64,000 bases of DNA from Bosea sp. (in: a-proteobacteria). GTDB taxonomy: Bacteria > Pseudomonadota > Alphaproteobacteria > Rhizobiales > Beijerinckiaceae. The translations under genes and the position numbers were made by a program. Shown piece after piece: positions 1-64,000 of this stretch. Location of the stretch: the NCBI GenBank assembly GCA_023910605.1, contig JAAVVV010000001.1:1974698-2038697 (forward strand). Reading direction: 5' to 3'. Position 1 is the first letter of the stretch. Each line of letters begins with the position of its first letter. The notes beneath the pieces are model-generated. The model saw nothing but the letters and a program-made list of their open reading frames with translations. It had not been told where the DNA came from and did not search any database.

Positions 1-898
1 TGATCGGAAGGAACCTATCGTCGCCGTTGAATTCCTTGACCATTTCGGGCGGGAACTTGAAGTCGTAGAAGCATTGCCGCACCTTGGCGGCCAGCTCTGG
101 CTTGAGGTCATGCGCATGCGCAAAGGATGAGGTCGGGAATATCTGGCTCTTGTAGATCACCCGGAAGTTCTCCGGCTTCACCGTACCGCGATTGCCCATC
201 CGCTCGAACACGTCCGACGCCACGGCGCCCATGTCGTAGTCGCCGGTATTCACGCCAAGCACGGAGCGATCATGCCCGCCCGACATGATCGGCTGGTAAT
301 CGGTAACCGGTGTCAGCCCTTCCGCCGGAAACAGGGCGCGCGGGGCGAGATTGCCCGAGTTCGAGGAGGGCGAGGTGTGTGCAACCTTCCGGCCCTTGAG
401 GTCGGCCAGCTTCTGGAAAGGTGAATCGGATTTCACGATGGCGAGCAGGTTGTAGCCGCGCACGCCAGCAGACGAGCCCTTGGCCGCGAACGGCACAGCG
501 CCGGCGATGTTGACCGCAAAGCCCGTTGGGCCTGTCGAGTAGCCGGCCACATGCAGGCGGCCCGAACGCATCGCCTCGATCTGCGCGGAGTTGGACTGGA
601 CAGGGAAATAGACCCAGCGCTTGGCGGTGCAGGTGCCGAGAAAGTCCATCAGCGGCTTGAAGATGTTGGCATAGACGGCCGGATCCTCGACGGGCGTATA
701 GGCGAAGATCATGGTGGATGGATCACGCAGCTTGCTCGCATCCGTCGGCAGGTCCGCGACAAGATCGTTGTTCGCGTCGCAGTAAAGCGTGTCGAGCTGC
801 CCGCGATTCGTGCAGCTGTCCTGCGAGAGGGCAGGGGTGCTGGCCGTGGCCACAGCGGCGCAGGCGACGCCCGCAAGGGCGAGGAACATTGTCTTCAT
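1..898 (-). CDS. phnD: PhnD-family phosphate/phosphite/phosphonate ABC transporter substrate-binding protein (3' end outside window)
   Basis: Reading the minus strand from the ATG at 898 gives at least 299 residues that run off the window edge without a stop. A Sec signal peptide of about 25 residues precedes a mature part containing the family stretch MIFAYTPVEDPAVYANI and a binding-pocket-like segment, FPVQSNSAQIEAMRSGRLH. This is the periplasmic phosphonate-binding family (PhnD), which captures phosphonate, phosphite or phosphate for an ABC importer. Partner permease and ATPase genes, if adjacent, lie outside the window. The exact ligand cannot be read from sequence. It is divergent from the ABC operon starting at 1060. 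Confidence 0.85.
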   Translation of the reverse strand, partial: MKTMFLALAGVACAAVATASTPALSQDSCTNRGQLDTLYCDANNDLVADLPTDASKLRDPSTMIFAYTPVEDPAVYANIFKPLMDFLGTCTAKRWVYFPVQSNSAQIEAMRSGRLHVAGYSTGPTGFAVNIAGAVPFAAKGSSAGVRGYNLLAIVKSDSPFQKLADLKGRKVAHTSPSSNSGNLAPRALFPAEGLTPVTDYQPIMSGGHDRSVLGVNTGDYDMGAVASDVFERMGNRGTVKPENFRVIYKSQIFPTSSFAHAHDLKPELAAKVRQCFYDFKFPPEMVKEFNGDDRFLPI

Positions 899-1059
899 GA
901 TGGGTCTTCCTCCGGTCGGGCGCCTTTTTTGGATGACGCCTCTATGCCAATTCGAACACGACGGTATATGTAGCCAGCAAAGCAGGCAAGCATCGCCGCG
1001 CGCTGTCGCCAGACTGTCGCAAAGCGAGGCTAACGCCTCGGCATCCAGGGAGGATCATC

Positions 1060-2400
1060 ATGTTTCAGCGTCGCGAATTGCTCGCCGCCACCGTCGTGAC
1101 AGTAGCTCTTGGGCTGTCTGCTCCGTCTTTCGCGCAGGCGCCCACAGGCAAGGTCACTGTCGTCACCTCGTTTTCGAAGGACGTCACCGACCCGTTCAAG
1201 AAGGGCTTCGAAGCCGCCTTTCCGGGCGTGACGCTCGAGGTTCAGAACCGCAACACCAATGCCGGCGTCCGCTTCGTGCAGGAGACGCGGGCCAACAACC
1301 AGGTCGACCTTTTCTGGGCCTCGGCGCCCGACGCCTTCGAGGTGCTGAAGACGGCAGGCCTGTTGCAGGCCTACAAGCCTGCCGCCACCGGCATCCCCGA
1401 GAAGATCGGTCCCTACAACATCACCGATCCGCAGGGCATGTATTTCGGCTTCGCGGCCTCTGGCTATGGCATCATGTGGAACGAGCGCTACCTGCGCGCC
1501 AACCGTCTGGCCGAGCCCAAGGAGTGGGCCGATCTCGCGAAGGCCGAATACTATGACCATGTGATGATCACCACGCCCTCCCGCTCGGGTACCACCCACC
1601 TTACGGTCGAGACGATCCTGCAAGGAGAGGGCTGGGACAAGGGCTGGGCCACGATGAAGGCCTTCTCCGGCAACATGCGCTCGGTCACGGACCGCTCCTT
1701 CGGCGTGCCCGATGCGGTCAATTCCGGCCAGGTCGGCCTCGGCATCGTCATCGACTTCTTCGGCTTTTCGGCCCGCGCGGCTGGCTTCCCCGTGAAGTTC
1801 GTCTACCCCACCGTCTCCACGGTCGTGCCGGCCAATGTGGCCATCATCGCCAACGCGCCTAACCAGGCCGGCGCGCGCGCCTTCGTCAATTATCTTTTGT
1901 CCGATGCCGGGCAGGAGCTTCTGCTTCAGCCCGCCATCAGCCGCCTGCCGGTCAACCCGGCCATTTATGCCAAAGCGCCTGAAGGCTACCCCAACCCGTT
2001 CAGGGGCTCCGTCGGCCTTCCCGGCTTCCAGTTCGATGTCGGCGTCTCGGGCAAGCGCTACAATGTGGTGGACACGCTGTTCGACCAGCTCGTCACCTTC
2101 AACCTCGAACCGCTCAAGGCGGTGACCAAGGCCATGCACGATGTCGAGGCGAGGCTGGCCCGTCGCGACAACCCCCAGGCGCGGGCGCTGATCGCCGAGG
2201 CGCGCAGGCTGATCGCCGCCATGCCCATCACCGCCGAACAGGCCGTCTCGGACGAGATCCTCGATTCCTTCAAGGGCTCCACCGCGCAGGCCAAGGCCCC
2301 GCGCCAGGCCGAGCTCGAGCAGAAGTGGTCGAGCTTCGCCAAGGAGAACTACGCCGCAGCCCTCGCCAAGGTCGGCGAAGCGGCCAGGCTGGCACCCTGA
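1060..2400 (+). CDS. ABC transporter substrate-binding protein, FbpA/AfuA/AepX-like class
   Basis: This 446-residue periplasmic protein has a signal peptide ending near residue 25 (APSFAQA) and a two-lobed class II binding-protein pattern; the stretch VDLFWASAPDAFEVLK is typical of the ferric-iron/sugar-phosphate/aminoethylphosphonate group. A strong GGGAGG site lies just before the ATG. The C-terminus is about 90 residues longer than a minimal family member and is rich in Ala and Lys. It is first in an SBP-permease-ATPase operon. The substrate is not certain: the family includes iron, phosphoglycerate, hexose-phosphate and 2-aminoethylphosphonate binders, and the phnD neighbour mildly favours a phosphorus compound. 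Confidence 0.8.
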   Translation: MFQRRELLAATVVTVALGLSAPSFAQAPTGKVTVVTSFSKDVTDPFKKGFEAAFPGVTLEVQNRNTNAGVRFVQETRANNQVDLFWASAPDAFEVLKTAGLLQAYKPAATGIPEKIGPYNITDPQGMYFGFAASGYGIMWNERYLRANRLAEPKEWADLAKAEYYDHVMITTPSRSGTTHLTVETILQGEGWDKGWATMKAFSGNMRSVTDRSFGVPDAVNSGQVGLGIVIDFFGFSARAAGFPVKFVYPTVSTVVPANVAIIANAPNQAGARAFVNYLLSDAGQELLLQPAISRLPVNPAIYAKAPEGYPNPFRGSVGLPGFQFDVGVSGKRYNVVDTLFDQLVTFNLEPLKAVTKAMHDVEARLARRDNPQARALIAEARRLIAAMPITAEQAVSDEILDSFKGSTAQAKAPRQAELEQKWSSFAKENYAAALAKVGEAARLAP

Positions 2401-2518
2401 TCGCACCGTTGCGCGGGGCCGCGCCACAGCGCGCGGTCCGGCTCCTGTTCCTGCCGGCCGCGGCATCCAGCGCTGAGCCTGGCCGCATCTCCAACTTGGC
2501 CGCAAGGCGCGGAGCGTC

Positions 2519-4243
2519 ATGACAGCCCTGCCAGCTTCCACCGACATGCTCATCGCCTCGCCGCGCCGGCAAGCGATTCCGCTCGCGCAATATCTCGTTG
2601 CGGGCGCAGTGGCCCTGTTCCTGCTGCTGTTTCTCGTGATCCCAGTCGTGACTGTGGTTGCCGTTGCCTTCATCGACACACGCACGGGCGGCTTCACCCT
2701 CGTGAACTTCGCCGATTTCCTGCGCAATGACCTGTTCATGCGCTCGTTCTGGAACTCGCTCTACGTCTCCGCCATGTCGGTGGCCTGGGGCACTGTGTTC
2801 GCGCTGCCTCTGGCCTACATCACCTCGCGGTTCCAGTTCCGCGGCGCGATCATGATCCAGACGCTGGGCGTGATCCCGCTGATCATGCCGCCCTTCGCCG
2901 GCGCCGTGGCGATGCAGCTCCTGTTCGGCCGCAACGGGTCGATCAACCTCCTGCTGGGAGACTGGCTGGGCATCAACATCCCGTTCATGGAAGGGTTGAA
3001 CGGCGTCATCCTGCTTCAGGCCATCCACTATTTTCCCTTCATCCTGCTCAATGTCTCGGCCTCGCTGGCCAACATCGACAGGGCCATGGAGGAGAGCGCC
3101 CAGAACCTCGGCTCATCTGGCTTCCGGCTCTTCCGCAGGATCGTGTTTCCGCTCGCCATGCCGGGCTATGTCGCGGGCGCGAGCCTGGTCTTCATCAAGG
3201 TCTTCGACGACCTCGCCACGCCGCTGCTGCTCAACGTCAAGGACATGCTGGCGCCGCAGGCCTATCTGCGCATCACCTCGATCGGGCTGAGCGACCCGAT
3301 GGGCTATGTCATCTCGGTCGTGCTGATCACCGTCTCGATGGGCGCGATGTGGATCGCCACTCTGGCCACGCGCGGGCGAGACTACGCCACCGTGCAGCGC
3401 GGCGGCGGCGGGCTCGCCAAGCGCCGGATGAAGGCCCGTGACAAGGTCTTCGCCTATGGGGTTGTGCTGCTCATACTGGCGCTCACGCTGGCGCCGCATC
3501 TGGGCCTGATCCTGCTATCCTTCGCCACCATCTGGTCCTTCTCGCCGCTTCCCGATGGCTTCACAACCGTGCATTACGGCAAGGTCTTTGCCGAAAGCCC
3601 GCAATTCATCTGGAACACGCTGCTGTACGCCACCCTGGCCGGACTGATCTCGGTGGTGATCGGCTCGGCCATCGCCTGGCTGGTGCAGCGGACGAAGATT
3701 CCCGGCCGGCAGGCACTTGATTATCTGGCCATGGGCGCGCTGGCGGTGCCCGGCGTGGTCATCGGCATCGGCTATCTGCGCACCTATTACGGCGTCACGC
3801 TCCCGTCCGGCCAATCGCTGGCCACCTTCTGGTTCATGATCGTCATCGCGCTTGCGGTGAGGCGCTTGCCCTATGCTCTGCGGGCCTGCACGGCTGGCCT
3901 CCAGCAGGTTTCGCCCCAGCTTGAGGAGGCAGCCGAGAACCTCGGCGCCACCAAGGCCCGCACCGTGCGGCGCATCCTTTTGCCGCTCATGGCCGGCGGC
4001 ATGCTTGCCGGCTTCGTCACGGCTTTCGGCACAGCTTCGGTCGAACTCTCCGCGACCATGATGCTCGTGCAGAACACCTCCGACGCGCCGCTCGCCTACG
4101 GGCTCTATGTCTATATGCAGTCCCCCGCCGGGCGCGGCCCGGGCGCTGCGCTGGGCATGATCGCAGTCGTGATCGTGGGCCTTTGCACCTACCTGTCACA
4201 CTGGCTGCTGGACCGCGAGCGGTCCGGCGGCGTCAAGCACTGA
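2519..4243 (+). CDS. ABC transporter permease with two fused membrane domains
   Basis: A 574-residue inner-membrane protein with about 12 hydrophobic segments. It contains two copies of the binding-protein-dependent permease domain, each with an EAA loop that docks the ATPase: EESAQNLGSSGFRLFRRI near residue 198 and EEAAENLGATKARTVRRI near 470. The fused arrangement is normal for FbpB/AfuB-type importers, so one gene replaces the usual permease pair. It lies 118 bases after the binding protein and 10 before the ATPase, which makes a three-gene importer. No feature tells the substrate. Confidence 0.88.
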   Translation: MTALPASTDMLIASPRRQAIPLAQYLVAGAVALFLLLFLVIPVVTVVAVAFIDTRTGGFTLVNFADFLRNDLFMRSFWNSLYVSAMSVAWGTVFALPLAYITSRFQFRGAIMIQTLGVIPLIMPPFAGAVAMQLLFGRNGSINLLLGDWLGINIPFMEGLNGVILLQAIHYFPFILLNVSASLANIDRAMEESAQNLGSSGFRLFRRIVFPLAMPGYVAGASLVFIKVFDDLATPLLLNVKDMLAPQAYLRITSIGLSDPMGYVISVVLITVSMGAMWIATLATRGRDYATVQRGGGGLAKRRMKARDKVFAYGVVLLILALTLAPHLGLILLSFATIWSFSPLPDGFTTVHYGKVFAESPQFIWNTLLYATLAGLISVVIGSAIAWLVQRTKIPGRQALDYLAMGALAVPGVVIGIGYLRTYYGVTLPSGQSLATFWFMIVIALAVRRLPYALRACTAGLQQVSPQLEEAAENLGATKARTVRRILLPLMAGGMLAGFVTAFGTASVELSATMMLVQNTSDAPLAYGLYVYMQSPAGRGPGAALGMIAVVIVGLCTYLSHWLLDRERSGGVKH

Positions 4244-4253
4244 GGCGCGGATC

Positions 4254-5345
4254 ATGGCCATCGAAGCGGCGACGAGGGCACGGGCGGCTGGCGTTCAGGT
4301 CGAGAACGTCAATCTCTCCTATGGCGCCACCCATGTGCTCAAGAGCATCAACCTCGAGGTCAGGCCCGGCGAGTTCTTCGCCTTTCTGGGGCCCTCGGGC
4401 TGCGGCAAGACAACCTTGCTGCGGCTCATCGCCGGCTTCAACACCGCCCAGTCGGGCCGCGTCACCATCGGCGGGGACGATATCTCGGCGCTGCCGCCGT
4501 GGAAGCGCGATGTCGGCATGGTCTTCCAGTCCTATGCCTTGTGGCCGCACATGAGCGTGGCGCGGAATGTCGCCTTCGGGCTTGAGGAACGCAAGGTGCC
4601 GCGCGCCGAGATCGAGCGCCGCGTCAAGGGAGCGCTCGAACTGGTCGGGCTCGCCCATCTTGCCGAGCGCCGGCCGAGCCAGCTCTCCGGCGGCCAGCAG
4701 CAGCGCGTCGCGGTGGCGCGCACGGTGGTGGTGGAGCCCAAGGTGCTGCTGCTCGACGAGCCGCTCTCGAACCTCGACGCAAAGATGCGCGTGCAGGTGC
4801 GGCGCGAGCTGCGAGATCTGCAGCAGCGGCTGGGCCTCACAACCATCTTCGTCACCCATGACCAGGAGGAGGCCAACACCATCTGCGACCGGATCGCGGT
4901 GATGAATGACGGCATCATCCAGCAGGTCGGCACGCCGATGGAGCTTTATGAGCGCCCTGCCAATCTTTTCGTCGCAGGCTTCCTTGGGGCAGCCAACATC
5001 CTCGATGGGGAGGTGATCACCCGGGGGCTTGACCGGGCCTTCGCGCTGAAGGGCGGCGCGACCCTGCCGATGCCAGCCGGCGTCGCCGCCGGCAAGGGCG
5101 TCAGGCTGGTGTTCCGCCCGCAATATGCCGGGCTCGAGCCTGCCGGCCGCGCCGCCATGGGCGGCATGACCGGAACCGTGGCCCACCGCGAATTCCTCGG
5201 CGCCACGGTGCGCTACAGCGTGACGCTTGGCGAAAGCGAGGTCACCGTCGAGGCCCCGTTCCAGAGCATCAGCGGCTTGGTCGAGGTTGGAAATGCCGTC
5301 ACCGTGTCGCTTTCGCCAGAGCGAATGCAGTTCCTCGCGGCCTGA
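4254..5345 (+). CDS. ABC transporter ATP-binding protein, FbpC/PotA class
   Basis: This 363-residue cytoplasmic ATPase has Walker A GPSGCGKT near residue 45, signature LSGGQQQR near 145, Walker B VLLLDEPLSNLD and the His switch VTHDQEE. A C-terminal TOBE-like beta domain from about residue 245 is typical of the FbpC, PotA and UgpC group. It powers the permease encoded just upstream, with which it forms one operon. Its stop is immediately followed by the relic of a gene on the opposite strand. Confidence 0.9.
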   Translation: MAIEAATRARAAGVQVENVNLSYGATHVLKSINLEVRPGEFFAFLGPSGCGKTTLLRLIAGFNTAQSGRVTIGGDDISALPPWKRDVGMVFQSYALWPHMSVARNVAFGLEERKVPRAEIERRVKGALELVGLAHLAERRPSQLSGGQQQRVAVARTVVVEPKVLLLDEPLSNLDAKMRVQVRRELRDLQQRLGLTTIFVTHDQEEANTICDRIAVMNDGIIQQVGTPMELYERPANLFVAGFLGAANILDGEVITRGLDRAFALKGGATLPMPAGVAAGKGVRLVFRPQYAGLEPAGRAAMGGMTGTVAHREFLGATVRYSVTLGESEVTVEAPFQSISGLVEVGNAVTVSLSPERMQFLAA

Positions 5346-5525
5346 TCAGGGGAGGCGTGATTCGCGCAGCTGGCCGGAGGCCTCGAGGATCGGGCAGGCG
5401 ACATTGGCAAGGTGCGCGACGATGCGCTTGAAGTCGCGCAGGATGTCGAGAGGCAGCGATGAGGTCTCGATCGTCAGCGCCATGCCGTCGCGCAGCCGCG
5501 TTTCAGCTGCGCGGCGATGATGTGA
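5346..5525 (-). pseudogene. C-terminal relic of a Na/Pi cotransporter (NptA type, PhoU-like tail)
   Basis: On the minus strand about 58 codons ending in TGA at 5346 encode a tail with LRDGMALTIETSSLPLDILR followed by DFKRIVAHLANVACPILEAS. I recognise this as the extreme C-terminus of Na+/phosphate cotransporter family proteins, where a PhoU-like helical domain ends with an LRDLKRINSH-type helix. Upstream the frame meets TAG and TGA stops, and no transmembrane part is present, so more than 90 percent of the gene is missing. The relic overlaps the last codons of the ATPase gene at 5503-6564, which suggests that the ABC cluster arrived by a recombination that cut through this gene. Confidence 0.7.
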
Positions 5526-6564
5526 GGGCTATCACGGCCCTCGAATCGATCACGATGTCGACCTTCTCGCCCTTGGGCAGGGGCGGCAGAAGCGCCGGCG
5601 CGAGGACCAGAACCTCACCCCAGGGCGCATCGAGCGTGTACTCCCAGGCATGACCGAGATAGGCGCGGCGGCTGATGGCGAGAAGCCCATCCGGCGCGGG
5701 CGCAAGACCGATCCTGTCAGGCCTCAGCGCGATCATGTCGGCGCCCGGCGGCGGCGCGAAGGAGCCGAGCGCCAGCGGCGTGGACCCTGCCATGAACACG
5801 GTCCCCGCCTCGCTGCGGCGGAACTCGCCCTCGATCAGGTTCGCTTCACCGATGAAGTCGGCCAGAAAACGGCTTTGCGGCCGCTCATAAAGGTCTTCCG
5901 GCGTGCCTTCCTGCGCGATCACGGCGTTGTCCATCACGATGACCTTGTCGGAGACGGCCAGCGCCTCTTCCTGGTCATGGGTGACATAAAGCACGGTGAG
6001 GCCAAGCCGCTGCTGAAGGTCACGGATGTCGTCGCGGACCTTGCGGCGCAGCTTGGCGTCGAGGTTCGACAGCGGCTCGTCGAACAGCAAGACGCGCGGT
6101 TCGAGCACGATGGCGCGCGCCACGGCCACGCGCTGCTGCTGGCCGCCCGACATCTCGGCGGGCAGCCGCTCCTCGAATCCCTTCAGCCCCACCAGCGCCA
6201 GCTTCTCGCGGGCCATCGCCTCCGCCTCGGTCCGCTTGGCGCCGGAGGCGAGGGGGCCGTACATCACATTGTCGAGCACATTCATGTGCGGGAACAGCGC
6301 ATAGCTCTGGAACACCATCGATACATCGCGATCGGCCGCGCCCAGCCGCGTCACATCTTCGTCGCCGATCAGGATGGCGCCGCTCGTGGCCAGTTCGAGG
6401 CCGGCCACAAGGCGCAGCGTGGTCGTCTTGCCGCAGCCGGAAGGGCCGAGCAGCGTCACCAGCGTGCCTGCCTCCACCTCGAACGAGACGCCACGCACCG
6501 CGCCGACACTGCCATAGAATTTGGACACGTCGCGAAAGCTGACGGAGGCGGCGCGGGACATCAA
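5503..6564 (-). CDS. ABC transporter ATP-binding protein, AfuC/FbpC class
   Basis: A 353-residue ATPase with Walker A GPSGCGKT, signature MSGGQQQR, Walker B RVLLFDEPLSNLD, His switch VTHDQEE and a C-terminal TOBE-like region. It starts inside the permease stop (ATGA overlap at 6561-6564), so the two are translationally coupled. It is the last gene of the operon that begins with the phosphatase and IolG-type genes. It is clearly related to the ATPase at 4254-5345 on the opposite strand; the two operons converge here. The last residues are read from the relic of a Na/Pi cotransporter gene, so its original C-terminus may have been replaced. Confidence 0.9.
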   Translation of the reverse strand: MMSRAASVSFRDVSKFYGSVGAVRGVSFEVEAGTLVTLLGPSGCGKTTTLRLVAGLELATSGAILIGDEDVTRLGAADRDVSMVFQSYALFPHMNVLDNVMYGPLASGAKRTEAEAMAREKLALVGLKGFEERLPAEMSGGQQQRVAVARAIVLEPRVLLFDEPLSNLDAKLRRKVRDDIRDLQQRLGLTVLYVTHDQEEALAVSDKVIVMDNAVIAQEGTPEDLYERPQSRFLADFIGEANLIEGEFRRSEAGTVFMAGSTPLALGSFAPPPGADMIALRPDRIGLAPAPDGLLAISRRAYLGHAWEYTLDAPWGEVLVLAPALLPPLPKGEKVDIVIDSRAVIALTSSPRS

Positions 6565-8687
6565 CGGGCTCCGAGGGTGACGGGATTGGACGCGACGCCG
6601 CGTCGGCCGAGCTTGCGTTCGCCCACGAGGAGCTGGATCGCCACCACGACGGCCAGCATGAACACGATGAGCAGGGAAGAATAGGCGATGGCGAGAGGAT
6701 ACTCCCCCGCATCCACCCGGTTCACGATGTAGGCCGTGGCCATGTTGTAGCGGGCGGTGACCAGGAACACGATGGCGCTCACCGCCGTCATGGCATGAAC
6801 AAAGGAGAACACCAGCGTGGCGATGATGGCGTGCTTCAGCAAAGGCAGCGTCACGCGCCGCACGGTGGTTCCGGTCCGCGCCCCCAGCGTGGTGGACGCC
6901 TCGTCCAGCGACCTGTCGATCTGGCTCAGCGCTGCGATGCCGGCCCTGACCCCTACGGGCATGTTGCGGAACACGAAGCAGATGATGAGGATGAGCCCCG
7001 TTCCGGCAAGCTCCACGGGAGGCACGTTGAAGGCCGCGATGTAGGCGACGCCGATGACCGTGCCCGGAATGGCGAAGGCCAGCATCGTGACGAACTCGAA
7101 GGCTCGCCGGCCGATGAAGTCATGCCGTGTCAGCACATAGGCGGTCAGGATGCCGACAACGGTCGTGATCGGGGCGGCGATGCTGGCCACCATCACCGTC
7201 ACGAAGAAGCTGTCCCAGGCCGAGCCCGAGAAGAACAGGCCACGTTCTGTCCACTCGACGGCGAAGCCCGTGTGAAAATGCGCGATGGTGGGCGTCATTG
7301 CGCCCCGGCCGATATCCTGCACGAAGCCGCCGACCAGAATGATGCCATAAAGCACTATGGTGAGGATGACCCACGGCACCACGACGCCGAGCGCCGCATA
7401 GCGCACGCCTTTGGGAAGGGGAGGCGGCACGCCATTGTCGCCCTTGCCGGTCACGGTGACGTAGGAGCTCTTGCCGAGCCAGGCCACCTGCATCCAGAAA
7501 ACCGACAATGTCAGCACCAGGAGGATCAGCGCCAGGATCGCGGCGCGTCCCGGATCATGCTGGGCCCCCGCCACAGCGAAGAAAATCTTGGTCGAGAGCA
7601 CTTCATAGGAGCCGCCCAGCACAAGCGGATTGCCAAAATCGGCGAGGCTTTCGACGAAGCCGAGCAGGCAGGAGGCGGCGATGGCTGGCCGCAGCAGCGG
7701 CCAGGTGATGGTCCGGAACGTGTGCCAGCGCTTGGCCCGCAGCGTCTGCGCCGCCTCCTCGAGCGAGGGAGCGATGCCCTGCAGCGCGCCGCGCAGGATG
7801 AGGTAGGAGAGCGGCGTCTGCGACAGCACCTGCGCGATGAGCACGCCGGGAAGCCCATAGATCCAGCGCGAGCGCGGGATGTTGAACCAGTTGTCGAGGA
7901 ACGTCGTGACGATGCCGGTGCGCCCGAACAGCACCACCAGCGCCAGCGCGATGACGAAGGGCGGCGTGATGATGGGCAGGATCGACAACGCGTCGAACAG
8001 CTTGGTGTTCTTCATCCCGCCACGTTGCGCGAGCAGCGCGAAGGCAAGGCCGAGCAGGGTGGACAGCCCGCCCGCCAGCAGCCCAAGCCAGACCGTGTTG
8101 ATCACAACGCCGCATGAGCGGGCGGAGTAAAAGCAGCCGATTGCCCAGATGTCTGGAGCAAGAAGCCGCGAGGCTGCAAGCTCAAGGTCGACAGCGCCTG
8201 AGCGGTCGAGCACGGCATTCAGCAGCACCATGATGATCGGATAGAACACGAACAGGAGCACCGAAGCGAAGATCGACACGGTCGTCGTCGCAACCCAGCG
8301 ATCGGCCTTGAAGGCTCCGGCGGCCGCGAGGGCGCGTGCCCCTTGCCAGGTCAGCGTCGCGGCGAGAACCGCCGCGCCGAGCCCGAGCGCCAGCGGTGGG
8401 CGGCCGTCGAACAGCCCAGGCAGGAAGCCATAGCCGAGCAGGAGAACGGCGCCCGCAGCGCCGGCGATGAGGCGTGGCCTGGCTGCGGACGCGCCTTTGA
8501 GAGCGAGAATGCCCGCCGCCACCGCCGCGAGCATGGGCAGGGCGATCGGCCAGCGCCCATCAATCACCCAGGCCAGCCCGGAACGGCCGTCGCCGACGAA
8601 GGCCCATGGCGCCATGACGAAAAAGGCAGCGGCGACGAGCGCCGCGCCCAGATCGATCACGCCCTTGTCTGCGCTGCGACGGCGCAA
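6561..8687 (-). CDS. ABC transporter permease, long AfuB-type with two fused permease domains
   Basis: A 708-residue membrane protein. The first 130 residues carry four extra hydrophobic segments and then two permease domains follow, each with an EAA loop: EEAAQTLRAKRWHTFRTI and DEASTTLGARTGTTVRRV. The length and the extra N-terminal membrane part match AfuB, the permease of the hexose-phosphate importer AfuABC of Pasteurellaceae, better than the shorter FbpB. It is sandwiched between its binding protein (30 bases upstream) and ATPase (overlapping). That the transported molecule is a phosphorylated sugar or inositol is an inference from this likeness and from the neighbours. Confidence 0.87.
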   Translation of the reverse strand: MRRRSADKGVIDLGAALVAAAFFVMAPWAFVGDGRSGLAWVIDGRWPIALPMLAAVAAGILALKGASAARPRLIAGAAGAVLLLGYGFLPGLFDGRPPLALGLGAAVLAATLTWQGARALAAAGAFKADRWVATTTVSIFASVLLFVFYPIIMVLLNAVLDRSGAVDLELAASRLLAPDIWAIGCFYSARSCGVVINTVWLGLLAGGLSTLLGLAFALLAQRGGMKNTKLFDALSILPIITPPFVIALALVVLFGRTGIVTTFLDNWFNIPRSRWIYGLPGVLIAQVLSQTPLSYLILRGALQGIAPSLEEAAQTLRAKRWHTFRTITWPLLRPAIAASCLLGFVESLADFGNPLVLGGSYEVLSTKIFFAVAGAQHDPGRAAILALILLVLTLSVFWMQVAWLGKSSYVTVTGKGDNGVPPPLPKGVRYAALGVVVPWVILTIVLYGIILVGGFVQDIGRGAMTPTIAHFHTGFAVEWTERGLFFSGSAWDSFFVTVMVASIAAPITTVVGILTAYVLTRHDFIGRRAFEFVTMLAFAIPGTVIGVAYIAAFNVPPVELAGTGLILIICFVFRNMPVGVRAGIAALSQIDRSLDEASTTLGARTGTTVRRVTLPLLKHAIIATLVFSFVHAMTAVSAIVFLVTARYNMATAYIVNRVDAGEYPLAIAYSSLLIVFMLAVVVAIQLLVGERKLGRRGVASNPVTLGAR

Positions 8688-8717
8688 GGCCCGGCCCCCC
8701 GGCCTGTTTTTTCTTTG

Positions 8718-9764
8718 TCAGCGCTTCGGCGCGTTCCGCACTTCGGCGTCCCATTTGGCCAGCAGGCGCGTGCGCTCCGCTGATGAGCCATACTTGGCAA
8801 AGTCGTAGTCGATCAGCTTGATCTCCGAGAGCTTTGGTGCTTCGGGCGGTGTCGGCGCGCTCTTGTTGGACGGCACCTGATAGGCCTTTGCGACCGCGCC
8901 GATGGCCTGAGCTTCGGCGGACAGGGCGAAGTCATAGAACTTCTTCGCGTTATCCATGTTCTTCGCGCCCTTGATGATCGACATCGAGCCGATCTCGTAA
9001 CCTGTGCCCTCGCATGGCGCGACGACCTTCACGGGAGCGCCCTGCACGGCCTGCGTCACCGCATCGTGCAGGAAGGTGATGCCGATCAGGCTCTCGCCCG
9101 TGGCGACGGCGCGGGCGGGCGCTGCGCCGGACTTGGTGTACTGGTTGACGTTCTTGTGCATGGCCTTGAGGAATTCGAAGGCCTTGGCCTCGCCCATCAG
9201 CTGCACAAGCGTCGCCACCTTGGTATAGGCGGTGCCCGACGAGTTCGGATCGGCCACCTGCACCTCGTCCTTGTACTCGGCCTTGGCGAGGTCCGCCCAG
9301 CACTTCGGCTCGGGCAGGTTGCGCCGCGCAAGCTGCTGGGTGTTGAACGAATAGCCGAGCGCGCCGGCATAGATGCCGACAGTGCGGAACTTGGACTGTT
9401 CGGCCTGCCGGCGCGCCCAGTCCTGAAGCTCGGACAGCGTGGGGGACTGGTAGGCCTCGGTGATGCCTTCTTCGGCCGCCTGCAGGTGCGGATCGCCTGT
9501 GCCGCCCCACCACACGTCGCCGCGCGGGTTCGCCGCCTCGGCCTTGATCTGCGCATAGGTCTCACCGGAGGATTTGCGCGTCATCGACACCTTGATGCCG
9601 GTCTTGCGCTCGAAAGCCTGCATCATCGGCCGGCACCATTCCTCCTGCACCGAGCAGTACACCACCACTTCGCCCTGCGCGGAGGCGGGCGTGGCGGCCG
9701 CGCCGAGCGCCATGGCGGCGAATGCGCCGAAGGCGATGCTTTTGGCCTTCAATGTCATGGACAT
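8718..9764 (-). CDS. ABC transporter substrate-binding protein, AfuA/FbpA-like
   Basis: A 348-residue periplasmic protein. The ATG at 9764 is preferred over one 48 bases upstream because it follows a GGGAGA site and gives a normal signal peptide ending near PASAQG. The mature protein has the iron/hexose-phosphate class pattern VVVYCSVQEEWCRPMMQAF and GDVWWGGTGDPHLQAAEEG. The twin Tyr pair of true ferric-binding proteins is not evident near the C-terminus, which fits a non-iron ligand. It is the first gene of the importer and follows the inositol-monophosphatase-family gene by about 90 bases on the same strand. Confidence 0.83.
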   Translation of the reverse strand: MSMTLKAKSIAFGAFAAMALGAAATPASAQGEVVVYCSVQEEWCRPMMQAFERKTGIKVSMTRKSSGETYAQIKAEAANPRGDVWWGGTGDPHLQAAEEGITEAYQSPTLSELQDWARRQAEQSKFRTVGIYAGALGYSFNTQQLARRNLPEPKCWADLAKAEYKDEVQVADPNSSGTAYTKVATLVQLMGEAKAFEFLKAMHKNVNQYTKSGAAPARAVATGESLIGITFLHDAVTQAVQGAPVKVVAPCEGTGYEIGSMSIIKGAKNMDNAKKFYDFALSAEAQAIGAVAKAYQVPSNKSAPTPPEAPKLSEIKLIDYDFAKYGSSAERTRLLAKWDAEVRNAPKR

Positions 9765-9855
9765 GTTGTCGTCTCCCTGGATGGCCTGTTTTTGGCAGCC
9801 TCGTTCCTGCACCGAGGATCATCAGGTGCCCGGCCTTCTGTCAATCATGGGCGCA

Positions 9856-10674
9856 TCAGCCGGCAGGACGCGGCGCTGAGGCGATGCCGCTGGCGTGATG
9901 GACCTCGTCCCACAGCGCCGGCGTGGCCACGAGGATCGGATTGCCCCTGGCCACCCATTCGCCCGAGCAGAAATCATTGATGCGCGCGCCCGCCTCCGCC
10001 GCGATCACCAGCCCGGCGGCCACATCCCACGAGTTGATGTGCAGTTCGGCGTAGCCATCGGTGCGCCCGATCGCGACATGGGCGATGCCCATGGCACCCG
10101 AGGCGCTGCGCTTCACATTCGCGCCGGCGGCCAGGAAGCGGCTCACCGCATCGAGATAGGGCGCGGCGGCAAGGCGCGGCGACCAGCCAATTTCGACCGT
10201 GGCGCGCCGGATGTCGGTGGTGGAGGCCACGCGCAGCGGCTTGCCGTTCATGGCGGCGCCGTGGCCCTTGCGCGCCAGATAGGTTTCATCGAGGGCGGGC
10301 GCGTGGATCACGCCCAGCATCGGCACGCCGCCCTCGACGAACCCGATCGACACACACCACAGCCGGTCGGCCCGGGCGAAGTTCGCGGTTCCGTCGATCG
10401 GATCGATGATCCAGAGCCGGTCGGAGTCGCCCCCGCCCATTTCCTCCCCCATCACCGCGTCGCCCGGGAAGGCCTCGGCGATGCGCTTGCGGAATAGGGC
10501 CTCCACGGCTCCATCCGCCTCGGTGAGGAAATCCTGGAAACCCTTCATCTGGGTGCCCAGAGAGGCCTGATCGTTGAAATAGCGCAAGGCGAGGTGGCCA
10601 AGCTCGGCCGCGATGCCGGCCATGGCGTGGAAGCGGGCCGTCAGTTCGGCCTCGGTGAGGGCAGGGCGGCGCAT
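9856..10674 (-). CDS. inositol monophosphatase family protein
   Basis: A 272-residue cytosolic Mg2+/Li+-type phosphatase. It shows the metal-site motifs of the family: GEEMGG near residue 77, WIIDPIDGTANFARA near 89 with the catalytic Asp pair, and HINSWDVAAGLVIAAEAGA near 213. Enzymes of this family remove phosphate from inositol phosphates, histidinol phosphate or sugar phosphates. It lies five bases after the IolG-type gene and upstream of an AfuABC-like importer, so a role in dephosphorylating an imported inositol phosphate is an attractive inference. Histidinol-phosphatase activity cannot be excluded. Confidence 0.85.
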   Translation of the reverse strand: MRRPALTEAELTARFHAMAGIAAELGHLALRYFNDQASLGTQMKGFQDFLTEADGAVEALFRKRIAEAFPGDAVMGEEMGGGDSDRLWIIDPIDGTANFARADRLWCVSIGFVEGGVPMLGVIHAPALDETYLARKGHGAAMNGKPLRVASTTDIRRATVEIGWSPRLAAAPYLDAVSRFLAAGANVKRSASGAMGIAHVAIGRTDGYAELHINSWDVAAGLVIAAEAGARINDFCSGEWVARGNPILVATPALWDEVHHASGIASAPRPAG

Positions 10675-10679
10675 GAGGC

Positions 10680-11672
10680 TCAGGCTCCGAGGCGGACCGG
10701 CTGGCCGCTCTGGTGGGATTTGGTTGCGGCATCGGCGAGTTGCTGCGCCTTGAGCCCGTCGAGGCCCGATGGCGAGGGCGCCTTGCCCGCCACGATGCAG
10801 CCGATGAAATGCTGCAGCTCGGCGCGGTAGGCGGCCGCATAGCGTTCAAGGAAGAAGGGCAGCACCGGGTCGGCCATGAAGCCTTGCCCGGTCGCCACCT
10901 CGACCGTGGTCAGCGGCACGTTCTGTGCGCGCACCATGCCCCTGGAGCCATGCACCTCGAACCGCTGGTCGTAGCCATAGCTGGCGCGCCGTGAATTGGA
11001 GATCTGCGCAATCTTGCCCGACGCCGTCTTGAGCAGGACGGCGGCCGTATCGACATCGCCCAACTGTCCAATGGCGGGATCGACGAGGCAGGAGCCCACC
11101 GCATGGACCTCCACGGGTTCCTCGTCGAGCAGGAAGCGGGCCATGTCGAGGTCATGGATCATCATGTCCCGGAACAGCCCGCCCGAGCGCGCCACATAGC
11201 TGGCGGGCGGGGGGGACGGATCACGCGAGATGATGGTGACAAGTTCGACCGCTCCGATCTCGCCGGCCTGCACGCGGCGGCGGGCCTCGGCGAAGTTGGG
11301 GTCGAAGCGCCGGTTGAATCCGATCATCAGCGCCTTGCCGGAAGCCTCGACACGCTCAAGGCATTTCACGATCCGATCTGAGGACAAATCGACCGGCTTT
11401 TCGCAAAAGACGTGCTTGCCTGCGGCCACGGCCGCCTCGATCAGATCGGCATGGGTGTCGGTGGGCGAGCAGATCAGCACCGCGTCAATGTCGCGCGCCG
11501 CGATGATGGCTTCGACGCTGGCGGCGCGGGTGCCGACGCTTTGGGCCAGGGCCTCGGCCGACTGAGGCACGGCGTCGGCGACGGCAACCAGCCGCGCCTC
11601 GGGCGAGGCGGCGACGTTCGCGCCATGAATGCGGCCGATGCGGCCCGCGCCCAGCAATCCGACTGATATCAA
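10680..11672 (-). CDS. iolG: inositol 2-dehydrogenase, Gfo/Idh/MocA family
   Basis: This 330-residue NAD-dependent dehydrogenase oxidises myo-inositol to scyllo-inosose. The Rossmann motif GAGRIGRIHG is at residue 8, the EKPVDLSSD motif with the active-site Lys is near 96, and DMMIHDLDMARFLL carries the catalytic Asp/His pair near 170. Its length is normal for IolG. It is the first gene of the minus-strand operon and is divergent from the iolC-D-E-B genes across a 137-base gap, so both arms of the pathway are probably switched on together. Other Gfo/Idh/MocA substrates are possible, but the context strongly supports inositol. Confidence 0.88.
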   Translation of the reverse strand: MISVGLLGAGRIGRIHGANVAASPEARLVAVADAVPQSAEALAQSVGTRAASVEAIIAARDIDAVLICSPTDTHADLIEAAVAAGKHVFCEKPVDLSSDRIVKCLERVEASGKALMIGFNRRFDPNFAEARRRVQAGEIGAVELVTIISRDPSPPPASYVARSGGLFRDMMIHDLDMARFLLDEEPVEVHAVGSCLVDPAIGQLGDVDTAAVLLKTASGKIAQISNSRRASYGYDQRFEVHGSRGMVRAQNVPLTTVEVATGQGFMADPVLPFFLERYAAAYRAELQHFIGCIVAGKAPSPSGLDGLKAQQLADAATKSHQSGQPVRLGA

Positions 11673-11809
11673 CCCAGCCTCCCCGGCCCTTTTTTGTTTG
11701 ACGGCTACATATCACGCTTTGCCCGACAGGCCAGCTTCTGATTTGATGCCGTTCATCAGCGGCACGATGCAGACCGCTTGGCAAGCCTGTGCACGGGGGA
11801 ATTGACGGC
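11673..11809. promoter_or_regulatory. divergent promoter region of the inositol operons
   Basis: This 137-base gap separates the starts of iolG (minus) and the SDR-iol operon (plus), so it must hold both promoters. The block GGCTACATAT at 11703-11712 also occurs, in reverse orientation, at 966-975 between phnD and the first ABC operon. This could be a shared operator or simply a -10-like element. I see no iolR gene in the window. Confidence 0.5.
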
Positions 11810-12619
11810 ATGACGACAGGGCAAGGCGCGCGCCTCGATGGCAAGATAGCGCTGGTGACCGGCGGCACGCAGGGGCTGGGCGAGGCCATTGCCTGCCTGT
11901 TTGCCGAGCGCGGCGCAGCCGGAATCGTCATCTGCGGACGCAATGCCGAACGGGGCGAGGCTGTGCGGCAACGGCTCGCCGCCCTCGGCGCCGAAGCCGT
12001 GTTCGTGCGCGCCGACCTTGCAAGGGTGGCCGACGCGCGCGCCGTGGTCGCCGCAGCCGATTCGCGCTTCGGCCGGGTCGATGTCCTGGTCAACGCTGCC
12101 GGCCTGACCGATCGCGGCACTATCCTCGACACCACTCAAGCGCGCTTCGACGAATTGTTCGACGTCAACGTGCGCGCGCCGTTCTTCCTGATGCAGGAGG
12201 CCGCGCGGATCATGCTGCGCGAAGGCATTGCCGGCTCGATCATCAACATCCAGTCCATGTCAGCCCATGGCGGGCAGCCCTTCCTCGCGGCCTACTCCAG
12301 CAGCAAGGGCGCGCTCGCCACGCTGACGCGTAACACAGCCCATGCGCTGATCCGCCACCGCATCCGCGTCAACGGCCTCAACATCGGCTGGATGAACACG
12401 CCTGGCGAGGAGCGCGTTATGCGCCAGTATCATGGCGCACAGGATGGCTGGCTCGAAAAGGCCGTGCAGGACAGGCCGTTCGGCCGCCTCATCGACCCGG
12501 CGGAGGTGGCTCGCACATGCGCCTGGCTCGCATCGGCGGAATCGGGCCTGATGACGGGCGCCAACATCGACCTTGACCAGACCGTGGTCGGCGTGGGCGC
12601 CGAGCCGCTGGAGCCCTGA
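11810..12619 (+). CDS. short-chain dehydrogenase/reductase, first gene of the inositol operon
   Basis: This 269-residue classical SDR has the cofactor loop TGGTQGLG near residue 17, the NAAG element and the catalytic Ser-Tyr-Lys set in the stretch MSAHGGQPFLAAYSSSKGAL. The ATG at 11810 is chosen because it begins just before the conserved first strand; an in-frame ATG 21 bases upstream is weaker. Its stop is nine bases from iolC. In an inositol operon it could oxidise another inositol isomer or reduce a keto-inositol, but sequence alone does not give the substrate. Confidence 0.82.
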   Translation: MTTGQGARLDGKIALVTGGTQGLGEAIACLFAERGAAGIVICGRNAERGEAVRQRLAALGAEAVFVRADLARVADARAVVAAADSRFGRVDVLVNAAGLTDRGTILDTTQARFDELFDVNVRAPFFLMQEAARIMLREGIAGSIINIQSMSAHGGQPFLAAYSSSKGALATLTRNTAHALIRHRIRVNGLNIGWMNTPGEERVMRQYHGAQDGWLEKAVQDRPFGRLIDPAEVARTCAWLASAESGLMTGANIDLDQTVVGVGAEPLEP

Positions 12620-12628
12620 ACCCGGACC

Positions 12629-14500
12629 ATGACCGATCAACCCGTTCTCGATGTCATCGCCATCGGCCGCTCCTCCGTGGACCTTTATGGTCAGCAGATC
12701 GGAGGTCGCCTTGAAGACATGGCCAGCTTCTCGAAGGCCGTGGGCGGCTGCCCGGCCAACATCGCCATCGGCACGGCCCGGCTCGGCTTGCGTTCGGGGC
12801 TCATCACGCGGGTCGGTGACGAGCATATGGGCCGCTTCATCCGCGAGCAGATGCAGCGCGAGGGCGTGGCAACCGAGGGCATCCGCACCGATCCGGCGCG
12901 CCTGACTGCGCTTGTGCTGCTCGGCGTCAGCGACGACCGCACCTTCCCGCTGATCTTCGTGCGCGAGAACTGCGCCGACGCGGCGCTCGACGAGAGCGAC
13001 ATCGACGAAGGGTTCGTGGCCTCGGCCGCCGCGATCGTCGTCACCGGAACCCATTTCGCCCAACCGAACACGGCGGCAGCCCAGCGGCGCGCCATCGCCA
13101 TCGCCCGGGCCCATGGCCGCAAGGTCGTGTTCGATGTCGACTATCGCCCCAATCTGTGGGGCCTGGCCGGTCACGGCGCGGGCGAGGAGCGTTACGTCCG
13201 CTCCGAGACGGTGACGGCGCATTTGCAGGCCATTGTGCCCTCCTGCGACCTGATCATGGGCACGGAGGAGGAACTGCACATCGCCGGTGGCTCGGAGGAC
13301 ACCCTCGCCGCGCTGCGCGCCGTCCGCGCGCTCGCGCCAGCGGCGCTGATCGTCTGCAAGCGCGGGCCCATGGGCTGCGTGGCCTTCCCCGGCGCTATTC
13401 CTGCCGACATCGGGGACGGCGTGCGCGGGCCCGGCTTTCCGGTCGAGGTCTACAACGTGCTTGGCGCGGGCGACGCCTTCATGTCGGGCTTCCTGAGGGG
13501 CTGGCTCCGCGGCGAAACGCTGGAAACCACCTGCGCCTATGCCAATGCCTGCGGCGCCTTCGCCGTGTCGCGCCTGTTGTGCTCGCCCGAGAGCCCGACC
13601 TTCGCTGAACTCGAGCATTTCCTCGCGCATGGCTCGCCCCACCGCGCGCTCCGGCGCGATGCCACGCTCAACCACATCCACCACGCGACGACGCGCCGGC
13701 CGCGCCCGGCCAGCCTGCGCCTGCTCTCGATTGATCATGGCGCGGCGGATCTGGAGCCTGTGGCGCTGCAATGCGGCGCCGACCCGGCCCGCATTCCGGC
13801 CTTCAAGCAACTGGCCGTCGCGGCCTGCCTCGCCGTGGCGCAGGGCCGCGACGGCTTCGGCATGTTCCTCGACAGCGCGCTCGGCCGGCAGGCCCTGTTC
13901 GAGGCCGAGGCGAAAGGGCTGTGGATTGCCCGGCAGTTTCCCCATGACCGGCTCGATGCCTTCGCAGAGAACCCGGTCGAGTGGCCCGCCAGCCATGTCG
14001 TGAAGCTGATCGCCAATGGCCGCCCGGATGCGCGCACCTCGCTGGATATGCGCCTGCCGCAGATCGCGCAGGTGATGGCCGTGTGCCTGGCCGGCCGGCG
14101 CGAAACCATGATCGAGGCGCTCGCGCCCGAAGGCGGGAGCGCCGCCGCCATGCTGGAGCGGCTTTATGCGGTGGGCCTCAAGCCGGACCACTGGCTTCTG
14201 GAGGCGCAAGCCGATGCCCCCGGCTGGAATTCCATCGGGCGCGTGATCGCCCGGCATGATCCCCGTTGCCGCGGCGTCGTGGTCATCGCCCGCTCGGTCG
14301 AGGCGGCGGCTGAGATGACGCTGGCGGCCCGCCATCCTTTCGTGATCGGCTGTGTCGGCGGCCGGGCCGTTTTCCGCGAGGCGCTGTCGGGCTGGCTGTC
14401 GGGCGGCCTCGAAGATCACGGCGCGGTCGCGCTCATGCAGGGCCGCTTCGCGCAGATGGTCGCCGCCTTCGACGCGGGCAAGCTGGAGGCATCGCGCTGA
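12629..14500 (+). CDS. iolC: bifunctional 5-dehydro-2-deoxygluconokinase / DUF2090 aldolase-like protein
   Basis: A 623-residue fusion. Residues 1 to about 335 are a PfkB/ribokinase kinase with the GG-type motif FSKAVGGCPANIAIG and the catalytic anion-hole GAGDAFMSGFLRG near residue 278. Residues from about 345 to the end are a DUF2090 domain, a TIM-barrel-like unit usually annotated as 5-dehydro-2-deoxyphosphogluconate aldolase. The kinase phosphorylates 5-dehydro-2-deoxygluconate, and the fused part would cleave the product to malonic semialdehyde and DHAP. That explains the absence of a separate iolJ. The aldolase assignment of DUF2090 is from family annotation. Confidence 0.9.
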   Translation: MTDQPVLDVIAIGRSSVDLYGQQIGGRLEDMASFSKAVGGCPANIAIGTARLGLRSGLITRVGDEHMGRFIREQMQREGVATEGIRTDPARLTALVLLGVSDDRTFPLIFVRENCADAALDESDIDEGFVASAAAIVVTGTHFAQPNTAAAQRRAIAIARAHGRKVVFDVDYRPNLWGLAGHGAGEERYVRSETVTAHLQAIVPSCDLIMGTEEELHIAGGSEDTLAALRAVRALAPAALIVCKRGPMGCVAFPGAIPADIGDGVRGPGFPVEVYNVLGAGDAFMSGFLRGWLRGETLETTCAYANACGAFAVSRLLCSPESPTFAELEHFLAHGSPHRALRRDATLNHIHHATTRRPRPASLRLLSIDHGAADLEPVALQCGADPARIPAFKQLAVAACLAVAQGRDGFGMFLDSALGRQALFEAEAKGLWIARQFPHDRLDAFAENPVEWPASHVVKLIANGRPDARTSLDMRLPQIAQVMAVCLAGRRETMIEALAPEGGSAAAMLERLYAVGLKPDHWLLEAQADAPGWNSIGRVIARHDPRCRGVVVIARSVEAAAEMTLAARHPFVIGCVGGRAVFREALSGWLSGGLEDHGAVALMQGRFAQMVAAFDAGKLEASR

Positions 14501-16371
14501 TGAAGACAATCAGGCTCACCATGGCGCAGGCGCTCGTGCGGGCGCTGGCCGCCCAGCGCACCCGGATCGGCGGCGAGAGCCAGCCCCTGATCGCCGGCGT
14601 TTTCGCCATATTCGGCCACGGCAACGTCGCCGGTCTGGGCGAGGCCCTGCATGCGGCGCGGGACAGGCTGCCGACCTTCAGGGCGCATAACGAGCAGGCC
14701 ATGGCCCATGCCGCCATCGCCTTCGCCAAGGCCTCGCGCCGACGCCGCATGATGGCCTGCACCTCCTCGATCGGCCCCGGCGCGACCAACATGGTCACGG
14801 CGGCCGCTGTCGCGCATGTCAACCGGCTGCCGCTGCTGCTCCTGCCAGGCGATGTCTATGCCAGCCGCAGGCCTGATCCCGTGCTTCAGCAAATCGAGGA
14901 TTTCGGCGATGGCACGATCTCGGCGAATGACTGCTTTCGACCCGTCTCGCGCTATTTCGACCGGCTGACGCGGCCCGAACAGGTGATTCCATCTCTCAAC
15001 CGCGCCTTGCAAGTGCTGACCGATCCTGCGGAATGCGGCCCGGTCACGCTGGCGCTGTGCCAGGATGTGCAGACCGAAGCCTTCGATTTTCCGTTGAGTT
15101 TCTTCGAGGAGAAGCTGTGGCTGCCACGCCGCCCCGAGCCCGACCGAATGGAGCTTGAAGCCGCGCTCGCGCTCATCAAGTCTGCCAGGAAGCCGCTGAT
15201 CATGGCCGGCGGCGGCGTGCTCTACAGCGAGGCCGAACGGCGCCTGCTTGCCTTCTGCGAGACTCACCGCGTGCCTTGCGCCGAGACGCAGGCCGGCAAG
15301 TCGAGCCTGCCCGCCGCGCACCCGCTCAATCTCGGCGCCATCGGCGTGACCGGCACCGGCGCAGCCAATGCCATGGCGCGTGAGGCGGACCTTGTGCTTG
15401 CCATCGGCACGCGCCTTCAGGATTTCACCACGGCCTCATGGACCCTGTTTGAAAATCCCGCCGCGCGCATCATCGGGCTCAACGTGGCGGGCTTCGATGC
15501 AGGCAAGCATCGCGCCCAGGCGCTGGTGTGCGATGCGCAGGTGGGCCTTGAAAGGCTGGCGCAGGGGCTTGAGGGCTGGCGCGCCCCGGCCGGATGGACC
15601 GGCAGGGCCGCCGATCGCAAGGCGAGCTGGCTGGCGGAAGCGCAGAAGGCGGTGGCTCCGCGCGTCGCCGGGCCAGCGCCGGAGATGGCGGCAGTCTTGC
15701 CCAGCGATGCCGAGGTGATCGGGGCGGTCCAGCGACAGTCCGAGCCCAGCGACGTGATCGTCTGCGCCGCCGGCGGGCTGCCCGGCGAACTCCACAAGCT
15801 GTGGAATGCCGGGGCGCCGGGCGGCTATCACATGGAATACGGCTTCTCGTGCATGGGCTACGAGATCGCCGGCGGGCTCGGCGTCAAGATGGCGGACCCG
15901 GCTCGCCATGTCACTGTGATGGTGGGCGACGGCTCCTACCTGATGATGAATTCCGAGATCGCGACCTCGATCATGCTCGGCATGAACCTCACCATCGTCG
16001 TGCTCGATAATCGCGGCTATGGCTGCATCAACCGGCTGCAGGTCGCCACCGGCGGCGCCTCCTTCAACAATCTCCTGCGCAACACGGCCCACGTCGAGCT
16101 GCCGATCATCGATTTCGCGGCTCATGCCGCCTCGCTGGGCGCGCTGTCGAGCAAGGTTTCCGGCATCGAAAAGCTGGAGGGCGCGCTGAAAAAGGCACGC
16201 AAGGCCAAGCGCACCACGGTGATCGTCATCGACACCGATCCGCTGGCCTCGACCGGCGCCGGAGGCGCATGGTGGGATGTCGCCGTGCCGGAAGTGTCCG
16301 AGCGCGATCAGGTCAGGGCGGCGCGCAAGCGCTATGAAACGGCGCGCAAGGCGCAGCGACTGGGAGACTAG
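14500..16371 (+). CDS. iolD: 3D-(3,5/4)-trihydroxycyclohexane-1,2-dione hydrolase
   Basis: A 623-residue thiamine-diphosphate enzyme that opens the inositol-derived diketone ring. The conserved catalytic Glu lies in FRAHNEQAMAHAA near residue 65. The ThDP/Mg motif begins VGDGSYLMMNSEIATS near 475 and is followed by LDNRGYGCINRLQ. The start ATG shares one base with the iolC stop (TGATG), so the genes are translationally coupled. Length and motifs are those of typical IolD. Confidence 0.95.
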   Translation: MKTIRLTMAQALVRALAAQRTRIGGESQPLIAGVFAIFGHGNVAGLGEALHAARDRLPTFRAHNEQAMAHAAIAFAKASRRRRMMACTSSIGPGATNMVTAAAVAHVNRLPLLLLPGDVYASRRPDPVLQQIEDFGDGTISANDCFRPVSRYFDRLTRPEQVIPSLNRALQVLTDPAECGPVTLALCQDVQTEAFDFPLSFFEEKLWLPRRPEPDRMELEAALALIKSARKPLIMAGGGVLYSEAERRLLAFCETHRVPCAETQAGKSSLPAAHPLNLGAIGVTGTGAANAMAREADLVLAIGTRLQDFTTASWTLFENPAARIIGLNVAGFDAGKHRAQALVCDAQVGLERLAQGLEGWRAPAGWTGRAADRKASWLAEAQKAVAPRVAGPAPEMAAVLPSDAEVIGAVQRQSEPSDVIVCAAGGLPGELHKLWNAGAPGGYHMEYGFSCMGYEIAGGLGVKMADPARHVTVMVGDGSYLMMNSEIATSIMLGMNLTIVVLDNRGYGCINRLQVATGGASFNNLLRNTAHVELPIIDFAAHAASLGALSSKVSGIEKLEGALKKARKAKRTTVIVIDTDPLASTGAGGAWWDVAVPEVSERDQVRAARKRYETARKAQRLGD

Positions 16372-16374
16372 CAC

Positions 16375-17277
16375 ATGGCCATCCGCATCGGCGCCAACCC
16401 CATCGGCTGGTCCAATGACGATCTGCAGGAGGTGGGCGGCGACACGCCGCTGGAGACCTGCCTCGCCGAAGCGCGTGAGGCCGGGTTCGAAGGCATGGAG
16501 CTGGGCCACAAGTTCCCGCGCGAGGCCTCTGCGCTCAAGGCCGCTCTCGCGCCCTTCGGCATGGCCTGTGTCGGCGGCTGGCATTCGGTGGAGCTGCTGC
16601 GGCGCGACGCGGCCACGGAATTCGCGCTCGCCGCGCCCCACCGCGCTTTGCTCAGGGCGATGGGCGCCGATGTCTTCATCGTCGCCGAAACCTCCAACGC
16701 CATCCATGGCGACCGGACCACGCCGCTGTCGCGCCGCCCTCGGCTGGCTCCCGGCGAGTGGAGCGGCTTTTGCGCGCGCATGACCGAACTGGCAGACCGG
16801 CTTGCGGAGGAGGGGCTGCGCCTGTGCTACCATCACCACATGGGCACGATCGTCCAGAGCCGCGACGATATCGCGGCGTTCATGGACGGTTGCGGGCCGG
16901 CCGTGAACCTCCTGCTGGACACGGGCCACGCGACCTGGGGCGGCAGCGATCCGGCGGAGCTGGCGCGCAGCTATCGCCCGCGCATCAGCCATTTTCACGC
17001 CAAGGATGTGCGCGAACCGATCATGGCCAAGGCCCGTGCCGGAGACTGGAGCTTCCTCGACGCCATTCTGGGCAAGGGCGATGAGCATGGCGTCTATACC
17101 GTGCCGGGCGACGGCATGGTGGATTACGTCGCCGTATTCCGCGAATTGGCGGGTTATGATGGCTGGGTCATCGTCGAGGCCGAGCAGGACCCGCTCAAGG
17201 CCCATCCGCTGACCTATGCCCGGAAGGGCGTGGCGTCGCTCAAGCGTTTCCTCGCACAGTCAGGGTTGTCGACATGA
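16375..17277 (+). CDS. iolE: inosose dehydratase
   Basis: A 300-residue xylose-isomerase-like TIM barrel that removes water from scyllo-inosose, the product of IolG. The opening IGANPIGWSNDD is diagnostic for IolE. Metal-binding residues lie in YHHHMGTIVQS near residue 155, in LLLDTGHATWGG near 182 and in ISHFHAKDVR near 203. It starts three bases after the iolD stop and overlaps iolB by four bases. Confidence 0.95.
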   Translation: MAIRIGANPIGWSNDDLQEVGGDTPLETCLAEAREAGFEGMELGHKFPREASALKAALAPFGMACVGGWHSVELLRRDAATEFALAAPHRALLRAMGADVFIVAETSNAIHGDRTTPLSRRPRLAPGEWSGFCARMTELADRLAEEGLRLCYHHHMGTIVQSRDDIAAFMDGCGPAVNLLLDTGHATWGGSDPAELARSYRPRISHFHAKDVREPIMAKARAGDWSFLDAILGKGDEHGVYTVPGDGMVDYVAVFRELAGYDGWVIVEAEQDPLKAHPLTYARKGVASLKRFLAQSGLST

Positions 17278-18074
17278 GCAAGTTGCTGCGCCGGCCACTT
17301 CTGGCTTCTGGCCTGCCTGTCCACAGCCTCACGCCCGAGAATGCCGGCTGGACCCATGTCGGGTTCGAGGTGATCGACCTCAGCGCGGGCGAAAGCCTTG
17401 CGCGCGAAGGCAAGGGCCGGGAGCTGTGCTTCGTCATGGTGGCGGGCACGGTGCGGGCAAAGGTGGGCGGACTGGATTTCGGCATCATCGGCGGCCGGGG
17501 CGGTCCCTTCCAGGGCGACCCCTCCTCGCTTTATGCGCCGCCCGGCCTTGTTGTCGAACTGGTGGCGGAAAGCGACTGCGAGGTGGCGATCTGTTCCGCG
17601 CCGGCCGAGGGGAGGCTTCCGCCGCGCCTGATCCCGGCCTCGGAAGTGGGCCAGGAGACGCGCGGCAAGGGCGCCAACACGCGCCATGTCCGCAACATCC
17701 TGCCCGACACATCGCCCCATGCAGAGAACCTGCTGGTGGTCGAGGTGGTGACGCCGGGCGGCAACTGGTCGAGCTACCCGCCCCACAAGCACGACCGTGA
17801 CGCGCTTCCGGACGAGTCGCAGCTTGAGGAGAGCTATTACCACCGCCTCTTGCCCGCGCAGGGCTACGCCGTGCAGCGCGTCTACACCGATGACCGCTCG
17901 CTGGACGAGACCATCCTGGTCCAGGACCGCGACCTTGTGCTCGTGCCGCGCGGCTATCACCCGGTAGGCGCGGCGCATGGCTACGATCTGTGGTATCTCA
18001 ATGTCATGGCCGGCCCGCGCCGCATCTGGCGCTTCCACAACGACCCCGCCCATAAGTGGATCATCGCATCCTGA
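17274..18074 (+). CDS. iolB: 5-deoxy-glucuronate isomerase
   Basis: A 266-residue double-cupin enzyme that turns 5-deoxy-D-glucuronate into 5-dehydro-2-deoxygluconate, the substrate of IolC. The cupin metal site is visible in SSYPPHKHDRD near residue 164, followed by EESYYHRL, and again in GYHPVGAAHGYDLWYLN near 223. It is the last gene of the operon. Its 3' end abuts a relic of a phosphatase gene on the other strand, with about eight bases of overlap. No iolA is in the window, so malonic semialdehyde is handled elsewhere. Confidence 0.94.
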   Translation: MSKLLRRPLLASGLPVHSLTPENAGWTHVGFEVIDLSAGESLAREGKGRELCFVMVAGTVRAKVGGLDFGIIGGRGGPFQGDPSSLYAPPGLVVELVAESDCEVAICSAPAEGRLPPRLIPASEVGQETRGKGANTRHVRNILPDTSPHAENLLVVEVVTPGGNWSSYPPHKHDRDALPDESQLEESYYHRLLPAQGYAVQRVYTDDRSLDETILVQDRDLVLVPRGYHPVGAAHGYDLWYLNVMAGPRRIWRFHNDPAHKWIIAS

Positions 18075-18301
18075 TCGCCTGGCAGCAGCAGGGTCCGGAG
18101 CCCGAGGCCCAGGTGCGCCTCGATCGCCAGCGCGATGTCGCGCCCGGCGGCCTCGTCGGCATCCGTCACCACATCGATGGCCGATTTCTTCTGGCAGATG
18201 TCGCCGGCGGCAAGGTTCCTGAAGCAAGGATTGACCTCGAATCGGGCTGACCTGCGCACAATTTCGCTGAGCCTTGCATGATCCTTGCGCGCGGATGTCA
18301 T
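18067..18301 (-). pseudogene. N-terminal relic of an inositol-monophosphatase-family gene
   Basis: From an ATG at 18301 the minus strand encodes about 78 residues that resemble the start of an inositol monophosphatase: LSEIVRRSARFEVNPCFRN, then KKSAIDVVTDADEAAGRDIA with the family VTDAD element. The frame then runs into the antisense of iolB and lacks the GEE and DPIDGT metal sites. So the 5' third of a phosphatase gene remains and the rest has been lost at the iolB junction. It differs from the intact gene at 9856-10674 and is not a simple copy of it. The 220 bases between this relic and the next gene show no clear feature. Confidence 0.65.
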
Positions 18302-18520
18302 GGGTCAGGTCCTTCGCCGCCATCTGCTGTCGGCCTCAAGGTCCGGGCTTCATGACCCCGCTCGCCAATCAACCTGCCGCAAGGCCCGCGCGCGCATGGA
18401 GCAGGGCACGATTGCGATTTTGGCCGGGAGGGAACCGCTGCCTGCGTCGCTCGTTGCGGAGTTGACTCGATCACGGCCCGGCCCGCGGGCTGCCCCCCAT
18501 CGCACGCGAGAACTCTGACA

Positions 18521-20083
18521 TTGAAACGCCTGCCCCAAGCCAACTCTCAGCTTCGTGACCCCGACCAGTGCTGCTCAACCGGGATTCCAGGGCTGGACAA
18601 GGTCCTGAAGGGCGGGCTCACCGCCGAGCGGCTTTATCTGCTGGAAGGTACGCCGGGCACCGGCAAGACGACCCTGGCGCTGCAGTTCCTCCTTGCAGGC
18701 ATCAAGAAGGGCGAGAAGGGGCTGTACATCACCTTGTCGGAAACCTCTGACGAGTTGCGTGCCGCTGCGGCCACTCATGGCTGGTCGCTGGACGGGCTTG
18801 AGCTGTTCGAACTCGTCAACGAGTACGGCCTCGATCCCGACAGCGAGCAATCGGTGCTGTATCCGTTCGAGGTGGAGCTTGGCGAGACGACCCGCGAAGT
18901 GATGCGTCGTGTGGACGAACTGCAACCGAAACGCGTCATCTTCGACAGCCTGTCCGAGATGCGCCTTCTGGCGCAGAATCCGCTGCGCTATCGCCGTCAG
19001 ATCCTGGCCCTGAAGCAGTTTTTCACGATGCGCCGCTGCACGGTGCTGATGCTGGATGATCGCAGCTCCGATCCCACCGATCTCCAACTCCATTCCATCG
19101 CCCATGGCGTGATTTCACTGGAGCAGGTGCCCCGCGATTTCGGTGCCGAGCGCCGCCGCCTGCGCGTCATCAAGATGCGCGGCATCAGCTATGTGGGCGG
19201 TCATCACGACTTCAGCCTCGACACCGGCGGCATCACCGTTTTTCCAAGGCTTGTCGCTGCGCACCATCACGCGGACTTCCAGGCTTCGCTCCTGTCGAGC
19301 GGCACGGCGGGGCTGGACGCCATGCTCGGCGGAGGCTTCACAACGGGCACCAATACGTTGCTCAGCGGTCCCTCAGGCGTGGGCAAGACCACCACCGCCA
19401 TGAGCTTCGTGGCGGCCGCGATGCGGGAAGGGCGCAAGGCGGCCTACTTCCTGTTCGACGAAGGCATCGGCACGTTCCTCAGCCGCAGCAGGGCGCTGGG
19501 CCTCGGGCTCGATGACCATTTGGCGAGCGGCCAGCTCCTGCTCGTCCAGGTCGATCCGGCCGAGCTTTCCCCGGGAGAGTTCGCTGTCAGGGTCCAGGAT
19601 ATGGTTGAGGCAGATGGCGCGAGCGTCGTCGTGGTCGACAGCCTCAATGCCTACCTCAAGGCCATGCCGGGCGATCTCTTCCTGCTGCTGCTGATGCATG
19701 AATTGCTGAGCTATCTCAACCAGAAGGGCGTCACGACGCTACTGATACTCGGCCAGCATGGTCTGGTGGGAGACATCCGTTCGGATGTCGATCTGAGCTA
19801 TCTGAGCGACGCGATCGTGCTTTTCCGCTTCTTCGAGGCGCGCGGGGAGTTGCGCACCGCAGTCTCGGTCATCAAGAGCCGCACCAGCGCGCATGATCGC
19901 TCGATCCGCGAATTCGATCTGAGCCCGAAAGGTCTGCAGGTGGGCGAGGTGTTGCGCGATTTCGACGGGTTGCTGAGCGGCTTGCCGTCCTATCACGGCG
20001 CAGTCCGCAACCCGCCGGCCATCGCTGGGGGTGAGGCGGCCGATGGCGCGCGCGGCATGCCGTCCGTTCCGGGGGCGGAATGA
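18521..20083 (+). CDS. KaiC-like RecA-fold ATPase with two ATPase domains
   Basis: A 520-residue protein built of two KaiC/RAD55 domains. Domain 1 opens with STGIPGLDKVLKGGL and has Walker A GTPGTGKTT near residue 46; domain 2 opens with SGTAGLDAMLGGGF and has Walker A GPSGVGKTT near 284. The start is a TTG at 18521; no in-frame ATG precedes the first domain. Double-domain KaiC is the core of the cyanobacterial clock, but no kaiA or kaiB is in the window. Alphaproteobacterial homologues are usually paired with sensor kinases, as here: a hybrid kinase begins seven bases downstream. Timing, stress or light signalling is inference. Confidence 0.87.
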   Translation: MKRLPQANSQLRDPDQCCSTGIPGLDKVLKGGLTAERLYLLEGTPGTGKTTLALQFLLAGIKKGEKGLYITLSETSDELRAAAATHGWSLDGLELFELVNEYGLDPDSEQSVLYPFEVELGETTREVMRRVDELQPKRVIFDSLSEMRLLAQNPLRYRRQILALKQFFTMRRCTVLMLDDRSSDPTDLQLHSIAHGVISLEQVPRDFGAERRRLRVIKMRGISYVGGHHDFSLDTGGITVFPRLVAAHHHADFQASLLSSGTAGLDAMLGGGFTTGTNTLLSGPSGVGKTTTAMSFVAAAMREGRKAAYFLFDEGIGTFLSRSRALGLGLDDHLASGQLLLVQVDPAELSPGEFAVRVQDMVEADGASVVVVDSLNAYLKAMPGDLFLLLLMHELLSYLNQKGVTTLLILGQHGLVGDIRSDVDLSYLSDAIVLFRFFEARGELRTAVSVIKSRTSAHDRSIREFDLSPKGLQVGEVLRDFDGLLSGLPSYHGAVRNPPAIAGGEAADGARGMPSVPGAE

Positions 20084-20089
20084 AGCATC

Positions 20090-22105
20090 ATGCCCGGACC
20101 GTTCCTCATTCTGGCGCCGCGGGGGCGAGATGCAGAGGTGATCACGCGGCTGCTTGAGCGGGCGGACGTGTCCACGCGGATCTGCGCGGATGCGGCAGAA
20201 CTGGATGCCCTGCTCGGCGCTGACATTCAGGGCATGATCGCGACGGAAGAAGCGCTGGCGAATGTCGACATGGACCCGGTTCTGGAATGGTGCGAGAGCC
20301 AGCCGCCCTGGTCCGATCTGCCGGTGCTGGTCCTTGCGACCCGTCAGCCCGCGCGCCGGCCCGAACGCGTCTCGCAGCTCATCGCCCGCCTTTGCAATGT
20401 GATGCTGCTCGAGCGCCCGCTCAAGGCGGAGACGCTTCTGAGCGCGGTGCGGATGGCGCTGCGCGCCCGCAAGCGGCAATATCAGGCGCGCGCGCTGCTG
20501 GCAGAGGAAGAGCGCGCATCCGCTGATCTGCGCAGCCTGAATGAAACGCTCGAAGAACATGTGCGGCTGCGCACCCGCGAACTCGAAGGCGCACGCGAGA
20601 CCCTGTCCGTCGCGCTTGAGTCGGCCGAGATGGGCTCCTGGGACATCGATCTTCTGGGCGATGTCGCCCGCGTCTCGGAGCAGCATGACAGGATCTTCGG
20701 CTTGCAATCGCCGAGCCCCGACTGGAGCCGGGAGGCGTTCCTCGCACGGGTCGACAATGATGATGCGGCGCTGGCGAGCCAGGCCTTCGAGGACGCGGTG
20801 CAGAGCGGCGTGCTTGATCTTGAATGCCGCATCCGTCGCCCTGACGGAAGCCTCCGATGGATCGCCGCGAAGGGCCGCGTGCGCTGCGATGACGAGAGAC
20901 GGCCAACCCGCATGGCGGGCATCGTGATGGATATCACCGAACGCAAGCGCGCCGACGAGGCCATGCGTCAGGCGCAGAAAATGGAATCGATCGGCCAGCT
21001 CACCGGAGGCGTGGCCCATGACTTCAACAATCTTCTGGCCGCGATCCTGTCCAACCTCGATCTGGTCCGCAAGCGCGTGCCGGACATGCGTACCGCCCAG
21101 CTTGTCGACGGCGCGATCAAGGGCGCCGAGCGCGGCGCAGTGCTCACCCGGCGCTTGCTTGCCTTCGCGCGGCGGCAGGACCTGAAGACAGAGCGCGTCA
21201 ACATTCCGCAGCTTTTCGCTGGCATCGGCGAGTTGCTGTCCAGCTCGGTGGGTCCGGGCGTGCGCATCGAAAGCGATCTTCCGCCGCAGCTGCCCGATGT
21301 CAGCGTCGACGTGAACCAGCTTGAACTGGCCTTGCTCAATCTGGCGGTCAACGCGCGCGATGCAATGCCCCAGGGCGGCGTGCTGCGCATTTCGGCCCAG
21401 CCTGTGCATGTGCCCCCCGCAACCAGGACCCACCGCAAGCTTCCCGAGGATATCAAGGAGGGACATTATGTCTGCATCACGGTCGCCGACACGGGCGAGG
21501 GCATGGACGAGCACACGCTCAAGCGCGCTGCCGAGCCCTTCTTCACCACCAAGGGCGTGGGCAAGGGCACCGGCCTCGGGCTCTCCATGGTTCAGGGGCT
21601 GGCCATGCAGTCGGGCGGCGCGATGCGGATCGAAAGCTTTCCTGGCCAGGGCGTCAAAGTCCATCTTTGGTTGCCCCAGGCTGACCCCATGACCGAAGCC
21701 AGGCCACCGGACGCGCCTGAGCTCCTGCAGCCGCAGGCGCCTGATCCACTGACCATTCTGGTCGTGGACGACGACGCGCTCGTGGCCATGGGCACGGTCG
21801 CGATGCTGGAGGATCTGGGCCACGTGGTCCTTGAGGCGCATTCGGGCAACGAGGCGCTCAAGATACTCGACGGCAACAGCACGATCGATCTGATCGTCAC
21901 CGATCATGCCATGCCCGGCATGACCGGGGCGGAACTGGCCCGCATTGTCCATGGACGTTGGCCGGGCCTGTCGATGATTCTTGCCACGGGCTATGCCGAA
22001 CTGCCCAACGTCGAGGACCCACGCCTGCCAAGGCTGTCCAAGCCCTTCCGGCAGGAGGACATTGCGCAGCTGCTGGACGCGATCTTCTACGATAAGCAAT
22101 CCTGA
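20090..22105 (+). CDS. hybrid sensor histidine kinase with PAS and two receiver-like domains
   Basis: A 671-residue soluble protein without membrane segments. Residues 1-125 form a receiver-like domain whose acidic pocket is altered (LILAPRGRDAEV in place of the usual DD pair). A coiled coil covers roughly 125-175 and a PAS domain 180-295. A HisKA domain has its phospho-His in GGVAHDFNN near 307, and the ATPase domain has NLAVNARDAM near 420 and DTGEGMDEHT near 470. A C-terminal receiver has its Asp in LIVTDHAMPG near 603. It is translated with the KaiC-like gene, so KaiC is the obvious candidate for its input or output partner. No DNA-binding domain is attached. Confidence 0.88.
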   Translation: MPGPFLILAPRGRDAEVITRLLERADVSTRICADAAELDALLGADIQGMIATEEALANVDMDPVLEWCESQPPWSDLPVLVLATRQPARRPERVSQLIARLCNVMLLERPLKAETLLSAVRMALRARKRQYQARALLAEEERASADLRSLNETLEEHVRLRTRELEGARETLSVALESAEMGSWDIDLLGDVARVSEQHDRIFGLQSPSPDWSREAFLARVDNDDAALASQAFEDAVQSGVLDLECRIRRPDGSLRWIAAKGRVRCDDERRPTRMAGIVMDITERKRADEAMRQAQKMESIGQLTGGVAHDFNNLLAAILSNLDLVRKRVPDMRTAQLVDGAIKGAERGAVLTRRLLAFARRQDLKTERVNIPQLFAGIGELLSSSVGPGVRIESDLPPQLPDVSVDVNQLELALLNLAVNARDAMPQGGVLRISAQPVHVPPATRTHRKLPEDIKEGHYVCITVADTGEGMDEHTLKRAAEPFFTTKGVGKGTGLGLSMVQGLAMQSGGAMRIESFPGQGVKVHLWLPQADPMTEARPPDAPELLQPQAPDPLTILVVDDDALVAMGTVAMLEDLGHVVLEAHSGNEALKILDGNSTIDLIVTDHAMPGMTGAELARIVHGRWPGLSMILATGYAELPNVEDPRLPRLSKPFRQEDIAQLLDAIFYDKQS

Positions 22106-22322
22106 TCGTGCGTTGAACTGCCACTGGGTTGTCATCCAGCGGCGGCTAAAGACTCGGCAGTTGCCAGCGACGGCGTCGTGGTCGCCACTTCGCTGATGCT
22201 GCGCGAGCGCTCAACAGAAAGCGTCATCGCCTGGGACTGCGGCTCGTGCCGCGGCGTCATGGACGCGGCTGACGCTTGAGCCCTCGGCAGTTCCCGGAGG
22301 CCGTTTCGAGCCAGAGCGCCGG

Positions 22323-23255
22323 CTAGAAGCTCACCTTGTCGGCACCCTTCAGTTGCAGCATGGCGCGGGCGTCATCGGGCGTGGCGATCTCAAGGCCCAT
22401 CGCCTCCACGATCTGGCGCGCGGCGCGGACCTGATCGGCATTGGACTTGGCCAACTGGCCCGGTCCGAGCCACAGTGAATCCTCCAGCCCGACGCGCAGA
22501 TTGCCGCCCATGGCAACCGCCTGCGCCGCTATGGCGAGCTGGTGGCGGCCTGCGCCCAGCACCGACCACTGGTAATCCGAGCCGAACAGCCGGTCGGCCG
22601 TGCGTTTCATGTGCGAGACGTCCTCGGGATGAGGCCCGATGCCGCCGAGGATGCCGAACACGGACTGCACGAAGAAGGGCGGCTTGACGAGTCCCCGCTC
22701 GGCGAAGTGCGCCAGCGTGTAGAGATGGCCGATGTCGTAGCACTCGATCTCGAAGCGCGTGCCATTCTCGGCGCAGGTCGTGAGGATGTTTTCGATGTCC
22801 TTGAAGGTGTTCCTGAAGATCCGGTCATGAGAGCCTTCGAGATAGGGCCGCTCCCAGTCATGCTTGAAGTCCTTGAAACGGTTCAGCATCGGGTACAGGC
22901 CGAAATTCATCGAGCCCATATTGAGCGAGGCGACCTCCGGCTTGAAAACCGCACAGGGGCCAAGCCGCTCCTCCACCGACATGGTCGGCGCGCCGCCCGT
23001 GGTGATGTTGATCACGGCCGATGAGCGCTGCTTTATGACCTTCAGGAAGGGCTCGAAAGCCTCGGGCGATTGGTCGGGCTTGCCTGTGACGGGATGGCGC
23101 GCATGAACGTGCACCAGCGCTGCCCCTGCCTCGGCGGCGCCGATCGCGGCATCCGCGATCTCGCTCGCCGTGATCGGCAGGTGAGGCGACATGGAAGGAG
23201 TGTGGATCGCGCCGGTGACGGCGCAGGTGATCATGACCTTTCGGTTTCTGGACAT
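22323..23255 (-). CDS. BKACE-family beta-keto acid cleavage enzyme
   Basis: A 310-residue TIM-barrel enzyme (DUF849 family). It condenses a beta-keto acid with acetyl-CoA to give acetoacetate and a new CoA ester. The metal site HVHARHP is near residue 49; the catalytic region includes INITTGGAPTMSVEERL near 98 and the conserved GGNLRVGLEDSLWLGPGQLA near 252. Together with the dehydrogenase just upstream on the same strand it resembles the pair used for L-carnitine: oxidation to 3-dehydrocarnitine, then cleavage. Which beta-keto acid it takes cannot be read directly. Confidence 0.88.
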   Translation of the reverse strand: MSRNRKVMITCAVTGAIHTPSMSPHLPITASEIADAAIGAAEAGAALVHVHARHPVTGKPDQSPEAFEPFLKVIKQRSSAVINITTGGAPTMSVEERLGPCAVFKPEVASLNMGSMNFGLYPMLNRFKDFKHDWERPYLEGSHDRIFRNTFKDIENILTTCAENGTRFEIECYDIGHLYTLAHFAERGLVKPPFFVQSVFGILGGIGPHPEDVSHMKRTADRLFGSDYQWSVLGAGRHQLAIAAQAVAMGGNLRVGLEDSLWLGPGQLAKSNADQVRAARQIVEAMGLEIATPDDARAMLQLKGADKVSF

Positions 23256-23274
23256 GGCGGGGCGTCTCCTGCTG

Positions 23275-24213
23275 TCAGGCCGGCTTGCGGACGGCGGCGC
23301 GTTTATGGGCCTTCAGCGCAGCGAGCCTGCCGTCGCGCCAGTTGCTCAGCCGCCTGATGCGCTGGGGCGTCTGCGGCTCCGGCCATTCGGCCATGATGGC
23401 GTCTGTCGTGGCCCGGGTGAAGGCGGGCCGGCCCTCGGACTGCTTCACCATGGCCTCGAGCGAGGCGGAATAGCGCGCGGCGTAATCGGGGATGCCGCCA
23501 GGCGCATTGAGTTCGATCGTCTCGAACGGCCCCATGAAGGACCAGCGCAGGCCGAGCCCGTCGCGGATCGTCTTGTCGAGGTCTTTGGCGGAACATACGC
23601 CATCGCCCACGATCCTGAACGCCTCCGCCAGCAGCACGGCCTGTAGCCGGTTGAGCACGAAGCCGGGGCTTTCCTTCCTGAGGATGATCGGAACCTGCCC
23701 GGCCTTGCCGTATATGCGCCTGGCTTTGGTCACCACGGCCGGTTCCGTCCATGGCGCGGGCGCCAGTTCCACGATCGGGACAAGATGGGGCGGATTGACC
23801 GGATGCGCCACAAGGCAACGGGCGCGGCCCCTGAGCCCCTCGCTGAACACCGAAGCCACGATGAAGGAGGTGGAGGAGGCGAGGATGCAGGAGGACGGCG
23901 CCAGCGCGTCCATCTCGGCAAACAAGGCCTTCTTGGCGTCGATTGTTTCGGGCCCGCTCTCTTGCGCAAGCGCTGCGCCCTTCAGCGCGTCGGCCAGGTC
24001 GGCCGCCACGCGTATGCGTTTGAGCGATGCGGCCGGATCATCAACCAGCCCGTGGCCGGCAAGCTCCTTGAGGTTGCGTCCTATGTGCGCGCGCGCAGCT
24101 TTCGCAGCGCCCGGCGCGGCGTCGTGCATGGCGACATCGAAGCCGTGGCTGGCGAAGATGGTGGCCCAGGCGCGGCCGATCAGGCCCGTGCCGATGATAG
24201 CGATGTTCGTCAT
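23275..24213 (-). CDS. 3-hydroxyacyl-CoA dehydrogenase-type protein, L-carnitine dehydrogenase or lambda-crystallin-like
   Basis: A 312-residue NAD-dependent dehydrogenase with the Rossmann motif IIGTGLIGRAWATIF at residue 5, the catalytic-His segment CLVAHPVNPPHLVPIVE near 140, and the C-terminal domain beginning ESPGFVLNRLQA. This subgroup contains L-carnitine 3-dehydrogenase and L-gulonate 3-dehydrogenase, which act on free acids and not on CoA esters. The carnitine enzymes are often fused to a thioesterase domain, which is absent here. The adjacent BKACE gene makes a carnitine-like beta-hydroxy acid the best guess. Confidence 0.82.
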   Translation of the reverse strand: MTNIAIIGTGLIGRAWATIFASHGFDVAMHDAAPGAAKAARAHIGRNLKELAGHGLVDDPAASLKRIRVAADLADALKGAALAQESGPETIDAKKALFAEMDALAPSSCILASSTSFIVASVFSEGLRGRARCLVAHPVNPPHLVPIVELAPAPWTEPAVVTKARRIYGKAGQVPIILRKESPGFVLNRLQAVLLAEAFRIVGDGVCSAKDLDKTIRDGLGLRWSFMGPFETIELNAPGGIPDYAARYSASLEAMVKQSEGRPAFTRATTDAIMAEWPEPQTPQRIRRLSNWRDGRLAALKAHKRAAVRKPA

Positions 24214-24241
24214 GCGCCAGCGCTCCCGCGAGGGTCAAGTC

Positions 24242-26782
24242 TCACAGCCACAGCACTTTCCTCCTGAGGTCGAGATCACGCGAGAGCACGTCGGACGGAC
24301 CAACGTGCTGCACCGCGCCGCGCTCCAGCACGACTGCCCGGTCGGACAGCGCCAGCGCGAGATCAAGGTGATGATCGACGATGACGATCGCGATCTCGTG
24401 GCGCAGCTTGTCGAAGGCCTCGAACAATTCCTCCACGATGGAGGGGGCGAGGCCCTCGAAAGGCTCGTCCAGCAGCAGCACCCGAGTGTCGCCCGAGAGC
24501 GCCCGCGCCACGGCCACCATCTGCTGCTCGCCGCCCGAGAGATAGTCGGCCGGAGACGACCAGCGCTCCTTGATGCGCGGGAAGAAGGCGAAGATCTTGT
24601 CCTCCTCCCAGTGCGAGCCGGCGCCGGTGATGCGCTTTAGACGGCCAAGCTCCATGTTTTCCTTGACTGACATGCCAGCGAACAGCCCGCGCCCCTGCGG
24701 CACGTAGGAGATGCCCCGCCGGGTGATCAGCGATGAGGGCTTGCCGGCCAGCTCCTCGCCTTCGAGGATGATGGAGCCCTTGGCGGGAGGCGCCACGCCC
24801 ACCACGGTCTTGAGCAAGGTCGATTTGCCGGCGCCGTTGCGGCCGAGCAGGGCCACGATCTCGTTGCGCCGCACCTCGAAGGTGACATCGCGCAGGATGT
24901 GGCTCTTGCCGTAGAAGGTGTCCACCCCGGATAGGGTCAGCGTCGGTTCAGGCCGAGCGGCGCTGGCGCGATGCTTGCCGGCCAGCGCATGCGAGCCCGA
25001 CCCGATATAGACCTCCTGCACCTTTGCGGAGGAGCGCGCGTTCTCGACGTCGCCGTCGACGAGCACCTGGCCCTCGTTCATCACCGTGACATTGTCGGCG
25101 ATCTGGAAGACCCGGTCGATGTCGTGCTCCACCAGGAGCACCGGCATGTCCCGCGAGATCGACTTGATGAGCAGGCCGACCCGCTCGCGCTCGGCCGCAG
25201 CCAGACCGGCCAGCGGCTCATCCAGCAGCAGAACCCTCGGCCTTGTCGCCAGCGCCAGGCTCATGTCCAGCAGGCGCTGGCCGCCATAGCTGAGCGATCC
25301 GGCCTCGGCCGCTTCGACGCCGGACAGGCCCATTGTCTGGATCACGCCAGCGGTCTGCCTGTTGACCTCGTCCAGCGCAGGCGCAGGCGTCCAGGGGTTG
25401 AAGGCCTGCGGACTGCGCGCCTGCACCGCGAGGCGCACATTCTCGGCGATGCTGAGGGTGGGGAACAGGTTGGTGATCTGGAATGAACGGCCAATGCCCG
25501 CCCGCGTGATCGCCTCCGGCGAAAGCCCGCCAATGGGCCTGCCCGCCAGCGTGACCGTTCCGCGATCAGGCGTGAACATGCCGGAGATCAGGTTGAAGGC
25601 CGTTGTCTTGCCCGCGCCATTCGGCCCGATCAGGGCGTGGAGCGTGCGGTCGCGCATGCGGATGTCCACGCCCTGCACTGCCTTGATGCCGCCGAACGAC
25701 TTGGCGATGCCCTCGGCCGTCAGCACATGGCCATCGCCAAGCGGCGGGTGCTTGAGGAAGTCCGGCAAGGTGGCGTCGCCGGCCTTGCGCGCCGACATGG
25801 CGGCATCGAGCACGGGCGCCGCTCGGAAGGGCTTCAGCAACTGCTGCGCCACACCCACGAGGCCGGTGGGCGAGAACACGATGAAGCAGACGAAGAGCAG
25901 CCCGAACCAGAGCAGCCAGTTCTCCGTGACGCTGGAGAGATAATCGCGGAAGATCACGAAGAACAGCGCGCCCAGCGCCGGCCCCAGGAAGGAGCGCATG
26001 CCCCCGATCACGACCATCGCCAGCAATTCGCCGGAGAAGGCGACGGAGATGGGCTCGGCCGAGGTCATGCGATTGTTGAACAGCAGCAGCGTGCCGGCCA
26101 GCCCGGTGATCGTGGCGGACACGGCGAAGGCGACCAGCTTGTAGCGGTCGGTGGCGTAGCCGATGAAGCGCGCGCGCTGCTCGTTCTCGCGGATGGCGAC
26201 CAGCACCGAGCCGACAGGCGAGCGGTGGAAGCGCCAAAGCACGTAGATCACGCAAAAGGCGATGCTGGCCACCAGCGCATAGAAGGGCGGCGCCACATCG
26301 AAGCTGATGCCCGCGATGACCGGGCGGGTGATGCCGCCGAGCCCGTCCTCGCCCCCTGTCACAGCCGTCCAGCGGAAGGCGATGGCGTAGAACATTGCAG
26401 CGAGCGCGAGCGTCAGCAGCGAAAAATAGACGCCCTTGCGCCTGAGGATCAGCGCGCCGAACAGCGTCGAGACGATGGCCACCAGCGCCACCGCTGCGAG
26501 GATGGGCAGCAGGAAATGGCCGGGCAGCCATTCGCGCTGGATCAGCCCGGCCGTGTAGGCGGCAAGCCCGAACCAGGCGCCGTGGCCGAAGGAGACCAGG
26601 CCCGTATGGCCGACAAGGATGTTCAGCGCCATGCAGGCCATGGCGAAGATCACGACCTCTGTGGCGGAGGTGACGCCAAGCCCGATGAAGCGCATCAGGA
26701 AGGGCAGCGCGATCAGGGCAGCGGCCGCCATGATCAGCGGAAGCCGGTCCCGCAGCGCGGAAGAGGTGAGGGCAAACGTCAT
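24242..26782 (-). CDS. fused LivM-LivG-LivF branched-chain amino acid-type ABC transporter
   Basis: One 846-residue frame holds what are normally three proteins. Residues 1 to about 310 are a LivM permease with roughly nine membrane segments. Residues about 345-590 are a LivG ATPase with Walker A GPNGAGKT near 386 and signature LSYGGQRLL. Residues about 610-846 are a LivF ATPase with Walker A GRNGAGKS near 645 and signature LSGGEQQMVAVARAL. All ATPase motifs look intact. With LivH (seven bases upstream) and LivK it makes a complete importer. LivM-LivG fusions are known; a three-part fusion is unusual. Substrates of such systems include amino acids, amides and quaternary amines. Confidence 0.9.
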   Translation of the reverse strand: MTFALTSSALRDRLPLIMAAAALIALPFLMRFIGLGVTSATEVVIFAMACMALNILVGHTGLVSFGHGAWFGLAAYTAGLIQREWLPGHFLLPILAAVALVAIVSTLFGALILRRKGVYFSLLTLALAAMFYAIAFRWTAVTGGEDGLGGITRPVIAGISFDVAPPFYALVASIAFCVIYVLWRFHRSPVGSVLVAIRENEQRARFIGYATDRYKLVAFAVSATITGLAGTLLLFNNRMTSAEPISVAFSGELLAMVVIGGMRSFLGPALGALFFVIFRDYLSSVTENWLLWFGLLFVCFIVFSPTGLVGVAQQLLKPFRAAPVLDAAMSARKAGDATLPDFLKHPPLGDGHVLTAEGIAKSFGGIKAVQGVDIRMRDRTLHALIGPNGAGKTTAFNLISGMFTPDRGTVTLAGRPIGGLSPEAITRAGIGRSFQITNLFPTLSIAENVRLAVQARSPQAFNPWTPAPALDEVNRQTAGVIQTMGLSGVEAAEAGSLSYGGQRLLDMSLALATRPRVLLLDEPLAGLAAAERERVGLLIKSISRDMPVLLVEHDIDRVFQIADNVTVMNEGQVLVDGDVENARSSAKVQEVYIGSGSHALAGKHRASAARPEPTLTLSGVDTFYGKSHILRDVTFEVRRNEIVALLGRNGAGKSTLLKTVVGVAPPAKGSIILEGEELAGKPSSLITRRGISYVPQGRGLFAGMSVKENMELGRLKRITGAGSHWEEDKIFAFFPRIKERWSSPADYLSGGEQQMVAVARALSGDTRVLLLDEPFEGLAPSIVEELFEAFDKLRHEIAIVIVDHHLDLALALSDRAVVLERGAVQHVGPSDVLSRDLDLRRKVLWL

Positions 26783-26789
26783 GCTGGCC

Positions 26790-27665
26790 TCACTCGAAGC
26801 GCTGGATGCGCTCGCCGAACAGGCCGCGCGGCCTGAACAGCAAGACCAGAAGCATCATCAGATAGATGACGGCGGTGGACCATTGCGGGTAGCCCAGCCC
26901 GATGGTCGCGCCCTTGACGAGCCCGACCAGAAGCGCCGCGGCGACCACGCCCCAGAAGGAGCCGAGCCCGCCGATCACCACCACGACGAAGGCGGGCGTG
27001 ATGATCTCCTGCCCCATGGCGGGATGGATGGAGTAGATCGGCGCCAGCAGCACGCCGGCCAGTCCGGCAAGGCCGATGCCGATGCCGGCCACCGTCATCA
27101 TGTAGGGCGAGAGCGAGATGCCGAGCGCGCCGACCATGTCGGGGTTCTGCACGCCCGCCTTCACCACGCGGCCGAAAGCGGTGCGGTTCAGCAAGAGCCA
27201 CAGGCCCGCGACGCAGCAGGCTGCAATCACGATCAGCGTGGCCCGATAACGCGAATAGATGAAGTCGCCCATGATGATCTGGCCCCTGAGCCAGGGCGGG
27301 ATCGAATAGGACAGCGGCGGCGCGCCGAAGATCATGCGCAGCGTCTGCTCCGCCACGAGCGCCAGCCCGAAGGTCAACAGCAGCGACAAAATGGGGTCAG
27401 CCCTGTAGAAGCGCTGGAACAGCACCCGCTCGAACGCCACGCCGAGCAGCGCGACCAGGATCGGCGAGATCATCAGCGCCCCGCCGAACCCGACATGTGG
27501 CCCCAGCGTCACGGTCAGATACGCGCCAATCGCATAGAAGGCGCCGTGGGCAAGATTCACGATCCCGCCGAGCGAAAAGATCATCGACAGTCCGAGCGCG
27601 ATCAACAGGTAGTAGACCCCGTCGAGCAGGCCGTTGGCGAGATGCTGGAGGAACAAGGTGGACAA
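26790..27665 (-). CDS. livH: LivH-type ABC transporter permease
   Basis: A 291-residue inner-membrane permease with about eight hydrophobic segments. It shows typical LivH elements: LANGLLDGVYYLLIALGLSM at the start and VVVIGGLGSFWGVVAAALLV near residue 218. It is the heterodimer partner of the LivM part of the fusion gene seven bases downstream. A hairpin-bearing gap of 216 bases separates it from livK. Confidence 0.92.
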   Translation of the reverse strand: MSTLFLQHLANGLLDGVYYLLIALGLSMIFSLGGIVNLAHGAFYAIGAYLTVTLGPHVGFGGALMISPILVALLGVAFERVLFQRFYRADPILSLLLTFGLALVAEQTLRMIFGAPPLSYSIPPWLRGQIIMGDFIYSRYRATLIVIAACCVAGLWLLLNRTAFGRVVKAGVQNPDMVGALGISLSPYMMTVAGIGIGLAGLAGVLLAPIYSIHPAMGQEIITPAFVVVVIGGLGSFWGVVAAALLVGLVKGATIGLGYPQWSTAVIYLMMLLVLLFRPRGLFGERIQRFE

Positions 27666-27732
27666 GGGCGGCTGGCCTCATCTGCGGCCGCTCACCGCGC
27701 CCTGAGGCGTGGCGGAGGCGCGGCTGTCGAGA

Positions 27733-27764
27733 ACTCGCCTGCCTGAACGGACGGGCAGGCGAGT
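27733..27764. promoter_or_regulatory. stem-loop between livK and livH
   Basis: ACTCGCCTGCC at 27733-27743 and its exact reverse complement at 27754-27764 form an 11-bp stem with a 10-base loop. It sits in the 216-base gap downstream of livK and is not followed by a U-run. It is a candidate for an mRNA-stabilising or attenuating hairpin, which often lets an operon make more binding protein than permease. Confidence 0.6.
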
Positions 27765-27881
27765 GTGAATGAACCGCGCAGGCAGGTCGACGCCTTCACG
27801 GGCTGGAGACGGCATGTCGCCGGGCTCCGACCCTTCTCCCGCATGAGGAGAGGGGGAACACCCAGCCTGAGCGCCAAAGGC

Positions 27882-29141
27882 TCAGGCGGCGAACTTGCAC
27901 TCGTTCTCTTCGGCCGTGGCGGCGATGACCTCGAGGCTCTCGCCCGGTCCTGGAACCGGAGCGGACGACGAGAAGATGTCCCACTGGTTCCTGGAAGCGG
28001 CACCCAGCGCCTGCACGGTGTACATCTCGTGCATCATCTGGTGGTCGGAGGCGCGGAAGTAGCCCTCGCGGGTCTTCATCACGTCGAATTTGGCGCCCTT
28101 TTCCCAATGCTCGATCATCTTGGTCGAGTCGGTGGTCTTCAACTCATTCATGGTCTGGGCGAAGATCTTCACGGCGAGGTAGTCGCCCCAGGCCTGGTTC
28201 TCCGGCGGCTTGCGATACTTGGCCGTGAAGGCCTGCACGAACTTCTTGCTGTTTGGCGTGTCGATCAGGTGGTGCCAGACAACCGGCCAGGTGCCGCCAA
28301 AATTGTCCTTGCCCGCCGCCCAGGCCAGCGCCGTATCGAAGCCGAAGCCCGCGACCTTGAACTGCAGCCCGAACTCCGAATACTGCTTGAGGAAGTTGGT
28401 GATCTGGTTTCCGGCGAGGTTGCAGACCACGAGGTCGGGCCGGGCGTTGCGGATTTCCAGCAGCATCGCCGAGAAGTCGGTCAGGTCTGTCGGCACCAGC
28501 TTGTCCGCGACGAACTGGCCGCCATTGCCTTCCATGAAGCGCTTGGCGACCTTGAGCAGATCATGCCCGAAAGCATAGTCGGCCGTCAGCGAGAACCACT
28601 TCTTGCCGTTCACCAGACCCTGCTGCATCAGCGAGCGCCCGCAGGACTTCACATACATCGAGTTCTGGCTCTCGACGTGGAACATGAACTTGTTGCAGTT
28701 CGGCCCGCGCAGCGCGTCCGAATTGCCGCCGGTATTGATGTAGAGCGTCTTGGTCCGCTGTGCGACCTGCGCGATCGCGAGGCAGGAGGCGGATGAGATC
28801 TCGCCGATGATGGCTGCGACCTTGTCGCGCTCGACCATCCGCTCGGCCTTGGTCGAGGCCGTCTGCGGATTGACCGAGTCTTCCTTGAGGATCTCGAGCC
28901 TGCGCCCCATCACGCCGCCAGCGGCGTTGATCTCCTCGACGGCGAGGTCCGCCGCCTGGACCGCGAATTCGCCAAGCGGGCCGAGAAAGCCGGTCCGCGG
29001 CGTCAGGTGGCCAAAGCGCAGCATATCGGGCGTCTGCGCGGTGATGATCGAAGGCCTGGCGATGATGGCCGCTGCTGCGGCGCCGCCGAGCAAGGTGCGG
29101 CGCGAGAGTGCGAGCTTGGACGATACATTCATGTCGGACAT
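27882..29141 (-). CDS. livK: LivK-type ABC transporter substrate-binding protein
   Basis: A 419-residue periplasmic binding protein of the Leu/Ile/Val type-I fold. The ATG at 29141 is chosen because AGGAGG lies at the right distance and the protein then begins with a twin-arginine signal (LSRRTLLGGAAAAAIIA). The stretch ITAQTPDMLRFGHLTPRTG opens the mature protein. It is the first gene of the importer operon and is divergent from the GntR regulator across a palindrome. The ligand is unknown; the operon's BKACE and dehydrogenase genes suggest a carnitine-like or short hydroxy-acid compound. Confidence 0.88.
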   Translation of the reverse strand: MSDMNVSSKLALSRRTLLGGAAAAAIIARPSIITAQTPDMLRFGHLTPRTGFLGPLGEFAVQAADLAVEEINAAGGVMGRRLEILKEDSVNPQTASTKAERMVERDKVAAIIGEISSASCLAIAQVAQRTKTLYINTGGNSDALRGPNCNKFMFHVESQNSMYVKSCGRSLMQQGLVNGKKWFSLTADYAFGHDLLKVAKRFMEGNGGQFVADKLVPTDLTDFSAMLLEIRNARPDLVVCNLAGNQITNFLKQYSEFGLQFKVAGFGFDTALAWAAGKDNFGGTWPVVWHHLIDTPNSKKFVQAFTAKYRKPPENQAWGDYLAVKIFAQTMNELKTTDSTKMIEHWEKGAKFDVMKTREGYFRASDHQMMHEMYTVQALGAASRNQWDIFSSSAPVPGPGESLEVIAATAEENECKFAA

Positions 29142-29247
29142 CGGGTTCCTCCTGGGTTTTCCATCCCTTGGCCCCGCCGTCGGCCCGGATTGTCCGGATC
29201 CCGCGAGGCTCATCTCGAAACGGCGGCGTCTCACCGCTTGCCGTGAT

Positions 29248-29259
29248 CTGTGATCACAG
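29248..29259. promoter_or_regulatory. palindromic operator candidate for the GntR regulator
   Basis: CTGTGATCACAG is a perfect 12-bp palindrome located 107 bases upstream of livK and 75 bases upstream of the divergent GntR-family gene. That is the position expected for an autoregulatory operator controlling both directions. Binding is inferred from place and symmetry only. Confidence 0.55.
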
Positions 29260-29333
29260 TTAGGCTAATGCAAATCGCTGCACTGTCCAGCGGAAAAACT
29301 CCATGAGGCGGCGGGTCAGGGAGAGCGGGGCGC

Positions 29334-30032
29334 ATGTCGGCGATCGAAGCCATATCGACCGCGGCCCCGCTCGAGCGGCAGACGCTGGGCGACCAGGTTT
29401 ACGCGCATATCCGCCGGCTGCTGATCTCGGGCCGGCTGGCGCCGGGCGACAGGCTGTCCCTTCGTCAGGTCGCAGATGTCATGGGCGTGTCGATGATGCC
29501 GGTGCGCGAGGCGGTCAGCCGCCTCGTCGCGGACGAGGCGGTGGAAGTGACGCCCAATCGCGCCCTGCGCGTGCCTGTCATCAGCCGGCGGCAGTTCGAG
29601 GAACTGGCCATCATCCGCTCGGAGATCGAGGGCTTTGCGGCCGCGCGCGCGGCGCTGCTGCGTGGCGGCCCTCACTGGCCCGCAATCGTCGCCAGCGAAC
29701 GCCGCTTCCGCGAACTGGCGCGCTCTGCCGATCCTGACCTCGCCGATGTGGTCGAGGCCAACCAGACCTTCCATTTCGCCGTCTACGAGGCCTCGGGCCT
29801 GCCCGATCTTGTTGGGATCATCGGCGGGCTCTGGCTCAAGGTCGGGCCTGTCATCAATCTCGATCTGCGCGAGAATCCCGAACGGCTGGCCACGGGCTCG
29901 GCGGCGCCCCTGCATGCCGCCTGCGTCGAGGCCATCGCCGCTGGCAATGCCGCCGGAGCGAGGGCGGCGGTCGCGGCCGATATCGGCGGCGCCGCCGAGT
30001 TCATCCTGTCTCGCCGCAGGTTGCCCGAATGA
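29334..30032 (+). CDS. GntR-family transcriptional regulator (FCD/FadR type)
   Basis: A 232-residue protein with an N-terminal winged helix (residues about 20-85, including PGDRLSLRQVADVMGVSMMPVREAVSRL) and a helical FCD effector domain with metal or ligand residues such as NQTFHFAVYEAS near residue 143. FCD regulators usually repress a neighbouring catabolic operon until a small organic acid binds. It is divergent from the liv operon and followed by an SDR gene on the same strand. Confidence 0.9.
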   Translation: MSAIEAISTAAPLERQTLGDQVYAHIRRLLISGRLAPGDRLSLRQVADVMGVSMMPVREAVSRLVADEAVEVTPNRALRVPVISRRQFEELAIIRSEIEGFAAARAALLRGGPHWPAIVASERRFRELARSADPDLADVVEANQTFHFAVYEASGLPDLVGIIGGLWLKVGPVINLDLRENPERLATGSAAPLHAACVEAIAAGNAAGARAAVAADIGGAAEFILSRRRLPE

Positions 30033-30092
30033 GCCGTGCCGCTCGGCCGCACCACGGGCATCGCCGGCCGCTGGCCCGGCTGCGGGCGGCGT

Positions 30093-30137
30093 TCACTGAT
30101 CGCAAGATCACTGATTGCAATATCACTGATTGCAAGG
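30093..30137. repeat. three tandem 15-bp repeats upstream of the SDR gene
   Basis: Copies at 30093, 30108 and 30123 have the pattern TCACTGATTGCAANN with exact 15-base spacing; the first has C for T at one place. They end 13 bases before the SDR start, and the last copy runs into the GGAAGGAA ribosome site. The period is not a multiple of the helical turn, so this may be a slippage product or a multi-site operator. Confidence 0.8.
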
Positions 30138-30150
30138 AAGGAACCGTCCG

Positions 30151-30927
30151 ATGGACATGGGATTGAAGGGCGCACGCGTTCTGGTGACGGCAGGCGCGGC
30201 AGGCATCGGGCTCGAGATCGCGAGATCGTTCATCCGCGAAGGCGCGAGGGTCCATGTCTGCGATGTCGACGGCGAGGCTCTGGCGGCGCTGTCGTCGAGC
30301 GATCCGGCCGTGACGGCAAGCCTCTGCGATGTCGCGGACCGCAATCAGGTGGCGGCGCTGTTCGAGGCGGCGCCAGGGGCCCTGGGCGGCCTCGACGTGC
30401 TGGTCAACAATGCCGGCATCGCCGGGCCGACGGGGCGCATCGAGGAGATCAATCCGGAGGATTGGGACCGTTGCATCCAGGTCTGCCTGACCTCGCAATT
30501 CAATTGCGCGCGCCTTGCCATTCCCCACCTGCGCAGAAGCGCGAACCCCTCGATCGTCAATCTGTCTTCTGCGGCGGGCAAGCTGGGCTTTCCGTTGCGC
30601 AGCCCCTATTCCGCGGCGAAATGGGGCGTCATCGGCTTCACCAAGACTTTGGCCGCCGAACTGGGCCCCGAGGGCATACGCTGCAACGCCATTCTGCCGG
30701 GCATCGTCTCGGGCGACCGCATCCGCCGCGTTTTCGAAGCCAAGGCGCAGCAGCGCGGCGTTTCCTTCGCCGAGCTCGAAACGACGATGCTGCAATACAC
30801 GTCGATGAAGTCCTATGTGACGCCGCAGCAGATCGCCGACCAGATCGTCTTCATCGCCTCCGAGCGTGGCCGCACCATTTCGGGCCAGGCCATCTCCGTC
30901 TGCGCGGACACCCGGATGCTGGACTAG
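30151..30927 (+). CDS. short-chain dehydrogenase/reductase
   Basis: This 258-residue SDR has a variant cofactor loop TAGAAGIG near residue 13, the NNAG element and the active-site set Ser, Tyr-x-x-x-Lys in LSSAAGKLGFPLRSPYSAAK. The ATG at 30151, preceded by AAGGAA, is preferred to one 21 bases upstream. It follows the GntR gene and probably belongs to the same catabolic unit as the liv and BKACE genes. The substrate is not known. Confidence 0.85.
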   Translation: MDMGLKGARVLVTAGAAGIGLEIARSFIREGARVHVCDVDGEALAALSSSDPAVTASLCDVADRNQVAALFEAAPGALGGLDVLVNNAGIAGPTGRIEEINPEDWDRCIQVCLTSQFNCARLAIPHLRRSANPSIVNLSSAAGKLGFPLRSPYSAAKWGVIGFTKTLAAELGPEGIRCNAILPGIVSGDRIRRVFEAKAQQRGVSFAELETTMLQYTSMKSYVTPQQIADQIVFIASERGRTISGQAISVCADTRMLD

Positions 30928-31012
30928 CCCTTCCTGTTCATGAGTGCCCCAACGGCGCGATACACCAGTGGAGGAAGGATCCACCCAGGGAGTTGTCGGT
31001 AGACCTTGGTAG

Positions 31013-31333
31013 CTGACGAGCGGCTTGATCGGCTATTCGACGGTGCGCGACTACGTGCGCCGGACGAAGACGAGGCGGCGGGAGGTGTTTGTTCCACTGG
31101 CCCATCCGCCGGGACACGCGCAGATCGACTTTGGCGAGGCGTTAGGCATCATCGGCGGCCAGCGGCTGAAGCTGCACGTGTTCTGCTGCCACCTGCCGCA
31201 CTCGGATGGGTTCTACCTGAAGGCCTGCCGGACCGAGACGCAGGAGGCTCTGCTTGACGGGATTGCCTCAGCATTCGGCTTCTTTCGGGAACGGCGCCTT
31301 GAGGTTCCTGAAACGGCGATTTTGGCGTCTTGA
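31013..31333 (+). pseudogene. fragment of an IS21-family transposase (IstA)
   Basis: About 100 codons match the integrase region of IstA: STVRDYVRRTK, then HAQIDFGEA with the first catalytic Asp of the DDE triad, and SDGFYLKACRTETQEALLDG. A stop lies just upstream at 31010 and the match ends after AFGFF, so both ends, the other catalytic residues and istB are missing. It is a relic of an insertion that marks the left side of the accessory region. No terminal repeats are visible. Confidence 0.8.
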
Positions 31334-31412
31334 GGCCCCAGGTCTTGAATCGTCAGGGTTTTTCTGTTAGGCGTCTCAAGGTGCCAAAATTTCCTCTTAT
31401 GGAGCCTTGAGG
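31297..31412. promoter_or_regulatory. repeated CCTTGAGG elements in front of hipB
   Basis: CCTTGAGG occurs at 31297 and 31405, TCTTGAGG at 31328 and the inverted form TCTCAAGG at 31374. The last copy is also the ribosome-binding site of hipB (start 31417). The inverted pair at 31374 and 31405 is a candidate operator for HipB autoregulation. Confidence 0.45.
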
Positions 31413-31416
31413 TGCC

Positions 31417-31758
31417 ATGTCTGCCCGCAACCCCTTGCTAGCCGCACCACCCTATGAGGTCGAGCAGGCGCTGAAGACTCTCGGCGCGAATATCCGCACG
31501 GCGCGGCTGCGGCGCAACCTCTCCATTGCCGAGGTCGCAGCCAGGATCGGCGTCGACCGGCATGTGATCGGCGATGCAGAACGCGGCAAGCTGTCCACCG
31601 GGATCGCCATCTATGCCGGGCTGCTCTGGGCCATGGGGCTGGCCGATCAGCTGGGCCGTGTCGCCGATCCACTCAGCGACGAGGAGGGCCTGACGCTTGC
31701 CAAGGCGCAGGGCCGCGAAAAGGCCGGTGGCCGGAAGGCGCTCGACAATGATTTCTGA
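31417..31758 (+). CDS. hipB: HipB-like antitoxin, XRE-family DNA-binding protein
   Basis: A 113-residue protein with a helix-turn-helix at about residues 25-80 (LGANIRTARLRRNLSIAEVA, then VDRHVIGDAERGK). The tail GGRKALDNDF is typical of the HipB-like antitoxins encoded directly before hipA. HipB neutralises the HipA kinase and represses its own operon. The toxin gene that follows is broken, so this antitoxin is probably an orphan. A palindromic repeat begins right at its stop codon. Confidence 0.82.
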   Translation: MSARNPLLAAPPYEVEQALKTLGANIRTARLRRNLSIAEVAARIGVDRHVIGDAERGKLSTGIAIYAGLLWAMGLADQLGRVADPLSDEEGLTLAKAQGREKAGGRKALDNDF

Positions 31759-31806
31759 CGCATCGGCCCCGAAAGTGGCGCCCGGTTTCGGGAGCAAGCC
31801 GATGCG
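31759..31806. repeat. 48-bp rhizobial-type palindromic repeat at the hipB/hipA junction
   Basis: CGCATCGGC at 31759-31767 pairs perfectly with GCCGATGCG at 31798-31806, and inner arms CCCGAAA (31768) and TTTCGGG (31786) extend the hairpin. The form is like the short palindromic elements scattered in rhizobial genomes. It begins right after the hipB stop and is readable in frame ahead of hipA. Confidence 0.7.
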
Positions 31807-31984
31807 CAAGGCAACGCCAACAGGGGCGGAGGAGTGCTTCGTCTATCTGACCCTGCCGGGTGAGATCGAGGCGGTCACCGCCGGGCGCTATGTGCGCGAG
31901 ACGAACCGGCAACCCGATGGTTGCGACGGGATTTATTGCTCGGTCAGACATTCTCGCTTACTTCGACGACCTGAAAGAATGTGA
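31802..31984 (+). pseudogene. hipA: N-terminal fragment of a HipA-like toxin gene
   Basis: From ATG 31802 (or the in-frame ATG 31748, which overlaps hipB and reads through the palindrome) the frame encodes EECFVYLTLPGEIEAVTAG, then RYVRETNRQ, which resembles the beta-rich N-terminus of HipA kinases. After about 40 residues the likeness stops and the frame ends at 31984; the kinase core of about 350 residues is missing. Downstream bases to 32048 stay open in another frame but I recognise nothing in them. Confidence 0.6.
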
Positions 31985-32263
31985 GTGCGTCGTCTTCCCC
32001 GAGAACGTGACATTCACGGATTTGGCAGTGCTGAAGGCAGCGGCTTAAAACTCGTGTTCATGACACACGAAAGAGCGAGGCCGACTCAATGTCCGCCTTC
32101 CTTTCTGTTGTGCCGAATGTCTAGACTGTCTGCATGTCCGACGAATCTGAAACTAAGAAGCTCGCTGAGCGATCATGGGCAAACCACCATGATTACTCCA
32201 AGGAGCAATTCAAGGCGACCATCAGCTACGCTATCGAAGCGATGAAATCGCTTATGGCTTTGA

Positions 32264-33168
32264 GAGACTGTTTGGAAAGTCGGCGATTGGTGTTTCGGTG
32301 GGCTGGCGAATGTGATTCACATTACGGATGTGGACACATGAGAACCGGGGCCGGATGGCCAAGATCGCCAAGAAGACGAAGCGCTATCCCTGCGACCTGA
32401 CGGACGAGGAGTGGGCCCGGATCGCGCCCTTGATGCCCAAACCCGGACGGACGGGACGGCCTCGGGAGACGGACTTCCGCGAGGTGATCAACGCCGTGCG
32501 CTATCTGGTGCGCTCGGGCTGCGGCTGGCGGATGCTGCCTCATCATTTCGGCCATTGGCGAACGGTTTACGGCTGGTTCCGCGAACTGGCGCGGCGCTTC
32601 CTGTTCCAGACCATCCACGATGTCGAGCTGATGCTCGACCGGGAGCGGGTTGGTCGCGAGGCAAGCCCCACGGCGGCGGTGATCGACAGCCAGTCGGTCA
32701 AGGCTCCGCAAGCCAAAACAAGGGGTTACGACGCCAACAAGAAGATACGCGGCCGCAAGCGACATATCGCGGTCGATACCGACGGACGGCTCTTGATGGT
32801 CAATCTGACGACCGCCGACATCTCCGACAGCGCCGGTGCGCAAGCCATCCTCGATGCCATCCGCAAGCGCTGGCCCTGGGTGAAGCATCTCTTCGCCGAC
32901 GCCGCCTACGACCGCCTGACCTTGATGGACAAGGCCGCCTATCTCAACTTCGTCATCGAGATCATCCGGCGCTCCGAGCAGCAGAAGGGCTTCCATGTTC
33001 TGCCCCGGCGCTGGGTCGTCGAGCGGACCTTCGGATGGATGATGCGCTGGCGCCGCCTCGTCCGCGACTATGAAAAACGCATCGACGTCTCAACCGCCAT
33101 GATCCACGTCGCCATGGGCGGCCTTCTTATCCGAAGAAACGCTCATCCCTGACTTTCCAAACGGACTC
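32264..33168 (+). mobile_element. IS5-family insertion sequence, IS1031-like group
   Basis: The element is 905 bp. Its left end GAGACTGTTTGGAAAGTC (32264-32281) and the reverse complement of its right end (33151-33168), GAGTCCGTTTGGAAAGTC, match at 15 of 18 bases. It is flanked by a 3-bp direct repeat TGA (32261-32263 and 33169-33171). GAG ends and a TNA duplication are those of the IS1031 group. It carries one complete transposase gene, so it may still move. Confidence 0.9.
32355..33152 (+). CDS. IS5-family transposase
   Basis: A 265-residue DDE transposase. The N-terminal DUF4096-like part has DLTDEEWARIAPLMPKPGRT. The catalytic triad is visible as VIDSQSVKAP (Asp, near residue 112), HLFADAAYD (Asp, near 181) and VVERTFGWMMRWRRL (Glu, near 220). 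The stop lies just inside the right terminal repeat. An in-frame ATG 27 bases upstream is an alternative start. No frameshift or internal stop is present. Confidence 0.93.
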   Translation: MAKIAKKTKRYPCDLTDEEWARIAPLMPKPGRTGRPRETDFREVINAVRYLVRSGCGWRMLPHHFGHWRTVYGWFRELARRFLFQTIHDVELMLDRERVGREASPTAAVIDSQSVKAPQAKTRGYDANKKIRGRKRHIAVDTDGRLLMVNLTTADISDSAGAQAILDAIRKRWPWVKHLFADAAYDRLTLMDKAAYLNFVIEIIRRSEQQKGFHVLPRRWVVERTFGWMMRWRRLVRDYEKRIDVSTAMIHVAMGGLLIRRNAHP

Positions 33169-33604
33169 TGAATGCCGCTGGTTTAACTGCAGTTGTTGCT
33201 TACATCGGACTAGCAACAAAAGGGAACGTCGCAAGTGCTCAAGCGCTTGGCTACGAGTTTCTCGCATTTACGTTAGGGTTGGCAGCTGCGACCTTGGTTC
33301 CGATGTTATCTTATCTCTCTCAATACTCGTTCACGACTTCTCATTCATCCGAATCTTTTAACTATCAACACCCCTACATTCATGACAATCCCACTTCTAA
33401 GGGATGGGGCGTGACGGGCTATGGGTTTCAGATCGCCGCAATCTTCACGGCGCTCGCCTCATTGGCCCTATTCTGTTTCGGCGTTTGGCGGCTTTGGCTG
33501 ACACTATCCAAGACGCCATTGACCTGATCAAGTGACACAGAACTGCTACACGCAGCTGTTACACATAATTCGAAAACGTCAGAAAAATCAATGGTTTATG
33601 GAAT

Positions 33605-33678
33605 TGGCTGGGGGACTAGGATTCGAACCTAGACAACCAGAGTCAGAGTCTGGGGTCCTACCGTTAGACGATCCCCCA
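33605..33678 (-). tRNA. tRNA-Gln (anticodon CTG), CCA encoded
   Basis: On the minus strand TGGGGGA (from 33678) pairs with TCCCCCA to close the acceptor stem, followed by G and an encoded CCA. The anticodon stem CCAGA/TCTGG encloses the loop CTCTGAC, giving anticodon CTG. The T-arm contains GGTTCGAATCC. The gene has 74 bases including CCA. Its 3' end faces the accessory region at 30.9-33.5 kb, a usual integration side, but I found no second copy of the 3' end as an attachment repeat. Confidence 0.95.
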
Positions 33679-33878
33679 GCAGGGATCAGGCGACATTTGG
33701 CCGCCGTCACGGTCCCGGCGGTGTAATCAACCCACGCCGCACTGACAAGCGAAAAAACCGGCGCGAGGGGCGTGGCCGTCGCTTTTGCCCGATCGCTCGT
33801 GGTGGGGCGCGGCTGCGGGCACGGTATGTGAGCTGCGGCCGTTGGGCAGTAGCACGGCGACGCGAGCGTGGCGCGGCT

Positions 33879-35384
<1,506 letters not shown>

Positions 35385-35532
35385 GGTCGGTTCCTCCCCG
35401 CCGCAGGACTTGAAGGCGCCCGCTTGGCATCACCAAAAGCATGCTTGCCCGGGTAGGTAAGAGGACTTGGTAACGGGATGTCAAATCCTCCAGCCTAACC
35501 ATTGCCGGCCGCCTGGTGGCGCGCTGGGCTTT

Positions 35533-36036
35533 ATGATGTCTGAAATGCCGAAACTGCCGGACCTGATCGTGCTTGTCGCCGAACCTGGCATGCACATGCG
35601 TCGCATCGTGCGCGAGATCCTGCTGCGCGCCGGCATCAAGCGAATCATCGAGGCGACGGACGGGGCGGATGCGCTTGGGCAATTCACGGTGCTTGTGCCG
35701 GACATCGTCATCCTGGAGTGGGACATGCCCATGCTCTCGGGCGAGGATTTCATCCGGCTCGCGCGCAGCAGCCCCGAAACGGCCCAGCGCGACACGCCGA
35801 TCATCGTGACGCTCAGCAACCCCAACAAGGCGATCGTCGATCTGGCGATCAAGCTTGGCATCCAGGACATCCTGTGCAAGCCCTTGTCGCCAAAGGCCCT
35901 GTGCACCCGCATCCATAACGCGATCATCAGGGCGCGCGAGGCCCAGCGCCAGCGCGTCAAGGCCATGCGTCAGCCCTCGCTCACGGCGATCGGGTCGAGG
36001 GCGCCGGGCGACTTGGCAGTTGCGGCCACGGCCTGA
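35533..36036 (+). CDS. single-domain response regulator (receiver)
   Basis: A receiver of about 167 residues with the phospho-acceptor Asp in VILEWDMPMLSGEDF and the conserved Lys in DILCKPLSP. The acidic pair near the N-terminus is reduced to one Glu (VLVAEPGMHMRRIVREILLR). No output domain is attached; a basic tail of about 45 residues follows. The start could be ATG 35533, 35536 or 35545. No kinase gene is adjacent. It may act as a phosphate shuttle or by protein-protein contact. Confidence 0.82.
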   Translation: MMSEMPKLPDLIVLVAEPGMHMRRIVREILLRAGIKRIIEATDGADALGQFTVLVPDIVILEWDMPMLSGEDFIRLARSSPETAQRDTPIIVTLSNPNKAIVDLAIKLGIQDILCKPLSPKALCTRIHNAIIRAREAQRQRVKAMRQPSLTAIGSRAPGDLAVAATA

Positions 36037-36112
36037 TCCGCGTTACGCTTCGCACAAAGTCGGCGATCGCCACCAGGGCTGAGCGCCACAGGCAAGGATT
36101 GAGATTGTGGAG

Positions 36113-37186
36113 ATGGACGACAGGCCTCCGCCTGGCGCGCCGCTGGCGTCCGGGAAGGGGCAGGCGCTCGAGGTGCCTGCTCTTGCGCCTGCGCCCGCTC
36201 TTGCGTCCGAGCTTTATGCCGCCCTCGATCTTGGCACCAACAATTGCCGCCTGCTGATCGCGCAGCCCGCCCTGCATGGCTTTCGCGTGGTGGATGCCTT
36301 CTCACGCATCGTGCGCCTGGGCGAAGGGTTGGCGGCGAATGGCCGCCTCGGTGAGGCCGCCATGGAACGCGCGCTCGAAGCGCTGGCCGCCTGCAGCGCC
36401 AAGATGAAGCTGCGGGGCGTCACCCGCTCGCGCCTTGTCACGACAGAGGCCTGCCGCGCCGCCGGCAACGGTCGCGAGTTCGTGGCCCGCGTCGCGAGCG
36501 AGACGGGCCTGCTGCTCGAAGTTGTGGACCAGCGCACCGAGGCCATGCTGGCAGTGACCGGCTGCGCGGCGCTTGTCTCGCCCGATGCCGATGCGGTGAT
36601 CGTCTTCGACATCGGCGGGGGCTCCACCGAGATCGTCTGGCTTGGCGGGCGTTCGTCGGGTCGCAGCCCGGAGGAACGGATCCAGACATGGGAATCGATT
36701 CCCATGGGCGTGGTCTTGCTGGCCGAGCGCCATGGCGGGGTCGAGGTGGGGCCAGAGCTGTTCGAGTCCATGGTGGCGGAGGCCACCGCTGCGCTCGCGA
36801 AATTCCACAAGCGTGCCCGCCCGGCCATGAGCCGCCGGGGGTTTCATCTGCTCGGCACGTCGGGCACGGTCACCACGGTCGCGGGGCTGCACCTTCGCCT
36901 TGACCGCTATGACCGCCGCAAGGTGGACGGGCTGTGGATGCGTACCGAGGACGTTTCGACCGTGATGGACGAACTGCTGGCCATGGACTTCGAGGCCCGG
37001 GCCGCCAACCCGTGCATCGGGCGCGAGCGCGCCGATCTCGTGCTGGCAGGATGCGCGATCTTCGAGGCCATCCGACGCCTGTTCCCCAGCCCGAAGGTCC
37101 GCATCGCCGATCGCGGCCTGCGCGAGGGCATCCTGCTCAAGATGATGTTCGAAGATGGCGTCTGGCGCCGCAGGCGGAGTTCGTGA
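36113..37186 (+). CDS. ppx: exopolyphosphatase / pppGpp phosphatase family protein
   Basis: A 357-residue Ppx/GppA protein that cleaves polyphosphate or pppGpp. The ASKHA phosphate motifs are clear: ALDLGTNNCRLLIA near residue 37, RLVTTEACRAAGNG near 104 and VIVFDIGGGSTEIVWL near 161. The C-terminal extra domain of long Ppx proteins is absent, so it is the short form. The stop overlaps the GTG start of rlmE (GTGA), a coupling often seen in alphaproteobacteria. Confidence 0.9.
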   Translation: MDDRPPPGAPLASGKGQALEVPALAPAPALASELYAALDLGTNNCRLLIAQPALHGFRVVDAFSRIVRLGEGLAANGRLGEAAMERALEALAACSAKMKLRGVTRSRLVTTEACRAAGNGREFVARVASETGLLLEVVDQRTEAMLAVTGCAALVSPDADAVIVFDIGGGSTEIVWLGGRSSGRSPEERIQTWESIPMGVVLLAERHGGVEVGPELFESMVAEATAALAKFHKRARPAMSRRGFHLLGTSGTVTTVAGLHLRLDRYDRRKVDGLWMRTEDVSTVMDELLAMDFEARAANPCIGRERADLVLAGCAIFEAIRRLFPSPKVRIADRGLREGILLKMMFEDGVWRRRRSS

Positions 37187-37923
37187 GCGGCAAGGGAAGC
37201 AAATCCGCAGGCGGCAACGCAGCCGGTCCCGGCGGCGGCGCGCGCGACATGAAGGTGGAGCTGAAGCGCTCGCGCAAGCTCTCCCATTCGTCCCAGCTCT
37301 GGCTTCGCCGCCAGCTCAACGATCCTTATGTGAAGCGCGCCCGCGAGCAGGGGCTGCGCAGCCGCGCGGCCTTCAAGCTCTCGGAGATGGACGACAAGGC
37401 GCGCTTCCTCAAGCCTGGCCAGCGCCTCGTCGATCTGGGCTGCGCCCCCGGCGGCTGGTGCCAGGTCGCGGCCGGGCGCATCCACCTCCAGGCCGGCAAG
37501 GGCCGCATCGTCGGCATCGACCTTCTCGAAGTCGACCCCATTCCCGGCGTCGACATCATCCAGATGGATTTCATGGACGAGGCCGCGCCCGGCCGCCTGA
37601 AGGAAATGCTGGGTGGCGAGGCCGATGGCGTGATGTCGGACATGGCCGCCAACACCACCGGCCACAAGAAGACCGATCACCTGAAGATCATCGCGCTGGC
37701 CGAGGCCGCGCTCGAATTCGCACGGGAGGTTCTGGCGCCGGGCGGATTCTTCGTCTGCAAGCTGTTCCAGGGTGGCGAAACCGGCACGCTGCTGGGCGAG
37801 CTCAAGCGCGACTTCGCCCTCGTGCGCAATCTCAAGCCCTCGGCCAGCCGCTCCGATTCCTCGGAGATGTATGTGCTGGCGACTGGCTACAGGCGTCCGC
37901 GCGAGGCTGCGGCGGAAGACTGA
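37183..37923 (+). CDS. rlmE: 23S rRNA 2'-O-methyltransferase (U2552), RrmJ/FtsJ
   Basis: A 246-residue Rossmann methyltransferase. It starts at GTG 37183, overlapping the ppx stop. The SAM motif is VDLGCAPGGWCQVAAGRI; the catalytic K-D-K-E set is visible around RRQLNDPYVKRA, VMSDMAANTTG, FVCKLFQGGE and SSEMYVLATG. It methylates U2552 in the ribosomal A loop during 50S assembly. The first 30 residues form a Gly-rich basic extension. Confidence 0.94.
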   Translation: MSGKGSKSAGGNAAGPGGGARDMKVELKRSRKLSHSSQLWLRRQLNDPYVKRAREQGLRSRAAFKLSEMDDKARFLKPGQRLVDLGCAPGGWCQVAAGRIHLQAGKGRIVGIDLLEVDPIPGVDIIQMDFMDEAAPGRLKEMLGGEADGVMSDMAANTTGHKKTDHLKIIALAEAALEFAREVLAPGGFFVCKLFQGGETGTLLGELKRDFALVRNLKPSASRSDSSEMYVLATGYRRPREAAAED

Positions 37924-37929
37924 CCGGCC

Positions 37930-39333
37930 TCAGCGCCGCGCCTGCACCGTCATCGGCATGCCGCCACGCGGCCTGAGCGTGATGCGCTGCTGGGGCTCGG
38001 GCTCCGCGGCGGCAGCGTGGCTGAACCTGAGGCGCTGCGTCAGCACCGTCAGCACGATCATCGCCTCGACCATCGCGAACTGCATGCCGACGCAGATTCG
38101 TGGCCCCGCGCCGAAAGGCAGGAAGGCGTGGCGGTCAATCCGCTCGCGCGCGCCCGGCAGGAAGCGCTCGGGCCGGAAAAGCGCAGGCTGCTCCCAAAGG
38201 CGCTTGTGACGGTGGATGACATAGGGCGGGATGACGACGAGCGCGCCCGCGGGGATCGGCGTGCCGGCGGCCTCGTCCTCGGCGATGGCGCTGCGGGTCA
38301 GCGTCGCAACGGGCGGATAAAGCCGCATCGCCTCCTCGATCACGGCTCGGGTCATGGCCAGCCGCCCGCCATCGAGCGCCGCGGCCACGACATCCTCGCC
38401 CGCAGCATCTGCCTCCCGCTCGACATCGGCCAGGACCTCCGGCGACCTGGAGAGCAGGTAAAGCGACCAGGTCAGCACGTTCGCGGTCGTCTCATGGCCA
38501 GCCCCGATGAAGGTCACGATATTGGCGCCCACCTCGGTTTCGCTGAGCCCGGCGCCGTTTTCGGGGTCGCGCGCCGCGATCAGCGCGCTGAGCAGGTCGT
38601 CCGGCGCGCTCCCGCCCCCGGCGATCTGTTGCGAGCGGGCCGCCACGATCTCCTTCACGGTCCGCTCGAAGAAGTTGATCGAGGGCTGCGCCATGATGCG
38701 CCCGATGCGAGGGATCCACGCCGGCGCGTTCAAGATGTCGAGCGGATCGATCCGCCCTTGCGTCTCGAAATAGCGGGTCAGCGCCGTGCCGAAGGCTTCC
38801 GCGCCGCCCGTGATGACGTTCGAGAACAGGGTCTCGGCGAGCACATCGAAGGTGAGCGTTGTCGTGAACTGCGAAACGTCCAGCACATGGCCTGGCCGCC
38901 GCCGCTCCAGCCTGGCGGCATGGCGCTCCACCGTCGCGCGCATCGCCTCGGCCATCGGCGCCACCCGGCGGGGGGTGAACAGTGGCGCCACTGTCCGGCG
39001 CGCCCGTCGCCAGGCCTCGCCCTCGGCCGTCAGCAGTCCGTCGCCCAGCCCCGGCGACAGCACGCGGAGTTGCAGGTCGTCCTTGCGGTAGTTGGCGACA
39101 TTCTCGACGAGCACATGCCGGATCGCGGCAGGATCGGCGAGGAACACGCCATAGCCGAACAGGCCCGGGCCCGCGATGGAGCGCTCCTCGAAATGCGCGC
39201 GCCGCCAGATCGTCAGCGGATTGCGCCGAAGCGCCAGCAGCAGCTCGATCTGGTTGAGCGGATCGGCATGGGGCTGCGGGGCAGGGGGCCGAAAGGCGCG
39301 CGGCGCAGGTCCGGCCAGCGTTGTGTCGGTCAT
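37930..39333 (-). CDS. cytochrome P450
   Basis: A 467-residue soluble P450. The oxygen-binding I-helix motif GAGHETTANVLTW is near residue 276, the ExxR motif EEAMRLYPPVATL near 335 and the heme Cys motif FLPFGAGPRICVGMQFAMVEA near 408. It has no membrane anchor. The motifs resemble fatty-acid/alkane-type bacterial P450s of broad specificity; the substrate is unknown and no ferredoxin or reductase is adjacent. It is convergent with rlmE with only six bases between stops. Confidence 0.93.
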   Translation of the reverse strand: MTDTTLAGPAPRAFRPPAPQPHADPLNQIELLLALRRNPLTIWRRAHFEERSIAGPGLFGYGVFLADPAAIRHVLVENVANYRKDDLQLRVLSPGLGDGLLTAEGEAWRRARRTVAPLFTPRRVAPMAEAMRATVERHAARLERRRPGHVLDVSQFTTTLTFDVLAETLFSNVITGGAEAFGTALTRYFETQGRIDPLDILNAPAWIPRIGRIMAQPSINFFERTVKEIVAARSQQIAGGGSAPDDLLSALIAARDPENGAGLSETEVGANIVTFIGAGHETTANVLTWSLYLLSRSPEVLADVEREADAAGEDVVAAALDGGRLAMTRAVIEEAMRLYPPVATLTRSAIAEDEAAGTPIPAGALVVIPPYVIHRHKRLWEQPALFRPERFLPGARERIDRHAFLPFGAGPRICVGMQFAMVEAMIVLTVLTQRLRFSHAAAAEPEPQQRITLRPRGGMPMTVQARR

Positions 39334-39548
39334 GACGGGCCCTCAGGCATCGGCTCTCAAGATAGGTTGCTGCCGGAGGCCTTGCCAGACGCAGGATCGC
39401 CACAGCCCGCGCACAGTCCCGCGATCGGTCCCGCGATCAGGGACAAGGGCTGTTCATGCCTGCTCTTTCGACTTTCACTTGCTGTCCATGCGTGATAGCC
39501 GAACTCGTCAACCCCGCAGCGCAGCATGCCGCGACAGTGAAAGGTTGA

Positions 39549-41051
<1,503 letters not shown>

Positions 41052-41131
41052 CGGCGTTGCCCGTGACAGTCTTGTGACGGCATGATGGCGGTGATCGCCG
41101 GTTCGGGCGGTCCTGGTGCGGAGATCAAGTC

Positions 41132-41611
41132 ATGACGACGCGTCGAAATGCCGTGTTGGCGGCTCTTGCCCTGGCCGGCGGGCTTGTTGCCGTTCCGCAA
41201 TCCGCGCAGGCGCAGGCGGCGAGCAGAACTGTCAATCCCTCCGACATTGTCGGCGCCATGAATGCCTATCGCCGCGCCAATGGCCTGCCTGCGGTGCGGG
41301 CTGACGCTCCGGTGATGAACGCGGCGCGCGCGCACGCCTCAGCGATGGCTGGCGCCAATTCGCTCAGCCATGATCTTGGCGGTGATCTTCGTTCCCGGCT
41401 TGCGAGCCATGGCGTGGGCCGCACGACCGCCGTGGAGAACATCGCTTGGGGCGTCAACACCGTTCGGGACGTGATGAGCCTGTGGCAGGCATCACCAGGC
41501 CACAACCAGAATCTGCTGGCTCCGGATGTCAGCCGGTTGGGCATCGGTGCGGCTCCCGGCCCCTCCGGCGTGTACTGGGCCCTGATCATGACAGGCGCGC
41601 CGCGCCGATGA
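41132..41611 (+). CDS. secreted CAP/SCP domain protein
   Basis: A 159-residue protein with a Sec signal peptide ending near QSAQAQA (residue 29) and a CAP domain: MNAYRRANGLPAV, LSHDLGGDLRSRLASHGV, VENIAWG and SPGHNQNLLAPD supply the conserved His, Glu and His of the cavity. It is most like the short bacterial YkwD-type proteins. Its function is not established; secretion to the periplasm or outside is the safe statement. Confidence 0.87.
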   Translation: MTTRRNAVLAALALAGGLVAVPQSAQAQAASRTVNPSDIVGAMNAYRRANGLPAVRADAPVMNAARAHASAMAGANSLSHDLGGDLRSRLASHGVGRTTAVENIAWGVNTVRDVMSLWQASPGHNQNLLAPDVSRLGIGAAPGPSGVYWALIMTGAPRR

Positions 41612-41727
41612 AGCGGACGCCGGCCGCAGGTCACCGAATGATGCCGACCGACGCACGTGCCGCGCGTCGGCTTTCTTCTCAGCGACAAGGCCGCTGCCGC
41701 GCGTGAGCCAGGGCCACGGCAGCCAGA

Positions 41728-41871
41728 TCAGCGGCGGCCCGACTCGAGGTTGGTCTTGGCGTCCACGCGCTTGGCCGGAGGCGGATCGAAGTTCTGCGCG
41801 GTGGACTGGGCGCAGGCGGCCAGCGAGGCGGCAAGCACGGCGGCGGCTGAAAGCTTCAGAATCGATTTCAT
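41728..41871 (-). CDS. very small lipoprotein
   Basis: A 47-residue product: a Lys-containing start MKSILKLSAAAVLAASLAAC gives a signal peptide with an LAAC lipobox, and the mature part after the Cys is only about 27 residues (FDPPPAKRVDAKTNL near the end). It should be lipidated and anchored in the outer or inner membrane. It is convergent with the CAP gene. I recognise no family; it resembles the small entericidin-like or orphan lipoproteins only in general plan. Confidence 0.7.
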   Translation of the reverse strand: MKSILKLSAAAVLAASLAACAQSTAQNFDPPPAKRVDAKTNLESGRR

Positions 41872-42027
41872 GGGTTCACTCCTCGAGAAGGGCGTCGACG
41901 GCGACGCCGAACGGGTCCATAGGCTCTCGTCGTCAGGAGCCGATGTGACACGGTCGGTTGCGTCGCGGCAGATCGTGGCGCAACTGTGTCGCCTTTTCCT
42001 TCACCATGAAAAACTGAACAGATCGCT

Positions 42028-43323
42028 ATGACCCCTGCCGCACGCATTCAGGCCGCCATCGAAGTCCTGACCGATCTGATCGAGCGCAGGCGCCCCGCGC
42101 CCGATGCGCTGAAGGACTGGGGGCTGAGCCATCGCTTCGCCGGATCGAAGGATCGCGCCGCCATAGCCAGCCTCGTCTATGACGCGCTCCGTCGCCGAGC
42201 CTCGTCGGCCTGGCTGATGGGTGGGGAGACGCCGCGCGCCGTGATGGCAGGGGCGCTGCGCCTCCAGCGCGGCATGGAACCGGCCCAGATCGAGCGTCTG
42301 TTCTCCGGCGAACGCCACGCGCCGGCAGCGCTGGAGGACGCAGAGGCCCGGCGCCTCGCCGCCAGCCTCGATGACGCGCCTGCCCACATCCGCGCCGATG
42401 CGCCCGAATGGATCTGGCCCTCGCTGGAGCAGGCCTTCGGCGAGGCCGCCATCGACGAGGTCGCCGCCTTCGCGATGCGCGCGCCGATCGACATCCGCGT
42501 CAACGATCTCAAGACGACCCGCCGCAAGCTGATGGCGGAGCTGGACCATCTCAGGCCGGAGGAAACCCCATATTCGCTCGACGGCCTGCGCTTTCTTCCC
42601 GGTGATGACGGCCGCGGACCATCCCTCCAGACCGAGAAGGCCTTTCTGGATGGGCTCTTCGAGGTGCAGGACGAGGGCTCGCAACTGGCATCGCGCCTCT
42701 CTCTGGCAAGCGCGTCCGATTTCACCGTCGATCTGTGCGCCGGCGCTGGCGGCAAGACGCTGTCGCTTGCAGCCCTCATGGAAAACCGCGGCCAGATCAT
42801 CGCGACCGAGAATGACAGCCGCCGGCTCGCGCCGCTCTATGAGCGTTTGACGCGCTCAGGCGCGCGCAATGTGCAGGTGCGCTCGCCCAAGCTGCGCAAT
42901 GACGACGCTGTGGCCGATCTCGACGGTCTGGCCGATCTCGTCTTCGTCGATGCCCCTTGCACGGGCTCCGGCACCTGGCGGCGCAACCCGGATGCGAAGT
43001 GGCGGCTCCGGCCTGGCGCGCTGGCCGAGCGCATCAAGGAGCAGGCGATCGTGCTCGACCGTGCCGCGCGCCTTGCCAAGAAGGGCGGGCGCATCGCCTA
43101 CATCACCTGCTCGCTGCTGCCCGAGGAGAATGACGATGCGGTGGAAGCCTTCCTCGCGCGCCATTCAGGTTTTGAGGTGATCGAGCCCGGCGCCGTGGCT
43201 GAGAAGGCCGGGCTTGGGGGCCTGGCCTCATTCACCTCGCCCAAGGGCCACGGCCTGCAACTCACCGCGCTGCGCTGCGGCACGGACGGGTTTTACGTGA
43301 GCCTGCTGCGCCGCGCGGGGTGA
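42028..43323 (+). CDS. rsmB: RsmB/NOP family 16S rRNA cytosine-5 methyltransferase
   Basis: A 431-residue protein with an N-terminal NusB-like helical region and a Rossmann methyltransferase core. The SAM loop is VDLCAGAGGKTLSLAAL near residue 236; the two catalytic Cys are in VDAPCTGSGTWRRNPDAKW near 311 and IAYITCSLLPEENDDA near 353. It probably makes m5C in 16S rRNA. Its last 29 codons are repeated in the tandem duplication that starts at 43235, but the gene itself is complete. Confidence 0.9.
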   Translation: MTPAARIQAAIEVLTDLIERRRPAPDALKDWGLSHRFAGSKDRAAIASLVYDALRRRASSAWLMGGETPRAVMAGALRLQRGMEPAQIERLFSGERHAPAALEDAEARRLAASLDDAPAHIRADAPEWIWPSLEQAFGEAAIDEVAAFAMRAPIDIRVNDLKTTRRKLMAELDHLRPEETPYSLDGLRFLPGDDGRGPSLQTEKAFLDGLFEVQDEGSQLASRLSLASASDFTVDLCAGAGGKTLSLAALMENRGQIIATENDSRRLAPLYERLTRSGARNVQVRSPKLRNDDAVADLDGLADLVFVDAPCTGSGTWRRNPDAKWRLRPGALAERIKEQAIVLDRAARLAKKGGRIAYITCSLLPEENDDAVEAFLARHSGFEVIEPGAVAEKAGLGGLASFTSPKGHGLQLTALRCGTDGFYVSLLRRAG

Positions 43324-43329
43324 GGGGCA

Positions 43330-43404
43330 GTCATCGCGAGCGCAGCGAAGCGATCCAGCCTCGGTGCGCCCATTTCTGGATCGCTTCGCTCCGCTCGCGA
43401 TGAC
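43330..43404. terminator. 29-bp inverted repeat, copy 1, downstream of rsmB
   Basis: The arms 43330-43358 and 43376-43404 match at 28 of 29 bases around a 17-base loop. The arm begins GTCATCGCGAGCGCAGCGAA, a form common in intergenic repeats of Hyphomicrobiales. It starts seven bases after the rsmB stop, so it can act as a two-way terminator between convergent genes. Confidence 0.7.
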
Positions 43405-43661
43405 GCCTTCGCCCTCAAGCCAGCTTCAGCAGAACGTGCTTCTTCTTGCCCATCGAGAGCTTGGCGACGCCGTCGGCATTGAAGTCGGCGGCGGAAAGCG
43501 CAGCGCGCTCGTCAAGCACGGCCGCATCGTTGAGCTTCAGCCCGCCGCTCTTGATCTGGCGGCGCGCCTCGCCCAAGGGCCACGGCCTGCAACTCACCGC
43601 GCTGCGCGGCGGCACGGACGGGTTTTACGTGAGCCTGCTGCGCCGCGCGGGGTGAGGGGCA

Positions 43662-43736
43662 GTCATCGCGAGCGCAGCGAAGCGATCCAGCCTCGGTGCG
43701 CCCATTTCTGGATCGCTTCGCTCCGCTCGCGATGAC
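43662..43736. terminator. 29-bp inverted repeat, copy 2, downstream of tyrS
   Basis: This is the duplicate of the inverted repeat at 43330, exactly 332 bases on. It lies 10 bases from the tyrS stop (43747) and would end tyrS transcription on the minus strand. Before the duplication a single repeat would have served both convergent genes. Confidence 0.7.
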
Positions 43737-43746
43737 GCCTTCGCCC

Positions 43747-45006
43747 TCAAGCCAGCTTCAGCAGAACATGCTTCTTCTTGCCCATCGAGAGCTTGGCGAC
43801 GCCGTCGGCATTGAAGTCGGCGGCGGAAAGCGCAGCGCGCTCGTCAAGCACGGCCGCATCGTTGAGCTTCAGCCCGCCGCTCTTGATCTGGCGGCGCGCC
43901 TCGCCTGTGGAGGGCACGATGCCGGCCTTGACGAAGGCGCTGAGCAGACCAAGCCCGGCGTCGAGTTCGGCCTGGCTCAGTTCCACGCTCGGCAGGTCTG
44001 CGGCGAGCGCGCCTTCCTCGAAGGTCTTTCGGGCCGTCTCGGCGGCTGCCTCGGCCGCATCGCGGCCATGAAGCAGGGCGGTCGCCTCTGTGGCGAGGGC
44101 GATCTTGGCCGCATTGATCTCCGCGCCCTGAAGCGCCGAAAGCCGCGCGATCTCCGCCATCGGCAGAACGGTGAACAGCTTGAGGAAGCGCGAGACATCC
44201 GCATCCTCGCTGTTGCGCCAGAACTGCCAGTAATCATAGGGCGAGAGCATGTCGCGGTTCAGCCACACGGCCCCGGCCGCAGTCTTGCCCATCTTCGCGC
44301 CCGAGGCGGTGGTCAGGAGCGGCGTGGTCACGGCGTAGAGCTGATGCGTGCCCATGCGCCGGCCCAGATCGATGCCGTTGACGATGTTCCCCCACTGGTC
44401 CGAGCCGCCCATCTGCAGGTTGCAGCCGTGGCGACGCGCCAGCACCGTGAAGTCATAGGCCTGAAGGATCATGTAGTTGAACTCGATGAAGCTCATCTCC
44501 TGATCGCGTTCGAGGCGCAGCCTCACCGAATCCATCGAGAGCATCCGGTTGACCGAGAAGTGCCGCCCGACATCGCGCAGCATCTCGATCCAGTTCAGCG
44601 TGGTCAGCCACTCGGCATTGTCGACGGTGATGGCGTCCTTCGTCCCGTCGCCGAAGGTCAGAAAGCGCGAGAAGACGCTGAAGATGCCGTGCTTGTTGGC
44701 CACGATGTCCTCAGGCGTCAGCAACTTGCGCGTCTCATCGCGTCCGGAGGGGTCGCCCACCATCGTCGTGCCGCCGCCCATGAGCGCGATGGCCTTGTTG
44801 CCGGTCTGCTGCAGCCAGTGCAGCGTCATGATCTGCACCAGCGAGCCCACATGCAGCGACGGCGCTGTGCAGTCGAAACCGATATACCCCACCGCCTTGC
44901 CCTGGGCGGCGAGCGCGTCGAGCCCTGCCATGTCGGAGCACTGATGAATGAAGCCGCGCTCCTGAAGGGTTCGCAGGAAATCGGATCGGGGCGTGAAATC
45001 GGTCAT
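43747..45006 (-). CDS. tyrS: tyrosyl-tRNA synthetase
   Basis: A 419-residue class I synthetase that charges tRNA-Tyr. The HIGH-type motif is [15 protein letters not shown] near residue 44, the Tyr pocket includes [13 protein letters not shown] near 197 and the KMSKS equivalent is [13 protein letters not shown] near 236. A C-terminal S4 RNA-binding domain starts near 350. The last 49 codons are also present in the extra duplication unit, but the gene is complete. Confidence 0.96.
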
Positions 45007-45130
45007 GGCTGCAAACTGCGATGAGGGGGGGGCGGCGCCGGGGCTGGCCCGAAACCGTGGCAGCGTCTAACACGGAACGGGCGGCGGCGCGCTAGCGGAT
45101 TCGTGGACAAGCCGAACAGAGGGGGCAACA

Positions 45131-45757
45131 ATGCCGGCAATCAAGGCGGTCGTGTTCGACGTGGGCAACATCCTGATCCGCTGGGACCCGGATGCGATCC
45201 TTCGCACTTACTTCAATGATGACAAGGACTACGAAGCGTTTCTGGATTCAACGCGTCTGATGTGGGTCAACCTCGAGTTCGATGCAGGCCGCCCCTTCAG
45301 GGATGGCATCGGCGAGTTGACCGCCGCCTTCCCGCACTATGCGGCGCCCTTGCGCGCTTTCGACGAACGCTGGTCCGAATTCGTGCCCCACGCCATCGAG
45401 GACAATGTGGCGACGCTCAGGGCGCTGAAGAAAGCCGGGCACACAGTCCATGCCATCACCAATTTCGCGCGCGAGAAGTTCGACGTTGCGCGCGCCCGCT
45501 TTGACTTCCTCAATCTCTTCGACCATGCGCTGGTGTCGGGCGATCACAACCTGGTGAAGCCGGATTACCGGATCTACCACCGTTTCTGCCGCGACGTCGG
45601 CCTGCGTCCGCAAGACCTTATCTTCGTCGATGACAGCGCGGTGAATGTCGCGGCGGCGAAGTCGGTTGGTTATCAGGTATTTCACATGCCGTATGCGGAT
45701 GCTGCGGAGTGCGAGGCTTTTCGGGAGGCGCTGAGGGCGGGTGGATTCAAGGTGTGA
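45131..45757 (+). CDS. HAD-family hydrolase
   Basis: A 208-residue HAD phosphatase. Motif I is VVFDVGNILIRWD, in which the second Asp of the usual DxD is replaced by Asn. Motif II is HAITNFAREKF near residue 105, motif III the Lys in LVKPDYRIY and motif IV LIFVDDSAVNVAAAK near 160. The alpha-helical cap is of the C1 type. The Asn replacement is also seen in the haloacid dehalogenase/YihX group (YihX is an alpha-glucose-1-phosphatase), so the substrate is open. Confidence 0.85.
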   Translation: MPAIKAVVFDVGNILIRWDPDAILRTYFNDDKDYEAFLDSTRLMWVNLEFDAGRPFRDGIGELTAAFPHYAAPLRAFDERWSEFVPHAIEDNVATLRALKKAGHTVHAITNFAREKFDVARARFDFLNLFDHALVSGDHNLVKPDYRIYHRFCRDVGLRPQDLIFVDDSAVNVAAAKSVGYQVFHMPYADAAECEAFREALRAGGFKV

Positions 45758-45767
45758 GTTTGAACGA

Positions 45768-45784
45768 TAGCCAGTGTCTGGCTA
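45768..45784. promoter_or_regulatory. palindrome ahead of the antitoxin remnant
   Basis: TAGCCAG (45768-45774) and CTGGCTA (45778-45784) are exact inverted repeats three bases apart, 10 bases before the ATG of a Phd-like fragment. The place and symmetry fit an antitoxin autoregulation site left over from a lost toxin-antitoxin operon. Confidence 0.5.
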
Positions 45785-45794
45785 TATTCTGGCC

Positions 45795-45860
45795 ATGAGC
45801 GAGCACAGCCTCGTCGAAGCCAGGAACCAGTTGCCTGCTTTCTGCCTGAATGACGCGTAG
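45795..45860 (+). pseudogene. 5' remnant of a Phd/YefM-like antitoxin gene
   Basis: The 21-codon frame MSEHSLVEARNQLPAFCLND ends in TAG. The first 13 residues match the start of Phd/YefM antitoxins (MSxHSLxEAKNxLSxLID). The rest of the antitoxin and any toxin are absent; bases 45861-45976 show nothing I recognise. Confidence 0.5.
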
Positions 45861-45976
45861 CGCTTACGGCAATTCTCCGACGGCTTTTGAGGCCACCACC
45901 TTGCCATGATGCGCTCGCTGATATCGCCGGTAAGCTGTCCGCTTGCTTGCAACTGATGGAACCGGATTGCCACATC

Positions 45977-47020
45977 TCAATCCTGCGGCGGAACACTTGC
46001 CCCGATTGCCGCAGCGAACCGCTTCCTGATCATTGCTTCAACTGCGATGGTCACGCGGCCGAGCTTTTCATAGTCAAGCTTCTCCGGCGTGTCGGTCGGC
46101 TTGTGGTAATCCGGATCACGAAAATAGGCTGTGTCGGTGATCATGATCGCCGGGTAGTTGAACTGCTCGAACGACCAGTGATCAGACCAGTCGATGCCGG
46201 GCAGGAACCCTGGTGCAGCCCCACCCTGAGACGGCACCTGGGCTGTTTCCCTGAATTTCGCGATGCTCTCCTGCATCAGCTTCCGCGAAGGCGTCATGGC
46301 GACGAAGGCCACGAAATCCCCCTGCGATGGATATACGAACCCGAGCGGAAACGGATAACGTTGCGACCGCGGGCGATTTGAGAAGTAGCCGAGCGTCTCG
46401 AGTGAATACATGGCATTCACCTTCTCGCTGCGCTCAGCGAGCATCTTCGCATACTTGAAGCTGCCCATCAGCGGGGTGTGGAAATAGGGTGGTTCTTCGT
46501 TGGTGAAGAATGCCAGCCTGATCCGTCCGCGCCCTTCGTTTGCGAGGTCACGAAAACGTCGTGCCAGTTCGATCAGCACGGCAGTGCCTGACGCGTTGTC
46601 GTTGGCTCCAGGCGTGCCTTCGAACGAATCGTAGTGCGCGCCGACCACGATTGCTGGTTTGCCCGGCAGATCCGTGCCGATGCGAACGGCGAGATTGCGA
46701 ACCGTGTGTCCGTTTGCGTCGTAGCTCTGGCTCTCGACTTCGTATCCAAGTGCTGTCAACTGGCGCTCGATATAGCGTGCCGCAGCTTCGAGGTGCTGAG
46801 GGTTTTCCGGCACATTGCGCTCATGCGAAGCGATTGTCGCCACATGTTCACGAAGCCGCGCAACGAGATCGGCTTCGTCATTGCCCAGTGGCTTCGGCTG
46901 CCCGCTGAATGTCACGCCTGGCACATCCGAAGCCCAGCGCAAGGCTAGAGTTGTCAAGCCGATGAGGGCCACAACGAAGACAAGCGCAACAAGAGCCGAT
47001 ATCCGCAATCTCCGGCCCAA
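45977..47020 (-). CDS. M28-family zinc metallopeptidase
   Basis: A 347-residue protein with one N-terminal membrane segment (residues about 5-27) and a periplasmic M28 aminopeptidase domain. Zinc ligands are visible in VVGAHYDSFEGTPGANDNAS near residue 135 (His and Asp), FFTNEEPPYF near 174 (catalytic Glu) and the final His in DPDYHKPTDTPEKLDY near 311. The codon use is less GC-biased than its neighbours, which hints at transfer. It lies four bases after the hydrolase gene on the same strand. Confidence 0.88.
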   Translation of the reverse strand: MGRRLRISALVALVFVVALIGLTTLALRWASDVPGVTFSGQPKPLGNDEADLVARLREHVATIASHERNVPENPQHLEAAARYIERQLTALGYEVESQSYDANGHTVRNLAVRIGTDLPGKPAIVVGAHYDSFEGTPGANDNASGTAVLIELARRFRDLANEGRGRIRLAFFTNEEPPYFHTPLMGSFKYAKMLAERSEKVNAMYSLETLGYFSNRPRSQRYPFPLGFVYPSQGDFVAFVAMTPSRKLMQESIAKFRETAQVPSQGGAAPGFLPGIDWSDHWSFEQFNYPAIMITDTAYFRDPDYHKPTDTPEKLDYEKLGRVTIAVEAMIRKRFAAAIGASVPPQD

Positions 47021-47024
47021 TCCC

Positions 47025-47681
47025 TCACTCCTTGGGCGGCTTCGGCCCGACGCGCTTATCGAGATAGGTGTTCACGGTCGCCATCAGCTCATCCACGCGG
47101 CCATCGAAGAAGTGGTTGGCGCCTTCGACGGTCTGGTGCTCGATCTGGATGCCCTTCTGGGTCTTGACCTTCTCGATGAGGCCGATCACGTCCTTCACCG
47201 GCGCCACCCGATCTTCCGAGCCGTGCACGAACAGGCCGGAGGAGGGGCAGGGCGCGAGGAAGGAGAAATCATAGCGGTTCGCCATCGCCGCGATGGAGAT
47301 GAAGCCTTCGATCTCCGGTCGCCGCATCAGGAGTTGCATGCCGATCCAGGCGCCGAAGGAGATGCCGGCGATCCAGCAGGTCTTGGCCTCGGGATTGATC
47401 GCCTGCGCCCAGTCCAGAGCCGATGCGGCGTCCGAGAGTTCGCCCTGGCCATGGTCGAACACGCCCTGGCTGCGGCCAACGCCCCGGAAATTGAAACGCA
47501 GCGCCGAGAAGCCGCGCTCAACGAAAGTGTAGAAGAGGTTGTAGACGATCTGGTTGTTCATCGTCCCGCCGAACTGCGGGTGGGGATGCAGGACGATCGC
47601 AAGGGGAGCGTTACGCTTCTTCGAGGGCTGGTAGCGGCCTTCGATGCGTCCCGAGGGACCATTGAAAATGACTTCAGGCAT
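47025..47681 (-). CDS. alpha/beta hydrolase of the short YfbR/DUF dienelactone-like group
   Basis: A 218-residue alpha/beta hydrolase. The oxyanion segment is LHPHPQFGGTMNN near residue 32, the nucleophile elbow AGISFGAWIG near 104, the Asp in VHGSEDRVAP near 150 and the His in EGANHFFDGR near 180. Family members have no firmly known substrate. It is probably co-transcribed with the M28 peptidase downstream. Confidence 0.85.
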   Translation of the reverse strand: MPEVIFNGPSGRIEGRYQPSKKRNAPLAIVLHPHPQFGGTMNNQIVYNLFYTFVERGFSALRFNFRGVGRSQGVFDHGQGELSDAASALDWAQAINPEAKTCWIAGISFGAWIGMQLLMRRPEIEGFISIAAMANRYDFSFLAPCPSSGLFVHGSEDRVAPVKDVIGLIEKVKTQKGIQIEHQTVEGANHFFDGRVDELMATVNTYLDKRVGPKPPKE

Positions 47682-47796
47682 GAAAGCTCGACCCTTGCTG
47701 CGGTGCTAGCCGTGCCGATCCGGCCGGGCTGCGAGGGAAGGTGAAAGCCCGCAGGCTCCCTTGACTTATCCCGCCCGCCGGCCCAAATCTGAGGCT

Positions 47797-47813
47797 GTTA
47801 GAATTCTTCTAAG
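47797..47813. promoter_or_regulatory. iron control element (Irr box) upstream of the suf operon
   Basis: GTTAGAATTCTTCTAAG contains the perfect inverted repeat TTAGAA-N3-TTCTAA. This matches the ICE consensus described for the heme-responsive iron regulator Irr in Rhizobiales (TTTAGAA-N3-TTCTAAA) except for the outermost pair. It lies about 158 bases upstream of the first gene of the Fe-S operon. No irr or iscR gene is in the window. Confidence 0.75.
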
Positions 47814-47970
47814 TGCCCTGAACGCAACAAGAACATACTTGGTTCGCGCGGCGTCGGCCACCTGGATGGATGAGGGCGTATAGCACGGCTCATGGGTGCG
47901 CATTCAAGCACTGATCGACCCGGGCGCCCGAAAACAGGACGATTGTCATCGCCGGAGGCGAAAGGACGGG

Positions 47971-49143
47971 ATGAACCGCGCCGAGCGCAGCTATCTGGAC
48001 TGGAACGCGACTGCCCCCGCCCGTCCGGAGGTGGTCGATGCGGTCGCGCGCGCCCTGGCCCTCGCCAATCCCTCGTCAATTCATGCCGAGGGCCGGGCGG
48101 CCCGCGCCGCGATCGAGCGGGCGCGCGAGCAGGTGGCCCGGCTCGTCGGCGCCTCCTCCGCCATGGTCGTGTTCACGAGCGGAGGGTCCGAAGCGAACGC
48201 CTTTGCGCTCACCCCTTCGCTGACGCTGGACGACGGAAGGCCCACCACGCGGCTTCTCGCCAGCGTCACGGAACATGCCTGCGTGCGCGAGGGCCATCGT
48301 TTCGCGGCGGAGCAGGTCGAGGCTCTGCCTGTGACGGCCGATGGCCTCGTCAACCTCGACGCCTTGCGCGCTGCGCTGGCGGCGGGCGGGGAGGGCAGGG
48401 CGCTGGTGTCCATCCACATGGCCAACAATGAGACGGGCGTCATCCAGCCCATCGCCGAGATCGGCCTGATCTGCCGGCAGGCGGACGCGCTGCTGCATGT
48501 CGATGCCGTGCAGGCGGCTGGCAAGATCACGATCGACATGAGCACGCTCGGCGTGGATGCGCTCACGCTCTCCGCGCACAAGCTCGGCGGGCCCAAGGGC
48601 GTCGGCGCCGTTGTCTTCGGCTCGGGCCGCATCACGGTGAGCGACAGGTTGATCCGCGGCGGCGGGCAGGAGAAGGGCGCGCGCGCCGGCACCGAGAACG
48701 TGCCCGGCATCGTCGGCTTCGGCGTTGCGTCGGAGCTTGCCTGCGCGCAGATCGAGGCTGAGGCCGAGCGTCAGGGCCGGCTGCGCGACGGGCTGGAGGC
48801 CGCGCTTGGCGCGATGGCGCCCGATACGGTGGTCTTCGGAGCGGCTGCGCCGCGCCTTGCGAACACCAGTTGCTTCGCGACGCCACAGGTCCGCGCCGAT
48901 AACGCGCTGATCCTGCTTGATCTTGCCGGCGTATCAGTTTCATCCGGCTCGGCCTGTTCGTCAGGCAAGGTGCGCCAATCGCATGTTCTGGCTGCCATGG
49001 GGGTGGAGCCGGAGCTTGCTGCCGGCGCCATCCGCGTCAGCCTCGGCCTCGGCACCGCCGAGGTGGATATCGAACGTTTTCTTGCGGCTTACGCCAGGGT
49101 TCTGGCGGCGGCCTCGCAAAAAAGGGCCCAGGCAGCAGCCTGA
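47971..49143 (+). CDS. cysteine desulfurase, IscS/NifS type
   Basis: A 390-residue PLP enzyme that takes sulfur from cysteine. The ATG at 47971 starts directly before YLDWNATAPARPEVV; an earlier in-frame start would add unrelated residues. The PLP Lys is in LSAHKLGGPKGVGAVV near residue 202 and the persulfide Cys in SSGSACSSGKV near 330. It is the first gene of the suf operon. The operon also has a second desulfurase, SufS, at 54027; such pairs are usual in alphaproteobacterial suf operons. Confidence 0.93.
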   Translation: MNRAERSYLDWNATAPARPEVVDAVARALALANPSSIHAEGRAARAAIERAREQVARLVGASSAMVVFTSGGSEANAFALTPSLTLDDGRPTTRLLASVTEHACVREGHRFAAEQVEALPVTADGLVNLDALRAALAAGGEGRALVSIHMANNETGVIQPIAEIGLICRQADALLHVDAVQAAGKITIDMSTLGVDALTLSAHKLGGPKGVGAVVFGSGRITVSDRLIRGGGQEKGARAGTENVPGIVGFGVASELACAQIEAEAERQGRLRDGLEAALGAMAPDTVVFGAAAPRLANTSCFATPQVRADNALILLDLAGVSVSSGSACSSGKVRQSHVLAAMGVEPELAAGAIRVSLGLGTAEVDIERFLAAYARVLAAASQKRAQAAA

Positions 49144-49205
49144 CCCGTCACACGGAATGACCCACCAGCGGGCCTTGAACCCGCATCGGATGAGGAGGAC
49201 TTGAA

Positions 49206-50674
<1,469 letters not shown>

Positions 50675-50678
<4 letters not shown>

Positions 50679-51010
50679 GTTGTTTTTCTGTAAAGGTTTC
50701 TGATTGGGGCAATCGGATTTTGTCTTTCAAGAAAGAAGGACAGAATCAGTTTGAAGTGATCAAAAATGTTATTGATACGGGCATCGAGGGATATCCAAAT
50801 GTTGGTGTTCTGTATGATGTCGATGTGAACTCGGTGCGTTTATATTTTCGTGAAACGACATGCACATTTTCAATCGACAACTTAGGCGAGATTTCGGTGA
50901 ATGATGAAATCTTGGAGCATGCCAAAGCTAAAGACACTGCATTGATCGTCATAAACTCGATCGCGCAGAAAGTGGCGGAAGCGCATGTCAGAGACCAAAT
51001 TAGTTCCTGA
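50675..51010 (+). CDS. AT-rich orphan gene inside the suf operon
   Basis: A 111-residue frame that starts at GTG 50675, overlapping the sufB stop by four bases. The product is acidic with alternating beta-type segments ([33 protein letters not shown]) and a C-terminal helix. Base composition is clearly AT-richer than the surrounding operon, which indicates foreign origin. I recognise no family. It precedes an MNT/HEPN pair and may have arrived with it. Confidence 0.6.
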
Positions 51011-51093
51011 CATCGCGTGCTTCGGTAATTTGCATTTTTGGCGATTAACCGATGTACGAATCTATCTTATGAGAAAAGACATTTAGTGCAAAC

Positions 51094-51453
51094 ATGACCA
51101 CCATCCGCCCCAACATCGGCATCTATGCCAGCGAAGACGAGGCCTTGCAGGGCCTTGTCGCGCGGCTTGTGTCGGCGCTTGATCCGCAGGCGATCTGGCT
51201 GTTCGGCAGCCGCGCGCGCGGCGATCACAGGCCGGAAAGCGATTTTGACCTGCTGGTCGTTGCAAAGCCTGGACATGATTTTGGCACGGACGAATACCTG
51301 ACGGTCTACAAGCCCACACATGGCACATGGGTCGGATGTGATGTGGTGCCTTGCACGGCCGATGATTACCAGATTGGCCAACTTCTGCCGACGACCCTTG
51401 TTTCACAGGTGATGAATCATGGACGAAAAGTCTTTGAAGCGTCGCCGGGTTGA
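51094..51453 (+). CDS. mntA: MNT-type nucleotidyltransferase antitoxin
   Basis: A 119-residue minimal nucleotidyltransferase. The family signature GSRARGDHRPESDFDLLVV carries the metal-binding Asp pair, and a third acidic residue is in VGCDVVPC. In HEPN/MNT modules the MNT protein inactivates the HEPN toxin, often by adding AMP groups to it. The gene overlaps the HEPN gene by 35 bases. It lies between sufB and sufC. Confidence 0.85.
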   Translation: MTTIRPNIGIYASEDEALQGLVARLVSALDPQAIWLFGSRARGDHRPESDFDLLVVAKPGHDFGTDEYLTVYKPTHGTWVGCDVVPCTADDYQIGQLLPTTLVSQVMNHGRKVFEASPG

Positions 51454-51826
51454 GGCTTTCATGGCACTCGCTTCACGTGACATGGAATCAGCAAGGCTGC
51501 TCAATGCGGCGCAGCCAGAGAGCGCGGCTTTTCACGTGCAACAGGCGGTCGAAAAGCTGCTGCGCGCTGTCCTCGAGTGGGAAGGCGTATTGGCTTCCAA
51601 CACCCACAACATCGCCGCTCTGTCAGCCATTTTGCCGGAGGGCCATGATTTTCGCGAGACCTTCTATGGGTTTGGCGAACTCAGCCGCTCAGCGACCTTG
51701 TATCGCTATCCAACATCATCAGCCCGATTGCCCACTGTTGAGGCGAAGACGGTCGCTCAACAGCTGATGCAAGTCGAGCAACTCCAAACCAGCGTTGCGG
51801 CTTGGCTCGCTCCGCGCCTGAAATAG
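51419..51826 (+). CDS. hepT: HEPN-domain toxin
   Basis: A 135-residue helical HEPN protein with the core AAFHVQQAVEKLLRAVLEWE and the THNIAAL helix start that are typical of HEPN partners of MNT genes. The usual RNase motif R-x4-6-H is not clearly present (RSATLYRYP follows, without His), so it may lack RNase activity or use another site. It ends 17 bases before sufC. Read-through from sufB would make the pair part of the suf transcript. Confidence 0.82.
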   Translation: MDEKSLKRRRVEAFMALASRDMESARLLNAAQPESAAFHVQQAVEKLLRAVLEWEGVLASNTHNIAALSAILPEGHDFRETFYGFGELSRSATLYRYPTSSARLPTVEAKTVAQQLMQVEQLQTSVAAWLAPRLK

Positions 51827-51843
51827 AACTGAAGGACATCACC

Positions 51844-52596
51844 ATGCTCGAAATCAACAACCTTCACGTCAAGATCGCCGATGAGGACAAGAAGATCCTC
51901 AATGGCCTGACCCTCAAGGTCCACAAGGGCGAGGTCGCTGCGATCATGGGACCGAACGGCTCCGGCAAGTCCACGCTGTCCTATGTCATAGCGGGCAAGC
52001 CCGATTATGAGGTCCTGGATGGTGAAGTGCTGCTCGACGGCGTGAACATCCTCGAGATGGAGCCCGATGCGCGGGCCGCCGCCGGGCTGTTCCTGGCATT
52101 CCAGTATCCGATGGAAATCCCCGGTGTCGCCACCATGACCTTCCTGAAGGCGGCGATGAACGCGCAGCGCAAGCAGCGCGGCGAGGCTGAATTGACCACG
52201 CCTGACTTCATCAAGCGTGTCAACGCGGCGGCAGATCGGCTCGGCATCCCCAAGGACATGCTGCGCCGCCCGCTCAATGTCGGCTTTTCCGGTGGCGAGA
52301 AGAAGCGCATGGAAATCCTGCAAATGACCCTGCTTGAGCCCAGGATGTCGATCATGGACGAGACCGATTCCGGCCTCGACATCGACGCGCTCAAGATCGT
52401 GGCCGAGGGCGTCAATGCCCGCCGCGACCCCGAGCATGCCTTCCTCGTCATCACGCACTATCAGCGCCTGCTCGACTACATCAAGCCGGACACGGTGCAT
52501 GTCATGAGCCGCGGCGTGATCGTGAAGACCGGCGGGCCGGAGCTTGCGCTCGAGCTCGAGGCCAATGGCTACCGCGATTACCAGAGCGCGGCGTGA
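51844..52596 (+). CDS. sufC: Fe-S cluster assembly ATPase SufC
   Basis: A 250-residue ABC-type ATPase that drives SufBCD. Walker A is GPNGSGKST near residue 36, the signature is NVGFSGGEKKRMEILQ near 146, and Walker B is MSIMDETDSGLDIDALK. The ATG at 51844 is the natural start before MLEINNLHVK, with AAGGACAT ahead. Its ribosome site lies just after the HEPN stop. Confidence 0.96.
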   Translation: MLEINNLHVKIADEDKKILNGLTLKVHKGEVAAIMGPNGSGKSTLSYVIAGKPDYEVLDGEVLLDGVNILEMEPDARAAAGLFLAFQYPMEIPGVATMTFLKAAMNAQRKQRGEAELTTPDFIKRVNAAADRLGIPKDMLRRPLNVGFSGGEKKRMEILQMTLLEPRMSIMDETDSGLDIDALKIVAEGVNARRDPEHAFLVITHYQRLLDYIKPDTVHVMSRGVIVKTGGPELALELEANGYRDYQSAA

Positions 52597-52597
52597 G

Positions 52598-53944
52598 ATG
52601 GTCATGAACGCCAAGGTCACACCCATCCGCAGCGCGGCGGAGACGGCGCTCATCGAGCGCTTCCCCGTTGTGAAGGCCTCGCTGCCGGGCCTGCCGCTCC
52701 AGCGCGAGATGGCCTTCGCCCGGTTCGTGGCGACGGGGCTGCCCCATCGCCGCGTCGAGGCCTGGAAATACACCGACCTTCGCGCCTTGATGCGCGAGGC
52801 CGCCCCGCTTGCCGACCGGCCGAACGAGGCTGAGGCGACTGCGGCGCTCAATGGCGAAAGCCCGCTGGCCGGTCAGGGCGCGGTCACGCTGTCCTTCGTC
52901 AACGGCCATCATGTGCGCACCGGGGGCTCCGTTCCAGCAGGCGTCGACATCGTGACGCTGGCGGACGCGCTCACGGCGGGCCACCCGTTGCTGGACAAGC
53001 TCGGCTCCCTCGCACTGGCGCAGGGCGACACCGCGCTGGCGCTGAACACGGCCTTCATGACCGATGGCGCGATCATCCATGTGGCGGCGGGGGCGGATGT
53101 GGCCGAGCCTGTCGCGCTACGCTTCGTCACCGCCGGCGCCAGCGCCGTGTCCACGGCGGCGCGGGTGCTTCTCGTGGTCGAGGCCGGCGCCAGGGTGACG
53201 CTGATCGAGAGCCATGAAGGGCAGGGCGCGCTCGCGCACCAGCCCAACACCGCGCTCGAGATCTTCGCCGCGGACCGTTCGGTCGTGCAGCATGTGCGCC
53301 TCGGGCTCAACAGTGAAGGGGCCATCGCCCTTTCGACGCTCACTGCCGATCTCGGCGAGGAAACCTCGCTGACCTCGGTGAACGTCGCGCTGCGCGGCGC
53401 TGTGGTCCGCCATCAGGCCTATGCGCGATTCTCCGGAGGCGACGCCCGCGCGCAGATCAACGGCGCAACCCTGTTGCGGGGCCGCCAGCATGCCGACTCC
53501 ACCCTGGTGGTCGAGCATGCCGCCGAACCGGGCGGGGAAAGCCGCGAACTGTTCCGCACCATCATCGATGACGAGGCCTCTGGCGTGTTTCAGGGCAAGA
53601 TCATCGTCCAGCCGCATGCGCAGAAGACCGATGGCCGCATGGCCTCCAATGCCGTGCTGCTGAGCGAAGACGCCGCCATGTATAACAAGCCGGAACTCGA
53701 GATCTTCGCCGACGACGTGGCCTGCGCCCATGGCGCGACCTGCGGCGCGCTGGATGATGACCTTCTGTTCTACCTGATGTCACGCGGCATCTCGAAGGCC
53801 GATGCCGAAGCCCTGATGGTTGAAAGCTTCGTCGGCGAGGCGATCGATTTCATCGGTCACGAGGCCGTGCGCGAGGTTCTGCATCGCCTCGTCCGCGACT
53901 GGCTTGAAGCCCGCGCGGCGCGGGCTCAGGCTCGCCGCAGCTGA
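52598..53944 (+). CDS. sufD: Fe-S cluster assembly protein SufD
   Basis: A 448-residue paralogue of SufB that pairs with it in the scaffold. The region RRVEAWKYTDLRALMREAAP near residue 50 and the C-terminal VACAHGATCGALDDDLLFYL near 382, with the conserved His and Cys, are diagnostic. It starts one base after the sufC stop, either at ATG 52598 or 52604. Confidence 0.95.
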   Translation: MVMNAKVTPIRSAAETALIERFPVVKASLPGLPLQREMAFARFVATGLPHRRVEAWKYTDLRALMREAAPLADRPNEAEATAALNGESPLAGQGAVTLSFVNGHHVRTGGSVPAGVDIVTLADALTAGHPLLDKLGSLALAQGDTALALNTAFMTDGAIIHVAAGADVAEPVALRFVTAGASAVSTAARVLLVVEAGARVTLIESHEGQGALAHQPNTALEIFAADRSVVQHVRLGLNSEGAIALSTLTADLGEETSLTSVNVALRGAVVRHQAYARFSGGDARAQINGATLLRGRQHADSTLVVEHAAEPGGESRELFRTIIDDEASGVFQGKIIVQPHAQKTDGRMASNAVLLSEDAAMYNKPELEIFADDVACAHGATCGALDDDLLFYLMSRGISKADAEALMVESFVGEAIDFIGHEAVREVLHRLVRDWLEARAARAQARRS

Positions 53945-53954
53945 GCCGGGACAA

Positions 53955-53983
53955 GAACGCGCCGCCGCTGAAGCGGCGCGTTC
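53955..53983. promoter_or_regulatory. stem-loop between sufD and sufS
   Basis: GAACGCGCCGC (53955-53965) and its exact reverse complement (53973-53983) form an 11-bp GC-rich stem with a seven-base loop. It lies 10 bases after the sufD stop and 43 before the sufS start and has no U-run. It could temper expression of the second half of the operon. Confidence 0.6.
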
Positions 53984-54026
53984 GGCGGGAATATGCAGCC
54001 GCACGACAGACAAAGAGGCACACCGC

Positions 54027-55265
54027 ATGAATGCCATTGCAAGGCCCTATGACGTCGTCGCCATTCGCAGGGATTTCCCGATCCTGGCGCGCGAGGTTTA
54101 TGGCAAGCCGCTGGTCTATCTCGACAATGGCGCCTCGGCGCAGAAGCCGCGACAGGTGATGGATGCGATGATCCGGCTGATGTCCGAGGATTACGCCAAC
54201 GTTCATCGCGGGCTGCACTATCTCGCCAATGCCTCGACGGAAGCCTATGAGGATGCGCGCGAAACGGTGCGGGCTTTCCTCAATGCCCCAAGCACCGAGG
54301 AGATCATCTTCACGCGGTCCTCGACGGGCGGGCTGAACATGCTCGCCTCCTGCCTCGGCCGCCATCTGGCCATCGGCGAGGGCGACGAGATCATCCTTTC
54401 GATCATGGAGCACCACTCCAACATCGTGCCCTGGCACTTCTGGCGCGAGCGGCACGGCGCGGTCATCAGGTGGGCTCCGGTGGACGAGGACGGCAATTTC
54501 CTCCTCGACGAGTTCCAGAAGCTTGTGACGCCGCGCACCAAGGTGGTGGCGCTGACGCACATGTCGAACGCGCTGGGCACCATCGTGCCGATCGAGGCAG
54601 TGTCGAAGATCACCCGGGCCGCAGGCATCCCGCTTGTCGTGGACGGCAGCCAGGGCGCGGTGCATCTGCCGGTAGACGTGCAGACGCTCGGCGCGGATTT
54701 CTATGTGTTCACCGGCCACAAGGTCTATGGCCCCACCGGCATCGGCGCTGTCTGGGGCAGCAAGGCCTGGCTGGACAAGCTGCCGCCGTTCGAGGGGGGC
54801 GGCGAGATGATCGTGACGGTGACGACCGACACCGTGACCTACAATGATCCACCGCATCGTTTTGAAGCCGGCACGCCCGCCATCATCGAGGCGGTCGGCC
54901 TTGGGGCAGCCCTCAAATACATGATGGCGCTTGGCCCCGAAAACATCCTGGCTCACGAGAACCGGCTGCGTGACCACGCCCATGATCGCCTCGGGCGCAT
55001 GAACTCGATCCGGATCATCGGCAAGGCGCGGGAGAAGGGCGCGATCGTGTCCTTCGAGATGGCGGGAGCCCATGCCCATGATGTGGCGACAGTGATCGAT
55101 CGGTCGGGCGTGGCGGTGCGGGCCGGCACGCACTGCACCATGCCGCTGATGACGCGCTTCGGCGTGACCTCGACCTGCCGCGCTTCATTTGGCCTCTATA
55201 ACACCATCGAGGAAGTCGATAAGCTTGCAGAAGCCTTGGCCAAAGCCGAGAGCCTGTTTGCGTGA
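54027..55265 (+). CDS. sufS: cysteine desulfurase SufS
   Basis: A 412-residue group II cysteine desulfurase. The opening VYLDNGASAQKPRQVMDAM, the PLP Lys in FYVFTGHKVYGPTGIGAVWG near residue 233 and the sulfur-carrying Cys in VRAGTHCTMPLM near 370 are as expected for SufS. It supplies persulfide to the SufBCD scaffold, normally via SufE, which is not in the window. The ATG at 54027 is chosen because residues before it are not family-like. Confidence 0.96.
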   Translation: MNAIARPYDVVAIRRDFPILAREVYGKPLVYLDNGASAQKPRQVMDAMIRLMSEDYANVHRGLHYLANASTEAYEDARETVRAFLNAPSTEEIIFTRSSTGGLNMLASCLGRHLAIGEGDEIILSIMEHHSNIVPWHFWRERHGAVIRWAPVDEDGNFLLDEFQKLVTPRTKVVALTHMSNALGTIVPIEAVSKITRAAGIPLVVDGSQGAVHLPVDVQTLGADFYVFTGHKVYGPTGIGAVWGSKAWLDKLPPFEGGGEMIVTVTTDTVTYNDPPHRFEAGTPAIIEAVGLGAALKYMMALGPENILAHENRLRDHAHDRLGRMNSIRIIGKAREKGAIVSFEMAGAHAHDVATVIDRSGVAVRAGTHCTMPLMTRFGVTSTCRASFGLYNTIEEVDKLAEALAKAESLFA

Positions 55266-55275
55266 GGTGATTGCC

Positions 55276-55653
55276 GTGACCGACACCGCCGAGATCAAGC
55301 CCAACGCTCCGACCATCGCGCCGGCCGGAACGCTTGCGCCCGAGGATATCGACCGCCTGACGGACGACATCATAGCCGCGCTCAAGACAGTCTATGATCC
55401 GGAAATCCCGTCCGACATCTATGAGCTCGGCCTGATCTACCGCGTGGACATTTCCGATGAGCGGCACGTCACCGTCGACATGACGCTGACGGCCCCCGGC
55501 TGCCCCGTGGCCGGCGAGATGCCTGGCTGGGTGGAGAACGCCGTGGGCGCCGTCCATGGCGTCTCCGGGGTCAGCGTCAACATGACCTTCGATCCGCCAT
55601 GGGACCAGTCGCGCATGTCCGACGAGGCCCGCGTCGCGCTCGACATGTGGTGA
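55276..55653 (+). CDS. sufT: SufT-type Fe-S assembly protein (DUF59/MIP18)
   Basis: A 125-residue MIP18-family protein. TVYDPEIPSDIYELGLIY and LTAPGCPVAGEMPGW contain the conserved DPE and Cys residues of the family. The start is the GTG at 55276, nine bases inside a GAGGTG context; GTG 55267 is possible. SufT proteins help to mature Fe-S proteins when demand is high. It is 10 bases after sufS. Confidence 0.9.
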   Translation: MTDTAEIKPNAPTIAPAGTLAPEDIDRLTDDIIAALKTVYDPEIPSDIYELGLIYRVDISDERHVTVDMTLTAPGCPVAGEMPGWVENAVGAVHGVSGVSVNMTFDPPWDQSRMSDEARVALDMW

Positions 55654-55770
55654 CGGCGGCGCAACGCCGCCTCTCTTGCCAAGACACTCGACGTCAGGGT
55701 GCGAAGCGCTTATCTTCCCGGCATCCGTCCACTTGCGCCGGGCCTTGAACCCGAGCGGAAAGGAAGAGCG

Positions 55771-56145
55771 ATGTTCTCGATCCCCGGCCTCAAGGTGATC
55801 ACCCTGACCGAAGCCGCCGCCACGCGCGTGCGTGAAATCGCGGCCAGGGCCGATGATGCGCTGGGCCTCAGGGTTGGCATCAAGAAGGGTGGCTGCGCCG
55901 GCATGGAGTACACCTTCGACATTGCGCGCGACATTCGGGCGGGGGACGAGGTGGTCGAGCAGGACGGCGCGAAAGTCATCGTCGAGGGCAAGGCCGTGAT
56001 GTTCCTGATCGGCACGGAACTGGACTTCAAGATCGACAAGCTTGCATCGACTTTCGTCTTCAACAATCCAAACCAGACTTCAGCCTGCGGCTGCGGTGAG
56101 TCGGTGGCGATCACGCCGCGCAAGGACATGGCGGCGACCGGCTGA
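55771..56145 (+). CDS. sufA: A-type Fe-S carrier protein SufA/IscA
   Basis: A 124-residue HesB/IscA-like carrier with the three Cys ligands in KKGGCAGMEYTF near residue 45 and SACGCGESVAI near 110. It receives clusters from SufBCD and hands them to target enzymes. AGGAAGAG precedes the ATG. It is the last gene of the operon; 18 bases beyond its stop the next gene converges on it. Confidence 0.95.
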   Translation: MFSIPGLKVITLTEAAATRVREIAARADDALGLRVGIKKGGCAGMEYTFDIARDIRAGDEVVEQDGAKVIVEGKAVMFLIGTELDFKIDKLASTFVFNNPNQTSACGCGESVAITPRKDMAATG

Positions 56146-56163
56146 AGCCAGGCCCGTCAGTGG

Positions 56164-57246
56164 TCAGGCGACGGCGTCCTGGCTCATCTGGTCTTCGGTG
56201 ACGGTGCGGTTGCGGCCGAAGCGCTTCGCTCTGAGCAGGGCTCCGTCGGTGCGCGAAATCAGGCTCAGGCTGCTGTCATTGCGCTTCCAGGCGCCAACCC
56301 CGACCGATATCGTGATGCGCCCGATCTTCTCGCCGGTCGAACGCTTGACCAGTTCGCGCCCGAGGATGCTCTGCCGCGCAGCCTCCGCGCCCACCCAGCC
56401 CGCCATCAGGTCGGCATCGGGCAGAATGACCGCGAACTCCTCGCCGCCATAGCGCGCGACTGTGGCTCGGGTTGGAAACTTCTCGCGCAGGGCCTGAGCC
56501 ACGACGCGCAGCACCTTGTCTCCCGTGAGGTGACCGTGCTGATCGTTGAACTGCTTGAAGTGATCGATATCGATCATGAGCAGCGTGAATTGCCGGCGCG
56601 TCTCCGCAGCGGTTTCCATCGCCGCCTGCATGGCCTGCTCGAAATGGCGGCGGTTGGATATGCCGGTCAGACCGTCCTTGAGGGCATCGAGGCGCGTGTC
56701 CTCGAGCATCTTGCGCAACTCGTCGACTTCCGTTCGGGCTGCGCGCAGCCCCTTGTCGAGCATCTCGTTGATCTGGCGGGTTTCCTCCGTCGCCTTCACC
56801 AGCGTGGAGACGATCTCCCTGAGAGCCGCCGGATCGTTCGTCGTCAACATATCGCCGAGCAGCTTGGAAAGCGTCGTGCTGTAACTTGTGCTGGAGCCGA
56901 GCGACAGGCGGATGAGTTCGACGATGCCGTCGATTTCCATCACCACGGCGCGACTGGAGCGCTCCGCGACGCGCAGCGTCTTGGTGCTGAGGATGTGGCT
57001 TTCGTGCAGATTGTCCACGACCTCGGCCGTGAGCGTCATGCCGGCGTTCGTGCGCTCGCGGATGGCTGCGCTCAGGGCAGGGTCCTGGCCCGAAAGATGG
57101 GTGAACCACACAGCAAACGCATGGGGCGAGGGCTCGATTCCGAGTCGCGACAGCTCGGACAGCACCTGTCCGGCAATGCTTGTCTCGCTCCCGCCCAAAG
57201 CGTTGGAACCCATCAAGGCAACCCCATACTCCACCACGCCGATCAC
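56164..57246 (-). CDS. diguanylate cyclase (GGDEF)
   Basis: A 360-residue cytosolic protein. The C-terminal cyclase domain has RYGGEEFAVILPDADL near residue 265 and LMIDIDHFKQFNDQHGHLTG near 225, all needed for c-di-GMP synthesis. The RxxD inhibitory site is absent (RATV stands in its place), so product feedback at that site is unlikely. The first 150 residues are helical, with HAFAVWFTHLSGQDPALSAA near 42, an element shared with other alphaproteobacterial cyclases, followed by a coiled coil. The input signal is unknown. Confidence 0.9.
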   Translation of the reverse strand: MIGVVEYGVALMGSNALGGSETSIAGQVLSELSRLGIEPSPHAFAVWFTHLSGQDPALSAAIRERTNAGMTLTAEVVDNLHESHILSTKTLRVAERSSRAVVMEIDGIVELIRLSLGSSTSYSTTLSKLLGDMLTTNDPAALREIVSTLVKATEETRQINEMLDKGLRAARTEVDELRKMLEDTRLDALKDGLTGISNRRHFEQAMQAAMETAAETRRQFTLLMIDIDHFKQFNDQHGHLTGDKVLRVVAQALREKFPTRATVARYGGEEFAVILPDADLMAGWVGAEAARQSILGRELVKRSTGEKIGRITISVGVGAWKRNDSSLSLISRTDGALLRAKRFGRNRTVTEDQMSQDAVA

Positions 57247-57291
57247 TACATTGAGCCGTTTAACAGATGCTCAATGTCATGCTTCTTCTGG

Positions 57292-58815
<1,524 letters not shown>

Positions 58816-59065
58816 GTGGTGTGGCTCGAAAGGTTGGCGGACATGACGCGCTTCGCAAGATGCGGGCGTGACCCGGTCCCATGTGGACCGGCATGCCGCG
58901 CATGTTACTATTTGCCGCTCCGTCTCTCGAAAAACCGGGTCCCGCTTTTCCGGACGGGGCGACCGATGGCGCGTCTGTGCTCTTGCGCGCCCACGGACTG
59001 CGCCTGCCTTGCGGCACGTTGTCGTAAATGTCAATGAACTTCGCATCTTGCATGGAGACTCGAGC

Positions 59066-59760
59066 TTGCCGGAGCCCCTTGTCCTCGTTCCCGGCCTCAC
59101 CTGCACGGCCGAGCTTTACGCGCCGCAATGGCGTCGTCTCGGCGTTGGCCGGCAGGTGCTGGTCGCGAGCATCGGCTGGATGAAAGCCTCGGGGCCATTG
59201 TTGAGAGGCTGCTGGCGGCCGCGCCGTCCCGTTTCGCGCTCTGCGGCCTGTCCATGGGCGGATACATCGCCTTCGAGGTGATGCGTCAGGCTCCCGGGCG
59301 CGTCTCGCGCCTGGCCCTGCTCGACACATCCGCCAGGCCGGCCACGCCCGAGACCAACGCACTGCGCGCCGATATGATCGCGCTGGCGCAGGCCGGGCAG
59401 TTCGAGCGCGTTATGGCGATGATGTGGCAAAGGCTTGTGGCGCCGGCGCGCCGTGAGGATCAGGCCCTGCGCGAGATCGTTCGCCGCATGGCGCTGGAGA
59501 CAGGCGCGGCAGGCTTCGCACGGCAGCAGCGCGCCATCATGGGCCGGCCGGATTCGCGGGCCGCATTCGGTGCGATCAAGGTCCCGACACTGGTTCTGGT
59601 CGGTTCGGAGGACATCCTCACGCCGCCGGCGGAAAGCGCCGAGATCGCAGCGGGAATTGCTGACGCGCGCCTCGTGACGATTCCCGGATGCGGGCATCTT
59701 TCGACGCTTGAATCGCCCGATACGGTGTGTGAGGCGCTGGCCAACTGGCTCGAAGCCTGA
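59066..59760 (+). pseudogene. frameshifted alpha/beta hydrolase
   Basis: Two frames must be joined to give a normal hydrolase. The first, from about TTG 59066, reads PLVLVPGLTCTAELYAPQ and RRLGVGRQVLVAS up to roughly 59175. The second carries on with LDESLGAIVERLLAAAP, the nucleophile elbow LCGLSMGGYIAFEV near 59250, the Asp region LVLVGSEDILTPPAES and the His in IPGCGHLSTLE before the stop at 59760. The shift lies between about 59170 and 59185, and a short deletion is likely as well. It could be a true pseudogene or a sequencing error. Confidence 0.7.
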
Positions 59761-59763
59761 GCC

Positions 59764-60054
59764 TCAGCGTCTGTTGTCCAGCACGCAAGGATCGATCTTG
59801 GTCGCGTTCGCACGCGAAGACAGCGAGCCTGTGGCCGCGCTGTCCACGGCCCGCCCCTTGGCAGCCTCGCCCGAAATCGCCGCCATGACCCTTTTCTCGT
59901 GCGCGTCGATCGGTTTGGCAATCATGTTGGCCGCGATCACTGAAAGAAAGGCGATTGCGACGGCGGCCTTCGCGAGATCAGGCACGAGTTCGCCACGCTC
60001 ATCGCGCCGAAAATGGTTCAGCAGCGCAGAGGCGACGTTATTGACCGGACGCAT
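59764..60054 (-). CDS. small single-pass membrane protein of unknown function
   Basis: A 96-residue product with a basic N-terminus (LLNHFRRDERGELVPDL) and one hydrophobic segment of about 18 residues (AAVAIAFLSVIAANMIA), then a polar tail. The RRDERG-then-hydrophobic order recalls the start of Flp-type pilins, but the FVxxEYA-type core is missing, so I do not assign it. It is convergent with the frameshifted hydrolase, three bases apart. Confidence 0.5.
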   Translation of the reverse strand: MRPVNNVASALLNHFRRDERGELVPDLAKAAVAIAFLSVIAANMIAKPIDAHEKRVMAAISGEAAKGRAVDSAATGSLSSRANATKIDPCVLDNRR

Positions 60055-60512
60055 GAAGGGGGCCCCGCTGGACTCGACTTCAGGTCATGATGCGGCAACA
60101 GGGTAAATGATTGATGAGCGCAGCGCCTTTGCATCGAGGGCGGCGGGTGGCGACCGGACACCCTATGCGGAAGAGGGCAGGCGGGCTTCCGTGACAGCTT
60201 CGCCCGGTGCGGCGTCAACGCGCGCTGATCGAAGCGAGCCCCGAGAGCGCGCTCATCAAGCCGTCGCCGAAGCGCGGCGCGGGGGGAGGGGGCTGGCAGC
60301 TCATCCGGCCGGTGAGGCAAGGGTGCTCGGCCGGATGCGCCTTGACCGCGACCCGCCAGGCCTCGGCCAGCGCCCGCAGCGCTCCGGCATCATCGAAATG
60401 GGGCCGTGGGCCAGCACGATGGCGGCGGACGGGATAATGGCGATCTGGACCGGGATGGCGCAGGCCCTCCTGCGCCGGAAAACCTGTGCGCGGACAGGGT
60501 GATTCCAGCCGC
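60055..60512. other. 458-base stretch without a recognised gene
   Basis: On the minus strand a frame ending in TGA at 60215 stays open back into parE and contains a plausible protein-like part (ALRALAEAWRVAVKAHP), but it has no convincing start and no family I recognise. It may be the degraded end of a gene that once followed parE. No repeat, RNA gene or terminator stands out. Confidence 0.4.
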
Positions 60513-62588
60513 TCAGATATCGACGAGATCGCTTGCGAAGGCCGCGCGCTCCTGGATGAACAGGAAGCGGGCTTTCGGATTGTTCCCCATCAGGCGCTCC
60601 ACCGTGTCGGCGGTCTCGTCCCGCGCGTCATGCTCGACCACGACCTTGAGCAGCGTGCGCGCCTTGGGGTCCATGGTGGTTTCCTTGAGCTGCGCCGGCA
60701 TCATCTCGCCAAGGCCCTTGAAGCGGCTGATCTCCGGCTTCTTGCCCTTGAACAGCGTCGCGATCAGCTCGTCCTTGTGGGCGTCGTCCCGCGCATAGGC
60801 GGACTTGCCGCCAAGGGCGAGCTTGTAGAGCGGCGGGATCGCCAGATACAGGTGGCCCTTGTCCACCAGCTTGGGCATCTGTCGCCAGAAGAAGGTGACC
60901 AGCAGCGAGGCGATGTGCGCACCGTCCACATCAGCGTCGGTCATGATGATGATCTTCTCGTAGCGCAGTTCGTCGTCGCGATACTGGCTGCCGAGCCCGC
61001 AGCCGAGCGCCATCGCCAGATCCTGGAGCTGCTGGTTGGCGTTGAGCTTGTCTCGCGTGGCGTTGGCGACGTTGAGGATCTTGCCCCGCAGCGGCAACAC
61101 GGCCTGTGTGGCGCGGTTGCGCGCCTGCTTTGCGCTGCCGCCAGCCGAGTCGCCTTCGACGATGAACAGCTCCGAGCCCGCCGCTCCGGCGCTGGAACAG
61201 TCCGCCAGCTTGCCTGGCAGGCGCAGCTTGCGCGTTGCGGTCTTGCGCGAGACCTCCTTCTCCAGCCGGCGACGCAGGCGCTCGTCGGCGCGGTCCACGG
61301 TCCAGTCCAGCAGGCGCGTGGCTTGCGCTGGCGCGCCGGCCAACCAATGATCGAAGCTGTCACGCACTGCGCTCTCGACGATGCGCGCCGCCTCCAGCGT
61401 CGCCAGCTTGTCCTTGGTCTGGCCCTGGAATTCCGGCTCCCGGATGAAGACCGAGAGCATGGCGGCGCAGGTCGCCATCACGTCGTCGGTGGTGACGTTG
61501 CTCATGCGGCGCGATTGGCCGATGCGCTCGGCATGGTCGCGCAGGCCGCGCAGCAACGCGACCCGCAGGCCCTGCTCATGCGTGCCGCCGTCACCCGTGG
61601 GGATGGTGTTGCAGTAGCTCGAAGAGAACCCGTCCTCGCCAGTAGCCAGCCATGCGATGGCCCACTCGAGCGAGCCATGCCCGCCTGGCCTGGTGATCTT
61701 GCCTGCGAAGATGTTGTCGACCACGAGGTCCTTTCCCCCGATGTCGCGCGCCAGATAGTCCTTCAGCCCGCCCGGGAAGCGGAACACAGCCTCCGCAGCG
61801 ATGTCCCGGCCCTCAAGCAGCGCGGGGTCGCATTTCCAGCGGATCTCGACCCCGCCGAACAGGTAGGCCTTCGAACGCGCCATACGGAAGAGCCGCGCCG
61901 GATCGAACGCCGCGCCAGGCCCGAAGATCTGGGCATCGGGATGGAAGCGCACACGCGTGCCACGCCGGTTCTGCACGCGGCCCACCGTTTCCAGCCCGCC
62001 CACGGCATGCCCGCGCGAAAAGCGCTGGCGATAGAGCGTCTGCGAGCGCGCAACCTCCACCTCAAGCTCGTCGGACAGTGCATTGACCACCGATATGCCG
62101 ACGCCGTGCAGGCCGCCCGAGGTTTCATAGACCTTCGAGTCGAACTTGCCGCCCGCATGCAGCGTGGTCATGATGACCTCGAGCGCCGACTTGCCCGGGA
62201 ACTTCGGATGCGGATCGACGGGGATGCCGCGGCCATTATCCGTGACGCTGAGATGGCCAGACGCCTCCAGCTCAACCTCGATGAAGGTGGCGTGGCCGGC
62301 CACCGCCTCGTCCATCGAGTTGTCGATGACTTCGGCGAAGAGGTGGTGCAGCGCCTTCTCGTCGGTTCCGCCGATATACATGCCCGGCCGCCGGCGCACG
62401 GGCTCCAGCCCCTCCAGCACCTCGATGTCGGAGGCGCTGTAGCCCGCTTCCCCGGGCGTGCCGACCGGCCGCGCCGCGCTCTTGGCCGCCACAGCTGCGG
62501 GGACAAGGGCCTTGGGCTGATCTGGCGGGTTCGGCGGACGCTCTGCCCCACCGCCGCCCAGATCGCCAAACAGATCGTTTTCGCTCAT
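60513..62588 (-). CDS. parE: DNA topoisomerase IV subunit B
   Basis: A 691-residue type IIA topoisomerase ATPase subunit that, with ParC, separates daughter chromosomes. The ATP-binding motifs are VTDNGRGIPVDPH near residue 95 and ETSGGLHGVGISVVNAL near 145. The TOPRIM metal site is FIVEGDSAGGSAKQARNRA near 480 and IIMTDADVDGAHIASLL near 550. The leader DLFGDLGGGGAERP and the short TOPRIM domain fit ParE better than GyrB. The start is ATG 62588; a TTG nine bases upstream is possible. It is divergent from dgoK. Confidence 0.92.
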   Translation of the reverse strand: MSENDLFGDLGGGGAERPPNPPDQPKALVPAAVAAKSAARPVGTPGEAGYSASDIEVLEGLEPVRRRPGMYIGGTDEKALHHLFAEVIDNSMDEAVAGHATFIEVELEASGHLSVTDNGRGIPVDPHPKFPGKSALEVIMTTLHAGGKFDSKVYETSGGLHGVGISVVNALSDELEVEVARSQTLYRQRFSRGHAVGGLETVGRVQNRRGTRVRFHPDAQIFGPGAAFDPARLFRMARSKAYLFGGVEIRWKCDPALLEGRDIAAEAVFRFPGGLKDYLARDIGGKDLVVDNIFAGKITRPGGHGSLEWAIAWLATGEDGFSSSYCNTIPTGDGGTHEQGLRVALLRGLRDHAERIGQSRRMSNVTTDDVMATCAAMLSVFIREPEFQGQTKDKLATLEAARIVESAVRDSFDHWLAGAPAQATRLLDWTVDRADERLRRRLEKEVSRKTATRKLRLPGKLADCSSAGAAGSELFIVEGDSAGGSAKQARNRATQAVLPLRGKILNVANATRDKLNANQQLQDLAMALGCGLGSQYRDDELRYEKIIIMTDADVDGAHIASLLVTFFWRQMPKLVDKGHLYLAIPPLYKLALGGKSAYARDDAHKDELIATLFKGKKPEISRFKGLGEMMPAQLKETTMDPKARTLLKVVVEHDARDETADTVERLMGNNPKARFLFIQERAAFASDLVDI

Positions 62589-62698
62589 GTTCGCCAATCG
62601 ATTCGCATCGTCACCCTGTATGCCACGCCCTCGCTTTCAAACCGAGATGAAACGTGAACAATGCGGCGCCAGCGCCGGCCCGGCCAGGAGGGATGCCC

Positions 62699-63622
62699 AT
62701 GTCCGAACCTGATGACAAGGCCAATCTGGTCGCTGTGGATTGGGGTACGACCTCGTTCCGCGCCTATTGGGTCAAGGCGGGCGCCATCGCTGCGGAGGTC
62801 AGCGAGGCCAGCGGCATCCTCAGCATTGGAGCCGGCGAGCATGGCGCCGTGCTGCGCGGCCTGATCGGCCGGCTGCCCGAAGACGCGCGCGATTGCCCGA
62901 TTGTCATGTCAGGCATGATCGGCAGCCGTCAGGGCTGGATCGAGGCCCCTTATGTCGGCATGCCGGCGACGCTGGCTGATCTCGCAGCGCGCGTGGTGTC
63001 CATCGACGAGCCGGGCCTCGGTCCGATCCGGCTCATTCCGGGCGTGATGCAGGAGCCTGAAGGCGGGATGCCGGACGTGATGCGCGGGGAAGAGACGCAA
63101 GTCTTCGGAGCCCTGCATCTGATGGGCAGGGAGGGCGGCGTCTTCATCATGCCCGGCACCCATTCCAAGCGCATCGAGGTGGCAGGCTCCCGCCTGCTGT
63201 CCTTCAACAGCTACATGACAGGCGAGGTCTTCGCCGCGCTCAGGGGGCACACCATCCTGGGCCGGCTGATGGCCGAGGGCAAGGCGAGCGGCGACGGCTT
63301 TGCGCGCGGCGTCGAGGCCGGCCGCGATCTCCCAAGCGGCGGGGCCTTGCTCAATGCCGTGTTCGGCACGCGCACGCTGGGTCTTTTCGGGCGCCTTGCT
63401 GCTGTGGAGCTCCCTGATTATCTCTCGGGCCTGCTGATCGCGGCGGAACTCTCCGCCGCCTTGCCACGGGGCAGCGAGGGCATCGTGGTCGGCTCGGGCG
63501 ATCTCGTATCGCGCTATGTCGCCGCTGCCGAACTGCTGGGACGCAAGCTGACGCCAGCGCCGGATCGCTGCGTCGTCGCTGGCCAGATCGCGGTGATGCG
63601 CCGACTGCGAGGCGCCGCATGA
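62699..63622 (+). CDS. dgoK: 2-dehydro-3-deoxygalactonokinase
   Basis: A 307-residue sugar-acid kinase that phosphorylates 2-keto-3-deoxygalactonate. The N-terminal phosphate motif VAVDWGTTSFRAYWV is at residue 10; MSGMIGSRQGWIEAPYVG near 68 and MPGTHSKRIEV near 150 are characteristic. ATG 62699 is chosen because AGGAGG stands eight bases ahead; ATG 62693 is too close. Its stop overlaps the dgoA start by four bases (ATGA). Confidence 0.92.
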   Translation: MSEPDDKANLVAVDWGTTSFRAYWVKAGAIAAEVSEASGILSIGAGEHGAVLRGLIGRLPEDARDCPIVMSGMIGSRQGWIEAPYVGMPATLADLAARVVSIDEPGLGPIRLIPGVMQEPEGGMPDVMRGEETQVFGALHLMGREGGVFIMPGTHSKRIEVAGSRLLSFNSYMTGEVFAALRGHTILGRLMAEGKASGDGFARGVEAGRDLPSGGALLNAVFGTRTLGLFGRLAAVELPDYLSGLLIAAELSAALPRGSEGIVVGSGDLVSRYVAAAELLGRKLTPAPDRCVVAGQIAVMRRLRGAA

Positions 63623-64000
63623 TCTCGCTCGATCAGGCCCTCGCGGCCATGCCGCTCATCGCCATCCTGCGCGGCATCCGCCCTGATGAATGCGAGGCTG
63701 TGGCCGAGGCGCTTGTCGAGGCCGGCTTCACCATCATCGAGGTGCCGCTCAATTCGCCCGATCCGCTTGTCTCGGTGGCAAGCCTGGGCCGCGCCTTCGG
63801 CCAGCAGGTCATCATCGGGGCCGGCACTGTTCTTGATCCCGCCGAGGTCGATCAGGTCGCCGCTGCGGGAGGGCGTCTGATCGTCTCGCCCAACATGGAC
63901 AAGGCGGTCATCCGCCGGACCAAGGCGCTGGGCCTGATGTCGGCGCCCGGCGTCGCCACGGCCAGCGAAGGCTTTGCCGCCCTTGAGGCCGGCGCGGACA
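63619..64000 (+). CDS. dgoA: 2-dehydro-3-deoxy-6-phosphogalactonate aldolase (3' end outside window)
   Basis: The visible 127 residues are the start of a KDPG/KDPGal aldolase TIM barrel: MPLIAILRGIRPDECEAVAE contains the catalytic Glu region, then IIEVPLNSPDPLVSV, GAGTVLDPAEVDQVAAAGG and IVSPNMDKAVI. The Asn-Ser in the third strand (PLNSPDP) is typical of the galactonate form over the gluconate form. The enzyme splits the DgoK product to pyruvate and glyceraldehyde 3-phosphate. The Schiff-base Lys lies beyond the window edge. Confidence 0.92.
   Translation, partial: MISLDQALAAMPLIAILRGIRPDECEAVAEALVEAGFTIIEVPLNSPDPLVSVASLGRAFGQQVIIGAGTVLDPAEVDQVAAAGGRLIVSPNMDKAVIRRTKALGLMSAPGVATASEGFAALEAGAD

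Follow-up and report, generated by a model that had tools for sequence, protein, structure and literature searches.

GIY-YIG domains are known from Penelope-like retroelements and homing endonucleases. Among dispersed bacterial palindromes, the CGTC class of REP sequences is defined, in passages of the survey by Di Nocera et al. (2013, PMC3733652), by a terminal tag (CGTC, TGTC or CCTC), a single repeat with a stem of 8-9 bp and a loop of 4-5 nt, AT at the start of the stem and a CCA tail, and these repeats are dispersed, mostly as head-to-head dimers near gene 3' ends. The same passages describe grouped CGTC elements as rare except in Neisseriae and Wolbachia, GTAG clusters as reiterated in tandem together with flanking DNA, and a dedicated transposase as apparently missing for the CGTC repeats; "GIY" was not found in the survey text (PMC3733652). 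The closest described system of enzyme and palindrome is that of the RAYTs (TnpA-REP) and REPINs, in which, as described in part in the survey (PMC3733652), a small DNA-cutting enzyme gene lies amid its own palindromes accompanied by many gene-less copies. The same arrangement is encountered here, with the difference that the RAYT enzyme is an HUH tyrosine transposase, whereas the enzyme considered below belongs to the GIY-YIG family.

The locus under study lies in a stretch of 64,000 nucleotides from Bosea sp., termed here the window, at the convergent ends of rsmB and tyrS. Its features are as follows.

42028-43323, plus strand: rsmB-family 16S rRNA m5C methyltransferase gene, intact, ending inside unit copy 1
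43235-43566: unit copy 1 (3' end of rsmB, then the REP-like dimer, then the orphan 3' end of tyrS)
43235-43241: CCTCGCC microhomology at the left boundary, within rsmB
43330-43404: REP-like inverted dimer with 29-nt arms, first copy
43415-43566, minus strand: orphan tyrS 3' end (tyrS end 43747 minus 332)
43567-43898: unit copy 2 (orphan 3' end of rsmB, then the REP-like dimer, then the functional 3' end of tyrS)
43567-43573: CCTCGCC at the novel joint
43574-43655, plus strand: orphan rsmB 3' end, bearing a derived G at 43608
43662-43736: REP-like inverted dimer, second copy
43747-45006, minus strand: tyrS, tyrosine--tRNA ligase gene, intact, above the TIGR00234 cut-off, ending inside unit copy 2
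43899-43905: CCTCGCC microhomology at the right boundary, within tyrS

The unit of 332 bp is repeated head to tail over 43235-43898, well beyond chance, and TRF returned for the window a period of 332 with 2.0 copies and a score of 1328 as the top of its four rows. The original prediction of a 332-bp tandem duplication at this place was thereby borne out by copy alignment and TRF alike; its "about two" differences between the copies proved to be exactly two (43276 T against 43608 G, and 43436 G against 43768 A), the proposed 7-bp CCTCGCC microhomology is present at 43235, 43567 and 43899, and the inverted repeat ascribed to each unit was found with 29-nt arms, 97% complementary and separated by 17 nt (43330-43358/43376-43404 and 43662-43690/43708-43736). 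The two genes are indeed whole, the rsmB-family frame passing the Pfam PF01189 cut-off without reaching the NCBIfam equivalog cut-offs (RsmB/F family). The claim that they had gained duplicated 3' tails did not stand, as an orphan tyrS tail followed by an orphan rsmB tail lies between them instead. Short homology at the joint and a palindrome inside the unit are shared with microhomology-bounded tandem duplications and the tandem-inversion-duplication model, from which the locus differs in that an inverted copy of the 332-bp unit was not seen in the window.

The single-stranded fold of 43326-43408 reaches -40.3 kcal/mol (z -10.1), and none of 200 shuffles folded equally well. With the CGTC REPs the element shares the GTCAT...ATCCA frame with its CCA tail, the inverted head-to-head dimers and the placement at convergent or downstream gene ends: it occurs in many dispersed copies, mostly as dimers near gene 3' ends, and both arms read GTCATCG...GCGATCCAG with AT at the stem start. 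As to the tag, the sequence is GGCGTCATCGCG for the right arm (minus strand) and CAGTCATCGCG, i.e. AGTC, for the left. The element differs in its single arm, in which a stem of 8-9 bp was not found, arm 1 having an interrupted outer stem of 5 bp and arm 2 lacking one, and in being associated with arrays and a nuclease gene, whereas grouping is called rare and no transposase is reported for the CGTC class. Because the window arms lack the defining stem, the element is named REP-like here and is not classed as a member of the CGTC REPs. A repeat of A. lipoferum (L309:1372-1401), discussed below, does possess the CGTC stem, with 8 bp and a loop of 4 nt.

The age and reality of the duplication were judged against seven draft MAGs from a genome collection (L013-L019), whose RsmB proteins are 78-89% identical to that of the window. 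In L016, L017 and L018, rsmB and tyrS are adjacent, convergent and single-copy, with alignment ends 55, 40 and 95 nt apart, respectively, while the distance between the genes is 295 nt in L019 and 2.8-2.9 kb in L013-L015. A palindrome of similar type lies in the gap in L018, is shortened in L016 and is absent from L017. No TRF repeat of period 40 or more was found at the rsmB/tyrS loci of any of the seven, drafts of a kind that can collapse repeats, and the duplication thus had no counterpart among them, in line with the suggestion that it might be strain-specific. All seven relatives carry T at the position of 43276 (by eye), so the derived state is the G at 43608, inside the orphan tail of rsmB. 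The other difference is silent in a tyrS His codon, where the four relatives compared by eye are divided into two with G and two with A. Two differences only, one of them derived, agree with the predicted freshness of the event. Head-to-tail copies, a joint at microhomology and single-copy relatives are all present, and the locus is a tandem duplication, which, as known here from assembled sequence alone, is probably real and recent.

An assembly artefact, in which a single copy would have been doubled in the contig, is very improbable. Exact copy pairs, of the kind such an error might leave, do occur in other arrays of the genome; however, the window copies are separated by two substitutions, of which one is a derived change in an orphan tail that is free to drift, so an assembly error is not an easy source, the copies of the other arrays have variants of their own, and the chromosome was assembled as one contig of 3,759,159 bases.

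The element core gave 70 matches in this genome (G000, 3.76 Mb), which we merged into 12 sites, leaving out weaker matches such as a half element at 3163696. In the genus, core matches were found in 62 of 67 genomes, up to 191 per genome, and a reversed-pattern control gave none in any of them. TRF arrays of period 40 or more were detected at six of the 12 sites:

window: 332 bp, 2.0 copies
3138859-3139933: 299 bp, 3.6 copies
3357794-3360371: 364 bp, 7.0 copies
2984915-2986145: 263 bp, 4.7 copies
1765730-1767533: complex array
1770228-1770835: complex array

The window duplication is therefore one of at least six element-containing tandem arrays in the genome. At a seventh site (1465782-1466314) there is a fragment of the 364-bp array, displaced from it by 1.9 Mb, 90-96% identical and with the element at both ends. 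The units vary in size and content, and two sets of arrays are wholly intergenic. The 364-bp unit repeats the design of the window, with the tail of a 785-aa ORF, the element and the tail of a convergent kinase-family gene, and its ends share, by eye, the 7-bp CGGCGGC. Copies 1 and 5 and copies 2 and 6 of this array are identical while other pairs lie 4-12 substitutions apart, a sign, read from the copies themselves, that multi-unit blocks may have been exchanged later. The 299-bp unit combines the element with an aminotransferase tail and a further segment of about 120 bp, for which only the array itself appeared among the first 20 matches listed, and its copies 1 and 3 are identical across the 178 nt compared.

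As a control, 20 evenly spaced 20-kb stretches of the same genome (400 kb) were examined, comprising 338 gaps between neighbouring genes, 54 of them convergent by a crude gene caller, and the single repeat of period 40 or more that they contained was a CRISPR-like array. With that array excluded, the six array-bearing sites among the 12 with the element, against 0 of 338 gaps and 0 of 54 convergent gaps, give Fisher p values of 4e-10 and 1e-5, an enrichment that compares site classes within part of the genome, short of a full census. This comparison speaks against the improbable reading of a chance duplication tolerated at unconstrained convergent gene ends, with the element a bystander, although the window unit and 7 of the 12 element sites do lie in convergent gaps, by the same crude gene caller. 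The position of the element between convergent ends would also suit a selected doubling of a transcription terminator, a reading that deserves hardly any credence: a terminator and promoter consensus scan of 43100-44100 returned no site, with a loop limit of 8 nt that would miss the 17-nt loop present here, and the seven copies of the 364-bp array have no obvious use. An Rfam scan of the window at gathering scores returned tRNA only.

We consider it likely that the tandem duplication in the window is a recent event with a dispersed palindromic element at its centre, and for its origin microhomology repair at the hairpin is best supported. The hairpin or cruciform formed by the element would stall replication or be cut, and the free end might anneal to a short homology nearby, on the sister or on the template, so that the interval would be copied once more. 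RecA-type unequal exchange among the copies could later lengthen such arrays to 364 bp x 7.0, 299 x 3.6 and 263 x 4.7. The most speculative step is that the cut would be made by a GIY-YIG nuclease whose gene is bracketed by the element.

The distribution of arrays among genomes bears on these steps. TRF, applied to stretches drawn from the matches listed (for G011, 100 of 147), detected an array in 15 of the 20 stretches with the element from the genus member G011 and in none of 20 from G009, which has 107 core matches. By eye, no same-strand neighbours within 600 bp were seen among the matches listed for G024 (20 of 20), G048 (59 of 136), G006 (59 of 76) and G020 (26 of 179). The many palindromes and absence of visible arrays in G009 indicate that the palindrome alone is insufficient for arrays; G048, with its cognate nuclease gene intact and its listed matches free of arrays, indicates that such a gene is insufficient too. 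The occurrence of arrays in some genomes only offers a natural comparison for the causes of palindrome instability.

The original prediction had further held that the inverted repeat may have provoked replication slippage; the palindrome does lie inside the unit, but as a full explanation the idea falls short on G009. Slippage at the hairpin without any GIY-YIG part, in a lineage that differs in some repair or replication trait, falls only just short of an even chance in our judgement. It is favoured by the stability of the hairpin and the microhomology at the joint, and palindromes may persist in the genus, as the SbcD C-terminal family PF12320 was found in none of 25 members searched, by a model that failed to detect it in 8 of 14 control genomes as well. 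On the other hand, G009 has the element, no arrays seen and no PF12320 either, so that a further lineage factor is required, and none was found. Loss of SbcD was rejected as that factor, since G000 and G009 cannot be told apart by it.

A candidate for the cutting enzyme is encoded in one of the arrays. The complex array at 1765730-1767533 includes a 97-aa ORF twice, with the element on either side; this ORF scores 56.2 bits against PF01541 (cut-off 22.6), and in 27 proteins the G-T-L-Y-x-G, R, E and N columns are invariant, presumably with the catalytic residues among them. By score and motif residues, the ORF is assigned to the GIY-YIG family (PF01541) as a predicted nuclease. The PF01541 domain with its invariant columns is shared with the homing endonucleases and the UPF0213 proteins, among which 1zg2 and 1ywl are the nearest solved structures by sequence; unlike the genes of homing endonucleases, the nuclease genes examined had no intron or intein noticed around them.

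Homologues are present in 58 of 67 genus genomes, and 30 loci were loaded. In the group of at least 60% identity (15 loci), the core, at up to 3 mismatches, lies within 125 nt of the gene in 15/15 and on both sides in 12/15, and two of the 15 genes have an internal stop. A motif-blind bracket test was also used, in which the two 250-nt flanks are locally aligned, one of them reverse-complemented, and a score of at least 16 is a pass: 29 of 30 genus loci passed and none of the 30 control windows taken 1 kb away did (p 1.6e-11), the exception among the loci being L167 (score 13.0), despite a core on one side. Palindromes of other kinds accompany other groups of the protein within the genus (GTCATGGTCGCC..GGCGACCATCCACG; the GGGAAGGGGATCCA type; GTCATTCCGGGG..AACCCGGAACCCACGAC). 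The median number of core matches is 76 in genomes with the group of at least 60% identity (n=15) versus 11.5 in those without it (n=52; p 2e-4), where G058, with homologue fragments and 103 matches, is scored as without the group; some genomes without it are nevertheless rich in core, up to 191. A search for the clade-2 palindrome was negative over 545 kb of G000 and over 57 kb of G009, a genome with a clade-2 gene.

A role of the nuclease in the window duplication is offered as a hypothesis, and that the duplications were started by this candidate enzyme cutting at its cognate element is a reading we regard as doubtful. It is consistent with the three genomes examined by TRF, in which the array-bearing G000 and G011 have an intact cognate gene inside or between arrays and G009 has neither arrays nor a homologue of at least 60% identity. 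Against it stand G048, a likely counter-example in which the cognate gene is intact and the 59 matches listed of 136 show no arrays, and the genus GIY-YIG loci, where a tandem repeat overlaps the element at only 2 of 30, those of G000 and G011.

Beyond the genus, a profile built from the 27 nuclease proteins matched 67 of 249 Pseudomonadota genomes at an E value of 1e-10 or better, and 18 of 30 loaded loci, one of the 30 being that of G000 itself, passed the blind test against 0 of 28 controls. In a plasmid collection containing some chromosome-sized records, 35 records matched and 12 were loaded, of which 10 passed (controls 0/12). Passes were clear for A. lipoferum, N. aromaticivorans, S. 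meliloti, Shinella, Rhizobium CIAT894, N. gonorrhoeae, Sphingobium and Aeromonas and marginal for Planktothrix (17.5) and Spirosoma (17.0), and the loci of Rhizobium tumorigenes and Photobacterium failed. None of 20 UvrC genes had bracketing inverted repeats. Protein and palindrome similarity are correlated (Mantel r 0.74 for 59 passing loci and 0.59 for 38 non-redundant ones, uncorrected for host kinship; p 5e-4 for both, the lowest value that 2000 permutations allow), and the closest protein neighbour has a palindrome similarity in the top tenth in 13 of 38 cases, a partial agreement only; from these comparisons, the repeat type tends to follow the protein type.

In A. lipoferum, the gap from sufB to sufC is occupied by a palindrome-nuclease-palindrome unit, and the corresponding gap of A. 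ramasamyi, A. oryzae and strain B510 is without it, the flanks being about 95-96% identical and the gap sequence different, which leaves the limits of the insertion approximate. A different palindrome-nuclease unit occupies the same sufB-sufC gap in Shinella PSBB067. The A. lipoferum dimer was found at 17 places over five A. lipoferum replicons, the query place counted, while the repeat had no match in 50 kb of its plasmid; the S. meliloti repeat likewise had none in 50 kb of pSymB.

Given this strong genomic association, we propose the nuclease as a candidate mobiliser. In its full form, a tentative idea towards which our confidence stays slightly below the halfway mark, the single-domain GIY-YIG protein would be the missing mobiliser of CGTC-type REPs, the palindrome-nuclease-palindrome unit would be the autonomous form, the dispersed palindromes would be its gene-less copies, and its cuts would seed tandem duplications. 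If true, this would be a REP system built on an enzyme fold wholly unlike that of the RAYTs. The duplication alone is ordinary, and the interest lies in a candidate enzyme for the CGTC REPs, which, according to the 2013 survey, apparently lack a dedicated transposase (PMC3733652). The bracketing of a GIY-YIG subfamily and the A. lipoferum insertion, with three relatives lacking it, point to an enzyme that could be purified and tested on REP DNA. A link between GIY-YIG proteins and REP palindromes was not found in the titles, abstract beginnings and selected passages of the papers listed in searches of the open-access literature.

A RAYT was also considered as the mobiliser and is disfavoured. 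Of 10 genus genomes searched, three have a match to the Y1/HUH family PF01797 and seven, G011 included, have none. Of three PF01797 loci checked, none is bracketed by the element, those of G000 and G008 having no core in about 3.3 kb and that of G020 having one at up to 4 mismatches.

The pairing may extend to another nuclease type. Among 30 loci found with PF01541 itself, those with a profile score of at least 90 passed the blind test in 5/5 cases, two of them belonging also to the profile-found set, and the others passed in 4/25. By eye, the LYTGI(T/S)T type is not represented among these four; they have a common DGSxYxGH motif, one contains a stop and the palindrome is mostly another one, so that they are perhaps a second nuclease-palindrome pairing.

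The survey of GIY-YIG loci across the genus and the phylum was started from a tandem pair of nuclease genes (L090) in the source genome, where a displaced piece of a repeat array (L091) is likewise associated with the inverted palindromic element of the window:

C1:1765898-1766191 and 1766381-1766674, GIY-YIG nuclease gene in two tandem copies, bracketed by the element
C1:1465782-1466314, displaced copy of part of the array at 3357794-3360371, both ends carrying the element

The displaced copy lies 1.9 Mb from its parent array, which suggests that array units are able to move. In another array of this genome (C1:3138859-3139933), the 299-bp unit encloses about 120 bp resembling neither flank, and no origin of this segment was found, the array itself being the only hit among the first 20 matches listed.

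Tandem repeats with a period of at least 40 were located near the GIY-YIG genes at six of the 30 Pseudomonadota loci, including the source genome and L238, L239, L245, L254 and L260 in other genomes, and near none of the 20 UvrC genes of the comparison set.

A GIY-YIG group of the DGSxYxGH type (L184, L187, L205 and L208) displays inverted repeats on both sides of the gene, of the form TCGACAAGCTCAG / CTGAGCTTGT at L184 and L208, and perhaps constitutes a second palindrome-nuclease pairing. The sufB-sufC gap is occupied by differing palindrome-GIY-YIG units in Shinella PSBB067 (L327) and Azospirillum lipoferum (L309).

Among other repeats, a CRISPR-looking array of repeats and spacers, whose unit begins with GTGTTCCCCACGCCCGTGGGGATGAACCG, was observed at C1:260167-260622 (L103), and TRF reported a tandem repeat of 15-bp period and 2.9 copies at 30093-30136 of the window.
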